From: Cytophagaceae bacterium
GTDB taxonomy: Bacteria > Bacteroidota > Bacteroidia > Cytophagales > Spirosomataceae
NCBI GenBank assembly: GCA_027486845.1
Contig: JAIXOL010000008.1
Span: forward strand, 62,001-126,000
Direction of reading: 5' to 3'
DNA: 64,000 bases
Both the position numbers and the translations under genes were made by a program. Below the pieces are notes generated by a model, which did no database searches, was not told the DNA's origin, and was given only the letters and a program-made list of their open reading frames with translations. This document shows, piece after piece, positions 1 to 64,000 of this stretch (position 1 is the stretch's first letter; every line of letters begins with the position of its first letter).

Positions 1-2186
1 GTGCCAAGTGCCACGACCATAAATATGACCCAATTTCGCAGAAAAATTATTATGAATTGTTCAGTTTTTTCAATAACGTAAGAGAAGCAGGGCAAATTTC
101 GTGGAATGATGACCTTCCTACTCCTACCTTACTTTTACCAACTTCAGAGCAGGAAAAAGTTGTTAGTTTCATCAAAAACTCCATTTCTGACCAAGAGCAA
201 AAAGTTATCGAAACACAAAATTCAGCTTCAGCAGATTTTGAAAAATGGCTACAAGAAAACCAGCATAAGTCGCTAGCTAACAATACTTTACCACAAATTG
301 GCTTACAAGGGCTTTATACATTTGAAGATTCACTTCGAAATAGTATTAATTCAAAACAATCAGGTGTGATGCGTCGTGATGCCGGGACACTTGATAAACC
401 TACATTCGAGAAAAACTCCAAGGGAAAAGTATTGCTCTTAGATGGAGATGTTTACGCCGATTTAAAAGACGTGGGCATTTTCCGAAAATCAGAAGCTTTT
501 ACGGTCGGAATGTGGGTCTATATCCCAAAAGAAATGAAGGATGGAGTAATTTTTCATAAAAGTAATGCCGAGCGTCTGTATAATTTCAAGGGCTATCACC
601 TTTTTCTACGAAACAACAAATTTGAAATCACGATGGCTCACACTGCCCCTTCGAATGCCATTACAAAATTGAGTTTGAAAGATGCTCCGCGTGAAAAATG
701 GTTGCATTTAAGCATGACTTATGATGGTTCTGCCAAAGCCAATGGCTTCAAATTATACCTCGATGGCGAAGAGACACCTATGGAAACCATCATCGACCAG
801 TTATACAAGGACATCATTTTTTATTCAAAATCAGAACCTGCTTTGCAGATTGGTGGTTGGTGGCGTGGCTTAGGTTTTAAGGGTGGAAAAGTTGACGAAA
901 TAGTTGTTTATAATCGAACATTAACACCTTTTGAAGTGAAAATCTTAGCAAAAAAAGCCGATTGGAGCAATATTTCCAATAAATCAGTACTTGAACTAAA
1001 TACTCAAGAGAAGGCTGTTTTAAAGGAATATTACTTTTCAGCCGTCAATTCAGCTATTTTGTCTTCAAAAAAAGAATTGCAAAAACTCCGAACGGCTTTA
1101 TCTGATTCAAGCGAAAAAGTTGCTGAAATAATGGTCATGCAAGAAATGCCTAAACCTAAAATAACGCACTTACTTCATCGAGGGCAATATGATGCCTTGG
1201 GCGAAGAGGTAAAACCCAATACTCCTAAAGATATTCTTGCATTTCCTGCCAATTTACCCAAAAATCGACTTGGTTTGGCTCAATGGCTTACTGACAAAAA
1301 TAACCCACTAACTGCAAGAGTAGCGGTAAACCGATTTTGGCAAAATTTCTTCGGAGTGGGTATTGTGAAAACTACCGAAGATTTTGGCAATCAAGGCGAA
1401 ATGCCAAGTCACCTCGAATTATTAGATTGGCTAGCTGTTAATTTCCAAGCAGGTTGGGATATAAAAAAACTCAACAAACTAATTGTAATGTCGGCCACGT
1501 ATAGACAAGATTCAAAAACTACCAAAGAAGTAAGGGAGCGTGACCCCGAAAATCGTTTACTTTCGCACGGGCCAAGTAATCGACTAACTGCCGAAATGGT
1601 ACGTGATAACGCTTTGGCGGTAAGCGGTCTAATCAATAAAAAAATTGGTGGTAAAAGCGTAAAACCTTACCAACCCGATGGACTTTGGGAAATTAATAAC
1701 ACGCATTATACCCAAGATTCGAGCGATGCCATCTATCGTCGAAGCCTATATGTCATCGTCAAACGTTCGGTGCCAAATCCAACTTTGGGCACATTCGATT
1801 CCCCATCTCGCAGCTATTGTGTGGTTCGCCGTCAAAAGACCAATACACCTTTGCAAGCCCTTGTTACGCTTAATGACCCAACATTTATTGAAGCTGCCAA
1901 AGTTATGGGTGAAAGCATGACCAAGCAAGCTGACACACGAAAAGCAATTATTGAAATGTATCGAAAACTAAGTAGTAAAATGCCTTCTGAACGCGAACTA
2001 AATTTACTTTTATCTCTTCAAAAGGCTGAATATGAACAGTTTAAGCAAAATCCAGATAAAACTAAAGGTTGGCTAAAAACTGGACTTTACAAAATTGACC
2101 CAACTTTAGATGTAGCCGCAGTAGCCGCCAATGCTATTGTCGCAAGTACGATTTTAAACTCAGATGCAATTATTACGAAAAGATAA
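1..2186 (+). CDS. DUF1549/LamG/DUF1553 (PSD1-type) protein, 5' partial
   Basis: The frame is open from base 3, and bases 1-2 (gt) fit the end of a TGT Cys codon, so the visible start [10 protein letters not shown] is the end of a CxxCHDHK motif typical of DUF1549. The real start lies left of the window; the TTG at 57 is internal. Then come a LamG-like jellyroll (about 435-950: [22 protein letters not shown]) and DUF1553 (about 1225-2040: [37 protein letters not shown]). Such proteins are secreted, often have an N-terminal cytochrome c domain, and almost always pair with a DUF1501 protein, as here. Their biochemical function is not established; a role in polysaccharide metabolism has been proposed. 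About 727 residues are visible. Confidence 0.9.
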
Positions 2187-2187
2187 A

Positions 2188-3666
2188 ATGGCACATCACG
2201 ACGATACTTTCAAACTACATTCTCCTGAATTTTCGGCTTTAAATCGAAAATTAGATAGACGAAACTTTTTACTTCGAACTGCCTCTGGTTTAGGGGCAAT
2301 GGCTTTGGGTAGTTTGATTAGTTCAAACGCAAAAGGCAATATGCTTGAACAGCAAATTATGAGTGCTTTGCCGAGCATTGCCCCCAAAGCTAAGCGAGTC
2401 GTTTATTTGTTCATGAGTGGTGGGCCTTCACAATTTGAAACTTTCGACTATAAACCCAAACTCAGCAATATGTTTGGTCAAGGCTTGCCTGATTCGGTGC
2501 GAAAAGGACAAAGACTAACGGGTATGAGTGCCAATCAAGCTGTTTTGCCACTCGTCCCGTCGGCCTATAAATTTAATCAATATGGAAAAAGCAAAACTTG
2601 GGTAAGCGATTTACTGCCTTATACGGCACAAGTTGTTGATGATTTGTGCATCGTAAAATCTATGTTTACTGAGCAAATCAATCATGACCCCGCCATAACG
2701 TTTTTTCAAACTGGGCATCAACTTCCTGGCCGTCCTTCGATTGGCTCTTGGATGAGCTACGGACTTGGTTCTGAAAATCAAAACCTGCCTGCATTTATTG
2801 TGCTAGTTTCAAAAAATGCCTCAAAAGACCAGCCTCTTTATGCACGTCTTTGGGGAAATGGTTTTTTACCTTCCGAGCATCAAGGAGTACAATTCCGTTC
2901 GGGAAAAGACCCTGTTCTATTTCTTAATAATCCCGAAGGATATGACGGCCAAGACCGCCAACAAATGCTGGAATATTTGACCAAACTCAACCAACTACAA
3001 AACGAAACTTGGGGAGACCCCGAAGTAGATGCACGAATCGCCCAATACGAAATGGCATATCGCATGCAAACTTCAGTTCCCGAAGTAATGGATACTTCTA
3101 AAGAACCCGATGAAGTTTTTGAACTTTATGGCGAAGGTAGTCGAGATAAGGGAACTTATGCTGCTAATTGCCTTTTAGCTCGAAAATTGCTCGAAAAAGA
3201 CGTCAGATTTGTGCAGCTTTATCACCAAGGTTGGGATCATCACGGCTCATTGCCCAAAGGAATGGCTCACCAATGCAAACAAACCGATAGAGCCACCGCT
3301 GCCTTGATTATTGATTTAAAAAGAAGAGGTTTGCTCGAAGATACTTTGGTAGTTTGGGGCGGAGAATTTGGCCGAACGGTTTACTCTCAAGGAAAATTAA
3401 CAAAAGATGATTACGGGCGTGACCATCACCCAAGGTGCTTTACAATGTGGATGGCTGGAGCGGGCGTAAAACCAGGCATCAGCTACGGAGAAACTGATGA
3501 TTTCAGCTATAATATCTTAAAAAACCCTGTACATGTACACGATTTTCAAGCTACTTTATTGCATCTCATGGGTATTGATCACGAACAGTTGACATACAAA
3601 TATCAAGGTCGTCGTTTTCGTTTAACAGATGTGCATGGGCAAGTAATAAAAGGAATTTTATCGTAA
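2188..3666 (+). CDS. DUF1501 domain-containing protein, Tat-exported
   Basis: A 492-aa protein of the DUF1501 family (alkaline-phosphatase/sulfatase-like fold). The ATG at 2188 begins one base after the stop of the upstream PSD1 gene. An in-frame ATG at 2164 would overlap that gene and add eight unlikely residues, so 2188 is preferred. A twin-arginine signal (LDRRNFLLRTASGLGAMALG) near residues 24-43 predicts folded export. Family hallmarks are FMSGGPSQFETFDYKP, SIGSWMSYGLG, WDHHG, VVWGGEFGRT and GRDHHPRCFTMWMAG; the Asp/His-rich motifs resemble phosphatase-type metal sites. The gene pairing with PSD1 is conserved in planctomycetes and Cytophagales. Substrate is unknown. Confidence 0.9.
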   Translation: MAHHDDTFKLHSPEFSALNRKLDRRNFLLRTASGLGAMALGSLISSNAKGNMLEQQIMSALPSIAPKAKRVVYLFMSGGPSQFETFDYKPKLSNMFGQGLPDSVRKGQRLTGMSANQAVLPLVPSAYKFNQYGKSKTWVSDLLPYTAQVVDDLCIVKSMFTEQINHDPAITFFQTGHQLPGRPSIGSWMSYGLGSENQNLPAFIVLVSKNASKDQPLYARLWGNGFLPSEHQGVQFRSGKDPVLFLNNPEGYDGQDRQQMLEYLTKLNQLQNETWGDPEVDARIAQYEMAYRMQTSVPEVMDTSKEPDEVFELYGEGSRDKGTYAANCLLARKLLEKDVRFVQLYHQGWDHHGSLPKGMAHQCKQTDRATAALIIDLKRRGLLEDTLVVWGGEFGRTVYSQGKLTKDDYGRDHHPRCFTMWMAGAGVKPGISYGETDDFSYNILKNPVHVHDFQATLLHLMGIDHEQLTYKYQGRRFRLTDVHGQVIKGILS

Positions 3667-3690
3667 ATTTGCGATATAAAACATTTAAAC

Positions 3691-4311
3691 TTGAAACACT
3701 TCTGGGTCATATTCAAATTATTGTTATTGATAGTTTTTGCACTTCGTTTATTAAAATCTAATCGAAAAGTAGCAAAATTTGAGCATGACCAAAAACGTGG
3801 GTTTTTCAATTTATTTCAAGAAAGAGCCTTTTCTGAAAAAATAGTTTTTACACTTGAAAGCACTACGCATGAGTTACAGTTAAAAGAACTTTTCCGAAAA
3901 ATCATTCGCCCAAAAGAAGAACTTTGGAAACAAAACGGCGGACAACTCGATGATTTTTTTACTACTTTGACTTTAGAAGAACGCATCATTTACGTAGTAT
4001 ATCTTTCCAATAAAAGTTTGCAGAAAGGGAGTATTTTCAACTTTTTATGGTATAAAACCGAATGGATTATTGCTTTTGGACAGATTTTGAAACACGTGAA
4101 AGAAGAATCGCTTTACGCTCATTATCAACAAGTTATCCTCGAAACTTGTCATTTTGATTTGGAAAGCATTTCGCCTGAACACAAAAACTTTTTCGACCTC
4201 GAACTTCACCCTGATGGAAGCAAAGAATTTGACTCAGTTAGGCTTTTTGATAAAGAATTTGATAGAAATGTATTTTATCTGAAAGCCACATCCTTTAGCA
4301 CCTTAAACTAA
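3691..4311 (+). CDS. Hypothetical protein with N-terminal membrane anchor
   Basis: A 206-aa protein that I do not recognise. Residues 3-20 (FWVIFKLLLLIVFALRLL) form one hydrophobic helix, followed by a charged, Phe-rich, soluble-looking region with many Glu/Lys. The only plausible start is TTG at 3691, 24 nt after the DUF1501 stop, so it may be the last gene of that operon. Its 3' end overlaps the convergent ABC exporter gene by 9 nt, which leaves no room for a separate terminator. Codon use resembles its neighbours. Confidence 0.65.
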   Translation: MKHFWVIFKLLLLIVFALRLLKSNRKVAKFEHDQKRGFFNLFQERAFSEKIVFTLESTTHELQLKELFRKIIRPKEELWKQNGGQLDDFFTTLTLEERIIYVVYLSNKSLQKGSIFNFLWYKTEWIIAFGQILKHVKEESLYAHYQQVILETCHFDLESISPEHKNFFDLELHPDGSKEFDSVRLFDKEFDRNVFYLKATSFSTLN

Positions 4312-6507
4312 TTCCATCCATGCTTCATTATAAATATTATTTGTAGTACTCAATTGCTTATGGCTACCCGAATTGATAATTTCGCCATTTTCAATTATAT
4401 AAATCCTGTCGGCTATTCTAGCAGTTTGTGGCTTATGTGTTACCAAAATTATTGCCATTTCGTTTCTGATTTTATGAAGCAATTGCAAAATAAACTTTTC
4501 AGTTATTCTATCCATTGCTGAAGTTGCTTCGTCTAATAAAAGTAGTTGTGGATTTCGATATAATGCCCTTGCCAAAGCTACCATCTGCCTTTGTCCACCC
4601 GAGATATTGATACCTTCTTCGCCTAAAATAGTTAAATAACCTTGTGGAAAATCTTCAAAAAACTGTGAAAATTTATAGCTTTCACAAAATTCAATAACTT
4701 TTTTGGCTTCTTCTTGTGTATTTTCTAAACAAATATTATCTAAAAGTGTGCCATTGAAAAGTTTAGTTTGTTGTGGAACAACACCTAAAATATCTCGCCA
4801 TGCTTTTGTATCAATTTTATTCCAATCTTCTGAATTAACAACAATTTTACCAGAATCTACTTCATAAAACCTTTGAATAATTTGAATTAATGTGCTTTTT
4901 CCAGAGCCACTTTCACCCCATAAAGCTATCATTTCTCCTTTTTTTACATTTAAAGAAATGTTTTTGAGTAAAAGTTTTCTACCGACGAAGCGAAAAGACA
5001 AATTTTTGATTTCTAAATTTAAAAACTCCGAGCCATTGGGAACCGAGCGTAGTCGAGGTTTTGTTTCAATATTCACAAACTCAAACATTCTATCAAAAGC
5101 TACTTTTGCTTCTTGAAGCTGAATATTGGTCATTGCTAAGGCACTCACCGCAGGGATAATATTTCCAGCAATTGATAAAATGGCCATCATTTCGCCAATT
5201 TTCAAGGTTTTAATGATGACTAACCAAGAAGCACAGCTTATCATACCGACTAATAAAACAACAGAAATTATTTCGCCTAAAAGTCCAAAATACAAGCTTA
5301 ATTTGCCTAAATTATATACTTTTGTCTGAAAAACACCATAAATTATTTTTGTAAGATTAATGAAAAATGGTTCTTTATTACTTGCTTTGATTACTTCAAT
5401 GCCTTGAATAGTATCAATATAATTACTTTCATTTTGGGCGTAAGAAGCCATTACTTCTTTTTGTTGTCTAATGATTTTTTTGTTAAAAAACCATACTAAA
5501 CCCCCAAATAAAGGAATACTTGCCAAAGCAACCAAACCTATTGAAACCGAAATTGTGAAAACATAGATTGACGAAGCAATTAAAACCAATAAATTAATAA
5601 GCACATTGCCAGTAAGAAAACTAACTGTTTGCTGAATACGTCGGGTATCATTCATTCGAGCAATGAGTTCTCCTGTTTTACGACTATCAAAAAATGACTT
5701 AGGTAAACTTAGGAGTGAACTATAAAAACCATCAATAATGCGATTATTGAAGCCCTGACTTTGCTGATTGAGTAGAAAACCACGCAAGTAGCTCATAAAA
5801 CTACGTGCAAGAAGCAAAATAAAGAGTAACACCAAACCTAAAATAAGTCGTTTGGTATCTTGTTTGGGTAAAATATCATCTATCAATCTTTGTGAAAAAA
5901 TAGCCGTTGAAATACCTAAACTTGCAATAATAACGCCCATGATTGATGCAATACCCAAAATCGTAAAGTCTGGGCGAACAATATTCAAAAACCATTCCTT
6001 TTTTTGTTGCTGTTCCTCCGAAACTTGCTTCAAGTGCTCATTTGGCGTTAGCACCAATAATGCCTTTGTTTGCCAAATTTTATCTAATTCCTTTACCGAA
6101 TATTCAATAATTCCCTTTGCAGGGTCGCCAATGGTTAAAGTTTTATTCTCTTCTGAATTATTCAAATTAGGGTAAAACACTAAATAATGTTCCATTTTCC
6201 CTTCTAAAACTACATGGAGAATAGCAGGAGTAGAGAGTTCTTTTAAATTATCGATACTTTCGGCTTCCATGCCTTCTGCTGTGAATCCTATTTGGTTTGC
6301 TGCTTGATATAAACCCAAAAGTGTTGTGCCTTGCTTATCTGTGCCACTTAGCTCACGCAAGCGTTCGAGTTTCATTTCTCCCCCATGAAACCTCAGAATA
6401 GAAAGCAGACAAGCCACACCACAATCTGACTGCCCTTGTTGCAAGGTAAAGCCTTTGGATTGAGAATGATTTTTATTTGAAAACAAATTAGTGAAAAAAA
6501 GTTTCAT
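4303..6507 (-). CDS. C39-peptidase-containing ABC exporter (peptide/bacteriocin type)
   Basis: A 734-aa ATP-binding exporter with three parts. The N-terminal C39 cysteine peptidase has Gln23/24 and Cys29 (QSDCGVACL), His107 (MEHYLVF) and Asp128 (IGDPAKG), so the triad is intact. A six-helix ABC type-1 membrane domain spans about 180-460. The nucleotide-binding domain has Walker A GESGSGKST (about 528), signature ISGGQ (about 635), Walker B LLLLDEATS (about 655) and the H-loop THK. This family cuts double-glycine leaders during export; a matching GG-leader peptide lies upstream in the same gene string. Residues about 484-489 (RLRSVP), in the linker before the ATPase, are encoded by a copy of a dispersed repeat. 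No HlyD adaptor gene is adjacent. Confidence 0.95.
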   Translation of the reverse strand: MKLFFTNLFSNKNHSQSKGFTLQQGQSDCGVACLLSILRFHGGEMKLERLRELSGTDKQGTTLLGLYQAANQIGFTAEGMEAESIDNLKELSTPAILHVVLEGKMEHYLVFYPNLNNSEENKTLTIGDPAKGIIEYSVKELDKIWQTKALLVLTPNEHLKQVSEEQQQKKEWFLNIVRPDFTILGIASIMGVIIASLGISTAIFSQRLIDDILPKQDTKRLILGLVLLFILLLARSFMSYLRGFLLNQQSQGFNNRIIDGFYSSLLSLPKSFFDSRKTGELIARMNDTRRIQQTVSFLTGNVLINLLVLIASSIYVFTISVSIGLVALASIPLFGGLVWFFNKKIIRQQKEVMASYAQNESNYIDTIQGIEVIKASNKEPFFINLTKIIYGVFQTKVYNLGKLSLYFGLLGEIISVVLLVGMISCASWLVIIKTLKIGEMMAILSIAGNIIPAVSALAMTNIQLQEAKVAFDRMFEFVNIETKPRLRSVPNGSEFLNLEIKNLSFRFVGRKLLLKNISLNVKKGEMIALWGESGSGKSTLIQIIQRFYEVDSGKIVVNSEDWNKIDTKAWRDILGVVPQQTKLFNGTLLDNICLENTQEEAKKVIEFCESYKFSQFFEDFPQGYLTILGEEGINISGGQRQMVALARALYRNPQLLLLDEATSAMDRITEKFILQLLHKIRNEMAIILVTHKPQTARIADRIYIIENGEIINSGSHKQLSTTNNIYNEAWMELV
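5038..5060. repeat. Dispersed GAGCGTAGTCGA-type repeat inside a CDS
   Basis: The core CCGAGCGTAGTCGAGG at 5043-5058 belongs to the same family as 23500-23519 and 36024-36043. Here it is translated in frame as part of the linker (KPRLRSVPNGS) between the membrane and ATPase domains of the C39 exporter. Confidence 0.6.
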
Positions 6508-6573
6508 GGAATGGATTGGATAAGTTTGCGATTAACCATTCGATAAGTAGATATAGTATTTTTAGCAGCATGA

Positions 6574-7083
6574 TTATAGATATTTTAGAATAACTTCGAT
6601 TTTGGTTTCGCCGTCGAATTTTCTTACAAGTTTTTTGTCTTTATAAATCAAAATTGTTGGATTTGTGCTAATGTTAAAGTTCTTATTCAAATCTGTTATT
6701 GAAATTTTTGCAATTTTCAGTGAAGGTATTGTTTCTTGAATTTTATATTTTTCTTCAAACTTCAAAAGATTTTCTATTGGTTCAATAGAAAGCCAAAGCA
6801 CATTTCTATTTTTGAAATTATTTTTATATTTAATAATTTCTTCTGCTTCATTTTGACAATGTTCGCAGTCAGTATTAAAAAAGAAAATAATTGAAGACTG
6901 ATTAGTAAGATTTTGTAAATCTATTTTTGAACCATCTATTTTGTCTAAAATTATTTTAGACATCGTTTTTTCATTTTCTCTTTTTACTTGAATAGATTCA
7001 TATTTCTCAATAATCAGAAAAGCTAATCCGAATATGATAATAATTGATAGCGATATAATTAACCATAAAATTTTCTTTCTCAT
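6574..7083 (-). CDS. Membrane-anchored thioredoxin-like protein
   Basis: A 169-aa protein with one N-terminal transmembrane helix (about residues 5-24) and a periplasmic thioredoxin/TlpA-like fold. The redox motif is CEHC at Cys73-Cys76 (FFFNTDCEHCQNE), and STNPTILIY supplies the cis-proline loop. Such proteins oxidise, reduce or isomerise disulfides outside the cytoplasm. It lies 7 nt after the preceding membrane-protein gene and 66 nt before the C39 exporter on the same strand. The GG-leader peptide of this locus would carry two cysteines after cleavage, so a role in its disulfide is a reasonable inference; cytochrome or respiratory thiol work is the alternative. Confidence 0.85.
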   Translation of the reverse strand: MRKKILWLIISLSIIIIFGLAFLIIEKYESIQVKRENEKTMSKIILDKIDGSKIDLQNLTNQSSIIFFFNTDCEHCQNEAEEIIKYKNNFKNRNVLWLSIEPIENLLKFEEKYKIQETIPSLKIAKISITDLNKNFNISTNPTILIYKDKKLVRKFDGETKIEVILKYL

Positions 7084-7090
7084 ATAATGA

Positions 7091-7726
7091 TTAATTTGAA
7101 AACATGAGGCTAAATAGACTTACAGCAAGCGACCAAATAAAAAAAGGCAAAACGTAGGCGAATAAAACTAATTTTAGACTTTTAGGAAATGATTCATTAG
7201 TGATTTCATGTATTTTTGATGATAATATTAATACATAGAAAACTTCTAATATACTTACAAAACTAAATAAATACGAAAAAGGTAAAAAATCTTTTCCATT
7301 GAAAATACTATATAAAGAAAGACTAAAAAGGTAATTTGTTTCAACATTTGGACTAATATTAAGCAACAAATACCAAATGATTTTTAATAAATCGGGTAAA
7401 AAAAATATTAACTCTAATAGTATTACAGTAGCTAAGATTTCAGATAATTTGAAATTAATATTCAAAAAATAGCTTCCAGCCCTTAATGAAAGTATAATAA
7501 ATAAAATTTTTGGGGGATAAATAAAAATTAATTTTAACAAAAAATTAAATGTTAAAAACTTTTCCCAGTAAAATGAATTATCCAGTTTTATGCCATCAGA
7601 TTCTGTTAAAACTTCTCTGATAGGTAGTTCAACATATCTAAACGAAGTATATGAAAAAATGAATATTGCTAATATTAAAAAAATAGAAGCAATAGCAATT
7701 TTTTGAGTATTATTTTGTATCGTCAT
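7091..7726 (-). CDS. Multi-span integral membrane protein of the peptide-export locus
   Basis: A 211-aa, very hydrophobic protein with about five predicted helices (residues roughly 9-26, 65-85, 95-118, 145-170 and 185-208). No catalytic motif is visible. It starts 12 nt downstream of the CarboxypepD_reg gene and ends 7 nt before the thioredoxin-like gene, so the three are almost certainly cotranscribed. Its position in a peptide-secretion locus would suit an immunity protein or an export accessory, but nothing in the sequence decides this. Similar orphan proteins are sometimes labelled permease-like in Bacteroidota. Confidence 0.75.
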   Translation of the reverse strand: MTIQNNTQKIAIASIFLILAIFIFSYTSFRYVELPIREVLTESDGIKLDNSFYWEKFLTFNFLLKLIFIYPPKILFIILSLRAGSYFLNINFKLSEILATVILLELIFFLPDLLKIIWYLLLNISPNVETNYLFSLSLYSIFNGKDFLPFSYLFSFVSILEVFYVLILSSKIHEITNESFPKSLKLVLFAYVLPFFIWSLAVSLFSLMFSN

Positions 7727-7738
7727 AGCAGAAATATT

Positions 7739-9067
7739 TTAATTCCAAAACCACCATTTCTTTTTTGTGATAATTTTGCCGTTTTCGGCGAATTGTACCT
7801 CTAAAGGCTTCGCTTTTTCCAAGTCAAGTTTTACTTTATCATTTAAAGGAGCTAAAAGCAGTAAGTTATAGTTTGTCCAAAAATCTGTATGATATTCAAA
7901 TTCTCCCTCTTCTAAATATTCTTCTTTACTTTGAGCTATCCTATTTTTTACTCTATCAAATTCTTTTCGAGAAGTAATTATATTATTGATTAGTAAAAGA
8001 GAAGCTTCAAATTCTTTAGTATTTTGGTAAGTTATATTTTCAATAAAAGAGGGGTAACTCAAACCATTTTGAGTTTTATAGATAGTCAGTTTTTTTGTAA
8101 AAACATCGGGCAATCCATTAGAAAATGAAATGTTTTGGTAATCAACTTTTGCTAAACTTCCTACGTTTCCAAAATATTCTTCCTGTCTGATAATTGTTTT
8201 ATCATCTTTTCTGATAAATAAATACCCATATTCTTCATATCTTTGAGTATTTTGAGTTATACTCATACCCTTACGAGAATACTCAACAATATAGACAGGA
8301 CAACCATCATAAACTGAAAAGTCTTTTAATCTAAATTCAAACCAACTTAAAAATTTCTTTGTTGTCACATTTATTTCATTGTTTTGCATTGAAATATAAT
8401 TTCTTAACATTGGAGAAGTATAAGTATTAATAAGGCTATTCTTTTTATCAAACATCCGTCTAAACATTTTTTCCATAAAACTTCTATCCCCATCAAAATT
8501 GCTTTTACGTAATTCATTAACTCTTATTTTAGCTCTTTCAGTTGGTGTTTGAAATCCATAATCTTGTATATCAACATCCGCTTCAACCAAATGCACGAAA
8601 CTTTCATCTTTTATACGTAATTCTCTATAAAACCCTGATAATAGGTGGTTTTTATTAATATATTTCAATTTTATTTGATTGACCGCTTGGGTTACAATAT
8701 TAAGTGTTCCCTCTTTAGCCTCTTTAATATCTATTGCACTAAGTAAAATCTCATCAATCTCTAAAAAAATCACATATTCTTTATCCGCATTTTCAGTCTT
8801 TATTTGTGTAGTATTTACAGCAACTGATTTATAACCTATGCTTCCTATTTCAATAGGGTATTTGCTAAGTGAATCTGCAAAATGAAAAGAGAATTTTCCT
8901 ACCTCATTGGATAAAGTGCCTATTCCTACTTTTTTAATTTGTATGCTGGCATATTCAACAGGTGTCGAATCTTTTTTACTTAAAAGCATTCCTTGAAATA
9001 CTTTATATTGTCCAAGTAATTGTAAGGAAGTTGCAAATAAAATCACGAAAATTGAAAATCGCTTCAT
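7739..9067 (-). CDS. CarboxypepD_reg-like (beta-sandwich) exported protein
   Basis: A 442-aa protein with a Sec signal peptide (MKRFSIFVILFATSLQLLGQ). A carboxypeptidase-regulatory-like beta-sandwich spans about 21-110 (FQGMLLSKKDSTPVEYASI, GTLSNEVGKFSFHF). The rest (about 115-442) is Lys/Asp/Glu-rich and mostly beta, resembling the body of Bacteroidota proteins that follow this domain; I see no TonB plug or clear barrel. It starts 62 nt after the GG-leader peptide gene and leads an operon with the membrane protein, thioredoxin-like protein and C39 exporter. A periplasmic or outer-membrane role in export is inference only. Confidence 0.85.
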   Translation of the reverse strand: MKRFSIFVILFATSLQLLGQYKVFQGMLLSKKDSTPVEYASIQIKKVGIGTLSNEVGKFSFHFADSLSKYPIEIGSIGYKSVAVNTTQIKTENADKEYVIFLEIDEILLSAIDIKEAKEGTLNIVTQAVNQIKLKYINKNHLLSGFYRELRIKDESFVHLVEADVDIQDYGFQTPTERAKIRVNELRKSNFDGDRSFMEKMFRRMFDKKNSLINTYTSPMLRNYISMQNNEINVTTKKFLSWFEFRLKDFSVYDGCPVYIVEYSRKGMSITQNTQRYEEYGYLFIRKDDKTIIRQEEYFGNVGSLAKVDYQNISFSNGLPDVFTKKLTIYKTQNGLSYPSFIENITYQNTKEFEASLLLINNIITSRKEFDRVKNRIAQSKEEYLEEGEFEYHTDFWTNYNLLLLAPLNDKVKLDLEKAKPLEVQFAENGKIITKKKWWFWN

Positions 9068-9129
9068 GTAAATAATTTTAAAAGCACCTACAAGTTTTAG
9101 TCTTGCAGATGCTAAATGGATACTGTTGA

Positions 9130-9354
9130 TTACTGTTCTGCTCTAAAAATTATTACATTTCCAGTTCCACTTTCAACAACCATTCCATATCCCAACCCAC
9201 CACAACCAGCGTTGATAAAACCTGAAATTGCTCCACCACCTGCTCCCCCATTAATAGAATTGTTTTGGGTAATTGTAGCTAATGATGAACAATACTCAGC
9301 CGCACCAATGCCTCCATTGTATGAAGCCATTTGATTTACTTCTAATTTTTTCAT
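9130..9354 (-). CDS. Double-glycine-leader secreted peptide (bacteriocin-like precursor)
   Basis: A 74-aa precursor. Residues 1-15 (MKKLEVNQMASYNGG) form a short GG leader: Gly at -1/-2, with hydrophobic residues at -4 (Tyr12), -7 (Met9), -12 (Leu4) and -15 (Met1), the spacing recognised by C39 peptidases. Cleavage after Gly15 would release a 59-residue peptide starting IGAAEYC, with two cysteines (Cys22, Cys51) and a Gly-rich core (GGAGGGAISGF, GCGGLGYG) like membrane-active class II bacteriocins. A C39 exporter and thioredoxin-like protein are in the same operon. It might be an antimicrobial, a signal or a modified natural-product precursor; I see no modifying enzyme. The antisense frame (9116-9334) is its shadow. 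Confidence 0.85.
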   Translation of the reverse strand: MKKLEVNQMASYNGGIGAAEYCSSLATITQNNSINGGAGGGAISGFINAGCGGLGYGMVVESGTGNVIIFRAEQ

Positions 9355-9490
9355 TGTGATAAAAATTTAATAAGCTTACCTACTCTAAATGCTTTTCGGT
9401 ATCCGCAACATTTCTATAAAAACGCTACCGCCGGCTGGAGAATTTTTGTTTGAAACGCAAGGCAAAGGTTTAAAGAAAAACCGCGAAAGT

Positions 9491-9534
9491 AAATACTCCC
9501 AAAGGAGTATTTTGGGAGTAGAAAATGAGTATTT
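9491..9534. promoter_or_regulatory. Nested alternative inverted repeats between luxR-type gene and GG peptide
   Basis: AATACTCC (9492-9499) and GGAGTATT (9504-9511) form a perfect dyad around CAAA. CTCCCAAA (9496-9503) can instead pair with TTTGGGAG (9511-9518), and AAATACTC (9491-9498) with GAGTATTT (9527-9534, reaching the last codons of the regulator gene). The three pairings are mutually exclusive. This fits either an operator with repeated half-sites or an RNA switch in the intergenic part of the transcript upstream of the peptide gene. Confidence 0.5.
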
Positions 9535-9793
9535 ATCTAAAAACAGCACCAATATGTCGTAAAAATTGACGTATTTCGCTTGTGCCTTGTAGGTTGAGTT
9601 TTTCGTAAATGTTCTGTCGATGTTTTTTTACAGTTTGGTCAGAAATGCACAATTGATTGGCAATTTCTTTGTTAGTGAGGTCGGTGGAAGCAAGTTTTAA
9701 AACATTTAATTCTTGGTTTGTAAGTGTGTTCAGAACAGCCTCCTTTTTTAAAAGATAGTATTCGTTACGGTGTTGATAGTCAAGTGGTTCCAT
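9533..9793 (-). CDS. Small LuxR/GerE-type HTH transcriptional regulator
   Basis: An 86-aa protein that is almost only a LuxR-type DNA-binding domain (residues about 25-80: LTNQELNVLKLASTDLTNKEIANQL, then ISDQTVKKHRQNIYEKLNL as the recognition helix region). No receiver or ligand domain is present, so it may be controlled by its own level or by a partner protein. It lies 178 nt upstream of the GG-leader peptide on the same strand, the position of a pathway regulator. The larger PAS-LuxR protein at 59084 ends in a comparable HTH. Confidence 0.8.
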   Translation of the reverse strand: MEPLDYQHRNEYYLLKKEAVLNTLTNQELNVLKLASTDLTNKEIANQLCISDQTVKKHRQNIYEKLNLQGTSEIRQFLRHIGAVFR

Positions 9794-10084
9794 AAAATAA
9801 TAAGTGTGTTTAAGTAGGGGTAGTTTTGAAAATTTACAATAAATATATTTAATTATATGAGTAATTAATCTTCATTTTTTGGGATATTCAAATATAACGA
9901 TTACTAATATAAATCAAAAAAAATACAAATAAATTTAAGGGTTGGTAAAATCTTTAAAATCGCTAAATTTTATTGATAAAATCATTTCTATAAATTTGAA
10001 AAAAATAATTGAGCAAAATACATTTACTCAAACAATTTCGTTTACTTTAAAATACAAATCTAAAACACATTTACCTTTAATATT

Positions 10085-12832
10085 ATGACACAATTTTTCC
10101 GCTCAAAACTTTACCTCTTTGCTTTTTGTCTCTGTACAATTTCTACTATTTCAGCCCAAACATTCACCATCAAGGGAGTGGTTCGTGATGCAAAAACCGC
10201 CGAAGTCGTGCCATTTGCCAATGTCTTCATTGCCAATACAACCAAAGGCACAAGCACCAACGAAAATGGCGAATATACCCTCTCAAAAATACCATTTGGA
10301 ACTGTCATTGTCTCGGTATCAATGGTGGGCTATGCTCCTGCACGCCAAACCATTAGAGGCGAAAACGATACCATGAAGGAAATCGACTTCACCATTAGCC
10401 CAAACGAGCAAGAACTAAGTGAGGTGAAAGTCTCGGCAAGCAGAGATAAAACTTGGGAAAAACAATTTCAAAGATTTTCAAAAGCCATTTTGGGCGAAAG
10501 TCCACTTGCTAAAGCTTGTCAATTCAAAAACAGTTATCAGATAAATTTTGAAGATACAAAAGGAGTTTTAAAAGCCTCAAGTATTCGCCCCATCGAACTC
10601 GAAAATTTGGCATTGGGCTACCGAATATTCTTTACACTCACTGGTTTTGTTTTAGCCAATGATGAAATTCAATATCAAGGTTACTCTCTTTTTGAAGAAA
10701 TAAAGCCAATCAGCGAAAAAGAAGCTAATAAATGGACACAAAACCGCCGCATGGCTTTTGAAGGCTCCGACCGTCATCTTTTTTGGGCCTTGGCTCAACG
10801 AAAACTTAAAGCCGAAGGCTATGAAGGATTTGTAGATGCAGTAGGGTTTAATCCTGCCAACCGTACCAGTAATTTTTACGGTCAATTGGGGAAAAGTATT
10901 TTGGCGTACCCGATAGATTCTCTTGTGCGAAAAGGAAAAATAGCTTCAGAATACCGCATTAGGTTTCCAAGACGCATCGAGTTACACTTTGCAAGTCCAT
11001 ACTACAACGGGCAGTTTTACCGTGATGATGCACGCATGATTACATGGATAGAAAATCTAAAAGATTTAGATTTCAATGACCGTGGTGTAATTCAAAATCC
11101 CAAAGATTTGATTATTTCGGGTTTTATGAGCAGTAAACGCTTAGCCGAAATGCTTCCGCTCGATTATCTACCTAACCAAAGCATCGAACGAGAAATTCCT
11201 AAAGAAAAACTGAATATAGAGCTTGATTCTACAACCCAAAAAAGCTTATGGCGTTTGCAAGAACAAGTGCAGCTCACAACCAATAAATCGTATTTTCATC
11301 TAAACGAGAACCTTTGGTTTTCGGGCAAAATGATATATGCTGATGCTACCATGAGCGACTCTATCAGTAAAGTGGTTTATGTAGAATGGATAAACCCTAA
11401 AAACGAACTGATTAGTCGTCAAAAACACCGCGTTGACTCACTTCATTTTAGAGGAATGTTCACACTTCCTGCCGAACTTTCGTTGGGCAATTATCGACTT
11501 CGTGCTTATACGAAATGGATGCAAAATTTTGGAGATTCGTGCTTTTATGAACAGATTATTCCTATTATTTCACCCAAACAGTACATTGCTGATCATACGG
11601 CCCCAAAATCTGTTTTTAAAGTCGTAACTGATAAAAAAAACTATCAAACTCGTGAGAAAATCAATGTAACGATTGAAGGTATCAAGCCCGAAAACTTGAC
11701 AGTTTCGGTGACAGATACAATGGCGGTTCGACGAGTAAAAGCTTTGGTTTCGCAAGGAAAGGCATTTTTACCACAGTCGAGTTTCAAAACCATTCCCGAT
11801 TTTAAATATTTAGCCGAAACAGGGCTGAGCCTTTCGGGTAAAGTTTTGGATAAAAATGACAAACCCGCTTTGGCCAATCTGGTTTTCTATTTCGGAAAAG
11901 CCAAATCTACAGTTACAGCTTTGACGGATACCGAAGGTAAGTTTTCGGTATCGGGCATTCAGCTAGGTGATACTACCGACATCAGCTATCAAGCAACCGA
12001 CCTAAAAGGGAAATTACTCGAAAAAGTACTTTTTGATGCCGAAGAATTTCCTCTAATAAAACCTTCTAACCTCAAGCCCAATTTCACCGTAAAAGACTTA
12101 CAATCAACAGTTTTAATAGAAAAAGACATTGACTTACCAAAAGATGCTATTCAGCTTGAAGAAGTAAGCATAACCACCAAACGCAGCGAAAAACAATTCG
12201 TAAGTAAACCAATCTACGGAAATCCTGACTTTACGGTTTATGCCAAAGATTTAGGCCCAGCTTTGATTGGCATGAATCCAATCGTTGCTTTACAAGGAAG
12301 AGTGCCTGGTTTGCAAATAGTGGTTGCCGTTGAAGGCCTAATAAAAGTAAGAATGCGAGGTGGACAAAATTCGATTGAAGGTAGCTCCGACCCTTTATAT
12401 TTGCTTGATGGTTTTCCAGTAGAAGATGTAAATTCGTTAATGAACGTCAGCATGGATAACATCGACCGCATTGAGGTACTAAAAACTGCCCGTGCGATGT
12501 TTGGTTCACGAGGGGCAAATGGCGTGATTGCAATTTATACTAAATCATCAGTTTCAAAGCCATCAGAGCGAAATAATGCTGGCTTAAAATCAAGTGCTAA
12601 ACAGTTGACAGTCATTGGTTATCACGAATCAAAATCTTTCTTTAGTCCAAATTACAGCACGAGCCAAGCTAAAGAATCTACTAAACTAGATATCAGAACC
12701 ACAATTTTTTGGCAACCAAATCTTTCAAGCAATACATTCTCGTTTTACGCCGCAGACAATGCCAGCGTTTATAGAATTTTAGTAAGTAATGGCGATGAAA
12801 CTTCGGAGACTTTCGTGCAGATTAAAAACTAA
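10085..12832 (+). CDS. CarboxypepD_reg and TonB-plug domain protein lacking a beta-barrel
   Basis: A 915-aa exported protein (signal peptide 1-25, ending STISAQ). Domains in order: CarboxypepD_reg-like sandwich (about 26-115), a long region of unknown type, probable beta-sandwich repeats (about 370-560, FSGKMIYADATMSD, LGNYRLRAYTKWMQNF) resembling alpha-2-macroglobulin MG2-type domains, a second regulatory-like sandwich (about 580-650), and a TonB plug (about 695-830: GMNPIVALQGRVPGLQI, DPLYLLDGFPVEDVNSLMN, IDRIEVLKTARAMFGSRGANGVIAIYTK). Only about 80 residues follow, far too few for a 22-strand barrel. A family of plug-bearing macroglobulin-like proteins exists in Bacteroidota; function is unknown. 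It is divergent from the luxR-type gene at 9793. Confidence 0.88.
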   Translation: MTQFFRSKLYLFAFCLCTISTISAQTFTIKGVVRDAKTAEVVPFANVFIANTTKGTSTNENGEYTLSKIPFGTVIVSVSMVGYAPARQTIRGENDTMKEIDFTISPNEQELSEVKVSASRDKTWEKQFQRFSKAILGESPLAKACQFKNSYQINFEDTKGVLKASSIRPIELENLALGYRIFFTLTGFVLANDEIQYQGYSLFEEIKPISEKEANKWTQNRRMAFEGSDRHLFWALAQRKLKAEGYEGFVDAVGFNPANRTSNFYGQLGKSILAYPIDSLVRKGKIASEYRIRFPRRIELHFASPYYNGQFYRDDARMITWIENLKDLDFNDRGVIQNPKDLIISGFMSSKRLAEMLPLDYLPNQSIEREIPKEKLNIELDSTTQKSLWRLQEQVQLTTNKSYFHLNENLWFSGKMIYADATMSDSISKVVYVEWINPKNELISRQKHRVDSLHFRGMFTLPAELSLGNYRLRAYTKWMQNFGDSCFYEQIIPIISPKQYIADHTAPKSVFKVVTDKKNYQTREKINVTIEGIKPENLTVSVTDTMAVRRVKALVSQGKAFLPQSSFKTIPDFKYLAETGLSLSGKVLDKNDKPALANLVFYFGKAKSTVTALTDTEGKFSVSGIQLGDTTDISYQATDLKGKLLEKVLFDAEEFPLIKPSNLKPNFTVKDLQSTVLIEKDIDLPKDAIQLEEVSITTKRSEKQFVSKPIYGNPDFTVYAKDLGPALIGMNPIVALQGRVPGLQIVVAVEGLIKVRMRGGQNSIEGSSDPLYLLDGFPVEDVNSLMNVSMDNIDRIEVLKTARAMFGSRGANGVIAIYTKSSVSKPSERNNAGLKSSAKQLTVIGYHESKSFFSPNYSTSQAKESTKLDIRTTIFWQPNLSSNTFSFYAADNASVYRILVSNGDETSETFVQIKN

Positions 12833-12851
12833 AATTGTTGTCCATAAACCA

Positions 12852-12880
12852 ACAAAACCACCTTTTTGAGGTGGTTTTGT
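12852..12880. terminator. Bidirectional terminator
   Basis: A perfect 12-bp stem (ACAAAACCACCT, 12852-12863, with AGGTGGTTTTGT, 12869-12880) around a 5-nt loop. It sits between the plug-protein gene and the convergent nrdA gene, and A/T tails on each side suit termination in both directions. Confidence 0.85.
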
Positions 12881-12924
12881 CATGAATTTTATATTAAGAA
12901 AGAGCAAAAGCAAGTCGGAATCCC

Positions 12925-15396
12925 TTATGAGCCACACATTTCGCAACCCTCTGGGTCGTCGAGTGAGCATTGAATTGCTGCATAATGGTATTCTTCTTCG
13001 CTGGCAAAAGAAGCGGCTGCGGTTGCTTTCGCTGTTTGTTCTTCGGCATATTTAGCATAATCTAAAGGTTTTTCTTCGATAACCGATGTAGCTGGCATTA
13101 CCTCAGCAATCGCTTGGCGGTCAACAGTAAACTTTACTGCATCAGAAGCCGCTTTTGTACGTAGGTAATACATACCTGTTTTCAGGCCTGCTTTCCATGC
13201 ATAGAAGTGCATCGAAGTCAATTTTCCGAAATTAGCATTTTCCATGAAGATATTCAACGACTGACTTTGGCAAATATATGCTCCACGGTCAGCAGCCATA
13301 TCAACGATAGTTTTTTGCTTAATTTCCCAAGCCGTGCGATACAAATCTTTCAAATTTTGCGGAATCTCTGGAATCGCCTGTACCGAACCATTAGCGGCAA
13401 TCAATTTGTTTTTCATGGTATCATTCCACAAACCGATTTTTACTAAATCTTTCAATAAATGCTTATTCACAACCACAAACTCACCTGAAAGCACACGACG
13501 TGTATAAATATTTGACGTATAAGGCTCGAAACACTCATTATTACCCAAGATTTGGCTTGTAGAAGCCGTTGGCATTGGAGCAACCAAAAGTGAGTTTCTT
13601 ACACCATTTTTCATTACTTTTTCACGCAATTCTGACCAATTCCAACGACCAGACTCTGGCGAAATATTCCACATGTCGAATTGGAAAATACCTTGCGAAA
13701 TTGGCGAACCTTCCCACGATGGATATGTACCTTCAACAATAGCTAACTCCATTGAAGCCTCCATTGCCGCGTAATAAATTGTTTCAAAAATATCTTTATT
13801 CAACTGGCGAGCTTCGGCAGATTCAAAAGGCATTCTCAAAATAATAAACGCATCAGCTAAGCCTTGGATACCCAAACCAATAGGACGGTGACGCAAGTTA
13901 CTACGTTCGGCCTCAGGCACTGGATAATAGTTTACATCAATTACCTTATTGAGGTTTTTGGTGATTACCTTCGTTACCTCATATAATTTTTGATGATCGA
14001 ATTTAGAGAAACCAGTTTTTTCATCTCTTGTAATATATTTTGGCAAAGCAATTGATGCCAAATTACAAACCGCTACTTCATCAGGTGAAGTATATTCCAT
14101 GATTTCAGTACAAAGATTCGATGATTTAATCGTACCTAGGTTCTTTTGGTTAGATTTCTTATTAGCTGCATCTTTATACAACATATATGGCGTGCCTGTC
14201 TCGATTTGAGACTCCATAATAGCAAACCAAAGGTCTTGTGCTTTAATCGTTTTACGGGCTTTGCCTTCTCTTTCATATCTTTCGTACAATTTCTCAAACT
14301 CGTCGCCGTAGCAATCTGACAAGCCCGGTGCCTCATGAGGGCAGAACAATGACCAAGTATCGTTGGCTTCCACACGCTTCATGAATAAATCCGAAATCCA
14401 GAGTGCATAGAATAAATCTCTTGCACGAAGTTCTTCTTTACCGTGGTTTTTCTTCAAATCCAAGAATTCAAAAATATCAGCATGGTGTGGTTCTATATAA
14501 ATTGCAAATGAGCCTTTACGTTTGCCACCACCTTGGTCAACGTAACGAGCGGTGTCGTTGAAAACACGAAGCATCGGCACGATACCATTTGAAGTTCCGT
14601 TTGTGCCTTTGATGTATGACCCCGTTGCACGAATTTCATGGATTGCTAAACCAATACCACCAGCCGATTGTGAAATTTGAGCAGTTTGAGCCAAAGTTTC
14701 ATAAATTCCAGTGATACTATCTTCTTTCATCGTAAGCAAGAAGCATGATGAAAGTTGTGGTTTTGGTGTTCCTGCGTTGAATAATGTTGGCGTAGCGTGC
14801 GTAAACCAACGCTCCGACAATAATTCGTAAGTTTCAATCACACGCTCAATGTCTTCGCCGTGAATACCTACGGCTACACGCATCAACATGTGTTGTGGAC
14901 GCTCTACGATTTTGCCATTGAGTTTTAGTAAATATGATTTCTCGAGGGTTTTATAACCGAAATAATCATAGCCAAAATCACGGTCGTAGATGATGGCAGA
15001 ATCAAGCAAAGCTGCATGTTTCTGAATCACCTTCCACGTATCTTTTGCTATAAGAGAAGCATTTTGGTCAGTCTTAGGGTCGATGTATTGGTGTAACATC
15101 TTCATTGTACCCGAAAAAGACTTGAGGGTATTTTTGTGTAAGTTTGAAATAGCAATCCGAGCCGCCAAGATAGCGTAATCGGGGTGCTTAGTTGTCATCG
15201 AAGCGGCCGTTTCAGCGGCAAGACTATCTAATTCTGACGTTGAAACGCCATCATAAATACCAGCCACGACTTTCATGGCAACTTCAACGGGTTGGACAAA
15301 TGCAGGTTCTAAACCATAGCAAAGTCGCTCGATACGAGCAGTGATTTTGTCGAACTTTACCGACTCGCGGCGTCCGTCTCTCTTAATTACAAACAT
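12925..15396 (-). CDS. nrdA: Ribonucleoside-diphosphate reductase, alpha subunit (class I)
   Basis: An 823-aa large subunit that reduces ribonucleoside diphosphates to deoxyribonucleotides. An ATP-cone regulatory domain lies at about 1-90 ([21 protein letters not shown]). Catalytic elements are SSCFLL (active-site Cys), NLCTEIME (thiyl Cys between Asn and Glu), CNLASIALP (partner Cys), the Tyr-Tyr pair of the radical path in KTGMYYLRT, and the C-terminal redox pair CEMC. All expected residues are present. The small subunit gene nrdB is not in the window, so the two subunits are not adjacent here. A Bacteroidota-type promoter is visible about 60 nt upstream. Confidence 0.97.
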
Positions 15397-15451
15397 AGAT
15401 AGCCTTTAAAAAGGGTTTTAGGGAATTCACAACAATGTTATTTTGGACTGA

Positions 15452-15481
15452 CAAATTTAGTCTTAACACTAAGTATTCAAA
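15452..15481 (-). promoter_or_regulatory. Putative nrdA promoter (Bacteroidota type)
   Basis: On the minus strand TAAATTTG (15459-15452) matches the -7 consensus TAnnTTTG. TTTG at 15481-15478 serves as the -33 element with an 18-nt spacer, slightly short of the usual 19-21. The predicted leader is about 50 nt. Confidence 0.5.
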
Positions 15482-15738
15482 TTTCTAAATAAAAACTTTG
15501 TATGCTTCCGAATTACCACTCGCATTTTGAATTTACCAGTACTGAATTTATGGAGCGGTCTGTCGCATGTAAGGACTATTTTGATATGATGTCTGATGTA
15601 AAATTAGTAAAATGTTAAGGCATATAAAAATCGAAAATCTATACCTATTTACCGATAATCAAAAAGTATTATGTTATGAAAATATTAAGGGCTAATAATC
15701 AATTAGTTACTTAATGAGTGGATTGGAAAAGTATAATA

Positions 15739-15755
15739 AAAAAAGTTATCCACAT
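15739..15755 (+). repeat. 17-nt direct repeat with DnaA box, copy 1
   Basis: A6 followed by GTTATCCACAT. It contains TTATCCACA (15746-15754), an exact match to the bacterial DnaA-box consensus. An identical 17-mer lies at 15864-15880. Confidence 0.65.
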
Positions 15756-15863
15756 AAAGTAAATACTTTTTTCTTTACAAATTCGAATTTTTATTGAACT
15801 GGCATTGTTTTTGTGTACAATAATAAATGTAAATGATTTATTTTCATCAAAAAAATAAATTCT

Positions 15864-15880
15864 AAAAAAGTTATCCACAT
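15864..15880 (+). repeat. 17-nt direct repeat with DnaA box, copy 2
   Basis: Identical to 15739-15755, with TTATCCACA at 15871-15879. The two boxes have the same orientation, 125 bp apart. Confidence 0.65.
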
Positions 15881-15897
15881 TAGAAAATATCAAAAAC

Positions 15898-16569
15898 TTA
15901 GTCATGACACTCCATAAGAAGTAGATCGCCAGATTGGTAAGAAATACTCACGAGACCATCTTGGGCAGCTTCATTGCTATTTCCCGAACGATAACCAAGT
16001 GTTAATTGTTCATTATCAAGTTCATAGAGCAGGTTTTTTGTTCGTATATTTATAGCTTCTCCTATTGGAATAAGTGAAATTTGCGAACCTTTTACGTACC
16101 ACTTTTCAAAGGTTGAGGGAAAGGGTAAAAGAGGATAAATAACCGAATAATCGTCAATCATTACGATAGAAAGTTTACTTTTATATCGAATAAGATTCGT
16201 CATATTTGTGATAGTGTGGTCGGCACGGCGGCCAGTTGCCCAAACCACATTTGCAGCAGGAAAACCCCTATTTATCAAAAAATCAAAGGCTTTCTCGAGG
16301 TCTGTTTTATTTTGGTCGGGAGTATGGATAATCTCAATCGGGTACTGACTTTGCTCAATTTCCTCTAAGTCAATTTCTCTATCAAAATCACCAAGCAGCA
16401 CATCAACCTTAATTCCGAGCGACATTACTCGATGAATGGCACTATCAAGTACTACCACAAACGGACTCCATTCGAGGAGCTGTCCGAGGAGTTCGGAACT
16501 ACAACTTTCGCCATTAGCAATAACAAGTGCAGGCTCTTGTTTTTCACGTACGATGTGATGGGAAGACAT
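15898..16569 (-). CDS. Thiamine diphosphokinase
   Basis: A 223-aa enzyme transferring pyrophosphate from ATP to thiamine to make the cofactor thiamine diphosphate (EC 2.7.6.2). Family signatures are LVIANGES near the N-terminus, VLLGDFDRE, the PDQNKTDLEKAF motif, GRRADHTITNM, and a C-terminal beta domain starting about residue 145 (GSQISLIPIG, GLVSISYQSGDLLLME). Length is normal. Thiamine diphosphate is used by the E1 dehydrogenase encoded at 55010, but the genes are not linked. Confidence 0.93.
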   Translation of the reverse strand: MSSHHIVREKQEPALVIANGESCSSELLGQLLEWSPFVVVLDSAIHRVMSLGIKVDVLLGDFDREIDLEEIEQSQYPIEIIHTPDQNKTDLEKAFDFLINRGFPAANVVWATGRRADHTITNMTNLIRYKSKLSIVMIDDYSVIYPLLPFPSTFEKWYVKGSQISLIPIGEAINIRTKNLLYELDNEQLTLGYRSGNSNEAAQDGLVSISYQSGDLLLMECHD

Positions 16570-16659
16570 AATATTAATGAAGAACCAAGAATGAAGAATG
16601 AAAAATATTTGCGACCCTTCAAACCATCATTCATTGATTGATGAAACAAATCAAAAGAA

Positions 16660-17406
16660 TTACTTCAAAATCCATTGAAAAATTTTTGAGAGGGGCTTGG
16701 CGTAAAGGGTGTACCAACGAGGTTGAATACCATTATCAGTCCATGCCTTCCGATCTTCTTTGTTGGCTTTAATGCGACCTTTTATAGAGCCATTACTATT
16801 ACCACCAGCTCTCATTTTCATTATAACCTTGGGAATATAATAAGACGAGACATCATACCTATACAACATTCTTAGCATTAGCTCATAATCACCCGCAAAC
16901 CTGTAAGAAGAGTGATATAAACCAAACGCATCATAGGCAGATTTTTTTAAGAAAAAAGCCGTATGAGGAGGCATCCAACCATTCAAAAAACGTTTTTTTG
17001 CATAATTACCAGATTTCCATTTTCTAATAATCTTATTCGTATCTAATGAATCTACATAATATAAATCTCCGTACACTGAGTCTGCGTTAGATTCTTGAAA
17101 ACCTTTAACAATATTACTAATCGCCTCTTTGTTAGGGTAAAAATCATCCGAGCCAACAATTCCAATTGCATCTCCAGTTGCCATTTTCACACCTTTACTC
17201 ATAGCTTCAAAGATACCAGAATCTTTTTCGGAAACCCACTTAATTTTATCACCATAAGATTTAAGAATATCAACCGTACCATCATTTGAGCCACCATCGG
17301 CTACAATATACTCAATAGTAGGATAATCTTGAGACAAGACACTTTCTATTGTCTCTCTGATAGTTGCCGCAGAATTGTAGGCGGCCGTAACGATTGATAT
17401 TTTCAT
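16660..17406 (-). CDS. Glycosyltransferase family 2
   Basis: A 248-aa GT-A fold transferase. The N-terminus KISIVTAAYNSAATIRETIESVL binds the nucleotide sugar, YIVADGGSNDGT is the first acidic motif and GIVGSDDFYP holds the metal-binding DxD. About residue 120 onward (GWMPPHTAFF, FAGDYELMLR) matches the family acceptor loop with an ED-like base. No membrane helix. Likely adds sugars to surface polysaccharide or lipid; acceptor unknown. No other polysaccharide genes are next to it. Confidence 0.9.
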   Translation of the reverse strand: MKISIVTAAYNSAATIRETIESVLSQDYPTIEYIVADGGSNDGTVDILKSYGDKIKWVSEKDSGIFEAMSKGVKMATGDAIGIVGSDDFYPNKEAISNIVKGFQESNADSVYGDLYYVDSLDTNKIIRKWKSGNYAKKRFLNGWMPPHTAFFLKKSAYDAFGLYHSSYRFAGDYELMLRMLYRYDVSSYYIPKVIMKMRAGGNSNGSIKGRIKANKEDRKAWTDNGIQPRWYTLYAKPLSKIFQWILK

Positions 17407-17454
17407 TATTGATTCGATTCGCAGTTTTAGACAAAATTCCTATCTAAAACTATG

Positions 17455-18726
17455 TTATTTTACTTTTAAAGATTCAAATTTACTAACATCAAGTGAAGGA
17501 ATTGCGGTTTTTAGAGAATTTTTATAATTTTCGTTAATAACCTTAATAATTTCATTGGCAATGACGGCAGAACCACGTGGCGTTGGATTGAGACCATCAA
17601 GACTAAAAAAGCCACCCGTAAACACTGAATTGTCGAATTTCATACCATTAACTGTGTAAGTTTTACTTTTCACTTGGGCATAAAGACCGTTCAAATCAGC
17701 TAAAATAATACCTCTTTTTTCGGCTTCTAACTTCAAAATACCGTTAAAATCACTCAATCGCGAACCAATGACACTTATTTCGTCTTTATCCAAAACTTCT
17801 TCGTTAGTAAGCGGATAAGCTTTGGTGAATCCTTTTTTTTGATTCTCAGTATTTGTTTTGCCCACATTTAGGATGGCTTCCATCAAGATTTTGTCATTAA
17901 CGGTAGCAGCTCTTACTATTCCATTTCCAGTCGTGATGAAAATGTCCGTTGTCCCAACACTTTTAGCAAGTTCTTGGAAGGTGTAAAAATTAAAAAAAGG
18001 CAATTCAAGTACGTTTGGAATATTGGTTAGAATACCTTTAGCTTGATTTAATACCAAAGCATCTAAGAACTTTTGAATATTTATGGCAAATGAAGATGTT
18101 TCCGTCGTGGAAGATTTACCGCCAGATGTTGCATAAGACAATAAATCTTGTTCGCCAATGCTTGCCACAAAGAAAGTAGCATTGCTTTCTTTGACAAAAT
18201 CGGTGTAAGAAGTCTCTTCTTTTCCTAGAGGAAGAATTCGCTCATAAAATGGATTGAAGCCCTGTGTTTTGGCATTGCCAAATCCTGCATTATTGACATC
18301 CGAAACTCGTAAACCAGCTACTCCATAATTATTTGTAACACTGCCCGAATATTTAGCCAAAGTAAGGGGTGAAGTGGTAAGAACCGCGAGTTTATCAAAA
18401 ATTTTATCAAGTTTAAGCGAAGTATTACTTTGAGTAGTCGCCCAATAACCTGTTCCATTTTCTTGTCCAACTGCAAAAAGTGCTTGGTCGAATTTTACAC
18501 CTGCTTGTTGAGCAACTAAATTTGGATAGGATGCTAATTGTCCTTCTCGATAAAGTCCTCCGTTTGTATAACCCGCTGTTAATGAACCACCTACGGCAAT
18601 AAATTTAGCAAAAATCGAAACATTGCTTGTTGAAACCAGAGTCGGAACATCAGTTTGTTTCTCGCAACTTATAATAGCTACCAAGCCTACTAAAAGACCT
18701 GCAATTTTTTTCAAAGAGGGTTTCAT
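17455..18726 (-). CDS. SGNH/GDSL-type esterase-like lipoprotein
   Basis: A 423-aa protein with a lipoprotein signal: hydrophobic stretch then AIISC, so Cys21 would be lipidated. Block I of the SGNH fold is FIAVGGSLTAGYTNGGL (nucleophile Ser in GGSL rather than GDSL), and the C-terminal block reads LDGLNPTPRG, with Asn where DxxH usually has His. The G-N and N-containing blocks (GVAGLRVSDV, ASIGEQDLL) are recognisable but weak. Outer-membrane lipoproteins of this type are common in Cytophagales. The changed His makes catalysis uncertain; it may be a binding or degenerate enzyme. Confidence 0.8.
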   Translation of the reverse strand: MKPSLKKIAGLLVGLVAIISCEKQTDVPTLVSTSNVSIFAKFIAVGGSLTAGYTNGGLYREGQLASYPNLVAQQAGVKFDQALFAVGQENGTGYWATTQSNTSLKLDKIFDKLAVLTTSPLTLAKYSGSVTNNYGVAGLRVSDVNNAGFGNAKTQGFNPFYERILPLGKEETSYTDFVKESNATFFVASIGEQDLLSYATSGGKSSTTETSSFAINIQKFLDALVLNQAKGILTNIPNVLELPFFNFYTFQELAKSVGTTDIFITTGNGIVRAATVNDKILMEAILNVGKTNTENQKKGFTKAYPLTNEEVLDKDEISVIGSRLSDFNGILKLEAEKRGIILADLNGLYAQVKSKTYTVNGMKFDNSVFTGGFFSLDGLNPTPRGSAVIANEIIKVINENYKNSLKTAIPSLDVSKFESLKVK

Positions 18727-18815
18727 AAATCAGCGTATGTTTGAAAAATTAGTAAATGAACTCTTTCAAAGGTAATGATTCAATTTAATAGGAAAAAGTT
18801 GTGATGACTTGAGAA

Positions 18816-19442
18816 TTAAAACAACGAACTTTGTATACCAAAGAAACAGATTTGAAGAATCAACAACCAAAAAGCAATTTTATTGTCTTTTCGGAAAGGT
18901 AACCAATGAAAAAGTGTCAATAGAAATGCTGAAACGATAAACCAACCAATGTAGTTTTGGACAGGCGGAAGCAAACCAAACCATGACCACATTTCCAATC
19001 GAATAGCAACTGGTTCGACCAAAAAATCGAACATTGTCATTAATAACGAACCATAAACAACTTTAATATATAATGGTTGATTGACTCGGCAAAATGAACT
19101 TCCAACACAATAAACCAACAAAAGCCAATTAACACCAATAACTGGCGGTACTTCAAGAATCTCGAATCCAAGGGTTCGGTCATATTGATAATGCCCGAAA
19201 ATTAAACCAGTTTTTACGCCTAAAACTTCTATAAAATAGCCTACTAGAAAGGTGATAACGGTAAAAATGATAAAGTTCCGATTCCAATCGTTGTGGAAGT
19301 AGAGCAAAATACCTAATGATGCCACCAAATTGAAAGGCGTAAGAAACTTAAAAAGTTCGGCAGTGGCATTGATATTTAGACCAATTACCCCTGCGAGATA
19401 CATGGAGATTAGAAGGTACAGATAAGATTTATATTTCTTCAC
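18816..19442 (-). CDS. Carotenoid biosynthesis protein, CruF-like (DUF422)
   Basis: A 208-aa integral membrane protein with about six helices. Family motifs are FLVGYFIEVLGVKTGLIFG, HYQYDRTLG, VPPVIGVNWLLL and MFDFLVEPVAIRLEMW. Members hydrate the 1,2 double bond of acyclic or monocyclic carotenoid ends, as in bisanhydrobacterioruberin hydratase and CruF. This suggests hydroxylated pigments. It is 31 nt downstream of the photolyase/cryptochrome gene on the same strand, an association also seen elsewhere that couples pigment to light exposure. Confidence 0.88.
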   Translation of the reverse strand: MKKYKSYLYLLISMYLAGVIGLNINATAELFKFLTPFNLVASLGILLYFHNDWNRNFIIFTVITFLVGYFIEVLGVKTGLIFGHYQYDRTLGFEILEVPPVIGVNWLLLVYCVGSSFCRVNQPLYIKVVYGSLLMTMFDFLVEPVAIRLEMWSWFGLLPPVQNYIGWFIVSAFLLTLFHWLPFRKDNKIAFWLLILQICFFGIQSSLF

Positions 19443-19473
19443 TTATTAGATAATTGCTTAGTATTTCCCAAAT

Positions 19474-20958
19474 TTATTTCTTTTTCTTTCGATGCACAAC
19501 GTGTTTGCTTAAAATTCGTTTACTTTCGGCTTTAACTTCGATATTTTTTCTGATTCCCCATAGTTTATCTTTCGCAAATTTAGCGGTTTGTTCTAAATCA
19601 ATTATTGGAAAAGGATAATTTTCTCCCAAATGAAAATTATATAAATCTTGCTCCATTTGGGTCATTTTCCACGGCTCATGGATAAAGTTTTCGGGGCAAT
19701 TTTCGAGTTCTTTTACCCAGGTTTTAATAAACACACCGTGCGGATCGTGGTCTTGTGATTGTTTCACAGGATTATACATTCTAACGGTATTCATTCCCGT
19801 AACGCCCGCCTGCATCTGAAATTGAGGATAATGAATTCCTGGCTCAAAATCAAGGAATTGTTGGGCAAGAAACAATGCACCTTCTTTCCAATGTTGAAAA
19901 AGTTGGTGCGTCAGAAACGATACTACCATTGCCCGCATCCGAAAATTCAAGTAACCTGTTTCACAGACACATCGCATACAAGCATCGACCAGTGGATAAC
20001 CAGTTTTACCTGATTGCCATTGCGTAATAAAATACTGATTTTCAGTTTTTTGTAGTTCATCATATCCTCGATTGATGTTTTCAAACTCCATGCGATTTTC
20101 CATCTCAAACTTCTGAATAAAATGACAATGCCAATGCAGACGAGAAGCAAAATTTTCTAAATCTCGACGGTAGGAAACGCGTCTTTTTGTATTTTGGGTG
20201 TATTGATAAACTTGTCGAATCGATAAATTCCCCCAAGCAATATAAGGCGAAAGTCGGCTACAGCTTTTACGAGCTTCGAGTGGTTTTGAAATAGTTTTTG
20301 AATAATTTTTAGCTCTATCATTCAAAAAACTCTGCAAATAACGATGTGCATAAGTTTCACCACCAGGCTGAAAAATTGGCTTATTTTTTTGATTAATACT
20401 TAGCTGATGATTTTGGGGAAAAAATTGTTTGTAAATTTCGTTTTCATCATCAAAAATTAAGCAAGGATTTCTTAGTTTTGTCCAATCTGGATTGTCTAAT
20501 TTTTGATGCGTATAGGTTTTCCAAAGTTCCAACCAATTTTCACGGTTTTTTAGTTTTCTGACAACCCCGTTTGTCTGAAACTCTTGCCACTCAATGTTGT
20601 TTTCTTTGAAATACTTCGATAAAACTTTATCTCGGTCGTAAGTACATTTCAGCCCTGTTTCTTCATAAGAAAATACTTTTTTGAGTTGATATTTTTGATG
20701 AATGGCAGAGAAGATGTCTTCAGCTTCGCCCTCTAAAATTGTAATCGATAACAAAGCATTGCCAGCCGAAAGTTGGATATTAAGGTCATCGAGTGACTGT
20801 TGCACAAAATTCCAGTGTCGAGGACTATAATGCGGGTCGGACATGACCGTCGGCTCCCAAACGTAAAGCATCAAAAATGATTCCCCATTTTCGATGGCAG
20901 CTTTCAGCGGAGCGTGGTCGCTTATGCGTAAGTCTCTTTTAAACCAGACGATATTCAT
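19474..20958 (-). CDS. Cryptochrome/deoxyribodipyrimidine photolyase family protein
   Basis: A 494-aa flavoprotein. The N-terminal alpha/beta antenna domain (about 1-130) begins NIVWFKRDLRISDHAPL. The FAD domain (about 270-440) has RLSPYIAWGNLSIRQVYQ, LHWHCHFIQKFE, TGYPLVDACMRC and MYNPVKQSQDHDPHGVFIKTW. It either repairs cyclobutane dimers with blue light or acts as a photoreceptor; the sequence alone does not decide, and the region after LDFEPGIHYPQFQMQAGV differs from the class I photolyase text. The C-terminus is Lys-rich (HRKKKK). It precedes the CruF-like gene. Confidence 0.9.
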   Translation of the reverse strand: MNIVWFKRDLRISDHAPLKAAIENGESFLMLYVWEPTVMSDPHYSPRHWNFVQQSLDDLNIQLSAGNALLSITILEGEAEDIFSAIHQKYQLKKVFSYEETGLKCTYDRDKVLSKYFKENNIEWQEFQTNGVVRKLKNRENWLELWKTYTHQKLDNPDWTKLRNPCLIFDDENEIYKQFFPQNHQLSINQKNKPIFQPGGETYAHRYLQSFLNDRAKNYSKTISKPLEARKSCSRLSPYIAWGNLSIRQVYQYTQNTKRRVSYRRDLENFASRLHWHCHFIQKFEMENRMEFENINRGYDELQKTENQYFITQWQSGKTGYPLVDACMRCVCETGYLNFRMRAMVVSFLTHQLFQHWKEGALFLAQQFLDFEPGIHYPQFQMQAGVTGMNTVRMYNPVKQSQDHDPHGVFIKTWVKELENCPENFIHEPWKMTQMEQDLYNFHLGENYPFPIIDLEQTAKFAKDKLWGIRKNIEVKAESKRILSKHVVHRKKKK

Positions 20959-21082
20959 AGAAAAATTAACCGCTGACTGATAAGTTTTGTTTTAAATATT
21001 ATACATTTTGGGGCTTTTGAAAGATGACATTTCTATTTTAAATGCAATATTTGTAATATTGTAGAAAAACGACTGAACTATC

Positions 21083-22153
21083 ATGCTCAAACGCATTCAT
21101 ATAGAAAACTTCAAAAGTTTAAAAAACGTAACTCTTGACCTTCAACCAGTTAATTTACTGATTGGCCCAAATAACTCGGGAAAAAGTAATTTATTGAAGG
21201 CTTTAGAGTTTTTTGATAAGTATTATGGTCTTAGTTCTCCTAAAAACTTCTCTGATTATCTATTCAAACGAGAATTCGAAAAATTTGAAATCAAACTTAC
21301 ATTTAATCAAGAAGAAAATAAATATGGAACATTTACAATTTCTAATAATAACTCACCAGCTTCGCTTTATGATAGGGCTGATGAGACAGATTATGATGGC
21401 AATATTTTAGGTCACTTTTTTTCCCTACCTAAAATACGATTTATTAATAACGTTATAATTTATAAACCAGACCCAACACAATTAATTCACCCATACCCTT
21501 TATTACCTAATCAAGAAATGATTGTAGATAATTCTGCAAACATCATAGCCTTTCTTGATATTCTTAGGGATAAATATCGAGATAATTTTGAAGCAATTGA
21601 GCAGGATTTACAAAAATGTATTCCTGAATTTTCAAGAATACAACTTGAAAATGTAGCTGCCACAGAAGATTTAGAAAAATACTTTGGAGATAAAACCTTC
21701 AAACGTTTAGGACTTTATAATCCTCAACAGAAAATTACTTATTGGGCTGATGAATTATCAGAAGGTACGCTGTATTTTCTTGCATTGCTTTGTATTATTC
21801 ACCAACCAAACCCACCTAAATTGTTGTTATTGGAAGAACCCGAAAAAGGTATTCATCCCCGAAGAATCAAAGAAGTTGTTGATTTTATTTTCAATTTAGC
21901 TCAAGAAAAAGACATTCAGGTGATTATGACTACGCATCACCCGTATGTAGTGAATGAGTTTCAGGATATTCCAGAAGCAGTTTTTATTTTTGATAAAGAT
22001 GAAGAAGGAGCTACTCAAATCAAGAACCTTCAAACAGATATTATTGAGCCATCTGATAAAGCCAATGATGCACAAGGCTTGCCACATATCAAATTCACAC
22101 AAGATTTAGCCGAACACTGGGTTTTAGGGTTTATGGGAGGAGTACCAAAATGA
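21083..22153 (+). CDS. AAA family ATPase (ABC/OLD-like) of a two-gene module
   Basis: A 356-aa ABC-type ATPase of the AAA_15/21 sort. It has MLKRIHIENFKSLKNV, Walker A LIGPNNSGKSNLL (about 27-39), signature-like DELSEGTLYFLALL (about 226), Walker B LLLLEEPEKGIHPRR (about 250) and the switch His in MTTHHPYVVNEF. There is no fused nuclease domain. The stop overlaps the next gene's start (ATGA at 22150), so the two are translationally coupled. ATPase plus separate TOPRIM-like protein resembles split OLD and PARIS-type anti-phage systems, but membership of a named system is not shown. Confidence 0.88.
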   Translation: MLKRIHIENFKSLKNVTLDLQPVNLLIGPNNSGKSNLLKALEFFDKYYGLSSPKNFSDYLFKREFEKFEIKLTFNQEENKYGTFTISNNNSPASLYDRADETDYDGNILGHFFSLPKIRFINNVIIYKPDPTQLIHPYPLLPNQEMIVDNSANIIAFLDILRDKYRDNFEAIEQDLQKCIPEFSRIQLENVAATEDLEKYFGDKTFKRLGLYNPQQKITYWADELSEGTLYFLALLCIIHQPNPPKLLLLEEPEKGIHPRRIKEVVDFIFNLAQEKDIQVIMTTHHPYVVNEFQDIPEAVFIFDKDEEGATQIKNLQTDIIEPSDKANDAQGLPHIKFTQDLAEHWVLGFMGGVPK

Positions 22154-22731
22154 GAATACTAAAATATGGTTTTTTGGGAGAAGATGATGCTCAAAAAATC
22201 TTTCTGAAAAACTATTTAGGAGCTTTCGGCTCAACAGATTTTTCATTTGAATTTGATGAAAACTTCCCGCTAAAAGCAAAAGATAGAAATTCAGTTTTAA
22301 AACGATTTACAGAAGCAATACAACTTGGAATTTCTGTCTATCAGCAAGACATTTTCTTTGTGGGCATCGACCTTGATGATTCAGAACAAGCAAAATTATT
22401 TTCCTTATTTGAAGAAATGAAAGCACAGATAAATCCACGATTTAAAGACCAAACTTGTATTTTTATTCCAATTCAATGTATTGAACATTGGCTTTGGTAT
22501 TTAAAGATGAAAAAAGCAAATCCGAACATAACCAAAAATGAAATTATAGAAAAACAACCTCGCCCCAAAGCCAAAGAAATTGTTTATGGCTCAAAAAGAC
22601 CTTCAAACGAAGTTTCCAATCCAATTGTTGATTCTTTATCGAAAGACACAGATATTGAATGGCTTGAAAATCGCTCTGAGAGTTTCAGACACTTTCATGG
22701 ACAAGTAAAACTGTTATTATTCAAACTATAA
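22150..22731 (+). CDS. TOPRIM-like protein coupled to the ATPase
   Basis: A 193-aa protein. The N-terminal KYGFLGEDDAQKIFLKNYL holds a Glu where TOPRIM domains carry their catalytic acid, and FFVGIDLDDSEQ supplies a DxD-like motif about 60 residues on, both after beta strands. IPIQCIEHWLWYLKMKK resembles the conserved segment of DUF4276/DUF4435-like proteins. The start overlaps the ATPase stop by 4 nt. Expected role, by analogy with OLD/AriB-type partners, is a nuclease or effector controlled by the ATPase. This assignment is inference from motifs and context. Confidence 0.7.
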   Translation: MRILKYGFLGEDDAQKIFLKNYLGAFGSTDFSFEFDENFPLKAKDRNSVLKRFTEAIQLGISVYQQDIFFVGIDLDDSEQAKLFSLFEEMKAQINPRFKDQTCIFIPIQCIEHWLWYLKMKKANPNITKNEIIEKQPRPKAKEIVYGSKRPSNEVSNPIVDSLSKDTDIEWLENRSESFRHFHGQVKLLLFKL

Positions 22732-22810
22732 CTATCTACCGAAATTGTTGCACAATTTCTGTAAAAAGCGATTATGACTTAAATTTGATGTATTTTTACA
22801 GTAATATACA

Positions 22811-23467
22811 ATGAGTGAAAGTCTAATAATGGAGAAAGTAGCATTTATAATATCTTTTCTGACAATAAATTTTTCGGTTTTTTCACAACTCGCAAACAAC
22901 AAACTGCCTGAGGATGACTATTGGGAAACTCAACTTACGCCGATGGTTGAGGTAAATGATATGCTTCGCCATATTTACAGCGACCCTTTCAAAGAAAATT
23001 TCATGAAAGCTATTCCTGCGGGTTATCCTATGAAAAAAGAAGTCAATATTAATTCATTTTATGGCTTTCGTAATCATCCTGTACATAAGGTTTCATTGTT
23101 TCATCGTGGCATTGATTTGAAAGGTGCAACAGGCGAAAAAGCCATTGCTACTGGCGATGGTGATGTAATCGATATGGGTTTTAAGGTTGATTTAGGGAAT
23201 TATATAAAAATCAAACATTGCTACGGTTTTGAGTCTATTTATGGTCATTTGAACAAAATTTCGGTAAAAAAGGGGCAACACGTAAAGCGAATGCAGGTAA
23301 TCGGGGAAGTAGGTGCAACTGGTACTGTAACCGGGCCTCACCTGCACTATACTTTGAAGAAAAACAATCAATATATCGACCCGTTTGATTTTTTATTCAT
23401 GAATTTTGAGAAAAATTCGATTGGCTGCAACTCTGTTGGTTTCGATTCCACTCAACCAATGAAATAG
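22811..23467 (+). CDS. M23 family metallopeptidase (LytM/peptidoglycan)
   Basis: A 218-aa exported protein; MEKVAFIISFLTINFSVFSQ (ATG at 22829) is a good signal peptide, so the start may be 22829 rather than 22811. The M23 domain spans about 75-205. Zinc ligands are His and Asp in FHRGIDLKG and the HLHY pair; GFRNHPV and YGHLNKI are typical. It probably cleaves peptidoglycan cross-bridges or activates other hydrolases in the periplasm. Monocistronic, convergent with the GH3 gene at 23492. Confidence 0.92.
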   Translation: MSESLIMEKVAFIISFLTINFSVFSQLANNKLPEDDYWETQLTPMVEVNDMLRHIYSDPFKENFMKAIPAGYPMKKEVNINSFYGFRNHPVHKVSLFHRGIDLKGATGEKAIATGDGDVIDMGFKVDLGNYIKIKHCYGFESIYGHLNKISVKKGQHVKRMQVIGEVGATGTVTGPHLHYTLKKNNQYIDPFDFLFMNFEKNSIGCNSVGFDSTQPMK

Positions 23468-23491
23468 GTGTGATTGATCACTTAGCGTAGT

Positions 23492-26400
23492 TTACGGTAC
23501 CTGAGCATAGTCGAAGGCAGCATTAATAACTTCATGGATACGTTTACGAATCTTCAAAGTGTTGATTTTATTATTGGCCGAACTATAATAAACTCGGTTG
23601 GACAGAAAAATAAAAATTAAATCTCGCTCAGGGTCAACCCATACAGCTGTACCTGTAAAACCAGTATGACCAAAGGTTTTGGGAGAAGCATCAATCGCAA
23701 TTACAGGCTTATCATGACCTGCTTCGGATTTATCCCAACCAAGTCCTCGGTGGCTGCGTTGCGTATAATTTTTAGCAAAATGCGGAACAGTTGTCGGAAA
23801 TAAAATCTGACGACCGCCATAGTAGCCTTTCTGCAAATTCATCTGATACAATTTCACCAAATCGCTCACATTACTAAAAAGCCCTGCATGACCAGCCACT
23901 CCACCTAACAAAGCGGCGTTAGGGTCGTGTACAGTTCCATGAATAAGTGAGGCTCTAAAGATGGCATCGTTTTCGGTTGGAGCAATGTTATTTTTGGCAA
24001 ATTTTGTGTTCGGATTATAGAGTGTTGATACCATTCCCAACGGTTCATAAATATTCTGATCCACAAATTCATTGAGTGGTTGATTCGTGATTCTCTCCAC
24101 TATTTTTTGAAGAATAATCAAACCTAAATCGCTGTAAGTAAACCGATATCCACCTAATTTATCGTAAATATTGATAAGTTTAGATTGCTGCACCCACCTC
24201 CAAACCGAATCTCGAATAGCGGGCGTAATATACAGATTATCAGCAACTTGTAGGTTTGTACTATCTTTTAAAAAACGATAATAATCACTTTTAAATGTAG
24301 TTCCTGACTTGGTTTTCTCCCAAAAAGGAATGAAAGCTACCAAACCAGCTTGGTGCATCAAAATATCCGAAACCAGCATGTTTTCTTTATTAGTTCCACG
24401 CATTTCTGGCAGGTAAGTTGAGGCTTTATCATTTAAATCAATCGCTCCTCTTTCATTTAAAAGCATGACCGCCTGTAATGTTGCCGAAACTTTGGTCATC
24501 GATGCAATGTCGTAAAGGGTTTGGTCGTTTACTGGTTCATAGACATCGTAGCGAAGAGAACCAAAATTTCTGTTATAAACTACTTTTCCGCTGCAGGCCA
24601 CTAAAACTTGACAACCAGGAAAAGCCCGATTAATAATGCCTTGCTGGACAATCTTATCGATTTCGTTGAGTTTTTTTGCATTCATACCAACACTTTCAGG
24701 CGTACCAAATGATACCCTTCCAATGCGTTCGGTTTGCACGCCATTTCCTACTTTCTGCTCATTGGTGACCGTCACTGGCAATTTCCCTTTGGCTTTTAAT
24801 GCCCCAAATAAAATCTGTGGAACAACCCGCTGAGAAGCAATTTCATCTTCATAACCGCAAACCAATGTTCGTAGGCTATTATACAATTTCATGCCGTATG
24901 GATTCCCAAAACCAACTACAACAACCTGAGTTTTTTGGCGAAGTTGATTAATAAATGAAATCGTAGCTGGCGAAACCCCATAGTTTCTATCACCTCGACT
25001 GTTCATGTCATGTACACTCACTATCACCACTTTATATTTTGCAGCTTCTTCCAGCACCCAAGTAATATCTTTATCAGCTGCAGGTTTAAAAGGCACAGTA
25101 AAATGCCTAAAAGTGGCATATTGACTAAGCATTTTCTGAAATTCATTACCAGATTCGGCACTGATGGCTACCGATGCAAAACTAGTTGTATCGAGATTGA
25201 CGAAAGGCAACAAATTATCTTGATTTTTTATGATTGTAACTGCTTGCTCGAATAATTCAGCTTTTAAATCATTGGCTTTTTTGCTATTCAAATCACTGCC
25301 TAAACCTGCTATTTCGATTGGTTTATAATTACTTAAACCTACCCAAAACTTAGCTTTCAAGATTTTCTTTACACGAGCGTCCAATTCAGGTATCGAAATT
25401 TGTCCACTTTCTACCGCCGTTTTTAGTCGATTAAATGCTGCAGGAAGATTACCCGATTGTAGCAAAATATCATTTCCAGCTAAAAAAGCCAATAATTCGG
25501 GTTCACCTGCTTGTAAACCTGCTGTAATTCCTCGCATATTGAGGGCATCCGTCACTGTAAGGCCTTCAAAACCCAATTTTTCTTTGATAATTTCTGTTAC
25601 AATTTTGCGAGAAATCGATGTCGGTGTATTGGTGCGAGGCTCAAGAGCTGGTACAAATAAATGAGCGGTCATGACGCTTGCTACACTATCGGCAATGAGT
25701 TGGCGAAAAGGATAAAGTTCAATCTCATTTAATCTATCAATTGAGTGGCTCACCCAAGGCAAGGTTCGATGTGAATCTTGATCGGTATCACCATGCCCTG
25801 GAAAATGTTTGGCACTTCCCATGACATTATACTTTTTCATTCCCTTAATATACATTGCCCCTTTTTCGGCAACATTATACTGCGATTCACCAAAGGAACG
25901 ATAATTGATAATTGGATTTTTAGGATTTGTATTGACATCAACCGATGGTGCAAAATTGATATGTATGCCTAAGCGTTTACATTGTCGACCTACTTCTTCG
26001 CCAAATTTCTCAACATAACTATTGTCTTGAATTGCACCAAGTGTTATCTGTTTTGGAAATTCAATACAACTATCCAAACGCATACCCAACCCCCATTCGG
26101 CATCAATGCCAATCATCATCGGAATACGTGAAAGTTGTTGATAACGGTTTGTGAGACGAGCCTGACGATAGGGACCACCTTGAAAGAAAATCAGTCCGCC
26201 AAGGTGATAAGTTGCGATATTATTTTCAACCTGTTGATAGTAAGCTTCCGTACGATTCGAAAAAGTAGCAATCATAAATAACTGCCCAATTTTCTCTTCC
26301 AAAGTCATGGATGAGAGTAAACTATCAGCCCAGCGTTCTTGACGAGCGAGATAATCTGGTCGAATTTTTTGGGGCAAAATAAACGAAGTAAGTAAACTAA

Positions 26401-26497
26401 AAAAGCTAGTAATAATAGCTAGGAAAAGTATTTTTCTGTTTTTAAAAAGCACGTAGGTAATTTTAAGTTTTAGTAGTATAACGAACAAAAAAGCCAC
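23492..26497 (-). CDS. GH3 (NagZ-like) and serine beta-lactamase-fold fusion protein
   Basis: A 1001-aa protein. An N-terminal hydrophobic segment (about 19-42) is a signal or anchor; the exact start is uncertain. The GH3 domain (about 50-590) has KHFPGHGDTDQDSHR, the NagZ acid/base motif, and VTDALNMRG with the nucleophile Asp, so it likely removes beta-N-acetylglucosamine from muropeptides or glycans. The C-terminal class C beta-lactamase-like domain (about 605-1000) has SMTK (SxxK), YSDLG (YxN variant) and HTGFTGT (KTG variant), suggesting a D-Ala peptidase or esterase. Fusions of this sort occur in Bacteroidota. The last residues (FDYAQVP) are encoded by a dispersed repeat. Confidence 0.92.
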   Translation of the reverse strand: MAFLFVILLKLKITYVLFKNRKILFLAIITSFFSLLTSFILPQKIRPDYLARQERWADSLLSSMTLEEKIGQLFMIATFSNRTEAYYQQVENNIATYHLGGLIFFQGGPYRQARLTNRYQQLSRIPMMIGIDAEWGLGMRLDSCIEFPKQITLGAIQDNSYVEKFGEEVGRQCKRLGIHINFAPSVDVNTNPKNPIINYRSFGESQYNVAEKGAMYIKGMKKYNVMGSAKHFPGHGDTDQDSHRTLPWVSHSIDRLNEIELYPFRQLIADSVASVMTAHLFVPALEPRTNTPTSISRKIVTEIIKEKLGFEGLTVTDALNMRGITAGLQAGEPELLAFLAGNDILLQSGNLPAAFNRLKTAVESGQISIPELDARVKKILKAKFWVGLSNYKPIEIAGLGSDLNSKKANDLKAELFEQAVTIIKNQDNLLPFVNLDTTSFASVAISAESGNEFQKMLSQYATFRHFTVPFKPAADKDITWVLEEAAKYKVVIVSVHDMNSRGDRNYGVSPATISFINQLRQKTQVVVVGFGNPYGMKLYNSLRTLVCGYEDEIASQRVVPQILFGALKAKGKLPVTVTNEQKVGNGVQTERIGRVSFGTPESVGMNAKKLNEIDKIVQQGIINRAFPGCQVLVACSGKVVYNRNFGSLRYDVYEPVNDQTLYDIASMTKVSATLQAVMLLNERGAIDLNDKASTYLPEMRGTNKENMLVSDILMHQAGLVAFIPFWEKTKSGTTFKSDYYRFLKDSTNLQVADNLYITPAIRDSVWRWVQQSKLINIYDKLGGYRFTYSDLGLIILQKIVERITNQPLNEFVDQNIYEPLGMVSTLYNPNTKFAKNNIAPTENDAIFRASLIHGTVHDPNAALLGGVAGHAGLFSNVSDLVKLYQMNLQKGYYGGRQILFPTTVPHFAKNYTQRSHRGLGWDKSEAGHDKPVIAIDASPKTFGHTGFTGTAVWVDPERDLIFIFLSNRVYYSSANNKINTLKIRKRIHEVINAAFDYAQVP
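23500..23519. repeat. Dispersed GAGCATAGTCGAAGG repeat at a gene end
   Basis: CCTGAGCATAGTCGAAGGCA. On the minus strand it encodes the last residues (AFDYAQ) of the GH3 protein. It differs by two bases in the core from the copies at 5043 and 36024. Confidence 0.55.
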
Positions 26498-26553
26498 AGA
26501 TTATCACAAAAGTAAAGAATCTATGGCTTAATATGAAAGTATTTGTCTTTTTG

Positions 26554-27615
26554 TTAATCAATCTCAATTACCACGCCTTTCGTAATCGGGTGGGCAACAC
26601 AAGTAAGCATAACACCTCGCTTAAGTTCTTTTTCAGTTAAACCATCTTCCTCATCCATTTTCACTTTACCTTCAGTGCAAGTACCCATGCAAGCTGTACA
26701 CATGCCCGCTTGACACGAATATGGCAAATCAATATTCAAGTCAAGAGCAGCCTCTAAAATCGTTTGGTGAGGTTTAACTTCAAACTCATATTCATCGCCA
26801 TTATATTTTACTTTCACAGTTTGGGTTTGTAGCGAATCATCTGTTTCTTCGGTTTCGCCTTCAACCATGACCGTGTGGAAATTTTCTTTATGAATTCGCT
26901 CCTTTGATACATTATAAATTCCTAACGCTGCTATTATATCTTCCATCATACCTACTGGTCCACAAAGATAAAAATTGTCTTTATCAAAATCAGTATCAGC
27001 TTCTTTCAGCAAGCGAATAGCTATTCCTTGACTAATTCTACCCTTATGACCAACCCACAAATCAGAAGAGTTACTCAACAAATGATGTACGCCCAAACGT
27101 TTTCCATACTGAGCTTCAAGTTCTTCGAGTTTTTGCTTGAAAATGATTGAATCTTCACTACGATTGCCATAAATAAGCGTTACACGAGAATTTAGCTCCA
27201 TTTTCAAAACTGACTTCGCAATCGACATCATCGGGGTGATACCACTTCCTGCGGCAAAAAGTACGATGTGACGAGTTGCATCAGCATCGGGTTCTAAGAA
27301 GAAATTGCCCAACGGCTCAAGTACTTCCAGAAAATCACCAATTTTTACGTTATCATTGAGATAATTAGAAACTAGGCCACCTTCTACTCGTTTGACAGTC
27401 ACGCCAATGGCAGTATCGCTGTGTGGCGAAGTAGACATCGAATAACTGCGACGTACTTTCTTGCCCCCTTCACCCGCTGGCACAATAATCGTAATAAATT
27501 GACCAGCTTTATATTTGATTTGCTCGCTTAATGGATGCCAAAAATAAATGGTTACACTATCAGCCGTTTCTTGTACGACTTCTTTTACTTGTAGGAAATA
27601 TGTTTTTAACGACAT
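26554..27615 (-). CDS. PaaE-like FAD/NAD(P) oxidoreductase with 2Fe-2S domain
   Basis: A 353-aa electron-transfer protein. The FAD domain (about 1-105) has RRSYSMSTSP and YKAGQFITI; the NAD(P) domain (about 110-235) has AAGSGITPMMSI and LCGPVGMMEDI; a plant-type ferredoxin domain (about 268-353) has CQAGMCTACMGTC with a fourth Cys in MLTCVAHP. This order is that of PaaE, HCP reductase and related oxygenase reductases. No oxygenase subunits are nearby, so its partner is unknown. Confidence 0.92.
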   Translation of the reverse strand: MSLKTYFLQVKEVVQETADSVTIYFWHPLSEQIKYKAGQFITIIVPAGEGGKKVRRSYSMSTSPHSDTAIGVTVKRVEGGLVSNYLNDNVKIGDFLEVLEPLGNFFLEPDADATRHIVLFAAGSGITPMMSIAKSVLKMELNSRVTLIYGNRSEDSIIFKQKLEELEAQYGKRLGVHHLLSNSSDLWVGHKGRISQGIAIRLLKEADTDFDKDNFYLCGPVGMMEDIIAALGIYNVSKERIHKENFHTVMVEGETEETDDSLQTQTVKVKYNGDEYEFEVKPHQTILEAALDLNIDLPYSCQAGMCTACMGTCTEGKVKMDEEDGLTEKELKRGVMLTCVAHPITKGVVIEID

Positions 27616-27642
27616 TTTTATTGGTTTATTTAGACCGATCTA

Positions 27643-30114
27643 TTACTGACTAATTATTATCTTCTTAACTACTTCTTGTTGCGAAGTGTTTATCTTGAGT
27701 AGATATTGCCCACTCGTCATATTTCTTATATCAAATTTTTCTTGTTGATTTCCGCCTAGTGCTATTAGTTTTCGTTGTTCGACAACCCGACCTCCTCTAT
27801 CTAGAATAGTCATACTGACCTGGGCATTTGGCTCGGCACCAAAAGTGATGTTTAACTGCTCACTAACAGGGTTTGGATAAATGCTTACCTCAGCATAATT
27901 AGGTGCTTCGTTTGCCAAAATTGGACTAATTTTCACATCCGTTTGAGCATTTCCTTGACAATTATTAGCATCGGTCACCTTTACACTATACATTCCCGCT
28001 GCATTTATTGATATATTCAGAATACTTGGATTTTGAACCACAGATAAAAAGCTATTTGGTCCAGTCCATTCGTATTTTAACGGAGCAGTTCCTGTACTTG
28101 ATGCACTGCTCAATCTCAATAATTCACCTTCAAAATATGGGCCTGCATTGCTTGCAGTAACCGACAATCTAACTGCTTGAATCAGTATTGAATTTGAAAC
28201 AGCACTTTCCTTACAACCCCCAATCGTACAGGTTGCGGTATAGGTGGTATTACTAACCGGCGACACTGCAATTGTAGTAGTAGTCGAGCCATTCGACCAT
28301 TTCAAAAGACCATCTTTGCAACTACTCGTAGTCAGCGTTACTTTTTCATTTCCACCAGCACATAATGACAATTTATCAGATGCAATTATTGGAATTCCTG
28401 CATCACTCACAATTATTTCAACAGTATTCAAACTTTCACTAACCGGCGAAGTCGAAACTACCTTTATTTTATAAGTACCTTTCTCTAATTCTTGCGTTGT
28501 TTTTACATTTACTGTTCGTCGCGTATCTTTACCAATCTCAATTGCCTTATCGAAATTTCCAGTTTTATCAGAAAGTAAAACTCTGAAATTATTATCAAGA
28601 TTAAAACTTCCGTCAGCAGTTGTAAACGAAATCGAAAAACTTTGTCCTGCACAGAAGCTATTTAAACTTGGCGATGAAACCGTAATACTCGGCGGCACTT
28701 CTAAGCCGATTTTGCCTGTATCAGTAAAATAATTTGTAAATAAATCTACCGAACCACCCCGCCCATCTTCCAACTCTTTATTGCAGCCATAAAGTACAAT
28801 CACCCCACTTGTTTTTGAATGAAGCATCAAACGATAATCGCTGTAAAATGTGTAATCCTTAATCGCAACACCATCTTCGCCAAATTTCGGATTTCCATTT
28901 GAGTCGAAACGCTGGATCGTTAAGTCATAGCCAATATTTTTCGGAAATAACCACAAAGTATAAACACCGTCTTTACCATCCGAAATGAGTTTATTTGGTA
29001 GAAAATATGCTTTATCCGAACGGGGCGTAAAGACATCTTTTTTCCATATTATATTACCAGTTGCATTGATTTTTGCCATCTGAAAAGGTCTTGACTTATC
29101 GCCAGTTTCAATCCAAGTTGCAATTCCGCCACCGTCGCTCGTTGGCACTATCTGAACATCAAAAGTTGAGTTTGAGCCCAAATTCACTCCATTGTTCCCC
29201 CAAATATTTTTTCCATCATTAGTTACTTTATTCACTAAAACAATCTTTTTTGAGTCAGTATCACTTGAAAGTGTCCTTCCTATTATCGCATTTCCATCAA
29301 TATCAACTTTAAATAAATCAATACGAGTTTTCCCCGGAAAAACATTTGGTAAAGCTGCTGTTACCGAAATAAGTGCTTTATTGGTAATATCAAAAGTTTG
29401 AAACGAATAATCAGTGCTTGGGTCTTTAATTAATGCCACAAATCGACCGTTCTTATCATCGAATAAAACTTTTGTTTCCAAGCCTTTCGATTCCAATAAT
29501 TTAGTTTCATCTTCCACTATTTTTCCTGCATAATTTAGCTTTTTAGTAAAAACTACATTATTATTGTTCGAGCGATTGAAAACATTGAAAGTTATCAACA
29601 ACTTATCATTTTTTAGGTCATTCAATTCCAAAACGCCATCATTGGCATCATCGCTAGTTAATTCTTGTTCAGTTACTTTCACACCATCGGCCGGCCATTG
29701 AGCTTTCCCTTCATTAGAAACATACTGAGCGTATAAATTTCTGCGGTCAGTTTTATTTACATCAATACATCTATGCCACAAAATATATGCTCCGCCTTTA
29801 TTATCTGGTTTAATCAATTTGGGTGTGTAAATAAAAGTACTTTTATCTAGGATTCGACCTATACGCAAACCATCTGGAGTCCATTGCGGTATGCCTTTCG
29901 AATCTAACTTTTGTGCGTATAAATCTATGAGATTATCTCGATAATCAGCCCAAACATAAAAGCTATTTCCCTCCTCATCAATCGAATAAAGAACAGCATA
30001 CTGGAAGTCACGGGCGGCACTTACTGTAGAAGGTGTTTTTTCATTCGATTTCCACTGGGCAAAGCTCGAATGAAGCACAAAAATTGACATCAAAACGATT
30101 AGAGAATACTTCAT
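27643..30114 (-). CDS. Secreted protein with type IX secretion sorting domain
   Basis: An 823-aa cargo. ATG at 30114 is preferred because MKYSLIVLMSIFVLHSSFAQ is a clear signal peptide; an in-frame start at 30168 adds 18 unlikely residues. Residues about 20-460 hold beta-rich repeats (DLYAQKLDSKG, YTLWLFPKNIGYDLTIQRFD); about 470-740 are Ig/PKD-like segments, one Cys-paired; the C-terminal 80 residues are a type A sorting domain (YPNPVSEQLNITF, GQYLLKI, KKIIIS). Substrates of this pathway end on the surface or in the medium. Role unknown. Confidence 0.9.
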   Translation of the reverse strand: MKYSLIVLMSIFVLHSSFAQWKSNEKTPSTVSAARDFQYAVLYSIDEEGNSFYVWADYRDNLIDLYAQKLDSKGIPQWTPDGLRIGRILDKSTFIYTPKLIKPDNKGGAYILWHRCIDVNKTDRRNLYAQYVSNEGKAQWPADGVKVTEQELTSDDANDGVLELNDLKNDKLLITFNVFNRSNNNNVVFTKKLNYAGKIVEDETKLLESKGLETKVLFDDKNGRFVALIKDPSTDYSFQTFDITNKALISVTAALPNVFPGKTRIDLFKVDIDGNAIIGRTLSSDTDSKKIVLVNKVTNDGKNIWGNNGVNLGSNSTFDVQIVPTSDGGGIATWIETGDKSRPFQMAKINATGNIIWKKDVFTPRSDKAYFLPNKLISDGKDGVYTLWLFPKNIGYDLTIQRFDSNGNPKFGEDGVAIKDYTFYSDYRLMLHSKTSGVIVLYGCNKELEDGRGGSVDLFTNYFTDTGKIGLEVPPSITVSSPSLNSFCAGQSFSISFTTADGSFNLDNNFRVLLSDKTGNFDKAIEIGKDTRRTVNVKTTQELEKGTYKIKVVSTSPVSESLNTVEIIVSDAGIPIIASDKLSLCAGGNEKVTLTTSSCKDGLLKWSNGSTTTTIAVSPVSNTTYTATCTIGGCKESAVSNSILIQAVRLSVTASNAGPYFEGELLRLSSASSTGTAPLKYEWTGPNSFLSVVQNPSILNISINAAGMYSVKVTDANNCQGNAQTDVKISPILANEAPNYAEVSIYPNPVSEQLNITFGAEPNAQVSMTILDRGGRVVEQRKLIALGGNQQEKFDIRNMTSGQYLLKINTSQQEVVKKIIISQ

Positions 30115-30236
30115 GATTTTTATTAGGTCAGATGCAAATAGTTTATAAATGTAGGTGTGAACACGCATGATGCTGCTACAAATTTACGTTCTTATCTCGA
30201 TATCTACTAATTACGAATAAAATAATTCGTAAGTTA

Positions 30237-30267
30237 TTGGTTTTATCAAAAGATATTTATAGTTTTG
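30237..30267 (+). promoter_or_regulatory. Promoter of the rplM operon
   Basis: TTG at 30237-30239 and TAGTTTTG at 30260-30267 match the Bacteroidota -33 and -7 elements with a 20-nt spacer. Transcription would begin near 30274, which gives an unusually long leader of about 230 nt before rplM. Confidence 0.65.
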
Positions 30268-30274
30268 CAGCCCC

Positions 30275-30505
30275 AAAATACCACCCTCGTAGCGTAGCCC
30301 GTTTGTTCGAGGGAGAATTTAAGTTAGGGAGAAACGCTATTTCCGAAGCGAATCAAGTGTTGTTTCAACACCCCATAACTTTGTGGAAAAAGTCATCGAA
30401 AAATAGTCATAGCAGTTGGGAGCAAAAACTAAAAATAGATGACAAATGCTTTTTTCAAATCGCTTGAGAAGTCAAGCGTATCGAACATTTAAAATATACA
30501 AAACA
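30275..30505 (+). promoter_or_regulatory. Long 5' leader of rplM, possible autoregulatory RNA
   Basis: No gene is visible here. CCCTCG (30284-30289) can pair with CGAGGG (30308-30313) around an 18-nt loop, early in the transcript. Ribosomal protein operons often carry protein-binding leaders. The open frame through this leader (30237-30467) includes the promoter and is not considered a gene. Confidence 0.4.
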
Positions 30506-30949
30506 GTGAAGCATTTAAGTTACAAAACGATTTCTGCAAATAGCGAAACCGTTAATAAAGAATGGGTAGTTATTGATGCTACCGACAAAGTATTGGGCCG
30601 CTTGTGTAGCCAAATTGCTAACATTATTCGTGGTAAAAACAAAACTAACTTTACGCCTCACGTTGACTGTGGTGATAACGTAATTGTTATCAATGCAGAA
30701 AAAATACGTTTGACGGGAAAGAAAATGACTGATAAAGTTTATATCCGTCATACAGGACACCCAGGTGGACAACGTTTTGCTACTCCACGTGAGTTAATGG
30801 CAAAAGATGGTCGTCGTGTGGTTGAAATGGCCGTAAAAGGTATGTTACCAAAGGGAATTTTAGGTCGTCGTTTATATACAAATTTGTATGTTTATGTAGG
30901 AGCAGAACACCCACACGCAGCTCAAACGCCAAAAACGATTGAATTATAA
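30506..30949 (+). CDS. rplM: 50S ribosomal protein L13
   Basis: GTG at 30506 gives a 147-aa protein starting (M)KHLSYKTISANSETV, which matches the usual N-terminus in Bacteroidota; an upstream frame start at 30446 adds 20 residues not found in the family. Signatures are WVVIDATDKVLGRLCSQIA, PHVDCGDNVIVINAEKI, YIRHTGHPGGQR and VKGMLPKG. L13 is an early-assembly protein of the large subunit. It precedes rpsI, the near-universal order. Confidence 0.96.
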   Translation: MKHLSYKTISANSETVNKEWVVIDATDKVLGRLCSQIANIIRGKNKTNFTPHVDCGDNVIVINAEKIRLTGKKMTDKVYIRHTGHPGGQRFATPRELMAKDGRRVVEMAVKGMLPKGILGRRLYTNLYVYVGAEHPHAAQTPKTIEL

Positions 30950-31084
30950 TTTGGTGATTTGTTATTAGTTACTGGTTGTTAGTTGTGAGTAGGTTATGTA
31001 CTTAACCAGTTTCCAAATAACCAATTTACTGATAACCAAAATAATTTATCTAATTTCAGAATATTTTCAAATTTCTATATACAA

Positions 31085-31471
31085 ATGCAAGTTATCAACG
31101 CAGTAGGTAGAAGAAAAACAGCCGTAGCCCGTATCTACATGAAAGCGGGAAATGGTGAAATTTCTATCAATGGAAAAGGTTTGAAGGAATACTTTCCTTC
31201 AGAAATTCTCCAAATTATCTTGAACCAACCATTTGCTACAACAAGCACGGCCGGTCAGTATGATTTAAAAGTAAACGTAAACGGTGGTGGAATTGCTGGA
31301 CAAGCCGAGGCTGTTCGTATGGCAGTTTCTCGTGCTTTGTGTGAAGCAAACGCAGAAAACCGTCCAGCGTTGAAAAAAGAAGGTTTCTTAACTCGTGATG
31401 CACGTATGGTTGAACGTAAAAAACCAGGTCGTAAGAAAGCACGTAAGAAATTCCAATTCTCGAAACGTTAA
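31085..31471 (+). CDS. rpsI: 30S ribosomal protein S9
   Basis: A 128-aa protein beginning MQVINAVGRRKTAVARIYM, with VNVNGGGIAGQAEAVR and the basic C-terminal tail ending KKFQFSKR that reaches the P-site tRNA. The spacer from rplM is 135 nt and holds AT-rich inverted-repeat sequence. Confidence 0.97.
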   Translation: MQVINAVGRRKTAVARIYMKAGNGEISINGKGLKEYFPSEILQIILNQPFATTSTAGQYDLKVNVNGGGIAGQAEAVRMAVSRALCEANAENRPALKKEGFLTRDARMVERKKPGRKKARKKFQFSKR

Positions 31472-31484
31472 TATTTTCAGTCTT

Positions 31485-31635
31485 CAGTTCTCAGTATGCA
31501 GTTTACAAATTATCGTTTACTGCTCACTGCAAACTGAAGATTGCCAATTAATAAAAGTCCAGACAGCACTTAATCGTGTCCGGTGTGCTGTGCTGCGTAG
31601 TTTAATTTATTATTTACATCTTACTAATTAGTCAA
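31485..31635 (+). other. rpsI-rpsB spacer with two inverted repeats
   Basis: CTTCAGTT and AACTGAAG arms (about 31484-31540) enclose a long partly paired segment. Further on, ACAGCAC and GTGCTGT arms (about 31563-31592) form a second hairpin directly before rpsB. The second may be an S2 leader structure; the first looks like common intergenic repeat. Confidence 0.4.
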
Positions 31636-32478
31636 ATGGCACAATTAGAGTACAAAGAATTATTGGATGCAGGTGTACACTTCGGTCACCTTACCCGTAA
31701 ATGGGATCCAAAAATGGCTCCATATATCTTCATGGAGAAAAACGGCATCCACATCATCGACCTTAACAAAACACTTGCTTGTCTTGAAGATGCTCAAGAA
31801 GTTGTAAAAGGTATCGTTCGTTCTGGACGCAAAATCATGTTCGTAGCTACTAAGAAACAAGCTCAAGAAATCGTTTCTGAAGAAGCACGTCGCTTGAAAA
31901 TGCCTTACGTAACCGAGCGTTGGTTAGGTGGCATGCTTACAAACTTTGCAACAATCAAAAAATCTTTGAAAAAATTGCAAAATGTTGAGCGTATGTTGAA
32001 AGACGAAGCTACTGCAAAAAATATTGCAAAGCGTGAGCGTTTAATGCTCGATCGTGAGCGTATCAAACTTGACAGATTATTGGGTGGTGTTGCTGACTTA
32101 TCAAGACTTCCTGCTGCTTTGTTTGTTGTTGACGTAAAGCGTGAACACCTTGCAGTTTCAGAAGCTCACCGTTTGGGAATTCCAGTAATCGCAATTTGTG
32201 ATACTAATTCAAATCCTGAGGCAGTTGAGTATCCAATCCCAGGAAACGATGATGCTTACAAATCAGTAGCCTTGATTACTTTGGCTATCGGTAAAGCAAT
32301 CGAAGAAGGTATTATGGAGCGTAAAGTTGACAAAGACAACGCTGCATTACAAGATGAAGAAGATGCAAAACGTGCAGTTGACGAAGCAAGAGCAATTATC
32401 TCACCTGCGGCTGCTCCAATAGCAGAAGCGATAGAAGAAGTAGCTGCTCCAGCAACTGATGACGAAGCTGCAGCTTAA
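31636..32478 (+). CDS. rpsB: 30S ribosomal protein S2
   Basis: A 280-aa protein: YKELLDAGVHFGHLTRKWDPKM, TKKQAQEIVSEEA, RWLGGMLTNFATI and ALFVVDVKREHLAVSEA are family blocks. The C-terminus is extended with an acidic, Ala-rich tail (about residues 245-280), common in Bacteroidota. Next gene is tsf, 104 nt on, as in most bacteria. Confidence 0.97.
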   Translation: MAQLEYKELLDAGVHFGHLTRKWDPKMAPYIFMEKNGIHIIDLNKTLACLEDAQEVVKGIVRSGRKIMFVATKKQAQEIVSEEARRLKMPYVTERWLGGMLTNFATIKKSLKKLQNVERMLKDEATAKNIAKRERLMLDRERIKLDRLLGGVADLSRLPAALFVVDVKREHLAVSEAHRLGIPVIAICDTNSNPEAVEYPIPGNDDAYKSVALITLAIGKAIEEGIMERKVDKDNAALQDEEDAKRAVDEARAIISPAAAPIAEAIEEVAAPATDDEAAA

Positions 32479-32582
32479 TCTAAGGCTAAAATGATATACA
32501 AACAAAATAGCCCGAAGCGAAAGTTTTGGGCTGTTCTGTTTCAGAATAAAAACTGTTAATACAAACTTAATAAAAACATAAA

Positions 32583-33413
32583 ATGAATATCACAGCAGCA
32601 GATGTAAACAAACTCCGTCAGATGACAGGAGCTGGTATGATGGACTGTAAAAAAGCTTTAACAGAAGCCGAAGGCGACTTTGATAAAGCAGTTGAAGTAC
32701 TTCGTAAATCAGGTCAGAAAGTAGCGGCTAAACGTGCCGATAACGAGACTAACGAAGGTTTGGTATTAATTGACGTAAGTGATAGCGGAAAAAGTGCAAA
32801 AGTATTGGCTTTGGCTTGCGAAACTGAGCCAGTTTCAAAAGTTGAGGTGTTCCGTACTTTAGCAGAAGCCGTTTTACAGGTAGGTGTAAAACATCATGCA
32901 AAAGATAAAGAAACATTGTTGGCTTTAACCATGGCAGATGGCCGTACTGTTGAGGAGAATATCCTTGATTTAGTAGGTAAAATTGGCGAAAAAATTGTCA
33001 TTACTGAATATACTCACGTTGAAGCAGAGCAAGTAGTAGCTTATAATCACTCAACTGGTAAATTAGGTGTTGTTGTAGCGTTTAATAATACACAAGGAAC
33101 TGATGTAACTGAGGTTGGTAAAGACGTAGCGATGCAAATTGCAGCGATGAAGCCAGTAGGTCTTGACAAAGACGATGTTGACCCAGCTATCGTTCAAAAA
33201 GAAATCGAAATCGGTATGGAAGTTGCTCGCCAAGAAGGTAAAGCAGAAGCCATGTTGGAGAAAATTGCAATGGGTAAATTAGGTAAATTCTACAAAGAAA
33301 ATACTTTATTGAACCAAGTTTTCGTAAAAGACAATAACTTGACAATCGCTCAATTATTAGAATCAACTTTGAAAGGCTTGACAATCAGTGCTTTTAAAAG
33401 AGTTCAAATCTAA
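32583..33413 (+). CDS. tsf: Elongation factor Ts
   Basis: A 276-aa nucleotide-exchange factor for EF-Tu. The N-terminal UBA-like domain has VNKLRQMTGAGMMDCKKALTEA; the core includes ACETEPVSKVEVFR (where TDFV is the usual motif) and MQIAAMKPVGLDKDDV. It ends the ribosomal block and is followed by a strong terminator. Confidence 0.97.
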   Translation: MNITAADVNKLRQMTGAGMMDCKKALTEAEGDFDKAVEVLRKSGQKVAAKRADNETNEGLVLIDVSDSGKSAKVLALACETEPVSKVEVFRTLAEAVLQVGVKHHAKDKETLLALTMADGRTVEENILDLVGKIGEKIVITEYTHVEAEQVVAYNHSTGKLGVVVAFNNTQGTDVTEVGKDVAMQIAAMKPVGLDKDDVDPAIVQKEIEIGMEVARQEGKAEAMLEKIAMGKLGKFYKENTLLNQVFVKDNNLTIAQLLESTLKGLTISAFKRVQI

Positions 33414-33435
33414 AAGTTTACTGATGATAAAGTTT

Positions 33436-33475
33436 AAGGAAGTCTTCGTTTAAAGCGAAGACTTCCTTTTTTTAT
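33436..33475 (+). terminator. Rho-independent terminator after tsf
   Basis: A perfect 13-bp stem (33436-33448 with 33456-33468), 7-nt loop TTTAAAG, followed by a run of T. Confidence 0.92.
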
Positions 33476-33487
33476 TTAGAATAGCCT

Positions 33488-33682
33488 TTATTTTTTGTCT
33501 TTTAATGCTTCTTTACGCTTTTTTTCTGGCTATAATTCGGCAGGAATGTGAGCGTAGGCTTTGAGAAGTACTTTATGAATATTCACAAGAAGTGAGTCAC
33601 GTTTCAATACTTTCATATTTAATCGAAATTTATTCCAAAGTTCTGAGTTTTCAACAGTAATACTTTGGTCAATTAATATTTT
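33488..33682 (-). pseudogene. Short gene relic with internal stop
   Basis: The minus strand reads LIDQSITVENSELWNKFRLN, then MKVLKRDSLLVNIHKVLL and AYAHIPAEL, a TAG stop, then PEKKRKEALKDKK and TAA. The composition looks protein-like on both sides of the single stop, suggesting a decayed gene or a short fragment. I cannot name the family, and chance is not excluded. Confidence 0.3.
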
Positions 33683-33730
33683 TTAAGAATAGTTATTCAA
33701 ATTTACTAAAAATACATAATTCAACAAGTT

Positions 33731-34429
33731 TTAAACATCTCGAAGCCTCGACCTCAAAGCGAACGATAAACCTACCGAAAAACCTACATTTTGATTTCTA
33801 ACGGGCAATTGCACCAAAGGAAGATTTAGTACACGAGAAAAACCATGTTGGTAACGACCTTCTATAAAAAACTTACCATTTTTGAAAGGAATTTCATAAC
33901 CCAATGCCCCAACCCCACTAAATTCGGTATCTTTGAAAAGTCCTGTACCAAGACCTGTACGAATTGGAAAAATGTTTAGGACACGAATTACCGCTCTTGA
34001 GTCAAACAAATACCCTATTGATGGCCCCAATAAAATATAGGCATGCCCTTCGTTTGAGTCGCCGAGCTTAAATTTTGCTAAAATTGGCATTTCTAAATGG
34101 TTATTTTTTAGAGCGATTCGTCCACCAATCGGAATATTAAGTCCCAAAATATTATCTCCACCACCCACATTAAACGATTCGTTAATCACAAAACCTTTCT
34201 GTGTAAAAGCTAATTCCGGTTGAATCGAAATTCTATCCGAAATGGGAAATTCGACAAAAATAGCACCCGATGGAGCTGGTAAAAGTTTAAAATCTGGCGT
34301 GATATTTTCAATTAGTTTGAATTTTGTCATCGTCGAACCCGTAAAGCCACCACGCACTCCAACAAAAATTTGAGCAAAAGTCAAGTTTGCCATCAACATA
34401 AATACAAGTGTTTTGAACATTGTTCTCAT
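33731..34429 (-). CDS. PorT-like outer-membrane beta-barrel protein
   Basis: A 232-aa protein with a signal peptide (MFKTLVFMLMANLTFAQ; start at 34429 or the Met four codons later). Repeated amphipathic beta strands with GVRGGFTGSTM, ISIQPELAFTQKGF, LEMPILAKFKL, YILLGPSIGYLFDS and GALGYEIPF fit the outer membrane beta-barrel (PorT-type) family. Not PorT itself by any decisive sign. Probably monocistronic. Ligand unknown. Confidence 0.85.
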   Translation of the reverse strand: MRTMFKTLVFMLMANLTFAQIFVGVRGGFTGSTMTKFKLIENITPDFKLLPAPSGAIFVEFPISDRISIQPELAFTQKGFVINESFNVGGGDNILGLNIPIGGRIALKNNHLEMPILAKFKLGDSNEGHAYILLGPSIGYLFDSRAVIRVLNIFPIRTGLGTGLFKDTEFSGVGALGYEIPFKNGKFFIEGRYQHGFSRVLNLPLVQLPVRNQNVGFSVGLSFALRSRLRDV

Positions 34430-34646
34430 TTTAGTAATCAGTTTTAATTAAATTTGTAGAAAAATGAGTAATATTCTCGAATAGGCGATTTGGTTAAAAT
34501 AGTTTGACAAAAGATTTTACATAAGAGACAATAGATTCTAAAAACGGAAACAACTATTCTCGTGTTTTTTGTCTTAACTCTCATATTTACCTACAAGATG
34601 CCATAAAAACCTTGAGCGTTGCACTTTTACTGTTAATAAAAAGTTA

Positions 34647-36002
34647 ATGAATTTACCCGAAAATTTCGTAACCCAAATGCAGCATATTTTAGGTGCTGAA
34701 TACTTGACTTTTGCCGAAAGTCTCGAACAAGAAAGACCAACTGCTATTCGACTCAACCCTCGCAAAAAGGTAACAAGCGATATATTATTTGGTCAAAATA
34801 CCGAACCAGTAAAATGGAATGCCGATGGGCGATATTTACCACAGCGTCCAGTTTTCACGCTTGACCCGGCTTTTCATGCGGGAGCCTATTATGTACAGGA
34901 GGCTTCTTCAATGTTTGTAGCCGAAGCAGCCAAACAAATACTTGACTTTGAAAAACCAGTAAGAGTAATGGATTTATGTGCTGCTCCTGGTGGGAAAACT
35001 ACTCTTTTGGCTTCGTTGCTCAACGAAAAAAGCCTTTTAGTTGCCAATGAGGTGATTAAAAGTAGAGTTGCACCATTGAAAGAAAATCTCGAAAAATGGG
35101 GTTTCCCGAACTATATCGTGAGCAACCACGACCCCGAAGACATGATTGACTTGGAAGGCTTTTTTGATTTGGTGCTGACCGATGCACCTTGTTCGGGTGA
35201 AGGACTTTTCAGAAAAGACCCAAAAGCACGTAATGAGTGGTCAGTTGATAGTGTACAACTTTGTTCGGCTCGCCAAAAGCGTATTTTACAAGCGGCGGCA
35301 ATGTTGGTTGCTCCTGATGGTTATTTGTGCTATTCAACTTGCACTTATAACGAGAAAGAAAATCAAGAAAATGCAAAATGGCTCACACAAACCGCTGATT
35401 TTGAGGAAGTTAAGCTAAACATCCCTGCTGATTGGAATATTACTGAGAAAGGTTTTGGTTACCAGTTTTTCCCTCATAAAACCAAAGGTGAAGGTTTTTA
35501 TTTGGCTATTTTTAGAAAAACTCAAGGCTCAAGAGCCGAAGTAAGAGGAAAAGTTAAATTTAACCGTGTTCCACAAAAAAAGGTCGAATTATTGAAAAAA
35601 TGGTTGGAAAATCCAGAATATTTTGATTTTTATGAAAAACCAGAAGGTGCAATCGTAGCAATTCCAACTAATTTGGCCAACGAATATTCTACAATTCTTA
35701 GAGTTTTGCAGAAGCGTTCATCGGGTTTTGAGATTGGACAATTTAAAGGTGAAGATTTTATTCCGAGCCATGATTTGGCTTTGAGCACGGCAATTTCGCC
35801 TAATTTACCGCATGTAGATTTATCAAAAGAAAATGCTTTGAAGTTTTTGAAAAAAGAACAAATTTCAGTAGAAAATGTAGAAAATGGCTGGATTTTGGCT
35901 CGTTATGAAGGACTAAATCTTGGTTTTATGAAAGTAATTGGGAATAGAATGAACAATTATTTACCGAAAGAATGGCGAATTCGGATGGATATTCCTGAGT
36001 AA
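34647..36002 (+). CDS. rRNA cytosine-C5 methyltransferase (RsmF/NSUN type)
   Basis: A 451-aa SAM-dependent enzyme. SAM motif VMDLCAAPGGKTTLLASLL (about 109-127), motif IV DAPCSGEGLFRKDP with one catalytic Cys, motif VI LCYSTCTYNEKENQ with the nucleophile Cys. About residues 300-445 form a C-terminal RsmF-like domain. It methylates a cytosine in rRNA or tRNA; which one is not readable. Overlaps no neighbour. Confidence 0.92.
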   Translation: MNLPENFVTQMQHILGAEYLTFAESLEQERPTAIRLNPRKKVTSDILFGQNTEPVKWNADGRYLPQRPVFTLDPAFHAGAYYVQEASSMFVAEAAKQILDFEKPVRVMDLCAAPGGKTTLLASLLNEKSLLVANEVIKSRVAPLKENLEKWGFPNYIVSNHDPEDMIDLEGFFDLVLTDAPCSGEGLFRKDPKARNEWSVDSVQLCSARQKRILQAAAMLVAPDGYLCYSTCTYNEKENQENAKWLTQTADFEEVKLNIPADWNITEKGFGYQFFPHKTKGEGFYLAIFRKTQGSRAEVRGKVKFNRVPQKKVELLKKWLENPEYFDFYEKPEGAIVAIPTNLANEYSTILRVLQKRSSGFEIGQFKGEDFIPSHDLALSTAISPNLPHVDLSKENALKFLKKEQISVENVENGWILARYEGLNLGFMKVIGNRMNNYLPKEWRIRMDIPE

Positions 36003-36067
36003 AACCTCACCCAACCCTTCCCGCCCTTCAGCTACGCTCAGGGAACGGGGAGGGCTTTTTTGAGGTT
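36003..36067 (+). terminator. Terminator made from a dispersed repeat
   Basis: CCCTTCCCG (36015-36023) pairs with CGGGGAGGG (36046-36054), and CCCT (36024-36027) with AGGG (36040-36043), followed by six T. Outer arms AACCTCA/TGAGGTT (36003-36009, 36061-36067) extend it. The inner part 36024-36043 is a copy of the GAGCGTAG repeat family. Confidence 0.75.
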
Positions 36068-36138
36068 ATCTAATCTTCTATTTGGAAAACTTTATTCAAA
36101 ATAGCTTTGTTTAAAAAGAATCATCAAACAAAAAGCTA

Positions 36139-37296
36139 ATGTTCAATAATTTCGTCTATCAAAATCCGGTAAAAATACTTTTTGGCAAAGGTCAAATTGC
36201 ACAACTGAGTAAGCAAATCCCTGCTGATGCAAAGATTTTGCTCACTTATGGCGGTGGAAGTATTTTCCAAAATGGTGTTTATGAGCAAGTTAAAAAAGCC
36301 CTCGAAGGCAGAAATATCGTAGAATTTGGCGGAATCGAGGCAAACCCGACTTATGAAACGCTCATGCAAGCCGTTGAGTTGGGGCGTAAAGAAGAAATTA
36401 CTTTCTTGCTTGCCGTTGGTGGCGGCTCGGTGCTTGATGGTACAAAATTTATTGCGGCCGCCATTCCATTTGAAGGTGATGACGCTTGGCAGATTGTAAC
36501 AGGGCAAGCGAAATTCAAGAAAGCGATTCCAATCGGTTCGGTACTGACTTTGCCAGCAACCGGTTCGGAAATGAATTATTTTGCCGTAATAAGCAAGAAA
36601 TCTACGCAAGAAAAGAAAGGTATGGGAAATCCGTTGGTTTATCCGACCTTCTCCATTCTTGACCCCGAAACTACGTTTTCACTACCGCCACGCCAAATTG
36701 CCAATGGTATTGCCGATGCTTTTACACATGTGATGGAGCAGTACATGACTTACCCAGTTGATGCTCAGATTCAAGACCGCTTTGCCGAGTCTATCATTCA
36801 GACTTTGATTGAAGTTGCACCGAAAACGCTTGAAAACCCAACTAATTATGAAGCTCGTGCCAATTTTATGTGGGCTGCAACGGTGGCTCTCAATGGTTTT
36901 ATAAGTTTGGGGGTTCCGCAAGATTGGGCAACGCACCAAATCGGACATGAACTAACGGCTTTTCACGGTGTTGACCATGCACGAAGTTTGGCAGTTGTTT
37001 TACCTTATTTATTAAAAATTAAGCAAGAAAGCAAGCGAGAAAAACTCATTCAATATGCCAAGAGAGTTTGGAATTTGAGCGGAACTGATGACGAATTGGT
37101 CGCAGGAGCGATTCAAAAAACTGGAGAGTTTTACGAATCTTTGGGCTTATCAATCAAAGCCAGCGAATATGGTGTAAATCAAGAAACAATTGCCAAAATA
37201 GTAAAGCGTTTTGAAGCACGAGGTGTAAATTTTGGCGAAAAAGCCGATATTACACCTGCGGTTGTGGCTGAAATTTTGGAAATGAGTATTGCGTAA
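36139..37296 (+). CDS. Iron-containing alcohol dehydrogenase, YqhD-like
   Basis: A 385-aa enzyme of the group III alcohol dehydrogenases. FGKGQIAQLSKQI, YGGGSIFQNGVY, LAVGGGSVLDGTKFIAA bind NADP; metal ligands are expected in IADAFTHVMEQYM, WATHQIGHELTAFHGVDHA (His-rich). It likely reduces short aldehydes, as E. coli YqhD does. The antisense 157-codon frame is a shadow. Monocistronic. Confidence 0.93.
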   Translation: MFNNFVYQNPVKILFGKGQIAQLSKQIPADAKILLTYGGGSIFQNGVYEQVKKALEGRNIVEFGGIEANPTYETLMQAVELGRKEEITFLLAVGGGSVLDGTKFIAAAIPFEGDDAWQIVTGQAKFKKAIPIGSVLTLPATGSEMNYFAVISKKSTQEKKGMGNPLVYPTFSILDPETTFSLPPRQIANGIADAFTHVMEQYMTYPVDAQIQDRFAESIIQTLIEVAPKTLENPTNYEARANFMWAATVALNGFISLGVPQDWATHQIGHELTAFHGVDHARSLAVVLPYLLKIKQESKREKLIQYAKRVWNLSGTDDELVAGAIQKTGEFYESLGLSIKASEYGVNQETIAKIVKRFEARGVNFGEKADITPAVVAEILEMSIA

Positions 37297-37355
37297 AAAG
37301 AATTACGATTTACGAATATAGAATTACGAATGTTGCAAAACCAAAAGAAAATTCA

Positions 37356-37577
37356 ATGATTCATGGGATATTATTAACAGTTTGGGGTCTTTTATGCTTA
37401 TATACTGCATTTTTTACAAGCAATAAATATTGTTTTGTGGTAATACCTGCACATATTAAAAATTCTTGGAGAAAAGGTATTAATCCAAAAAACAATAAGT
37501 TGTTGAATATCTATGGTGGTATAGTATTTTTAATAATTGGTGCATTAATTCAAATTAAAAATGTGGCAGATTATTGA
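37356..37577 (+). CDS. Small two-helix membrane protein, unknown
   Basis: A 73-aa protein with two hydrophobic helices (about 4-20 and 50-66) and a basic loop between (AHIKNSWRKGINPKNNK). No family recognised. Coding is plausible from composition and an ATG start 59 nt after the YqhD-like gene. A strong palindrome follows directly. Confidence 0.55.
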   Translation: MIHGILLTVWGLLCLYTAFFTSNKYCFVVIPAHIKNSWRKGINPKNNKLLNIYGGIVFLIIGALIQIKNVADY

Positions 37578-37582
37578 TAGAC

Positions 37583-37617
37583 AACGTAGAGACAGGGCAA
37601 TGCCCTGTCTCTACGTT
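37583..37617. repeat. Perfect 17-bp palindromic extragenic repeat
   Basis: AACGTAGAGACAGGGCA, one A, then its exact reverse complement. Similar GTAGAGACxxxGC palindromes are multi-copy in several cyanobacterial and Bacteroidota genomes. It may also act as a transcription stop between two convergent genes. Confidence 0.75.
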
Positions 37618-37695
37618 ACGAAAAATCATTTCAAATACAAAACGTGGCACATTCTTAAAATATGCCACGTTTTTCGCTTCTAAAAAATTATAATC

Positions 37696-38727
37696 TTATT
37701 GCACTTTCGCAAAATCGGCCGTTAATTTATTCATTTCGGTATCTGAAACTTCACCCGAAGTTACCACTAATCTAAAACGAAAAGTAGTTGATTGATTTGG
37801 AGCAAGTTTAAAATTCAAAATATCTTTACCATTTGAAAATGCTTTTTGTCCAAGTGGATTTGCCGAGAAAAGACCATAACCACGTGAATGCCAATAAGTT
37901 GGATAACCCACATTTTTCGGGTGGTCAATAATCGCTACCGAAATCTTTTCTTCACCAATTTTGCCTCGAAGATTTACCCAATCAGAGCGTTTTGCCCAAG
38001 TGTCTTCGCCTTCGATTCCTTCCTTGTTACGGTAACTTCCTGTAATTCCTGCATTATCAAGCGAAGGAACTTTCGTTGCCACGCCACTTGCATCAGTAAA
38101 AATTTCTGCTTTTGTAGATGGATGCTCCAACTGTCGAGCCAAACGTATGGCAAATGTGCCATCTTTCACATCTTTAAACAAAACCTCTTTGTCGGCAGCA
38201 GTAAGTGTAGTGATTCTATCCGTAATACGTTGTTTATCAGTTCCTTGGAAAATATACGTTGTTGTTTCTTTTAACATCAACTTACCATCTTTATCGAGCC
38301 AGTCGGCAGTTACGACTAACGAACCCTTGTTTTTACCAGATTTTATAGACTTAATTCCCGTATGCACGATAGTACCGTAAACTCCCTTTGGGTTTGGCGG
38401 AGTATTGGAGTTATTCCAAAAATCGTGTCCGTTTACATCTTCATAATTAAACCATACGCCTACGTGGTGCGGGTGGTCGATACGCTCACCCGGACGAGGA
38501 CCCATTGGCCAGCCACGAGTAATAAGCGTTCCCGCAGATGTACGCACTGGATACAAAACTGCTTTTTTCAATACATCTGGGCCTGGGTAGATATATGAGG
38601 TAAAAGCCTTGCCATCGACGAGTACATCAACTTTCTTATTGACATCGTCACGTACGATTTTCACAGGTTTTGTTTGTCCGAAAAGTACGGCAGGCAGGAG
38701 TGAAAAGAGCAAAAATATTTTTTTCAT
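37696..38727 (-). CDS. DUF6807 (PmoA-family) secreted protein
   Basis: A 343-aa protein; ATG at 38727 gives the signal peptide MKKIFLLFSLLPAVLFG, whereas the frame's first ATG at 38772 adds 15 unlikely residues. Family text includes YPVRTSAGTLITRGWP, DHPHHVGVWFNYEDVNGHDFWNN, and HSRGYGLFSANPLGQKAF. The His-rich DHPHHVGVW motif is the hallmark. Members are linked to carbohydrate use in Bacteroidota, with function unproved. Confidence 0.9.
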   Translation of the reverse strand: MKKIFLLFSLLPAVLFGQTKPVKIVRDDVNKKVDVLVDGKAFTSYIYPGPDVLKKAVLYPVRTSAGTLITRGWPMGPRPGERIDHPHHVGVWFNYEDVNGHDFWNNSNTPPNPKGVYGTIVHTGIKSIKSGKNKGSLVVTADWLDKDGKLMLKETTTYIFQGTDKQRITDRITTLTAADKEVLFKDVKDGTFAIRLARQLEHPSTKAEIFTDASGVATKVPSLDNAGITGSYRNKEGIEGEDTWAKRSDWVNLRGKIGEEKISVAIIDHPKNVGYPTYWHSRGYGLFSANPLGQKAFSNGKDILNFKLAPNQSTTFRFRLVVTSGEVSDTEMNKLTADFAKVQ

Positions 38728-38862
38728 GATTTTTGGATTGGATAGAGTAAAATAATATAACAAAGTAAGCACTCTTTTTCAAGCATAAAACTCAAATTTT
38801 TGCTTTTTTCTAATATTCTTTTGACTTTATTTTAGTTTTTTAACAATTTTGTAAGCAAGTCA

Positions 38863-38880
38863 AATTTGGACGTTCCTACG
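38863..38880. repeat. Half-copy of CGTAGGAACGTCCAAATT repeat
   Basis: Reverse complement of the 18-nt sequence at 62755-62772, where it is part of a full palindrome. It lies between the DUF6807 and DUF2490 genes. Confidence 0.6.
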
Positions 38881-38898
38881 GTTTTTTAAATTAGTGTT

Positions 38899-39633
38899 CT
38901 ACAAACGCAACATCAAACCCACTATGAGTGCATTTTCGTTATCAATTTCATCGCTTGTGCGTCGGCGACGAAAAATATAACGATAGCCAATCTCTGATTC
39001 TAACTTATCAGTAAAATTGTGGTTAAATGTAACTCCAAGTTGATTTTGCTCGTGTTTTTTAGTAGAATTTGGTGGAGAACCGATTAAGAATTCTTCCAAA
39101 AAAACCAAACTATTTGTTTTGGAAATAGGCTGACGAAACTGTAAACGTTGACGAAAACGTCCAGCAGTACGATCAACAAAATAGCGATATTCATACTGAG
39201 TTCGCCATTGTAGCATTCCTTTATTTACTTTCTGAAAATATTCGATACCAGGAGTTAATCGCCACTCAACGGTTGGAAGTCGTTCAAAATCAGCTTCTTT
39301 TCCCAAAATTTGGTAGGCGTGCCAGCGTGATACCGCAAAGCTAAATAGCCATTTATTACTCCGATAACCAACCGTTAGACGTTGGGCATCAAGAAAAGGA
39401 TTTTGTAAAAAATTAAGTTTTGAATAGTGAAAGTTATTTTGTCGGCGATAGGCAATATCACCCGTTAAGATAAATTTACCAACTTGCTTACTAAGTAAAA
39501 ACCTCGACCAAACAGAAGTATGATTATAAGTTTGTGTATGCCCCGAAATAGAAGAAAAAAATAGAATAAAGATTAAGCCAATTGTTTGATTGACTTGCTT
39601 CTGTATTTTGATGGTATGTTGTACGTTTCTCAC
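38899..39633 (-). CDS. DUF2490 domain-containing protein
   Basis: A 244-aa protein with a signal sequence around residues 17-34 (IGLIFILFFSSISGHTQ). The rest is an outer-membrane barrel-like sequence with repeated aromatic/Arg strands: VGKFILTGDIAYRRQN, LTVGYRSNKWLFSFA, YEYRYFVDRTAGRFRQRLQ and IGYRYIFRRRRTSDEIDNEN. Family function unknown; in Bacteroidota such proteins form small porins or structural barrels. Confidence 0.85.
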   Translation of the reverse strand: MRNVQHTIKIQKQVNQTIGLIFILFFSSISGHTQTYNHTSVWSRFLLSKQVGKFILTGDIAYRRQNNFHYSKLNFLQNPFLDAQRLTVGYRSNKWLFSFAVSRWHAYQILGKEADFERLPTVEWRLTPGIEYFQKVNKGMLQWRTQYEYRYFVDRTAGRFRQRLQFRQPISKTNSLVFLEEFLIGSPPNSTKKHEQNQLGVTFNHNFTDKLESEIGYRYIFRRRRTSDEIDNENALIVGLMLRL

Positions 39634-39973
39634 CTAATCTAATTATCTGATTTATCAAGAGCTAAAAATCTAGTCTGCAAAATTATAACAAAAAAATAAA
39701 GGCGAGATTAAAATACTACTAAATCTACCAAAGTAGTCTGAGATTAAGAACTTCTTTTGACATTCAAAACACCAAGAAACATTCCTTTTCTTAAAAATAA
39801 TTGTACTATTCTTATTAACAATTTGATAATCAGGGGATTGTATGAAATAGTCAAGGTTTTATCATTTATATTCCATAATTTTGCGGTTTATTTAAGAAAG
39901 GTGTTGTTCGTCTTTGTTTATCAGTTGTGAATATGGTAAATGTTGATGCACAACGAATTAACAAATACATTTA
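39634..39973. other. Divergent intergenic region, DUF2490/typA
   Basis: 340 bp upstream of both genes. TAATTTTG at 39876-39883 is a -7-like element for typA with no clear TTG at -33. No gene or strong hairpin is seen in the rest. Confidence 0.45.
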
Positions 39974-41794
39974 ATGAATAATATCAGAAACATCGCCATT
40001 ATTGCCCACGTTGACCACGGTAAAACCACACTGGTTGACAAAATCATTCATGCGTCTAAATTGTTTAGAGACAACCAAGAATTTGGTGATTTAATTCTTG
40101 ACAATAACGACCTTGAGCGTGAGCGTGGAATTACTATCGTTTCTAAAAACGTATCAGTAAGATACAATGGCGTAAAAATTAACATCATTGATACCCCAGG
40201 TCACTCTGACTTTGGTGGAGAAGTGGAGCGTGTATTGAAATTAGCCGATGGCGTAATTTTATTAGTTGATGCTTTCGAAGGACCAATGCCACAAACACGT
40301 TTCGTTTTAGGTAAAGCCCTTGCATTGGGTTTGAAACCAATCGTAGTTGTAAATAAAGTTGATAAAGAAAATTGTCGCCCTGACGAAGTTCACGAACAAG
40401 TTTTCGATTTGATGTTTAATCTAGAAGCAACCGAAGATCAACTTGACTTCCCTTGTCTTTATGGTTCATCAAAACAAGGTTGGATGAGCACAGATTGGAA
40501 AACTCCAACGACTGACATCGTTCCTTTGCTTGATGCAGTTATTGAGCATATTCCTGCTTCTCCAGTAGTTGATGGAACACCTCAAATGCAAATCACTTCA
40601 CTCGATTATTCATCGTTTGTTGGTCGAATAGCCATTGGTCGTGTAGCGAGAGGAACGCTGAAAGAAGGTATGCAAATTGCACTTTGTAAAGCTGACGGAA
40701 CAATCAAGAGAAACAAAATCAAAGAACTTCAAGTATTTGAAGGACTTGGTAAAGTAAAAGTTGCTGAAGTAAGTTCTGGCGAAATTTGTGCAGTAACAGG
40801 TATCGAAGATTTTGAAATTGGTGATACAATCGCTGATATTGAAAATCCAGAGCCACTACCACGCATTTCGATTGATGAGCCAACGATGAATATGTTGTTT
40901 ACGATTAATAACTCTCCATTCTTCGGAAAAGAAGGTAAATTCGTAACATCACGTCACTTACGTGACCGTTTAATGAAAGAAATTGAAAAAAATCTTGCAT
41001 TAAGAGTTCAAACTGGTGATACCGAAGATAAATTCTTAGTATTTGGTCGTGGTATTCTTCACTTGTCTGTTCTTATCGAAACGATGCGTCGTGAAGGTTA
41101 TGAAATCCAAGTTGGACAACCACAAGTTTTATACAAAGAAGACGAAAATGGCCGTCGTCTCGAGCCAATCGAAACATTGGTTGTTGACGTACCAGAAGAA
41201 ACTGCTGGAAAAGTAATCGAATTAGCGACCCAACGTAAGGGCGAGTTATTGATTATGGAGCCTAAAGGAGATTTACAACACCTTGAGTTTAATATTCCTT
41301 CACGTGGTTTGATTGGCTTACGTTCAAGCGTATTGACAGCAACTTATGGTGAAGCAATCATGAACCACCGTTTCAAATCTTATGAGCCTTTTAAAGGTGC
41401 AATTCCTGGCCGTGTAAACGGTTCGTTGATTGCAAGTGGTAACGGCCCTGCAACTCCTTATTCGATTGACAAATTACAAGATAGAGGTGTATTCTTTATT
41501 GACCCGAACGAAGAAATTTATATGGGTATGGTAATTGGTGAGCATAACCGTCAGAATGATATCGTTGTGAACGTTCAGACTGCCAAGCAATTAACGAACA
41601 TGCGTGCATCGGGTACAGATAATAACGTAAAGATTGCTCCAAAAGTAAACTTCTCTTTGGAAGATGCGATGGAATATATCCAAAAAGACGAATATTTGGA
41701 AATCACGCCAAAATCAATTCGTATGCGTAAGATTTACCTTGACGAAAACGAGCGTAAACGTGCAGAAAGCAAAAATGCTTTTGCAGGAGCTTAA
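39974..41794 (+). CDS. typA: Translational GTPase TypA/BipA
   Basis: A 606-aa GTPase related to EF-G, involved in large-subunit assembly and stress growth. G1 [12 protein letters not shown], switch region [11 protein letters not shown]3 [11 protein letters not shown] and G4 NKVDKE are intact, followed by the barrel domain and TypA-specific C-terminal domain ([17 protein letters not shown]). Length normal. A terminator follows. Confidence 0.97.
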
Positions 41795-41813
41795 TTTCTG
41801 AGAAATATATGAA

Positions 41814-41848
41814 AGTCTTGATAGTCTGAAGATTATCAAGGCTTTTTT
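41814..41848 (+). terminator. Terminator of typA
   Basis: AGTCTTGATA (41814-41823) pairs with TATCAAGGCT (41834-41843) with one G.T, followed by T's. The 3' half belongs to the 26-nt direct repeat at 41827-41852. Confidence 0.85.
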
Positions 41849-41852
41849 GTGT
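41827..41852 (+). repeat. 26-nt direct repeat, copy 1
   Basis: TGAAGATTATCAAGGCTTTT and TTGTGT. Identical to 44179-44204; with the preceding 13 nt the two 39-nt stretches agree at about 33 positions. Confidence 0.8.
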
Positions 41853-42094
41853 TAAAACATTATTTCTTTACTATTTTTTGGCTTATTTAGTTCATAAAAT
41901 ATGCCATTCTACGAAGAGCAACATACTGACTAAATGTAGAAGATTTGGCCAAACGGATTTGAAATTGAATTTATGCTCAATACCCATAATCACTGAGAAA
42001 CAAAAGTGAACGAAAGAGGAGTTAAAATGTTTACAAAAACATATAACACTACCTCATAGGCCCGCGAAAAACTTAGACTTAAAGGAAACGAAAG
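41853..42094. other. Intergenic start of the accessory segment
   Basis: No supported gene. A very short frame near 41901 (MPFYEEQHTD) is too short to call. Otherwise nothing beyond AT-rich sequence and the region preceding the next gene. Confidence 0.4.
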
Positions 42095-42936
42095 ATGAAA
42101 AATTTTATTATTATTGCAATTTTACTAAATGTAAAAGTAGGATATTCACAACTTGCAAAAGTTACTTTAAAAAGTGGCAATACATATCCAGTATCAGTTT
42201 TAGCATTTACAAAAGACAGTATATGGACTAATATTGTACCCTCAATAATTACAAATCATCCAAAAAAACAAATAAAAAAGATTATACTTAACTCAGGTAA
42301 AATTATTGATAAGGACAATATTAGTGATGTTGTATCAACAGAAGAGAAGAAGAACTTGATAAACTTCAAATTTTACTAGACAGCCTAGATAAAGACAAAT
42401 CTATGAAGATTTCAACAAGGAGAAAAGAGCCACCTTTTATCAATAATGACACATTAATTACACAATCTGGGTATAGGATAAAAGTTGGAGATATTATAAG
42501 GATTGGTAATGGTTCAACTAACGATGGAGATTTTAAATTCATAAGAATTAATGAATATAGTATGTTTAGATACTTTTCTAGGACTGGATACAATGGTCTT
42601 GCAAATGCTGCAAATGCCTTCCCTAGGAGCGAAACAGGATTTAACTATGTAATTAATGAAATTTCCGTTAGAGGCGATGACAAATATGGATATGTAGGAT
42701 ATGCCAAAATTAAAAGAAGAAACACTTTAATTAATTATGAAATTGATGTAGAAAGTGCCTTTGCTGCAAATGAAATAATAGTAAAAGATAATAGAAAACC
42801 AAAAAACGTTCCAGCTTCAGAAATTCAGAAACTAAGTATTGCTGATGAAATTTTAAAAATAAAAAAACTTTATGATGAAGGTGTTTTAACTAAGGAAGAA
42901 TTTGAAGTATTAAAGAAAAAGATAATAGAAAACTAA
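42095..42936 (+). pseudogene. Frameshifted exported protein with SHOCT C-terminus
   Basis: The first part (42095-42379) reads a signal peptide (MKNFIIIAILLNVKVGYSQ) and a short beta domain. The second frame (from the purine run at 42341-42354) reads EEELDKLQILLDSLDKDKSM and continues to 42936. The frames join only if one base is restored in GAAGAGAAGAAGAA; total length 842 nt is one short of 281 codons. The C-terminal about 30 residues (ADEILKIKKLYDEGVLTKEEFEVLKKK) are a SHOCT domain. The intact protein would have about 280 residues. A sequencing error or programmed slippage would also explain it. Confidence 0.7.
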
Positions 42937-43228
42937 TAAATTACCTACGGTAATTCAAGATTTACTAAAATAACTAAAAACAGCTCATTTAGACAAAATA
43001 CTTAATAAGTTCGGCTGATTTTAAACCGTGGTGGAACTATCAGTTGGTGTGTTAGCCGTTTTTAAAACGGCATCTGAGAATATGATGTCAAGGGCATCAT
43101 TTGAAAATCAAAAGAATTAGCATGAGTAAACACTTTGAAAACGGCTCTTATTTATTTTCAGCAAAAATTGTAAGATTAACTTGACAAAAACTGTCAAATT
43201 GTTTCAATAGGATACAAACCAGATTGAA
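42937..43228. other. Intergenic with terminator-like hairpin
   Basis: GCCGTTTT (43055-43062) and AAAACGGC (43064-43071) form a near-perfect hairpin around one T that could stop transcription from the upstream gene. No gene is seen. Confidence 0.5.
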
Positions 43229-44035
43229 CTATTTATCGGCTGAAACTTTTTGTTTGACACCAATTACAAAATCAATAGTTACACTCGCAAACTCAGCAAT
43301 TTCAGCAAGTGTATGATTTGTCTTGGTTAATAACTTTTCAACCATTTTTCTTTTAGCTTTGACTACAAAATAATCATTTTCTTCGTTTAAATATTTTGCT
43401 ATACTTTCCATGATTTCATCTATTTTGAGGTCTAATTTACGTAGTTCCGCTAATATACGCAACTGATTGATGTATTTCTTTAACGACAAATCGTTTTCAC
43501 TAGTTTCTTCAAGCCTTTCAATTATTTTTTCGATGGCAATTTTAGGCTTATCTTCTCCAAAATTACTTAAAACAGCAAATACAATCTCTTCGGGTTTGTC
43601 TGATTTTAAGAAAAGTTGATAATCAACTGCTTTGATTGAACGAAGTTGAAACTCAAAACCAATTCCTTTACTTTTAAATTGAGTAATCATTTTAGGAGTG
43701 CCTTTACCAATGTAAATGACAAACTGTTCAACATCAATTTTGTACTTTCTCAAAAGCATAGCTTTGTATTCAAGCATACGATAAACCATTTCGGGTTCAT
43801 CAACTACTTGAAATTCGATTTGAAGAATAAATGTATTTCCTTGATTATCGATTACTTTTTTGAGAATATCGGGTTTTCGCTCTTTGGTGTGCTGAATATC
43901 ATCGGGAAGCTCTTCCAAAGAAACGGCAGTAATTCCAAGTAAATTTTGCATGATACTTAAAATTACGGCTTCGATATTTTCTTTGAAAATCTTGTCGTAT
44001 TGGCTCGATTGACGTTTTTTCATTTTGGCTTCCAT
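43229..44035 (-). CDS. Rpn family PD-(D/E)XK nuclease (recombination-promoting/transposase-like)
   Basis: A 268-aa protein. The nuclease core is in the first half: KPDILKKVIDNQG supplies the Asp and FILQIEFQVVDEPEM the ExQ, the Rpn variant of the PD-(D/E)XK site. RMLEYKAMLLRKY and EQFVIYIGKGTP follow the family pattern. The second half is helical. Rpn proteins promote RecA-independent recombination in E. coli and some act in phage defence; many genomes carry many copies. It sits in a segment flanked by a duplicated 26-nt sequence. Confidence 0.85.
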   Translation of the reverse strand: MEAKMKKRQSSQYDKIFKENIEAVILSIMQNLLGITAVSLEELPDDIQHTKERKPDILKKVIDNQGNTFILQIEFQVVDEPEMVYRMLEYKAMLLRKYKIDVEQFVIYIGKGTPKMITQFKSKGIGFEFQLRSIKAVDYQLFLKSDKPEEIVFAVLSNFGEDKPKIAIEKIIERLEETSENDLSLKKYINQLRILAELRKLDLKIDEIMESIAKYLNEENDYFVVKAKRKMVEKLLTKTNHTLAEIAEFASVTIDFVIGVKQKVSADK

Positions 44036-44178
44036 GAAGCAAATGTAATCAATCTAATTAAAAAATGTCTTATCCTAAAATAGGCTTACTCAAAAATATT
44101 TACCCAAAAACCATAGACCAATGCCTCATAGTCCTGTAAAAAATCACATTCTAATAAAACACAAAATCCTTGAAAATA

Positions 44179-44204
44179 TGAAGATTATCAAGGCTTTTTT
44201 GTGT
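44179..44204 (+). repeat. 26-nt direct repeat, copy 2
   Basis: Identical to 41827-41852. Here a shorter stem (CCTTGA at 44168-44173 with TCAAGG at 44188-44193, then T's) remains; it lies 26 nt upstream of proB. Confidence 0.8.
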
Positions 44205-44230
44205 AGTTTGAAAATCGTATATTTGCCATT

Positions 44231-45268
44231 ATGATTCAAAAACCTATCCTCATTTTAAAATTTGGAACTGCCTCTATCACGCAAAAAAATGGTGAGCCAG
44301 ACGAAACCATCATTGCCGATATTGCTCGCCAAGTAGCCATTCTTCATGCTAATTATCAAATAGTTATGGTATCATCTGGTGCGGTGGGGGCTGGAAAGCA
44401 TTTTATCAAAAACTATTCGGGCGAAATTGCGGAGAGAAAAGCTGCCGCTGCCATCGGAAATCCACTTTTGTTAAATATTTACTCGAAATATTTTTCGAAA
44501 TATAGCATTCAGATTGCCCAAAGTTTATGCGAACGCCAACATTTTGGTAATCGTGAACAATTTTTACAACTCAAAGAAACTTACCAAGAACTATGGAAAA
44601 ATGACATTATCCCGATTGCCAACGAAAACGATGTTGTGAGTAATCGTGAATTAAAATTTTCGGACAATGACGAACTGGCAACATTAATCGCCACAGGTTT
44701 CGGTGCAGAAACGCTGATGATTTGCACTTCGGTTGGTGGACTTTTGGACAAAGAAAAAAACATCATTCGGAAAATAGAAAACATTGATAATCAAATACTT
44801 GGCTTGGTTGACAATTCAAAATCGGCACTTGGTTCGGGCGGAATGGCTTCTAAATTAACTTTTACGAAACTTGCCACTCGTATGGGAATCAAAGTAATTA
44901 TTTTCGGGATGAAAGAAACTGACGGCATATTGAAAGCCATTAAAGGTGAGGCAGGAAGCGAGTTTTCGCCACAGGAAGTCAATCTTTCATCAAGAAATAA
45001 ATGGTTGGCAAGTGGAAGTGTTGCAGTAGGAACCTTACAAATTGATGCTGGAGCAGTAAAAGCTATCCAAAAACGCAGTAGCTTATTGGCAGTGGGTATC
45101 AAAAAAGTAAAAGGCGATTTTGAAATAGGCGAAGTTGTGGAAATTATTAATAATCAAGGCGAAATGCTGGCCGTTGCACGCACAAAGGTTTCTTCAATTG
45201 AATTAGCTGATAATTTAAAAACAATCAATTACGAAGTAGCAAATGCCAATGATATCGTGTTGATTTGA
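44231..45268 (+). CDS. proB: Glutamate 5-kinase
   Basis: A 345-aa enzyme phosphorylating glutamate in the first step of proline synthesis. The amino-acid-kinase domain (about 1-255) has LKFGTASIT, VSSGAVGAG, PIANENDVVSN and GSGGMASKL; a C-terminal PUA-type domain (about 265-345) starts RSSLLAVGIKKVKG. proA is not adjacent, which is unusual but not rare. Confidence 0.94.
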   Translation: MIQKPILILKFGTASITQKNGEPDETIIADIARQVAILHANYQIVMVSSGAVGAGKHFIKNYSGEIAERKAAAAIGNPLLLNIYSKYFSKYSIQIAQSLCERQHFGNREQFLQLKETYQELWKNDIIPIANENDVVSNRELKFSDNDELATLIATGFGAETLMICTSVGGLLDKEKNIIRKIENIDNQILGLVDNSKSALGSGGMASKLTFTKLATRMGIKVIIFGMKETDGILKAIKGEAGSEFSPQEVNLSSRNKWLASGSVAVGTLQIDAGAVKAIQKRSSLLAVGIKKVKGDFEIGEVVEIINNQGEMLAVARTKVSSIELADNLKTINYEVANANDIVLI

Positions 45269-45385
45269 TAGCGTTTTTCAGCCTAAACCATATACAAAAA
45301 TTTATCTTTTCGATTGAGGAATTGCCGTTTTGAAATTTATTTTTAATATTCTTAAAGTCGCCAACAGCACAACACAAACTAAAAT

Positions 45386-46087
45386 TTATTTTTCTTTTCC
45401 CCAAATTTCATTGACAGCGTCGCCTTTTGAGCTTTTTCCCGAATGTTGCCATTTGTCTCCTTCTACTTTTGCATCAAAAGTCAACGATGCCCCTACTCGG
45501 CTATTATCTCTTGAAAAAAACTCAAGTTTTTCGGTATATTTTCCATCTTTAAGTTCGTATGTTCCGCCACCTGTACCGAAAAACTCTTTTGTCTCGGGGT
45601 TTATTGCAAACCATTGAAATCTTGTTTCGGAGCATATTTTTAAGGTCTTACGAGCCGTGCGTTTCATTTCAGTCATTTGTCCATCTTGACCAGCACGAGC
45701 CGAGATTCGCCAATTTCCCGAAAGAGCATCTTTTCCTTCATCAATGCGTTTCCAAGTTGTTTTAGCTTGGTTTTCAATCGTAAACTCATTGTTTTTTCTC
45801 GTAAAATTAAAGGTAATTTTCGTACCTATATTCTCAGGGTTTTTGTCATTAAATTCGACTTTTAATGTCAATCCAGCATCATTGATTTCGTAAATACCAC
45901 CGTAAGTTCGTATGTAAATATTTTTCTCAAAAACCGAAATTGAAAGGTAGTTTTCGGTGGCTATCATTACAGCTCGTTGGCTTGAATTTCCTTCGGGCTG
46001 CATTTCCCATGAACCAAGAATCGTTCCTGCAAAACTTTCAATAGCCATAATTAGCACAATAATGATAGAAAAAAATGTAGTTTTCAT
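45386..46087 (-). CDS. Lipocalin-like secreted protein with internal duplication
   Basis: A 233-aa protein with signal peptide MKTTFFSIIIVLIMAIESFAG. Two similar halves: GGIYEINDAGLTLKVEFND and GGTYELKDGKYTEKLEFFS, each followed by a strand ending in a Trp/Lys pattern (TWKRIDEG, EIWGKEK). This matches the DUF4488/lipocalin-like layout of about 110 residues each. Ligand unknown. Name is given from fold likeness rather than a named family. Confidence 0.75.
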   Translation of the reverse strand: MKTTFFSIIIVLIMAIESFAGTILGSWEMQPEGNSSQRAVMIATENYLSISVFEKNIYIRTYGGIYEINDAGLTLKVEFNDKNPENIGTKITFNFTRKNNEFTIENQAKTTWKRIDEGKDALSGNWRISARAGQDGQMTEMKRTARKTLKICSETRFQWFAINPETKEFFGTGGGTYELKDGKYTEKLEFFSRDNSRVGASLTFDAKVEGDKWQHSGKSSKGDAVNEIWGKEK

Positions 46088-46296
46088 ATTTTTAGAATTT
46101 TACTTTGAAATACAATCACATAATAAGCTTAATTTGTAGAACCTAAGGTTTAATAAACGTAAGTAAAGATAGTATAAAAGTGTAAATTTTATAAAGTTTT
46201 CTTGTTGAAAGGATAAATTTCCGTTTATCCATAAAGTGTTTTGACAAGAAAGTTTTAGGTGATAATTTCGTCAAATAATTTCTGATTCCAAGCCTT

Positions 46297-47250
46297 ATGA
46301 ATATCGTTTTTCTTGATGCCTTTACCCTAAATCCACTCAATGATTTAGATATTTCTATTCTTAATACCCTTGGTAAGGTGACGCTCTACGACCGAACTTC
46401 TCCTGAACAAATTATTGATCGAGTAAAAGATGCTGAAATAATATTGACTAATAAATGTACACTTAATGCACAGATTATCAGTCAATTACCAAAACTAAAA
46501 TACATTGGTGTTACGGCAACTGGTTTTAATATCATTGATATCGAAGCCGCCAAAGCACAGGGAATCGTAGTAGCAAATGTACGTGGCTACAGCTCGGCAT
46601 CAGTTGCTCAATTAGTATTTTCATTGATTTTAGGCTTCATGAACCGAGTGGTCGAACACGCCCAAAATATTGAAAATACCTGGCCTACTTGTCCTGATTT
46701 TTGTTTTTACCACTCTCCTTTAGTCGAACTCGAAGGTAAAACTTTGGGAATTATTGGCTTGGGCGATATTGGAAAAAAGGTAGCAAATATCGGCTTAGGA
46801 TTTGGCATGAATGTGTTGGGAAACAAGCGTGATTTGACTTCTGGTGGTATGGCCAATGTGCAACTTTGTAGTCAAGAACAAATATTTCAAGAAAGTGACT
46901 TTATTACTTTACACTGCCCGCTAACAACTGATAATCAACAATTTATCAATAAAGACAGATTGACTTTGATGAAATCATCTGCGATTTTGATAAACACCTC
47001 ACGAGGCGGTCTCATTCATGAACAAGAATTAGCCGATGCTCTTAATTCGGGTGTGATTGCGGGTGCAGGACTTGATGTACTTTCAGTTGAGCCACCTACT
47101 ACTAAAAACCCCTTATTGACGGCAAAAAACACTATTATTACGCCACATATTGCATGGGCAGGTGTAAATGCACGTATTGAATTATTGAAGGGTGTGGTGG
47201 AAAATATCGTCTCATTTCAGCAGGGAAAGCCACCAAAAGGAATGATTTAA
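46297..47250 (+). CDS. D-2-hydroxyacid dehydrogenase (glycerate dehydrogenase-like)
   Basis: A 317-aa NAD-dependent enzyme. NAD fold GIIGLGDIGKKVA (about 150), catalytic Arg in INTSRGGLIHE, Glu in LSVEPPTT and His in ITPHIAWAG are present. YSSASVAQLVFSLIL is the typical substrate loop. Length is as for hydroxypyruvate reductase/glycerate dehydrogenase; substrate not certain. Confidence 0.92.
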   Translation: MNIVFLDAFTLNPLNDLDISILNTLGKVTLYDRTSPEQIIDRVKDAEIILTNKCTLNAQIISQLPKLKYIGVTATGFNIIDIEAAKAQGIVVANVRGYSSASVAQLVFSLILGFMNRVVEHAQNIENTWPTCPDFCFYHSPLVELEGKTLGIIGLGDIGKKVANIGLGFGMNVLGNKRDLTSGGMANVQLCSQEQIFQESDFITLHCPLTTDNQQFINKDRLTLMKSSAILINTSRGGLIHEQELADALNSGVIAGAGLDVLSVEPPTTKNPLLTAKNTIITPHIAWAGVNARIELLKGVVENIVSFQQGKPPKGMI

Positions 47251-47348
47251 TCCAAATTTCAGTACCTTTGTTAAAGAATACAACAAACTAAATTTATAAA
47301 TTAACTTTAAGAAACCCCTAAGATTTGATTTATCAAATCAAAAATATT

Positions 47349-47380
47349 GTCTCCCTCATCGGGGGGTGCGGGGGGCTATC
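47349..47380. repeat. GC-rich leader before the DUF5916 gene
   Basis: GTCTCCCTCATCGGGGGGTG followed by CGGGGGGCTATC stands out from the AT-rich background by its G6 runs. It looks like a short dispersed intergenic repeat copy, inserted 5 nt before the ATG at 47385. Confidence 0.4.
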
Positions 47381-47384
47381 CTTT

Positions 47385-49718
47385 ATGAAAAAACTTTGCT
47401 TTACCTTAGGAGTAGTCCTATTGGGAATTAACTTATTATTTGCTCAAGATTCAAAAAATCAAGACGACGAAAAATATAATATTCATATTAAAAAATCAAC
47501 TACAGCCATCAAATTAGATGGAATGCTTGATGAAGATTCTTGGAAAGCTGCCGAAGTTGCTAAAAATTTCTTTTTGAACCGTCCGTATGATTCATCTTTT
47601 GCTAAGCTACAAACCGAAGTAAAAGTACTTTTCGATGATAATTTCATTTATGTGGGTGCTATCTGCTATGAGCCTCGCAGCCTTTATACAGTTGCATCAC
47701 TAAAACGTGATTTTGAAGGTGGCTCGAGCGATGTGTTTACGGTAAACTTCGATACATTCAAAGATAAACTTAATGCCTTTCAGTTTGCAATTAATCCATA
47801 CGGTGTGCAACGTGAAGGTTTGATTTTCAATGGTGAAGAATCGTCTAATTTTTGGGATAATAAATGGTATTCGCAGGTAAAAACCTACGACGACTATTGG
47901 GTTGTTGAATTGGCGATTCCGTTTAAAACTTTACGCTATAAAGTGACGGATGGTCAAAATACTTGGCGTGTGAATTTTGGCAGAAATGTGCTAAAAAGAA
48001 ACGAAGTATCAACTTGGCGACCAGTTCCCCGTAATTTTCGTCCAGCTAACTTAGCTTTTGCAGGAAACATGATTTGGGATGAAAATCCACCAAAACCTGG
48101 TGCAAATATTTCATTGATTCCGTTTGTTTCCGTAGCTACTGAAAAGGATTTTCCACGCAATGAAAGCAATTTAAAAGCCCTACCAACAAGTTCTAATTTT
48201 CCTGCGGGTGTGGGTATGGATGCCAAAATTGCCGTTACTCCTTCGCTGAATTTAGACTTGACTGTAAACCCAGATTTCTCACAAGTTGAAGTCGATAAAC
48301 AGGTGACTAACCTTAGCCGTTTTGAGTTGTTTTTTCCTGAACGAAGACAGTTTTTTCTCGAAAACAATGACCTTTTTGGCACTTTTGGCTTTCCTGATAC
48401 TCGACCGTTTTTCTCACGCCGTATCGGCATCACTCGAAATCCGAACACTGGAAACACACAAAGAGTACCGATTTTGGCTGGTGCAAGACTCAGCGGAAAA
48501 CTCAATGAAGATTGGCGAATTGGAGTAATGAATATGCAAACCCGTAAAATAAATTTCGGCGAAGACAAGTATTTGCCAGCCGCAAATTATTCGGTGGCGG
48601 TTGTGCAACGAAAACTCTTAAATCGCTCAACTTTGGGAGGGATTTTTGTGAATAAAGAAAATGATTTCAGTAACTTAACAACCGAACAAACCTCAGGATA
48701 TCGAAAATTTAATCGAGTTGGAGGTTTAGAATTTAATTTTTATTCAAAAGATAGTAGATTCCAATCGGAAAGTTATTATCACCAGTCTTTTTCACCTGAA
48801 AATAAGAAAGATGCAGGAAGTGCAGCTCATTTTATGGGGTATAATCACCCAAATCTTGAATTGAATTTGGGTGTGCAACGCATAGGAGAAAACTACCGTG
48901 CTGATGTGGGTTTTGTACCACGCACTGGTATTTGGCAGATATACCGACCTTTTACCATTATTTTGAATCCAAAATCAAAAACTATTGCAAAGTACATCAA
49001 TGCCTATGGTTTAGGCTCAGAGGGCAGCGATGTTTATGATTTAAAAGGAAAAAGGCTTGACAGCGAAACCAATCTCTTTGTTTTTGCCAATAGTCCAAGG
49101 GGGTCAGAGGCTTACATTGCTTATGGCTTAAGTTTTACACACTTGTTTAATCCTTTCGACCCTACCAATGCAAGTGATAATCCTAACCCCGATACCTACA
49201 AAAATGTAGTAGAATTGCCAGTTGGCGATTATCGTTCACGAACATTCAATATTGGTTTTGAGAGTAGCCGCAGAAATAATATCAACGGAAAATTTGACTT
49301 CTCGAAAGGCACATATTTCTCCAACAAAGCAGAAAAAATTAATGGTAAATCTACCAATTTTAGTGGTAGTATAGGTTATCGTTATCAACCTTACGGCGTA
49401 TTTTCAGTGGATTGTGAATACACGAAAATTGGAATGCCACTGCCCTATAATAGTGTAGAATATTGGTTGATTGGCCCACGTGCTGAGTTGTCATTCTCGA
49501 AAAGTGTATTTTTCAGTACATTTTTTCAATATAATACCCAAACAAACAACACGAATATTAATTCTCGTTTGCAGTGGCGTTTCCGTCCTGTTTCAGATAT
49601 TTTCTTGGTTTATACGGATAATTATTTTGCCGAAAATATTCCAAATTATTATATTAAAGCGTGGACTCCTAAAAATCGAACGTTAATTTTGAAGATGACT
49701 TATTGGTTGAATGTGTAG
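47385..49718 (+). CDS. DUF5916 protein with CBM9-like domain
   Basis: A 777-aa exported protein; ATG at 47385 gives the signal MKKLCFTLGVVLLGINLLFAQ, while the frame's TTG at 47325 reads through a repeat and is rejected. The N-terminal sandwich (about 30-220) has IKLDGMLDEDSWKAA and FVFAINPYG-like text (AFQFAINPYGVQREGLIF). NPDFSQVEVDKQVTNLSRFE and FFPERRQFFLENNDLFG mark DUF5916. The C-terminal half is barrel-like (YRYQPYGVFS, LRLKMTYWLNV-like end). A hydrolase or receptor role is possible; unproved. Confidence 0.92.
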   Translation: MKKLCFTLGVVLLGINLLFAQDSKNQDDEKYNIHIKKSTTAIKLDGMLDEDSWKAAEVAKNFFLNRPYDSSFAKLQTEVKVLFDDNFIYVGAICYEPRSLYTVASLKRDFEGGSSDVFTVNFDTFKDKLNAFQFAINPYGVQREGLIFNGEESSNFWDNKWYSQVKTYDDYWVVELAIPFKTLRYKVTDGQNTWRVNFGRNVLKRNEVSTWRPVPRNFRPANLAFAGNMIWDENPPKPGANISLIPFVSVATEKDFPRNESNLKALPTSSNFPAGVGMDAKIAVTPSLNLDLTVNPDFSQVEVDKQVTNLSRFELFFPERRQFFLENNDLFGTFGFPDTRPFFSRRIGITRNPNTGNTQRVPILAGARLSGKLNEDWRIGVMNMQTRKINFGEDKYLPAANYSVAVVQRKLLNRSTLGGIFVNKENDFSNLTTEQTSGYRKFNRVGGLEFNFYSKDSRFQSESYYHQSFSPENKKDAGSAAHFMGYNHPNLELNLGVQRIGENYRADVGFVPRTGIWQIYRPFTIILNPKSKTIAKYINAYGLGSEGSDVYDLKGKRLDSETNLFVFANSPRGSEAYIAYGLSFTHLFNPFDPTNASDNPNPDTYKNVVELPVGDYRSRTFNIGFESSRRNNINGKFDFSKGTYFSNKAEKINGKSTNFSGSIGYRYQPYGVFSVDCEYTKIGMPLPYNSVEYWLIGPRAELSFSKSVFFSTFFQYNTQTNNTNINSRLQWRFRPVSDIFLVYTDNYFAENIPNYYIKAWTPKNRTLILKMTYWLNV

Positions 49719-49953
49719 AAAAAAGATTTTAATTTGACATTTTAAAAGCTCTCTTTGGTGATTTTTATATTCTCGAAGAGACTAAACTTGAATAGCCTTA
49801 GGTGAAACCTATGCAAAATTGAGAGGTTTCTTTTAAGTTCAACCCTTTCAAGGTTAAACTTATTTTTTCACTAATCCGCATGTTTCACCGAAAGCTATTC
49901 ATGATGAACCACTTCGTGGTTTATTTTTAAAAATACTTTTAATCTGTAAACAA

Positions 49954-51282
49954 TCAGAACACCAAATAAATCAAACAAACCACAATCAAACTCACAATTC
50001 CTTGCAATCCCGAAAGTAATGTGTGGGTTCGGTAGGCATCTCGTTGGTTGAGGCCAGTAAACTGTGAAACCACCCAAAACCAAGCATCATTGGCGTGCGA
50101 AACGGTCATTGCTCCGCTACCAACTGCCATTACTAAAAGTGTCAGGTCGAGCGGTTCGGTAAAACCTACGGTGCTTGTGAGCGGTGCTAAAATACCCGAA
50201 GTAAGCACCATCGAAGTTGTGGTTGAGCCTTGTGCAGTTTTGAAAAATGCCGCCACCAAAAATGCAATCACCAAAAACATCACGCCCGACGTTTGATTGG
50301 CCAAAAGCCAATTACTAATCATATCTTTTAGAGCAGTTTCTTTCAAAATTGCACCGAAAGCTCCGCCTGCACCTACCAAAACAAGCGTAGTTCCGCAGTG
50401 TTCTATACCACTTTTGAAACAGGCTAATAATTTTTCAGCAGGTTTTTCAGGAAAAAGAGTGTAAGAAAAACCTATTGCCAATAAAAATGAGACTAATGGA
50501 CTTCCGAGAAAACTCAACCAGTGTAAAACATCTTCACTAAAAATGTGGGATATTTTGGCAAAAGAAGCAAACGCAATCAATAAAATTGGTAGTAAAATTG
50601 GCATAAATGCTTTCCAAGCAGGTGAACTACTACTGTGTACTTCGCTGATTTCCAAATCGTTATCTTCGATTATTTCTACGTCTGCTGCAAATTTCTGAGC
50701 AAACCAAGTCGAAATAAATAAACTAGGAATAGAAACCACCAAACCAACCAAAATCACAAGCCCAACCGAATCAGTTAGGTTTAAATTTCCTGCCGCCGAA
50801 AGAGGGCCAGGTGTAGGTGGCACAAGCGTATGCGTAGCGAAAAGTCCTCCAGAAAGAGCAATTGCTATCGTTCCGAGCGGTCGGTTTACTTTTTTTGCTA
50901 CGATTTTATTTAGTTTGGCCAAGATAATAAAACCCGAATCACAAAAAACTGGAATGCCTACAATTGCTCCAATCACCGACATCGCAAAGGCGGGATATTT
51001 TTCACCAAAAAGTTTTAGAATTATATCTGCAACTTTAATTGCTGCTCCTGATTTATCTAAAATCGCCCCGATGATACAACCCAAAATAACCATTAAACCG
51101 ATTTTCGACATCAATTCTCCAAAGCCTTTCCCGATTGTCTCGGCTAATTTGTCAATCGGTAAACCTGCAAAAATCCCGACTCCCAATGCAGCCAAAAGCA
51201 AACCAGCCAAAGGATGGAGTTTGAACCAAGTAGAAGAAATAACAATAAAGGCTATCGCCAAAAAGACAACGAGGATTATCAT
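49954..51282 (-). CDS. Gluconate:H+ symporter (GntP family)
   Basis: A 442-aa transporter with about 12-13 helices. GntP features: KLHPLAGLLLAALGVGI, GFGELMSKIGLMVILGCIIG, TIAIALSGGLFATHTLVPPTPGPLSAA and KTAQGSTTTSMVLTSGIL. Substrate is gluconate or another sugar acid. It is upstream of the GS-like gene in the opposite direction of reading order (51282 to 49954), on the same strand as 51420-54005, but not necessarily cotranscribed. Confidence 0.9.
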   Translation of the reverse strand: MIILVVFLAIAFIVISSTWFKLHPLAGLLLAALGVGIFAGLPIDKLAETIGKGFGELMSKIGLMVILGCIIGAILDKSGAAIKVADIILKLFGEKYPAFAMSVIGAIVGIPVFCDSGFIILAKLNKIVAKKVNRPLGTIAIALSGGLFATHTLVPPTPGPLSAAGNLNLTDSVGLVILVGLVVSIPSLFISTWFAQKFAADVEIIEDNDLEISEVHSSSSPAWKAFMPILLPILLIAFASFAKISHIFSEDVLHWLSFLGSPLVSFLLAIGFSYTLFPEKPAEKLLACFKSGIEHCGTTLVLVGAGGAFGAILKETALKDMISNWLLANQTSGVMFLVIAFLVAAFFKTAQGSTTTSMVLTSGILAPLTSTVGFTEPLDLTLLVMAVGSGAMTVSHANDAWFWVVSQFTGLNQRDAYRTHTLLSGLQGIVSLIVVCLIYLVF

Positions 51283-51419
51283 GGAATTAATAAAAAAATG
51301 AATGAATGAATTATAAAATGAGTGTGTGAATGATTTTGACTAAATAATTTTGGTAAAATACTGAAAGCTCAAAGCCTAAATATTCACTAATTGTATCATT
51401 CAACATTTTATTATTGATT

Positions 51420-52769
51420 TTATATTATCTCGAAATAGCGTTTCAATTCCCAATCGGTTACAACTTTGGCATGTTGTCGCCATTCCCAATCACGAGTTTG
51501 GGTAAAATGCTGCACGAAAGTTTCGCCGAAAAGTTCTTTGGCTACGCTTGAATTTTTCATGGCTTGCGTGGCTTCGTATAAATTGCTTGGTAAAACTCCG
51601 TTACTGATATCACGGTAGCCATTGCCAACCGTAGCGGGTTGATTGAGTTTAAGGTGATGTCGAATGCCATATAAACCCGCCGCCAAACAAGCCGCTAATG
51701 CCAAATAAGGATTTGTATCCGACCCAACCACACGGGTTTCGAGACGACAAGATTTTTTACCCAAAGGTAAAGCCCGCAAAGCTACAGTTCGATTATCTAC
51801 CGCCCAAGTGAGCGTTGTTGGGGCCCAAGCTCCTTCGACCAAACGTTTATAGCTGTTGATTGTCGGAGCAATCATCGGCAAAATATGCGGTAAACAATGC
51901 AACTGTCCAGCCATATAGTTTTCCATTAAAGGACTGATATTGTTAGGAGTATTTTCATCATAAAAAAGATTCGTTTTTTCAGTTGAATCCCATAGACTTT
52001 GATGCACGTGACCGCTACAACCTGGGAGATTTTCGTTGATTTTTGCCATGAAAGTTGCCATAATTCCCAACTTATTGGCAATTTCTTTTACCGACGTTTT
52101 GAATAAAATAGCCCTATCGGCTGCTGATAGAATATCTGAATAGGTGATTGCCGCCTCATAAACTCCAGGCCCCGTTTCAGTGTGAAGTCCTTCGAGCGGA
52201 ATATCAAACTTGGTGAGTTGCTCGAAAATATTGGTCATAAAATCGTTACGTAAACCACTACGGAGCAACGAATACCCAAACATACCCGGCGTAATTGGCG
52301 TTAAATTTTGAAAACCTTTTTCGTGAATAGAAGCGGGTGTTTCTTCAAAATTAAACCATTCAAATTCTTGTGAAAAAAAAGGTGTAAAGCCTTGTTTAAC
52401 AGCATCTTCAATGACTCTTTTCAGTACATTTCTTGGACAAATTTCAGCCGCACTTTCAATAAATTCGGCTAAGAAAAACGGAATATCATTTTCCCAAGGA
52501 ATCTTCCGAAACGTACTTAAATCCAGTTTTGCTTTTACATCAGGATAGCCCGAATGCCAACCAGTAAAAGTCCCATTATCGTAGCAAACATCGGCCATAT
52601 CCCAGCCAAAAACTACATCACAAAAACCTAAGTCGCCATCAAGCAGCGACATAAATTTTTGTTTACTAATATATTTTCCTCGTAAAACTCCATCAATATC
52701 AGCAATTGCCAATTTGACTTTACCCGATGGATGATTGTTTACGTAATTGATGATTTCTTGTTGAGTCAT
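51420..52769 (-). CDS. Glutamine synthetase family protein (amide ligase, PuuA-like)
   Basis: A 449-aa GS-fold enzyme. Motifs: HTETGPGVYEAAITYSDILS, GCSGHVHQSLWDS (metal/ammonia), NSYKRLVEGAWAPTTLTWAV, DNRTVALRA and SCRLETRVVGSDTNPYLALAA. N-terminal IADIDGVLRGKYI matches the beta-Asp family of gamma-glutamyl-polyamine or related ligases rather than housekeeping GlnA. It makes an amide from a carboxylate and an amine using ATP. The next upstream gene (52800) is an ATP-grasp ligase, 30 nt away. Confidence 0.88.
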   Translation of the reverse strand: MTQQEIINYVNNHPSGKVKLAIADIDGVLRGKYISKQKFMSLLDGDLGFCDVVFGWDMADVCYDNGTFTGWHSGYPDVKAKLDLSTFRKIPWENDIPFFLAEFIESAAEICPRNVLKRVIEDAVKQGFTPFFSQEFEWFNFEETPASIHEKGFQNLTPITPGMFGYSLLRSGLRNDFMTNIFEQLTKFDIPLEGLHTETGPGVYEAAITYSDILSAADRAILFKTSVKEIANKLGIMATFMAKINENLPGCSGHVHQSLWDSTEKTNLFYDENTPNNISPLMENYMAGQLHCLPHILPMIAPTINSYKRLVEGAWAPTTLTWAVDNRTVALRALPLGKKSCRLETRVVGSDTNPYLALAACLAAGLYGIRHHLKLNQPATVGNGYRDISNGVLPSNLYEATQAMKNSSVAKELFGETFVQHFTQTRDWEWRQHAKVVTDWELKRYFEII

Positions 52770-52799
52770 TATATTTGGTTGAAAGATATTCTTAGTAAA

Positions 52800-54005
52800 T
52801 TAATGCACAGGTTTATTAGGAGCGGGAGCGGAGGCATGATAGCCTAAATCGCAAATCATCGTAGCATATTTTTCCATGAGTTCAAGTACTTTTGCTCGGT
52901 CTTTTGAGCGTACGATTAGGCCAATATGATATTCTTCGTTCATTTTCCAAACAATTTCGGAGTCATTGAATGGAGAATAATCAGGATTCTTATGCAATGA
53001 AAGTGAAATCACGATACCCGAATAATAATCTTCCACAAATGGCAATTCATAAGCTCCACCTGCTGCAACTATTGTTTCTATTTTTGCCCATTCTCTCCAT
53101 AAATTAATGCCCGACGAATATTCAACCATTTCGGCCAAATTTGCCCCTCCCACTCTTGAAGCAGTTTCAAGAAAATAGAATTTACCATCTTCATAGCATT
53201 TTATCATTTCGGTATGCGATGCACTCGATTTCATACCAAAAGTTCGCATCACATCTTCATTCATTTTCTTTAGTGCTGCATCATCTTCTGAATCATGCTC
53301 AACTGTAACTGAGCGAAAAATTCCACCACCATGAGCCACTTCAAAAGGTGTGTTTAAATATTGGCTACATCTTGTAAAAATTACCTTTCCGTTGAGTGTT
53401 AAAGAATCTACGTGATAGACATCGCCAGGTTTGAATTGCTCAATCAAGAAATTATGACGTTCTTCACCCAATGAATGCACTATATCCCATGCTTCTTGGA
53501 AACTGTGTACTTTTTTAATACCAGCCGCCGAAGCTTCTGAACGTGGCTTAATCACCCACGGTGGCACAGTACGTTGAAGATATTCAGTAATGTCAACATC
53601 ATTAAAAAGTGAACTAAAAGGCGGAATGGCAATACCAGCATCTTGTGTCTGCACACGCATGGCGAGTTTATCTCTGAAATACCGAGCGGTTGTTTGTCCC
53701 ATTCCCGGAATACGGAAATGTTCACGCACCAAAGCAGCTTTCTCGACATCAAAATCATCGAGTGCTACTACCCTATCAATTTTTTTACTTCGCATCAAAG
53801 CCGCTAATCCAACCAATATTTTTTGGTAAGTATCGAAAGTATTCTCTATGTTATCTAAATAAAAAATTTCGTTGATTGACTCATGAGGCCATGCTCTATC
53901 TTGCAGTTTTTGGTCAGTGAGTAAATACACATTATTGCCTTCAGCCTTACAAGATTTCAGAAATTCGACACCCTTAAAGTACGTACAGATACAAAGAAAA
54001 TTCAT
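52800..54005 (-). CDS. ATP-grasp ligase
   Basis: A 401-aa carboxylate-amine/thiol ligase. N-terminal NVYLLTDQKLQD and RVVALDDFDVEKAAL form the pre-grasp domain; PWVIKPRSEASAAGIKKVHS, FLIEQFKPGDVYHVD and FYFLETASRVGGANLAEMVEY form the ATP-grasp fold (Mg ligands in the last). It resembles the BL00235/CarB-like ligases that join amino acids. It reads into the GS-like gene (30-nt gap), so the pair probably makes or modifies one small molecule. Confidence 0.88.
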   Translation of the reverse strand: MNFLCICTYFKGVEFLKSCKAEGNNVYLLTDQKLQDRAWPHESINEIFYLDNIENTFDTYQKILVGLAALMRSKKIDRVVALDDFDVEKAALVREHFRIPGMGQTTARYFRDKLAMRVQTQDAGIAIPPFSSLFNDVDITEYLQRTVPPWVIKPRSEASAAGIKKVHSFQEAWDIVHSLGEERHNFLIEQFKPGDVYHVDSLTLNGKVIFTRCSQYLNTPFEVAHGGGIFRSVTVEHDSEDDAALKKMNEDVMRTFGMKSSASHTEMIKCYEDGKFYFLETASRVGGANLAEMVEYSSGINLWREWAKIETIVAAGGAYELPFVEDYYSGIVISLSLHKNPDYSPFNDSEIVWKMNEEYHIGLIVRSKDRAKVLELMEKYATMICDLGYHASAPAPNKPVH

Positions 54006-54314
54006 AGGCTCAAGTAAATTGTTGATTTGTTAAGTTTACGCTATTAGAATCAATAAAATTTAGTTTTTAATGGTTCGCCGTTGTGATTGATGATTAGCGA
54101 TTAATGATTCTAGATTGTTGTAGTTAGTAATAATCTGAAATTTTCAATAGCTAATCATCAAACTCTAATTTTCTACATTAAACAATATTTAATACTCAAA
54201 TATAAAAGTTTGGTATTTATATTCAATATTTTTGGACGAAATCTTCTAAAAACAACAAAAAAGCCTCCCGCAGTTTTGCGAGAGGCTTTTATTTGAAAAC
54301 TAATATTTATCAAA
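54006..54314. other. Intergenic, upstream of the ATP-grasp gene
   Basis: No gene is seen. It contains degenerate GATTAGTTATTAATGATT-like sequence and, near its right end, the DUF1573 terminator. Confidence 0.5.
54259..54290. terminator. Terminator of the DUF1573 gene
   Basis: AAAAGCCTC (54259-54267) with GAGGCTTTT (54282-54290), a C/A mismatch, then CGCA with TGCG around GTTT. On the minus strand T's follow, so it ends the DUF1573 transcript. Confidence 0.9.
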
Positions 54315-54740
54315 TTATGATTTTTTCTTAGCGTTTGGTGCTGCCGCAGGAGCTGCTGCTGGTGCAGGAGCTGAAGTTACTTCACCTTTGATAGTTAAGA
54401 TAACCGATGAGTTCTCAGCATTGCTCATAACTGTAATAGTTTTTGTAAAAGCACCTGGACGGCCAGAAGTGTTATATCCAACTTTGATTACACTTTTACC
54501 ACCTGGCATAATAGCATCTTTCGAAAACTCAGGAGTTGTACATCCGCAAGAAGCTTGTGCATTTGATATAACAACTGGAGCTGTACCAGTGTTTGTTACT
54601 TCAAATTTATATGTTGCCAATGGGCCTTCTGATAATTTACCAAAATCATGAACTTCTTTGTTGAACTTCAATACTCCTTGTGCACTTGATGCTGCTACAA
54701 AAGCAAATACTACTGCAATAGTTAAAAATAATTTTTTCAT
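54315..54740 (-). CDS. DUF1573 domain-containing exported protein
   Basis: A 141-aa protein. Signal peptide MKKLFLTIAVVFAFVAASSA; the ASH/Ig-like domain (about 25-115) has FNKEVHDFGKLSEGPLATYKF, ISNAQASCGCTTPEFSKD (Cys pair) and KTITVMSNAENSSVIL. The C-terminal tail is Ala/Pro-rich then Lys-rich (APAAAPAAAPNAKKKS). Common in Bacteroidota; no known function. Confidence 0.93.
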   Translation of the reverse strand: MKKLFLTIAVVFAFVAASSAQGVLKFNKEVHDFGKLSEGPLATYKFEVTNTGTAPVVISNAQASCGCTTPEFSKDAIMPGGKSVIKVGYNTSGRPGAFTKTITVMSNAENSSVILTIKGEVTSAPAPAAAPAAAPNAKKKS

Positions 54741-55009
54741 TGATTTAATTGATTTTGAGATTTAAAAAAGATTTTGTTATAGCCAAAGCATATTATTAAT
54801 ACAAATAAAGGTCAATATTCACATACATACCAAATTTTTAACAAGTCATTAACAAAATCATGCCATTTCTCAATTTTTTGAAAAATGAATTATTTTTTTC
54901 TAACTTTACATTGGAAATAGTTGTTATACTAATTGTTTTCTGCATTTTTAAATACAACCCATAAATTGGTCTTTAGCCATTAGCGTTTACTCGATTTATA
55001 TTTCATCTT

Positions 55010-57424
55010 ATGACAGACCTACTTACCTCTATTTCTTCGACAGATGTTCTTTTAAGTAAAGTAGAAGTTCTCAACGATTATCGAGTGGCTTGCGAAAGCC
55101 GGGAAGTAAGCTACATTGGCCGACAAGATGTATTTAGAGGTCGAGCAAAATTTGGGGTCTTTGGCGATGGAAAAGAATTGGCTCAAGTGGCCATGTCGAA
55201 AGTCTTTCGTAAAGGTGATTTTCGCTCAGGATATTATCGTGACCAAACTTTTATGGCGGCTATTGGTGGACTAACTTGGCAACAATTTTTTGCCCAATTA
55301 TATGCACATACTGATGTAGAACACGACCCATTTACTGGTGGCCGCTCGATGAATGCTCACTTTGGCAATCGTTGGGTAAACGATAAAGGTGAGTGGCTCG
55401 ACCAAACAGGAATGTACAACACGGTTTGTGATGTATCTTCAACAGCCGGACAAATGCCACGTGCCATTGGCTTAGCGTATGCCTCAAAATTATTTAGAGG
55501 AAATCCTGATTTACAGTATCTTACAAAATTCTCTAACCAAGGAAACGAAGTTTGTTTTACAACCATCGGCGACGCTTCTACTTCGCAAGGAATGTTTTTT
55601 GAAGCAATCAATGCTGCAGGAGTTCTACAAATTCCAATTATATTTTCGGTTTGGGATGATGGCTACGGTATTTCTGTGCCAATCAAGTACCAAACTACCA
55701 AATCAAGTATTTCGGAGGCATTAGCGGGTTTTCAGCGAAAAGATGGTTCTAACGGACTCGAAATTATCGTCGCTCGTGCTTGGAACTACGTCGAACTCAT
55801 TGAAGCATATCAACGTGCCGCCCTTTATGCCCGTGACCAACATGTACCTGTACTCGTACACGTTATTGAAGTGACGCAACCACAAGGACACTCAACTTCT
55901 GGTTCGCACGAACGCTATAAATCGAAAGAAAGACTACAATTTGAGCATGAGTTTGATTGCAACCTACATTTCAAGAACTGGATTCTCGAAAACATGTATG
56001 CAACATCAGACGAACTCAATACAATAGAAATACAAGCCAAAGAAGTTGCCAAGAAATCACGCAATGCAGCTTGGGCGGCCTTCCGTGATTCGTTGAAACC
56101 AGAATATGATTCGGCAACTACTATTCTGAAAAAACTTTCAACAGAAAATAAAAATACAAAGGCTATTTCGGCAATTAGAGAATCGCTCGAAAAAACAGAA
56201 AACCCTACAAGACGTGATGTGATTTCGGCTGTAAAAAAAGCCATCAGAACTATGCGTTTTGAAGATACCATCACTAAAAAAGAATTAATCAAGTGGCTGG
56301 AAGATGTTGCTCCAGAAAACTACAAACGTTTTAATTCTCATTTATTGAGTGAGTATCCAACTTCACCAATGAAAGTTCAAGGTATCGCTCCAGTTTATAA
56401 TGATGATAGCACTTTGGTGGATGGTCGTGAGATAATCAATGCTTTTTTTGATAATTTGCTCGAAACCGACCCTAGAGTATTTGCTTTGGGCGAAGATGTA
56501 GGGAATATTGGTGATGTAAATCAAGGTTTTGCGGGTTTACAGGAAAAATACGGAGAGTTACGGGTCACCGATGCAGGCATCCGAGAAACAACTATTATTG
56601 GCCAAGGTATCGGAGCTGCTATGCGTGGACTTCGCCCAATCGTTGAGATTCAGTATTTCGATTATATTTATTATGCCCTCGCTACCCTCACCGACGACTT
56701 AGCTTCGCTGCGATATCGAACTGTTGGTCAGCAAGCCGCTCCATTGATAGTACGTACTCGTGGACACCGTTTGGAGGGTATTTGGCACTCTGGCTCACCG
56801 ATGTCAGCGATGCTAGGTGCTTTACGTGGTGTTCATGTTTTAGTGCCACGTAATTTTGTACAGGCAGTAGGTTTCTATAATACAATTCTGAAAGGCGATG
56901 ACCCCGCTCTAATAATTGAATGCCTAAACGGCTACCGCATCAAAGAAAAGTTACCGACTAATCTTACCGATGTTTGCGTGCCTTTAGGTGTACCTGAAAC
57001 CCTCAAGGAAGGCACCGATCTTACAATTATAACCTACGGCTCAATGTGCAGAATTGTGATGGAAGCAGCCACTCAACTCGAAGAAATTGGCATTAGTGCC
57101 GAAATCATTGATGTACAGTCTCTATTACCTTTTGATGTTAATCACCAAATTTTAGAATCAATCAAGAAAACTAACCGAGTAATTTTTGCAGACGAAGATG
57201 TGCCAGGTGGAGCATCGGCGTATATGATGCAAGAAGTGATTGACAAGCAAAATGCTTATCGTTGGTTAGATGCTGCTCCAAAAGCCGTATCAGCACAAGC
57301 ACACCGCCCTGCTTATGCCTCTGATGGTGATTATTTCTCAAAACCTAATGCAGAAACAATCTTCGATGCAGCTTACGAAATAATGCACGAAGCGAAACCT
57401 ACTTTATTTCCGAAATTGTACTAA
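55010..57424 (+). CDS. Fused E1 alpha/beta of an oxo-acid dehydrogenase (thiamine-diphosphate)
   Basis: An 804-aa protein with the E1 alpha part at about 1-400 and beta part about 465-804, joined by a helical linker. Alpha: YYRDQTFMAAIGGLTWQQFF, HFGNRW, GDASTSQGMFFEAINAAGVL and VWDDGYGIS, where the last motif usually has Asn-Asn-Gly. Beta: EDVGNIGDVNQGFAGLQEKYG, GIRETTIIGQGIGAAMRGLR and VDVQSLLPFD-like text (IDVQSLLPFDV). It decarboxylates branched-chain or other 2-oxo acids with E2/E3 partners encoded elsewhere. Fusions are typical of Bacteroidota. Confidence 0.93.
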   Translation: MTDLLTSISSTDVLLSKVEVLNDYRVACESREVSYIGRQDVFRGRAKFGVFGDGKELAQVAMSKVFRKGDFRSGYYRDQTFMAAIGGLTWQQFFAQLYAHTDVEHDPFTGGRSMNAHFGNRWVNDKGEWLDQTGMYNTVCDVSSTAGQMPRAIGLAYASKLFRGNPDLQYLTKFSNQGNEVCFTTIGDASTSQGMFFEAINAAGVLQIPIIFSVWDDGYGISVPIKYQTTKSSISEALAGFQRKDGSNGLEIIVARAWNYVELIEAYQRAALYARDQHVPVLVHVIEVTQPQGHSTSGSHERYKSKERLQFEHEFDCNLHFKNWILENMYATSDELNTIEIQAKEVAKKSRNAAWAAFRDSLKPEYDSATTILKKLSTENKNTKAISAIRESLEKTENPTRRDVISAVKKAIRTMRFEDTITKKELIKWLEDVAPENYKRFNSHLLSEYPTSPMKVQGIAPVYNDDSTLVDGREIINAFFDNLLETDPRVFALGEDVGNIGDVNQGFAGLQEKYGELRVTDAGIRETTIIGQGIGAAMRGLRPIVEIQYFDYIYYALATLTDDLASLRYRTVGQQAAPLIVRTRGHRLEGIWHSGSPMSAMLGALRGVHVLVPRNFVQAVGFYNTILKGDDPALIIECLNGYRIKEKLPTNLTDVCVPLGVPETLKEGTDLTIITYGSMCRIVMEAATQLEEIGISAEIIDVQSLLPFDVNHQILESIKKTNRVIFADEDVPGGASAYMMQEVIDKQNAYRWLDAAPKAVSAQAHRPAYASDGDYFSKPNAETIFDAAYEIMHEAKPTLFPKLY

Positions 57425-57563
57425 TATCTTCGTAAAAGACAATTTTATCCCCCTACTTTCAATATTTTTTTTAATGTTGAAAGTAGAGGGATTTTGCCTT
57501 TATTTGCATTATTGACAGCCTTCATATAAAAAAGAGCCACTATGTTTAAGTTTAGACCACCCT

Positions 57564-58135
57564 ATGATTTTGGGCGTACAACATTTTTCTTCATTTTCAG
57601 AAGTAGATTTGTACGTAATGAGCCAATATTTCAAACCTATTTCTTATGAAAAAGACACTATTATTTTAAATATAGGTGAGATAAACGACAAAATGTTTTT
57701 GTGGAAGAAGGAGTCCTACAAGAATTTTCGCATCAAGAAGCAGACCACACAAATACCCATTGGCTAATGCCAGAGGGTAGTTTTATTTATTCAACGCTTA
57801 GTTTTCTTGATGAAGTTCCGACCGAAATGGGTATAAAAGCCATCGAAAAAGTAAACCTTTTGTACATATCTAAACAAGATTTACAACTTGTTTATGAAAA
57901 CGTACCTCAGATGGAGCGAGTAGCAAGAATTCAAACAGAATAAACACTCATAGTTTACGAAAAATTTATAAACCTGATTAGATTCAGTAATTCTACAGAA
58001 AAATTGGCTTGGTTTGAAGAAACGTTTCCTACGCTTTCCAACCGTATTCCACAAAAATACATAGCCTCTTACCTTAATATCAGACCTGAAACATTGAGCA
58101 GAGCACGCTCAAAAAGAGTAAGACGCAAAAACTAA
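57564..58135 (+). pseudogene. Crp/Fnr-family regulator, broken by a frameshift and a stop
   Basis: The first frame (57564 on) has VQHFSSFSEVDLYVMSQYFK, then about 57693 the frame must change within a T run (T5, one base lost) to give VEEGVLQEF and WLMPEGSFIYSTLSFLDEVP. A TAA at 57941-57943 interrupts VARIQTE; the same frame continues to KLAWFEETFPTLSNRIPQKY and IASYLNIRPETLSRARSKR, the HTH of Crp/Fnr regulators, ending 58135. The protein would be about 190 residues, normal size. Two independent lesions make a dead gene likely; recoding is less likely. Confidence 0.85.
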
Positions 58136-58400
58136 AAGGATATTGTTTTGCATATATTGATAAATGTGAAAATTTATTTGAAAAACCCTCACTAATGAAG
58201 TAGTCCACGCTCAATAGTCGACAAGTCCACAGTAAGATAATAAGCTTATAAACAGATATTTAGCTATTTGAAAATTTGTCGATTAATATTATACTATTAC
58301 TTATCACGTTTATTAAGTACAAAAAATATTGTTTTCGCAATTAGACCTTTGAGGTTTAATTTCTTTTACTTTTCATACACAACTTCTTTTTCAGTTAATT
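58136..58400. other. Intergenic, nothing recognised
   Basis: AT-rich sequence between the broken Crp gene and the tandem repeat. No gene, promoter of the TAnnTTTG type or strong hairpin is seen. Confidence 0.5.
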
Positions 58401-58630
58401 AGCAACAATCTTTATAAAAACAAAAAAGCACTGAATAAAATCGATGCGTCATTTTAGAATAAAAATATGTTGAAAATCAGTAGAAAAGGCAAAGGGGGCA
58501 TAAAATCCCCCCGATGAATCCAAAACAACTTTTGCTGTGACTAAAAAAGTGAATTTCTTAGTTTAATGCAATTTCGAGATAATTTACTGATTGCACAATA
58601 GCCAATATGACTATCAGTTTTATCTTTTAA
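58401..58630 (+). ncRNA. Candidate small RNA, tandem unit 1
   Basis: First of two about 325-bp tandem units. A 94-nt core (58470-58563) is the same in the other unit but for one T/C. It holds hairpin GGGGG/CCCCC (58494-58498, 58507-58511) with loop CATAAAAT. Downstream, ATAG..CTAT arms (58598-58614) with one C.A mismatch are followed by T-rich sequence, like a terminator. A 16-codon frame inside (58467-58517, ending GGIKSPR) is also shared. RNA and strand are inferred from structure; no promoter was found. Confidence 0.5.
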
Positions 58631-58725
58631 ATCAAAACAGTCATAATTAAATACTTACAAGAAAATTCATTTGATTTTTAATTGCTTTCAATTAAAATAT
58701 ATCCTACTCCCTTTTATCTTTATTA

Positions 58726-58952
58726 GTAGCAATCTTTATAAAAACAAAAAACGCACTGTATAAAATCGATGCGTCGTTATAAAATATGAATATATTGAAA
58801 ATCAGTAGAAAAGGCAAAGGGGGCATAAAATCCCCCCGATGAACCCAAAACAACTTTTGCTGTGACTAAAAAAGTGAATTTCTTAGTTAAGTGCGATTTC
58901 GGAATTTTTTGCTGATTTCACAATAGTCAATTTGACTATTGCATTTATTTTT
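58726..58952 (+). ncRNA. Candidate small RNA, tandem unit 2
   Basis: Second unit, offset 324-325. Core 58795-58888 equals that of unit 1 except C at 58844. GGGGG (58819-58823) and CCCCC (58832-58836) form the same hairpin. The downstream hairpin is perfect here: CAATAGTCAA (58921-58930) with TTGACTATTG (58932-58941), then a T-rich tail. The flanks differ by about a quarter of bases from unit 1, so the core is unusually conserved. A related 18-codon frame (58786-58842) exists. Confidence 0.5.
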
Positions 58953-58990
58953 CAACTCAAAGCATTCTTAATCAAACATTTACAAAAAAA

Positions 58991-59006
58991 TATATTTGCA
59001 AATATA
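58991..59006. promoter_or_regulatory. Perfect 16-bp palindrome with two -7-like elements
   Basis: TATATTTGCAAATATA reads TATATTTG, a TAnnTTTG match, on both strands. No -33 TTG is seen at the usual distance on either side, so it may be an operator rather than a promoter. Confidence 0.35.
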
Positions 59007-59083
59007 CATAAAATTAATTCACTTTTAATTTCTTTCTAATATTATATATAATTTTATCTACACTAAACCTTATTTGTTTGTAC

Positions 59084-59875
59084 TCAAATAACCCCTAACA
59101 TACGGCATAATTGAATCAAGGCGGTGGTATCTTTCGTACCTGTACGAGCAAGCATATTGCGGCGATGATTGTCAACTGTATTATTACTGATTTTCATCTC
59201 AGCCGCTATTTGCTTTGTATCTAAGCCTTGTGAAATATACTGTAATACCTCACGTTCTCGTTCCGAAATTATTTCGGAATCAATCGTTCGATCTTCGTTT
59301 GAGTAATAAACAAAAACTTTTTTATCGTCTTCTCCAAATATTCCTCTCATACAATAATCTTCTCCTTTAACAAGGTGTGAGACTTCTTGAAACGACATCA
59401 TTATCAGCGTAGGGTTATTCTGATTATTAAATTCAATCGGAATTAGATTTATATAACAACGTATACTTCGACCATCTTTATGAAAGAATCGCATCCCCCA
59501 AGCACTTATAAATTGACGAGATTTATATTCAAATGGCACATTTTTCTCAATACTTAAAATCCATGTAACGAAATCACTCATAAATGACCGCTGTTCGGGA
59601 ACAAACAAAGACATAAACTTTAAGAGTATATTGTCTCCATACTCAGCAGGGCTGTATCCAGTATATTTTAGAACACTTCCTCTCACATGAACTACTCTTA
59701 GATGTTTTACATCAATCAGAAAAGTGACGTTTCCTTGTTGGTTATTTATTAAGTTAATCAATCCTGATTTTTCAAGATACTTTTTATCATCTATCTTTAC
59801 TTCATCAGGATAAAAACGCTCCATCTTTTCATAGAGTTTTCTTAAAATGTTTTCTATGTCTCTATACACTAGCAA
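59084..59875 (-). CDS. PAS domain LuxR-type transcriptional regulator
   Basis: A 263-aa regulator. The middle (about 45-165) resembles a PAS domain: VTFLIDVKHLRVVHVRGSVL, KYTGYSPAEYGDNI and FFHKDGRSIRCYINLIPIEF. The C-terminal LuxR HTH (about 200-263) has SEREREVLQYISQGLDTKQI and ISNNTVDNHRRNMLARTGT. It presumably responds to a small ligand or redox state. Its gene faces the repeat region. Confidence 0.88.
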   Translation of the reverse strand: MLVYRDIENILRKLYEKMERFYPDEVKIDDKKYLEKSGLINLINNQQGNVTFLIDVKHLRVVHVRGSVLKYTGYSPAEYGDNILLKFMSLFVPEQRSFMSDFVTWILSIEKNVPFEYKSRQFISAWGMRFFHKDGRSIRCYINLIPIEFNNQNNPTLIMMSFQEVSHLVKGEDYCMRGIFGEDDKKVFVYYSNEDRTIDSEIISEREREVLQYISQGLDTKQIAAEMKISNNTVDNHRRNMLARTGTKDTTALIQLCRMLGVI

Positions 59876-60204
59876 ATGTTTGTTTCGTAAATAACTAATT
59901 ATTTATACAAATTACGAGGTTTTTTTCGAATTATTGTTATTTTAGACTAATAATGTAAATTTACACAAAAAACGAGATTCTAGATTTTAGATAAAAGCTT
60001 GAAGATTAACAAATTATTAAATTTATTTTTGCCGCATATTTTCTATCTATCAATTTAAAAATCCTATAAGCAAATAATACTAAGCCTTGAATTTATAAAT
60101 TGACACAAAGTTGCAAAAAAATGATATTATTATTATTTAAATCATAACTTTTTTATCTAAAGGAAATTGGCTTTAGATACATAATTCGACAATTAAAAAC
60201 TTAT
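59876..60204. other. Divergent intergenic region with putative promoter
   Basis: TTG at 59999-60001 and TATTTTTG at 60024-60031 resemble the Bacteroidota promoter (22-nt spacer, a little long), which would give a leader of about 165 nt for the glycosyltransferase gene. No gene is seen. Confidence 0.4.
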
Positions 60205-61851
60205 ATGACCAAAACATATTCTGCTATCCTTTTTATTATTTTCTTAGGTATTTGTTTTTATTTTCCGTTTTTGGGAGGTGTCCATCTTTTTGATTGGGAT
60301 GAGATAAACTTTGCCGAATCGGCTCGAGAAATGATTCTTACAGGTAATTATAGTCGAGTACAAATTGATTTTAAGCCTTTTTGGGAAAAACCTCCACTGT
60401 TTTTATGGATGCAAACTGCAGCAATGCACCTTTTTGGTATCAATGAGTTTGCGGCACGCTTTCCGAATGCTTGTGTAGGAGTACTCACTCTTTTGACTTT
60501 ATTTTTAATTGGTAAAAAACTCAAGGACAATACATTTGGATTTATCTGGGCTTTGATGTATTTGGGGGCTTTTACGCCACACCTTTATTTCAAATCTGGC
60601 ATCATTGACCCAACTTTTAATCTGTGTATATTTTTAGGCATTTATTTCTTTTTTAGAGCAAAAATTGAGCAAAATAAAACCTTACAAAATACACTTTTTG
60701 CTGGTGTATTTGTCGGGCTGGCAATTCTAACAAAAGGGCCGGTTGGAGGGCTTATATGGGGTTTAACTGTGTTTTTCTACTTATTATTGACCCGATTTAA
60801 AGAAACAATAAACTGGAAAGAAATACTTGTTTTTGCGTTAAGTTGCACGCTTATTGCTTCAATTTGGTTTGCCAATGAGTTAGTGAACAATGGCTTTTGG
60901 TTTATCAACGAATTTATTACTTATCAAGTACGGCTTTTCAGTACACCTGATGCTGGTCATGGACAACCGTTCTATTATCATTTTGTAGTTGTACTAATTG
61001 GCTGCTTCCCAATTTCGATATTTGCAATTCGAGCTTTTACCTATAATCACGCCAAAATTGACAATGCTTCAACCGAACTAACCGCCTTCATACCGTGGAT
61101 GAAAACTACTTTTTGGGTAGTCATGATTTTGTTTAGCATCGTCACGACTAAGATTGTGCATTATTCGTCAATGGCCTATTTTCCAGTGTCTTTTTTAGCT
61201 GCTAAATTTCTTTATGATTGGATTAATGAGCGAGCTACTTGGAACAAATGGGTGAGTTTTGGGATTCTCTCAATTGGTTTTATACTGTCTTTAATCTTGG
61301 CAGCTGTGCCTTATGTAGGAATGCACACGAAAGAGATTATTCCTTATATAAAAGACCCGTTTGCAGTAAAAAATCTCGAAGCAGTGGTTGAATGGCACAT
61401 TTACGAAATGTTTATTGGCATTATATATTTTGCGGTCACTATTTTTGCTGTAGTTTTTCTACGAAAACAGAGTAAAAAGGCTTTCATTTTTACACTTTCG
61501 TTGGCTACTGCGGTTTGTTTGTTTTTGTTTGGAGCGATTGTAGTTCCAAAAATCGAACGCTATACGCAAGGGGCTGCAATTGATTTTTATGAGTCGAAAC
61601 GTGGACAAGATGTGTATGTACATGTTTTGGGCTTTAAAAGTTATGCTCATTTGTTTTATTTTCAGAAACCCGTTTCAAAGGTTTCTGCTGAAAAAGGTGA
61701 AGCTTTTGAAGATTGGCTTTTGAATGGAAAAATTGATAAACCTGTATTTTTCGTAACGAAGTTTGACCGCTACGAAGAATACCGAAATCACCCGAATTTA
61801 GAAATGATTAAAGAAGAAAATGGGTTTGTCTTCTTAAAACGTCGAAAATGA
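60205..61851 (+). CDS. ArnT-like glycosyltransferase family 39 protein
   Basis: A 548-aa integral membrane transferase with about 11-12 helices. The first periplasmic loop has FDWDEINFAESAREMILTGN, with the catalytic-type Asp, and FKPFWEKPPLFLWMQ. FLGIYFFFRAK and ILTKGPVGGLIWGL follow. C-terminal about 110 residues are soluble and periplasmic. Such enzymes move a sugar from a lipid carrier to lipid A or protein. Acceptor unknown. Confidence 0.9.
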   Translation: MTKTYSAILFIIFLGICFYFPFLGGVHLFDWDEINFAESAREMILTGNYSRVQIDFKPFWEKPPLFLWMQTAAMHLFGINEFAARFPNACVGVLTLLTLFLIGKKLKDNTFGFIWALMYLGAFTPHLYFKSGIIDPTFNLCIFLGIYFFFRAKIEQNKTLQNTLFAGVFVGLAILTKGPVGGLIWGLTVFFYLLLTRFKETINWKEILVFALSCTLIASIWFANELVNNGFWFINEFITYQVRLFSTPDAGHGQPFYYHFVVVLIGCFPISIFAIRAFTYNHAKIDNASTELTAFIPWMKTTFWVVMILFSIVTTKIVHYSSMAYFPVSFLAAKFLYDWINERATWNKWVSFGILSIGFILSLILAAVPYVGMHTKEIIPYIKDPFAVKNLEAVVEWHIYEMFIGIIYFAVTIFAVVFLRKQSKKAFIFTLSLATAVCLFLFGAIVVPKIERYTQGAAIDFYESKRGQDVYVHVLGFKSYAHLFYFQKPVSKVSAEKGEAFEDWLLNGKIDKPVFFVTKFDRYEEYRNHPNLEMIKEENGFVFLKRRK

Positions 61852-61907
61852 CACTAAAAACTTGTTTTTGAAATAAAATTTGAAAAATTAAGAAGATTTA
61901 GCAAACT

Positions 61908-62708
61908 TTGGCCATAAAAAAACTAACATTGACAAAAAACGCAGCACATTTACTAGTCATTGACGTTGGCAATACCGATGCCACTTTTGGGATTTTCGAT
62001 GGAGAAAACCTACTTCATAATTTTAGGATAAAATCGCTTAAAGACGAAAATTATGTTTATTTTGAATATCGTTTTCGTCAGTATTTTCTCGAAAATAACC
62101 TTCGCTTTGCCGATGTCACTAAAGTTGTTTTGAGTAGCGTTGTGCCTCCGCTCACACCCGTTTTCAAATCTTTGATTCAAAATTTGTTTGGTATAGACCC
62201 CATAATTGTCAATGCGTACATATTCCCGACTTTAACTATTTCGATTGATAATCCTGACGAAATCGGTAGTGATTTGGTAGCAAATGCCGTAGCAGCCTAT
62301 ACTAAATATGGCAGAAACTGCGTAGTAGTTGATTTCGGAACGGCTCTTACTTTTACGGTTGTTTCGGCCGAAGGAAAAGTTTTGGGGGTATCGATTGCTC
62401 CAGGTTTACGTACAGCCGTAAAGGCCTTATTTTCAAATACTGCTCAATTGCCCGAAGTTCCACTTGAATTACCGACGTCTGTTCTGGGCAAAAACTCAGT
62501 TCATGCCATTCAGTCGGGCATTTTGTGGGGTTATGAAGGTTTAGTGAAAAATATGATTCAAAAAGTAAGAGCCGAACTCGGTGGCGATTGTATTGCGATT
62601 GCTACGGGTGGACTTTCTTCGATTATTTCTACATTAAAAGATGAATTTGTTGAGGTAAATAGAGAATTGACACTCGAAGGTTTGCGAATAATTGGAGAAG
62701 GTAGATAA
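61908..62708 (+). CDS. coaX: Type III pantothenate kinase
   Basis: A 266-aa enzyme making 4'-phosphopantothenate, the first step to CoA. TTG at 61908 is the start; no ATG precedes the conserved VIDVGNTDATFGIFDG. PDEIGSDLVANAVAAY, VVDFGTALTFTVV and SIAPGLRTAVKALFSNTAQLP are family motifs. Type III enzymes are not inhibited by CoA. 57 nt after the GT39 gene. Confidence 0.94.
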   Translation: MAIKKLTLTKNAAHLLVIDVGNTDATFGIFDGENLLHNFRIKSLKDENYVYFEYRFRQYFLENNLRFADVTKVVLSSVVPPLTPVFKSLIQNLFGIDPIIVNAYIFPTLTISIDNPDEIGSDLVANAVAAYTKYGRNCVVVDFGTALTFTVVSAEGKVLGVSIAPGLRTAVKALFSNTAQLPEVPLELPTSVLGKNSVHAIQSGILWGYEGLVKNMIQKVRAELGGDCIAIATGGLSSIISTLKDEFVEVNRELTLEGLRIIGEGR

Positions 62709-62754
62709 TCTGCAATCCAAAGTCAAAAAAATATCATTTTACAGTGCAAGATTT

Positions 62755-62782
62755 CGTAGGAACGTCCAAATTGGACGTTCCT
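62755..62782. repeat. Palindromic extragenic repeat
   Basis: AGGAACGTCCAA, one A, TTGGACGTTCCT (62758-62782). The left part CGTAGGAACGTCCAAATT occurs inverted at 38863-38880. Confidence 0.7.
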
Positions 62783-62821
62783 CTCAATAATATTCCACAA
62801 AATTTATTAGATTGAAAAAAT

Positions 62822-63673
62822 ATGAAATTAGATAAAAGAGCAATCACAAAATTTATAAAAGCAGCCCTTGCCGAAGATGTTGGTGATGGCGACCATACTT
62901 CGCTTTCAACTGTGCCGGCCGATGCTATTGGCAAAGCCAAACTTTTGGTAAAAGATGATGGAACTTTGGCAGGTGTAGAATTGGCCAAAATGATTTTTAA
63001 GATTGTAGATAAAGATCTAAAAGTGCAGGTGCTTATCAAAGATGGCAATCTTGTAAAATATGGTGATATTGCATTTTATGTAGAAGGCCATGACCGCTCG
63101 ATTCTAACTGCTGAACGTTTGGTGCTGAATTGTATGCAACGCATGAGCGGAATTGCCACCACAACCAAACAGGTAGTTAAACTATTGGAAGGCACAAAGA
63201 CGAAAGTTTTGGATACTCGAAAGACCACTCCTTGTTTCAGAATGATTGAAAAATGGGGCGTACAGATTGGTGGAGGTATCAATCATCGTTTTGGGCTTTT
63301 TGACATGATTTTGATAAAAGATAACCACGTTGATTATGCAGGAGGTATCAAAAATGCTCTCAACGCAGCTCATGAATACTTAAAATCAACTGGAAAGGAT
63401 TTGCCGATTGAAATTGAAGTGCGTAATATTGCCGAACTCCAAGAAGCTCTCGAAATTGGCGGTGTTGTGCGTATCATGCTCGATAATTTTAGTTATGAAA
63501 ATATCCGTGAGGCCATCAAAATAGTTGATGGACGATTCCCATTGGAAGCATCGGGTAATATTTCACCTAAAAATGTAAGAGAATATGCCGATTGTGGCGT
63601 TGATTACGTGTCGATGGGCTATTTAACACACTCAGCTAAAAGTTTGGATTTGAGCCTGAAAGCGGTGAAATAA
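62822..63673 (+). CDS. nadC: Nicotinate-nucleotide pyrophosphorylase (carboxylating)
   Basis: A 283-aa quinolinate phosphoribosyltransferase of NAD synthesis. AEDVGDGDHTSLSTVPADA, ERLVLNCMQRMSGIAT, DTRKTTPCFRMIEKWGVQIG, HRFGLFDMILIKDNHVD and ASGNISPKNVREYADCGVDY are the expected blocks. Length normal. nadA and nadB are not in the window. Confidence 0.96.
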   Translation: MKLDKRAITKFIKAALAEDVGDGDHTSLSTVPADAIGKAKLLVKDDGTLAGVELAKMIFKIVDKDLKVQVLIKDGNLVKYGDIAFYVEGHDRSILTAERLVLNCMQRMSGIATTTKQVVKLLEGTKTKVLDTRKTTPCFRMIEKWGVQIGGGINHRFGLFDMILIKDNHVDYAGGIKNALNAAHEYLKSTGKDLPIEIEVRNIAELQEALEIGGVVRIMLDNFSYENIREAIKIVDGRFPLEASGNISPKNVREYADCGVDYVSMGYLTHSAKSLDLSLKAVK

Positions 63674-63698
63674 TCTTGCTTCAACAGTCCAAGATTCA

Positions 63699-63744
63699 TA
63701 AATAAGAAAGGTCTTTTGGTGTACCAAAAGACCTTTCTTATTTA
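63699..63744. terminator. Bidirectional terminator, nadC/subtilase
   Basis: 22-nt perfect arms (63699-63720, 63723-63744) with a 2-nt centre, AT-rich ends on both sides; serves both convergent genes. Confidence 0.92.
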
Positions 63745-63761
63745 TATTTTTGATTAAAAAA

Positions 63762-64000
63762 TCACTTCATTTCTATCGCCATTTTTACTGCATTGTAAGC
63801 ATTTACAATTCCGCCAGTAACTGATAAATCTTCAAACTTCACAATTTCGTCGCTACCGGGCTTTTTCACTCTTAAATCTGGCACTTTTACCGACGATTCT
63901 AAGATAATTTTCTTGATTTGAGCCGCCGTAAGGTTAGGAAAATAAGATTTCAATAAAGCAGCTACACCCGCTGTTGCTGGCGAAGCCATACTTGTACCGC
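63762..64000 (-). CDS. S8 family (subtilisin-like) peptidase, C-terminal part
   Basis: The gene continues past the right edge. The first visible codons after a partial one read GTSMASPATAGVAALL, the subtilase active-site Ser block. Then LTAAQIKKIILESSVKV and GGIVNAYNAVKMAIEMK end the protein without a sorting domain. About 79 residues are visible. Confidence 0.92.
   Translation of the reverse strand, partial: GTSMASPATAGVAALLKSYFPNLTAAQIKKIILESSVKVPDLRVKKPGSDEIVKFEDLSVTGGIVNAYNAVKMAIEMK

What the first reader, a model, noticed from the sequence alone, without database searches (positions are those of the whole stretch)
4303..9793. Compact GG-leader peptide production and export locus
Six minus-strand genes: small LuxR-type regulator, 74-aa GG-leader peptide, CarboxypepD_reg protein, multi-span membrane protein, thioredoxin-like protein, C39 exporter. 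Gaps are 178, 62, 12, 7 and 66 nt. The exporter has an intact C39 triad (Cys29, His107, Asp128) and the peptide has the right leader spacing, so substrate and protease match. No lanthipeptide or radical-SAM enzyme is present. The gene combination, with a CarboxypepD_reg protein and no HlyD partner, is not one I can name.
Basis: partly seen in the sequence, partly recalled or inferred. Interest (0 to 1): 0.82.

Follow-up and report, generated by a model that had tools for sequence, protein, structure and literature searches.

The report
Bacteriocin island with a secreted partner
A bacterium, probably of the genus Emticicia, carries an acquired six-gene block that probably makes and exports a small antibacterial peptide and guards against it; the export machinery is of a known kind, but the peptide and the secreted protein paired with it form a variant I did not find described.

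Summary
The "unnameable" set is known: membrane protein, thiol oxidoreductase, C39 transporter and GG-leader peptide without HlyD is the bacteroidetocin machinery (Coyne 2019, PMC6671954). Our membrane, thioredoxin and exporter queries all match a locus with that layout. In the 5 congeners where the site can be read, the block is absent.

New are the peptide and its partner. The peptide belongs to a two-cysteine family (EYC here); in 5 loci, window included, it directly precedes a homolog of the CarboxypepD_reg protein. Across HlyD-free loci, peptide hydropathy predicts the next gene: a secreted protein after 16 of 19 less hydrophobic peptides and 0 of 26 hydrophobic ones, of which 21 precede multi-span proteins (cut-off set afterwards). 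EYC peptides fetched later: 14 of 16.

Best reading: a disulfide-bonded bacteriocin with the secreted protein as cognate immunity. Production and export are well supported by sequence; killing and immunity are inferred. New variant of a known kind.

The parts
9310..9354 (-). 15-residue double-glycine leader of the peptide gene (MKKLEVNQMASYNGG)
   Evidence: 81 of 100 candidate peptides in related loci have a leader of this length
9130..9309 (-). 59-residue core peptide and stop; two cysteines (residues 22 and 51 of the precursor), computed pI 4.3
   Evidence: EYC family alignment A6 and genome hits
7739..9067 (-). CPD: secreted-type protein, CarbopepD_reg_2 domain plus a C-terminal part without a Pfam match above cut-off; candidate cognate immunity protein
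   Evidence: homologs directly after EYC peptides in L082, L170, L173, L226
7091..7726 (-). MEM: membrane protein with 5-6 predicted spans and no cysteine; counterpart of the bacteroidetocin TM protein
   Evidence: no significant PDB match
6574..7083 (-). TRX: thioredoxin-like protein with N-terminal hydrophobic segment and CEHC, presumed thiol oxidoreductase
4303..6507 (-). EXP: C39 peptidase-containing ABC transporter, intact motifs
   Evidence: falls with the MEM-linked exporters
9533..9793 (-). LUX: 86-aa LuxR-type DNA-binding domain, inside the inserted block
4277..10013 (.). inserted block (approximate ends): alignments to congeners stop at 4221-4276 and resume at 10014-10154

Best explanation
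An acquired operon for a class II-like, disulfide-bonded bacteriocin using the HlyD-free bacteroidetocin-type export module. The 74-residue precursor is docked by its GG leader on the C39 domain, cut after Gly15 and moved by the ABC transporter into the periplasm. There the anchored thioredoxin-like protein, with the help of MEM, forms the Cys22-Cys51 disulfide. Release from the cell is by an unknown route. The CPD protein, secreted to the periplasm or outer membrane, is the cognate immunity protein that shields the producer at the peptide's site of action. LUX regulates the block. Shown by sequence: the genes, the intact motifs, the insertion, the homologous machinery, the recurring peptide-partner pairing. 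Inferred from the bacteroidetocin precedent: cleavage, disulfide, need for MEM and TRX, killing of other Bacteroidota. Inferred from gene patterns only: immunity by CPD. My odds: production and export 0.85, antibacterial 0.75, CPD as immunity about 0.5.
For: Machinery: in the 77 of 82 loci for which a TRX gene was called, MEM was present in 66 (directly upstream of TRX in 63), and a gene of the exporter's BLAST cluster, which also takes in other ABC ATPases, in 67. A locus with the published bacteroidetocin layout (TM, 60-aa peptide with 15-aa leader and four Cys, TRX, EXP; L224) matches our MEM, TRX and EXP queries at 7.5e-24, 3.6e-22 and 4.6e-118. Published: four genes give toxin from E. coli; deleting TM or thiol oxidoreductase weakens it. 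HlyD within 5 kb: 4 of 59 exporters with MEM against 16 of 19 without; a first count with other filters gave 4 of 62 against 9 of 13. The two exporter sets are parted by one change on a FastTree of 78 when the 3 with neither are left out. Peptide-partner: EYC peptide directly followed by CPD in 5 loci (window, L082, L170, L173, L226). Less hydrophobic peptides precede a secreted-class protein in 16 of 19, hydrophobic ones in 0 of 26 (21 multi-span); one per related group 10 of 13 against 0 of 21; base rate of that class 268 of 877 genes. EYC peptides fetched later: 14 of 16. Partners go with peptides rather than exporters: two pairs by one exporter in L084, three pairs with one full exporter in L260, two pairs by one MEM in L268; further partner copies without a peptide of their own in L096, L262, L263, L267; pairs with no MEM, TRX or exporter on either strand of the fetched stretch in L266, L271 and L272.
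Against: Bacteroidetocins A and B had no immunity protein and inhibit their own producers, so this system may need none. The hydropathy cut-off of 1.5 was set after seeing the data (it holds from 1.2, with 13 of 15 against 3 of 30, to 1.6), and 55 of 100 candidate peptides were dropped before the count; my secreted class is a hydropathy rule, not a signal-peptide predictor. Most CPD homologs serve something else: 123 of 390 Cytophagales genomes have a match, and of 20 regions fetched around high-ranking hits 4 (L170, L171, L172, L173) lie with MEM and an exporter. MEM has stand-alone relatives (7 regions checked), so it is not dedicated to peptides. The window core (59 residues) is longer than the 42-53 of bacteroidetocins, and the window MEM is very divergent. 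The CPD structure model failed (mean pLDDT 45), so its fold is unknown. The route across the outer membrane is unknown; Coyne et al. allow that cells may have to lyse.
Confidence: 0.6

Rival explanations
1. CPD (and the lipocalin-like, GLPGLI and LolA-like proteins in the same slot) is not immunity but a peptide-specific carrier that takes the exported peptide across the periplasm or to the outer membrane, replacing HlyD and TolC.
For: The loci as a rule lack HlyD (4 of 59 exporters with MEM have one near), so a periplasmic route is missing. Some partners score, below cut-off, as lipocalin-like, LolA-like or DUF4412; lipocalin and LolA folds include ligand carriers (recalled).
Against: Hydrophobic peptides with the same exporter kind lack a secreted partner (0 of 26), although they would seem to need a carrier most. 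Partner copies occur without a peptide of their own (L096, L262, L263, L267) and pairs lie without exporter (L266, L271, L272).
Confidence: 0.2
2. The peptide is a signal or self-acting peptide (pheromone) rather than a bacteriocin; LUX responds to it.
For: A LuxR-type gene lies in the inserted block; LuxR-type regulators or kinases lie by some related loci (cluster 5, 13 of 77 loci; L120).
Against: LUX is only a DNA-binding domain of 86 aa without a receiver or sensor domain; no LUX relative was found in the fetched stretches of L170, L171 and L173. The peptides vary strongly and have varied partners.
Confidence: 0.1
3. The block is decaying cargo that makes nothing, as at one of the two sister loci in the same genome.
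For: The sister locus on C81 has lost most of its exporter; the window MEM and TRX are AT-rich (23% GC) and the MEM is very divergent.
Against: All six reading frames are open, exporter motifs are intact and the CEHC motif is kept.
Confidence: 0.1

Closest known systems
Bacteroidetocins (proposed class IIf; Coyne et al. 2019, PMC6671954; target BamA, Matano et al. 2021, PMC8546649)
   Same: TM protein, thiol oxidoreductase, C39 ABC transporter, GG leader of 15 residues, at least two Cys, no HlyD named in the set; acquired or mobile
   Different: Core of 59 rather than 42-53 residues; two rather than four Cys (A and B); peptide in front of a secreted CPD gene instead of between TM and oxidoreductase genes; a candidate immunity gene, where none was found for A and B
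Colicin V-type export (C39 ABC transporter + membrane fusion protein + TolC; described in PMC10352776, passage)
   Same: GG leader and C39 transporter in a Gram-negative
   Different: No HlyD-type or TolC gene in the block; MEM and TRX instead; exporter in a separate group
Class IIa (pediocin-like) bacteriocins with a disulfide accessory protein
   Same: GG leader, disulfide, C39 transporter; a PedC/BrcD-type disulfide isomerase accessory is known (PMC13289728, passage)
   Different: No YGNG-type motif in the window peptide; Gram-negative host; a different accessory membrane protein

Membership tests
Bacteroidetocin (class IIf) | Leader of 15-16 residues ending in GG | tested here: met
   15 residues; definition from PMC6671954 section 14
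Bacteroidetocin (class IIf) | At least two cysteines in the peptide | tested here: met
   Cys22 and Cys51
Bacteroidetocin (class IIf) | Core of 42-53 residues | tested here: not met
   59 residues; range from PMC8546649 passage
Bacteroidetocin (class IIf) | Ortholog of the TM protein, thiol oxidoreductase and C39 transporter beside the peptide | tested here: inconclusive
   Homologs of all three in L224, which fits the published layout; the named A-D loci themselves were not available for comparison
Bacteroidetocin (class IIf) | Peptide retrievable by iterated tblastn from bacteroidetocins A/B | not tested
   I found no sequences of A or B in the passages and sections read; figures are not held and supplement look-ups are capped at 0
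Bacteroidetocin (class IIf) | Kills Bacteroidota, through BamA | not testable with these tools
   needs peptide assays
Colicin V-type export | HlyD-type membrane fusion protein with the C39 exporter | tested here: not met
   no match to seven HlyD/TolC queries within 5 kb of the window exporter
Class IIa (pediocin-like) | YGNGVxC motif after the leader | tested here: not met
   read from the sequence; motif from PMC6671954
Lanthipeptide or radical-SAM peptide | Modification enzyme beside the precursor | tested here: not met
   none among the six genes of the block and the two flanking genes scanned

The most novel reading that the evidence does not exclude
The HlyD-free export module of Bacteroidota serves two physical kinds of peptide, each paired with immunity in the matching compartment: hydrophobic peptides with multi-span inner-membrane partners, and less hydrophobic two-Cys peptides (the EYC family among them) with secreted partners of several kinds. 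CPD in the window would then be, as far as my searches show, the first immunity protein proposed for a bacteroidetocin-type system, acting in the periplasm or at the outer membrane. In relatives of one family such peptide-partner pairs lie behind a G run of varying length, so that arming and protection could switch on and off together.
Probability: 0.45. Interest if true: 0.75.

Novelty: new variant of a known kind. Interest (0 to 1): 0.58.

Why it matters
Bacteroidetocins A and B are reported without immunity genes, and it is open how producers live with such peptides. If the secreted partners are immunity proteins, the partner's kind and compartment point to where each peptide acts, which makes target finding direct. 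The MEM-TRX module as an alternative to HlyD-TolC, on a separate branch of C39 exporters, also gives a marker for finding such peptides in Bacteroidota genomes, where the small precursors are often left unannotated (16 of 35 regions in Coyne et al.).

Tried and rejected
Window peptide alone as query in its family: only the own genome of 150; kin came through a local search, synteny and the profile A6. LUX as a conserved part of the system: no relative in the fetched stretches of L170, L171, L173. A DsbB/VKOR-like role for MEM: rejected, because 11 of 68 aligned members have no cysteine, the window's among them. MEM fold: Foldseek against PDB gave one match, at E 8.7. CPD fold: model too poor to search. 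One clade of CPD-linked MEMs: neither shown nor rejected (AU p 0.39). Named bacteroidetocin loci: a plasmid search with a Bacteroidales MEM found 1 record, Flammeovirga; a Phocaeicola plasmid with a C39 exporter has HlyD and TolC.

Recounts: a note gives 13 of 15 for the later EYC peptides; recounted it is 14 of 16. One search labelled 17 ORFs in 15 fetched regions (L269 had none); L258 is left out as a copy of L109; misses are L259 (no GG, next ORF only 76 aa) and L270 (next gene 1,313 nt away). The 15 regions were chosen from the 46 matches listed: the matches with E up to 8e-4 whose loci were not already held, plus one at 0.0024 (G376); weaker ones were not fetched.

Dropped rows: 55 of 100 candidate peptides (leader not 14-16 residues, fewer than two Cys, next gene over 250 nt away, or next gene another peptide or none; the reasons overlap). 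In one search, 5 of 82 loci had no TRX call (L069, L076, L077, L129, L133); L061, L075 and L089 were left out beforehand as copies. The HlyD/TolC queries were taken from fetched loci: one HlyD and one TolC named by Pfam, two of each by record annotation, one HlyD (L072) by eye.
Full report
WHAT IS THERE. Six minus-strand genes at 4303-9793, as described: exporter EXP, thioredoxin-like TRX, membrane protein MEM, CarboxypepD_reg protein CPD, GG peptide, LuxR-type LUX. The exporter has C29, H107, D128 and the ABC motifs; TRX has CEHC behind an N-terminal hydrophobic segment; the peptide has a 15-residue leader and a 59-residue core with two Cys. The names EXP, TRX, MEM, CPD, LUX and EYC are mine. 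The genus is most likely Emticicia: genome G006 is of the same genus, and its contig C39 (37,058 bases) is the contig of record L089, titled Emticicia agri MAG.

THE BLOCK IS AN INSERTION. Of the 10 congeners held, five have a close ortholog of the right-hand flanking gene (74-89% identity). In all five (G004, G005, G007, G008, G010) alignment to the window stops at 4221-4276 and resumes at 10014-10154, with no match to LUX, CPD or EXP in the stretch. The other five cannot be judged at this site. Single-sequence searches found MEM in 0 of 10 congeners and the peptide in 0 of 10. GC is 23% in MEM and TRX and 30% in the whole locus, against 36% for the window. The own genome holds two sister loci, on C24 (exporter open, three GG-leader ORFs, extra ABC genes) and on C81 (exporter mostly lost). 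G006 has the counterpart of the C81 locus, cut by a contig end and with an interrupted exporter (L059).

THE MACHINERY IS KNOWN. A profile of TRX found 78 loci, in records titled as Bacteroidota but for one Balneolaceae MAG and one 'uncultured bacterium'. In the 77 of 82 loci with a TRX call, MEM is in 66, directly upstream of TRX in 63; genes of the exporter's cluster, other ABC ATPases among them, lie at +1 in 56 and at +2 in 21 cases. Coyne et al. 2019 (PMC6671954; outline, passages, sections 14 and 27 in full) describe the same set: a protein with five TM regions, a bacteriocin-like peptide, a thiol oxidoreductase and a C39 ABC transporter; the four genes suffice in E. coli; no immunity protein. 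I could not compare with the named bacteroidetocins themselves. HlyD lies within 5 kb of 4 of 59 exporters with MEM and of 16 of 19 without (Fisher 2e-10); an earlier count with a different exporter filter gave 4 of 62 and 9 of 13. All four exceptions (L072, L083, L095, L103) also carry a gene of cluster 11, by eye an FtsX/MacB-like permease, so the adaptor may serve that. One HlyD query came from L072 itself, which works against the contrast. On a FastTree of 78 exporters the MEM and HlyD sets are parted by one change when the 3 exporters with neither are left out; with them in, MEM needs 3 and HlyD 2. A MEM profile matches 13 of 295 Bacteroidia genomes, the own one included. Seven fetched regions with a MEM relative (L043, L216, L218, L220-L223) hold no TRX or exporter match.

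THE PEPTIDE AND ITS PARTNER. The window peptide is kin to peptides in L109, L170, L171/L226, L173 and L082: Tyr-Cys shortly after the leader, often GG-x-Q-G in the middle, a second Cys about 24-30 residues on. In window, L082, L170, L173 and L226 it is followed directly by a CPD homolog and then by MEM; L173 and L226 repeat the window order completely, L170 has no TRX, L082 has two MEMs. A sixth case, L272, has a longer GG peptide with a weak EYC score in front of CPD, without MEM, TRX or exporter. CPD belongs to a wider family: 123 of 390 Cytophagales genomes match, and of 20 regions fetched around high-ranking hits 4 lie with MEM and an exporter (L170, L171, L172, L173; in L172 CPD lies behind the exporter).

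A RULE ACROSS LOCI. In 92 loci, 100 candidate GG peptides were found in 66. After filters 45 remained. With a cut at maximal 19-residue hydropathy 1.5, the next gene is of the secreted class after 16 of 19 less hydrophobic peptides (the other three: TRX in L224, one soluble, one single-span) and after 0 of 26 hydrophobic ones (21 multi-span, 3 MEM, 2 soluble) (Fisher 1.5e-9). One per related group: 10 of 13 against 0 of 21. The cut was set after looking; at 1.2 it is 13 of 15 against 3 of 30. The secreted class is a hydropathy rule of mine; its base rate in these loci is 268 of 877 genes. Of EYC peptides fetched afterwards, 14 of 16 are followed within 250 nt by a secreted-class gene: ten of 140-147 aa, by eye like the lipocalin-like one of L109 and not scanned, three of 210-238 aa, one CPD. 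Pfam support for partner kinds is weak for some (Lipocalin_4 0.0016 in L109, LolA_like 2.7e-4 in L044, DUF4412 0.004 in L084, all below cut-off; none for L042, L076 and L225) and clear for Porph_ging, the GLPGLI kind of the record annotation, in L192 and L193.

HOW IT LIKELY WORKS. Leader docking, cut and export by EXP; oxidation by TRX with MEM; peptide in the periplasm and then out by an unknown route. Partners go with peptides rather than with exporters (L084, L260, L268), occur without a peptide of their own (L096, L262, L263, L267), and whole pairs occur without a system in the fetched stretch (L266, L271, L272). That is how immunity genes behave, and the compartment fits the peptide type. 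Bacteroidetocin A acts on BamA at the cell surface (PMC8546649, passages), which makes a periplasmic or outer-membrane immunity protein plausible for a less hydrophobic peptide. This is inference.

AGAINST. Bacteroidetocins A and B have no immunity; a carrier role for CPD is not excluded; pairs without exporter could also mean that the partner has another job; the MEM of the window is highly divergent and its place among MEMs unresolved; there are no expression data here.

NOVELTY. "Bacteroidetocin" occurs in 15 papers of the library. In the four I looked into (PMC6671954, PMC8546649, PMC10352776, PMC11195462; passages, and for the first also sections) I saw no secreted partner and no such peptide family; the other eleven I saw as listings only. 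Searches brought nothing closer in their listings. Most subscription papers are not in the library. Verdict: new variant of a known kind; without the partner rule the block would be ordinary.

Noticed in passing
One of the 12 (L259 9552) precedes a different small secreted protein, and one of the 23 regions was no peptide start. Varying length suggests a phase-variable promoter. Runs of 8 or more G/C: 14 of 26 in or just before system genes that cover 22.7% of the sequence (p 5e-4). The window has no run of 7 or more G/C.
   Followed up: partly
L041 8434-8736 (own genome, C81), L044 6097-6453, L045 10653-10967, L073 6038-6337, L077/L078, L088, L091, L194 7174-7521, L195 1962-2285: A small HTH protein near such loci ends in a GG-leader-like stretch with GG near residue 88 and an 11-30 residue tail. 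A profile matches 36 of 150 family genomes; of 30 matching ORFs in the loci fetched, 12 have GG at that place, mainly the best-scoring ones. A DNA-binding regulator that may itself be a C39 substrate or sense exporter load.
   Followed up: partly
L044 9951-9959 (Lacihabitans) and L059 6188-6196 (Emticicia agri MAG): Two exporters of different genera are interrupted at a run of nine G in the same linker between membrane and ATPase domains; either a switch or a sequencing fault.
   Followed up: partly
G000:C24 (L040) and G000:C81 (L041): Two sister loci in the same genome: C24 with three GG-leader ORFs, extra ABC transporter genes and, by eye, a glycosyltransferase-like gene; C81 decayed.
   Followed up: partly
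L043, L216, L218, L220, L221, L222, L223: Members of the MEM family without TRX or exporter match on either strand of the 16 kb fetched; their role is unknown.
   Followed up: partly
L096 6795-10163: CPD - second-type MEM - CPD behind an exporter with no GG peptide listed between them, as if partner genes had been collected.
   Followed up: no
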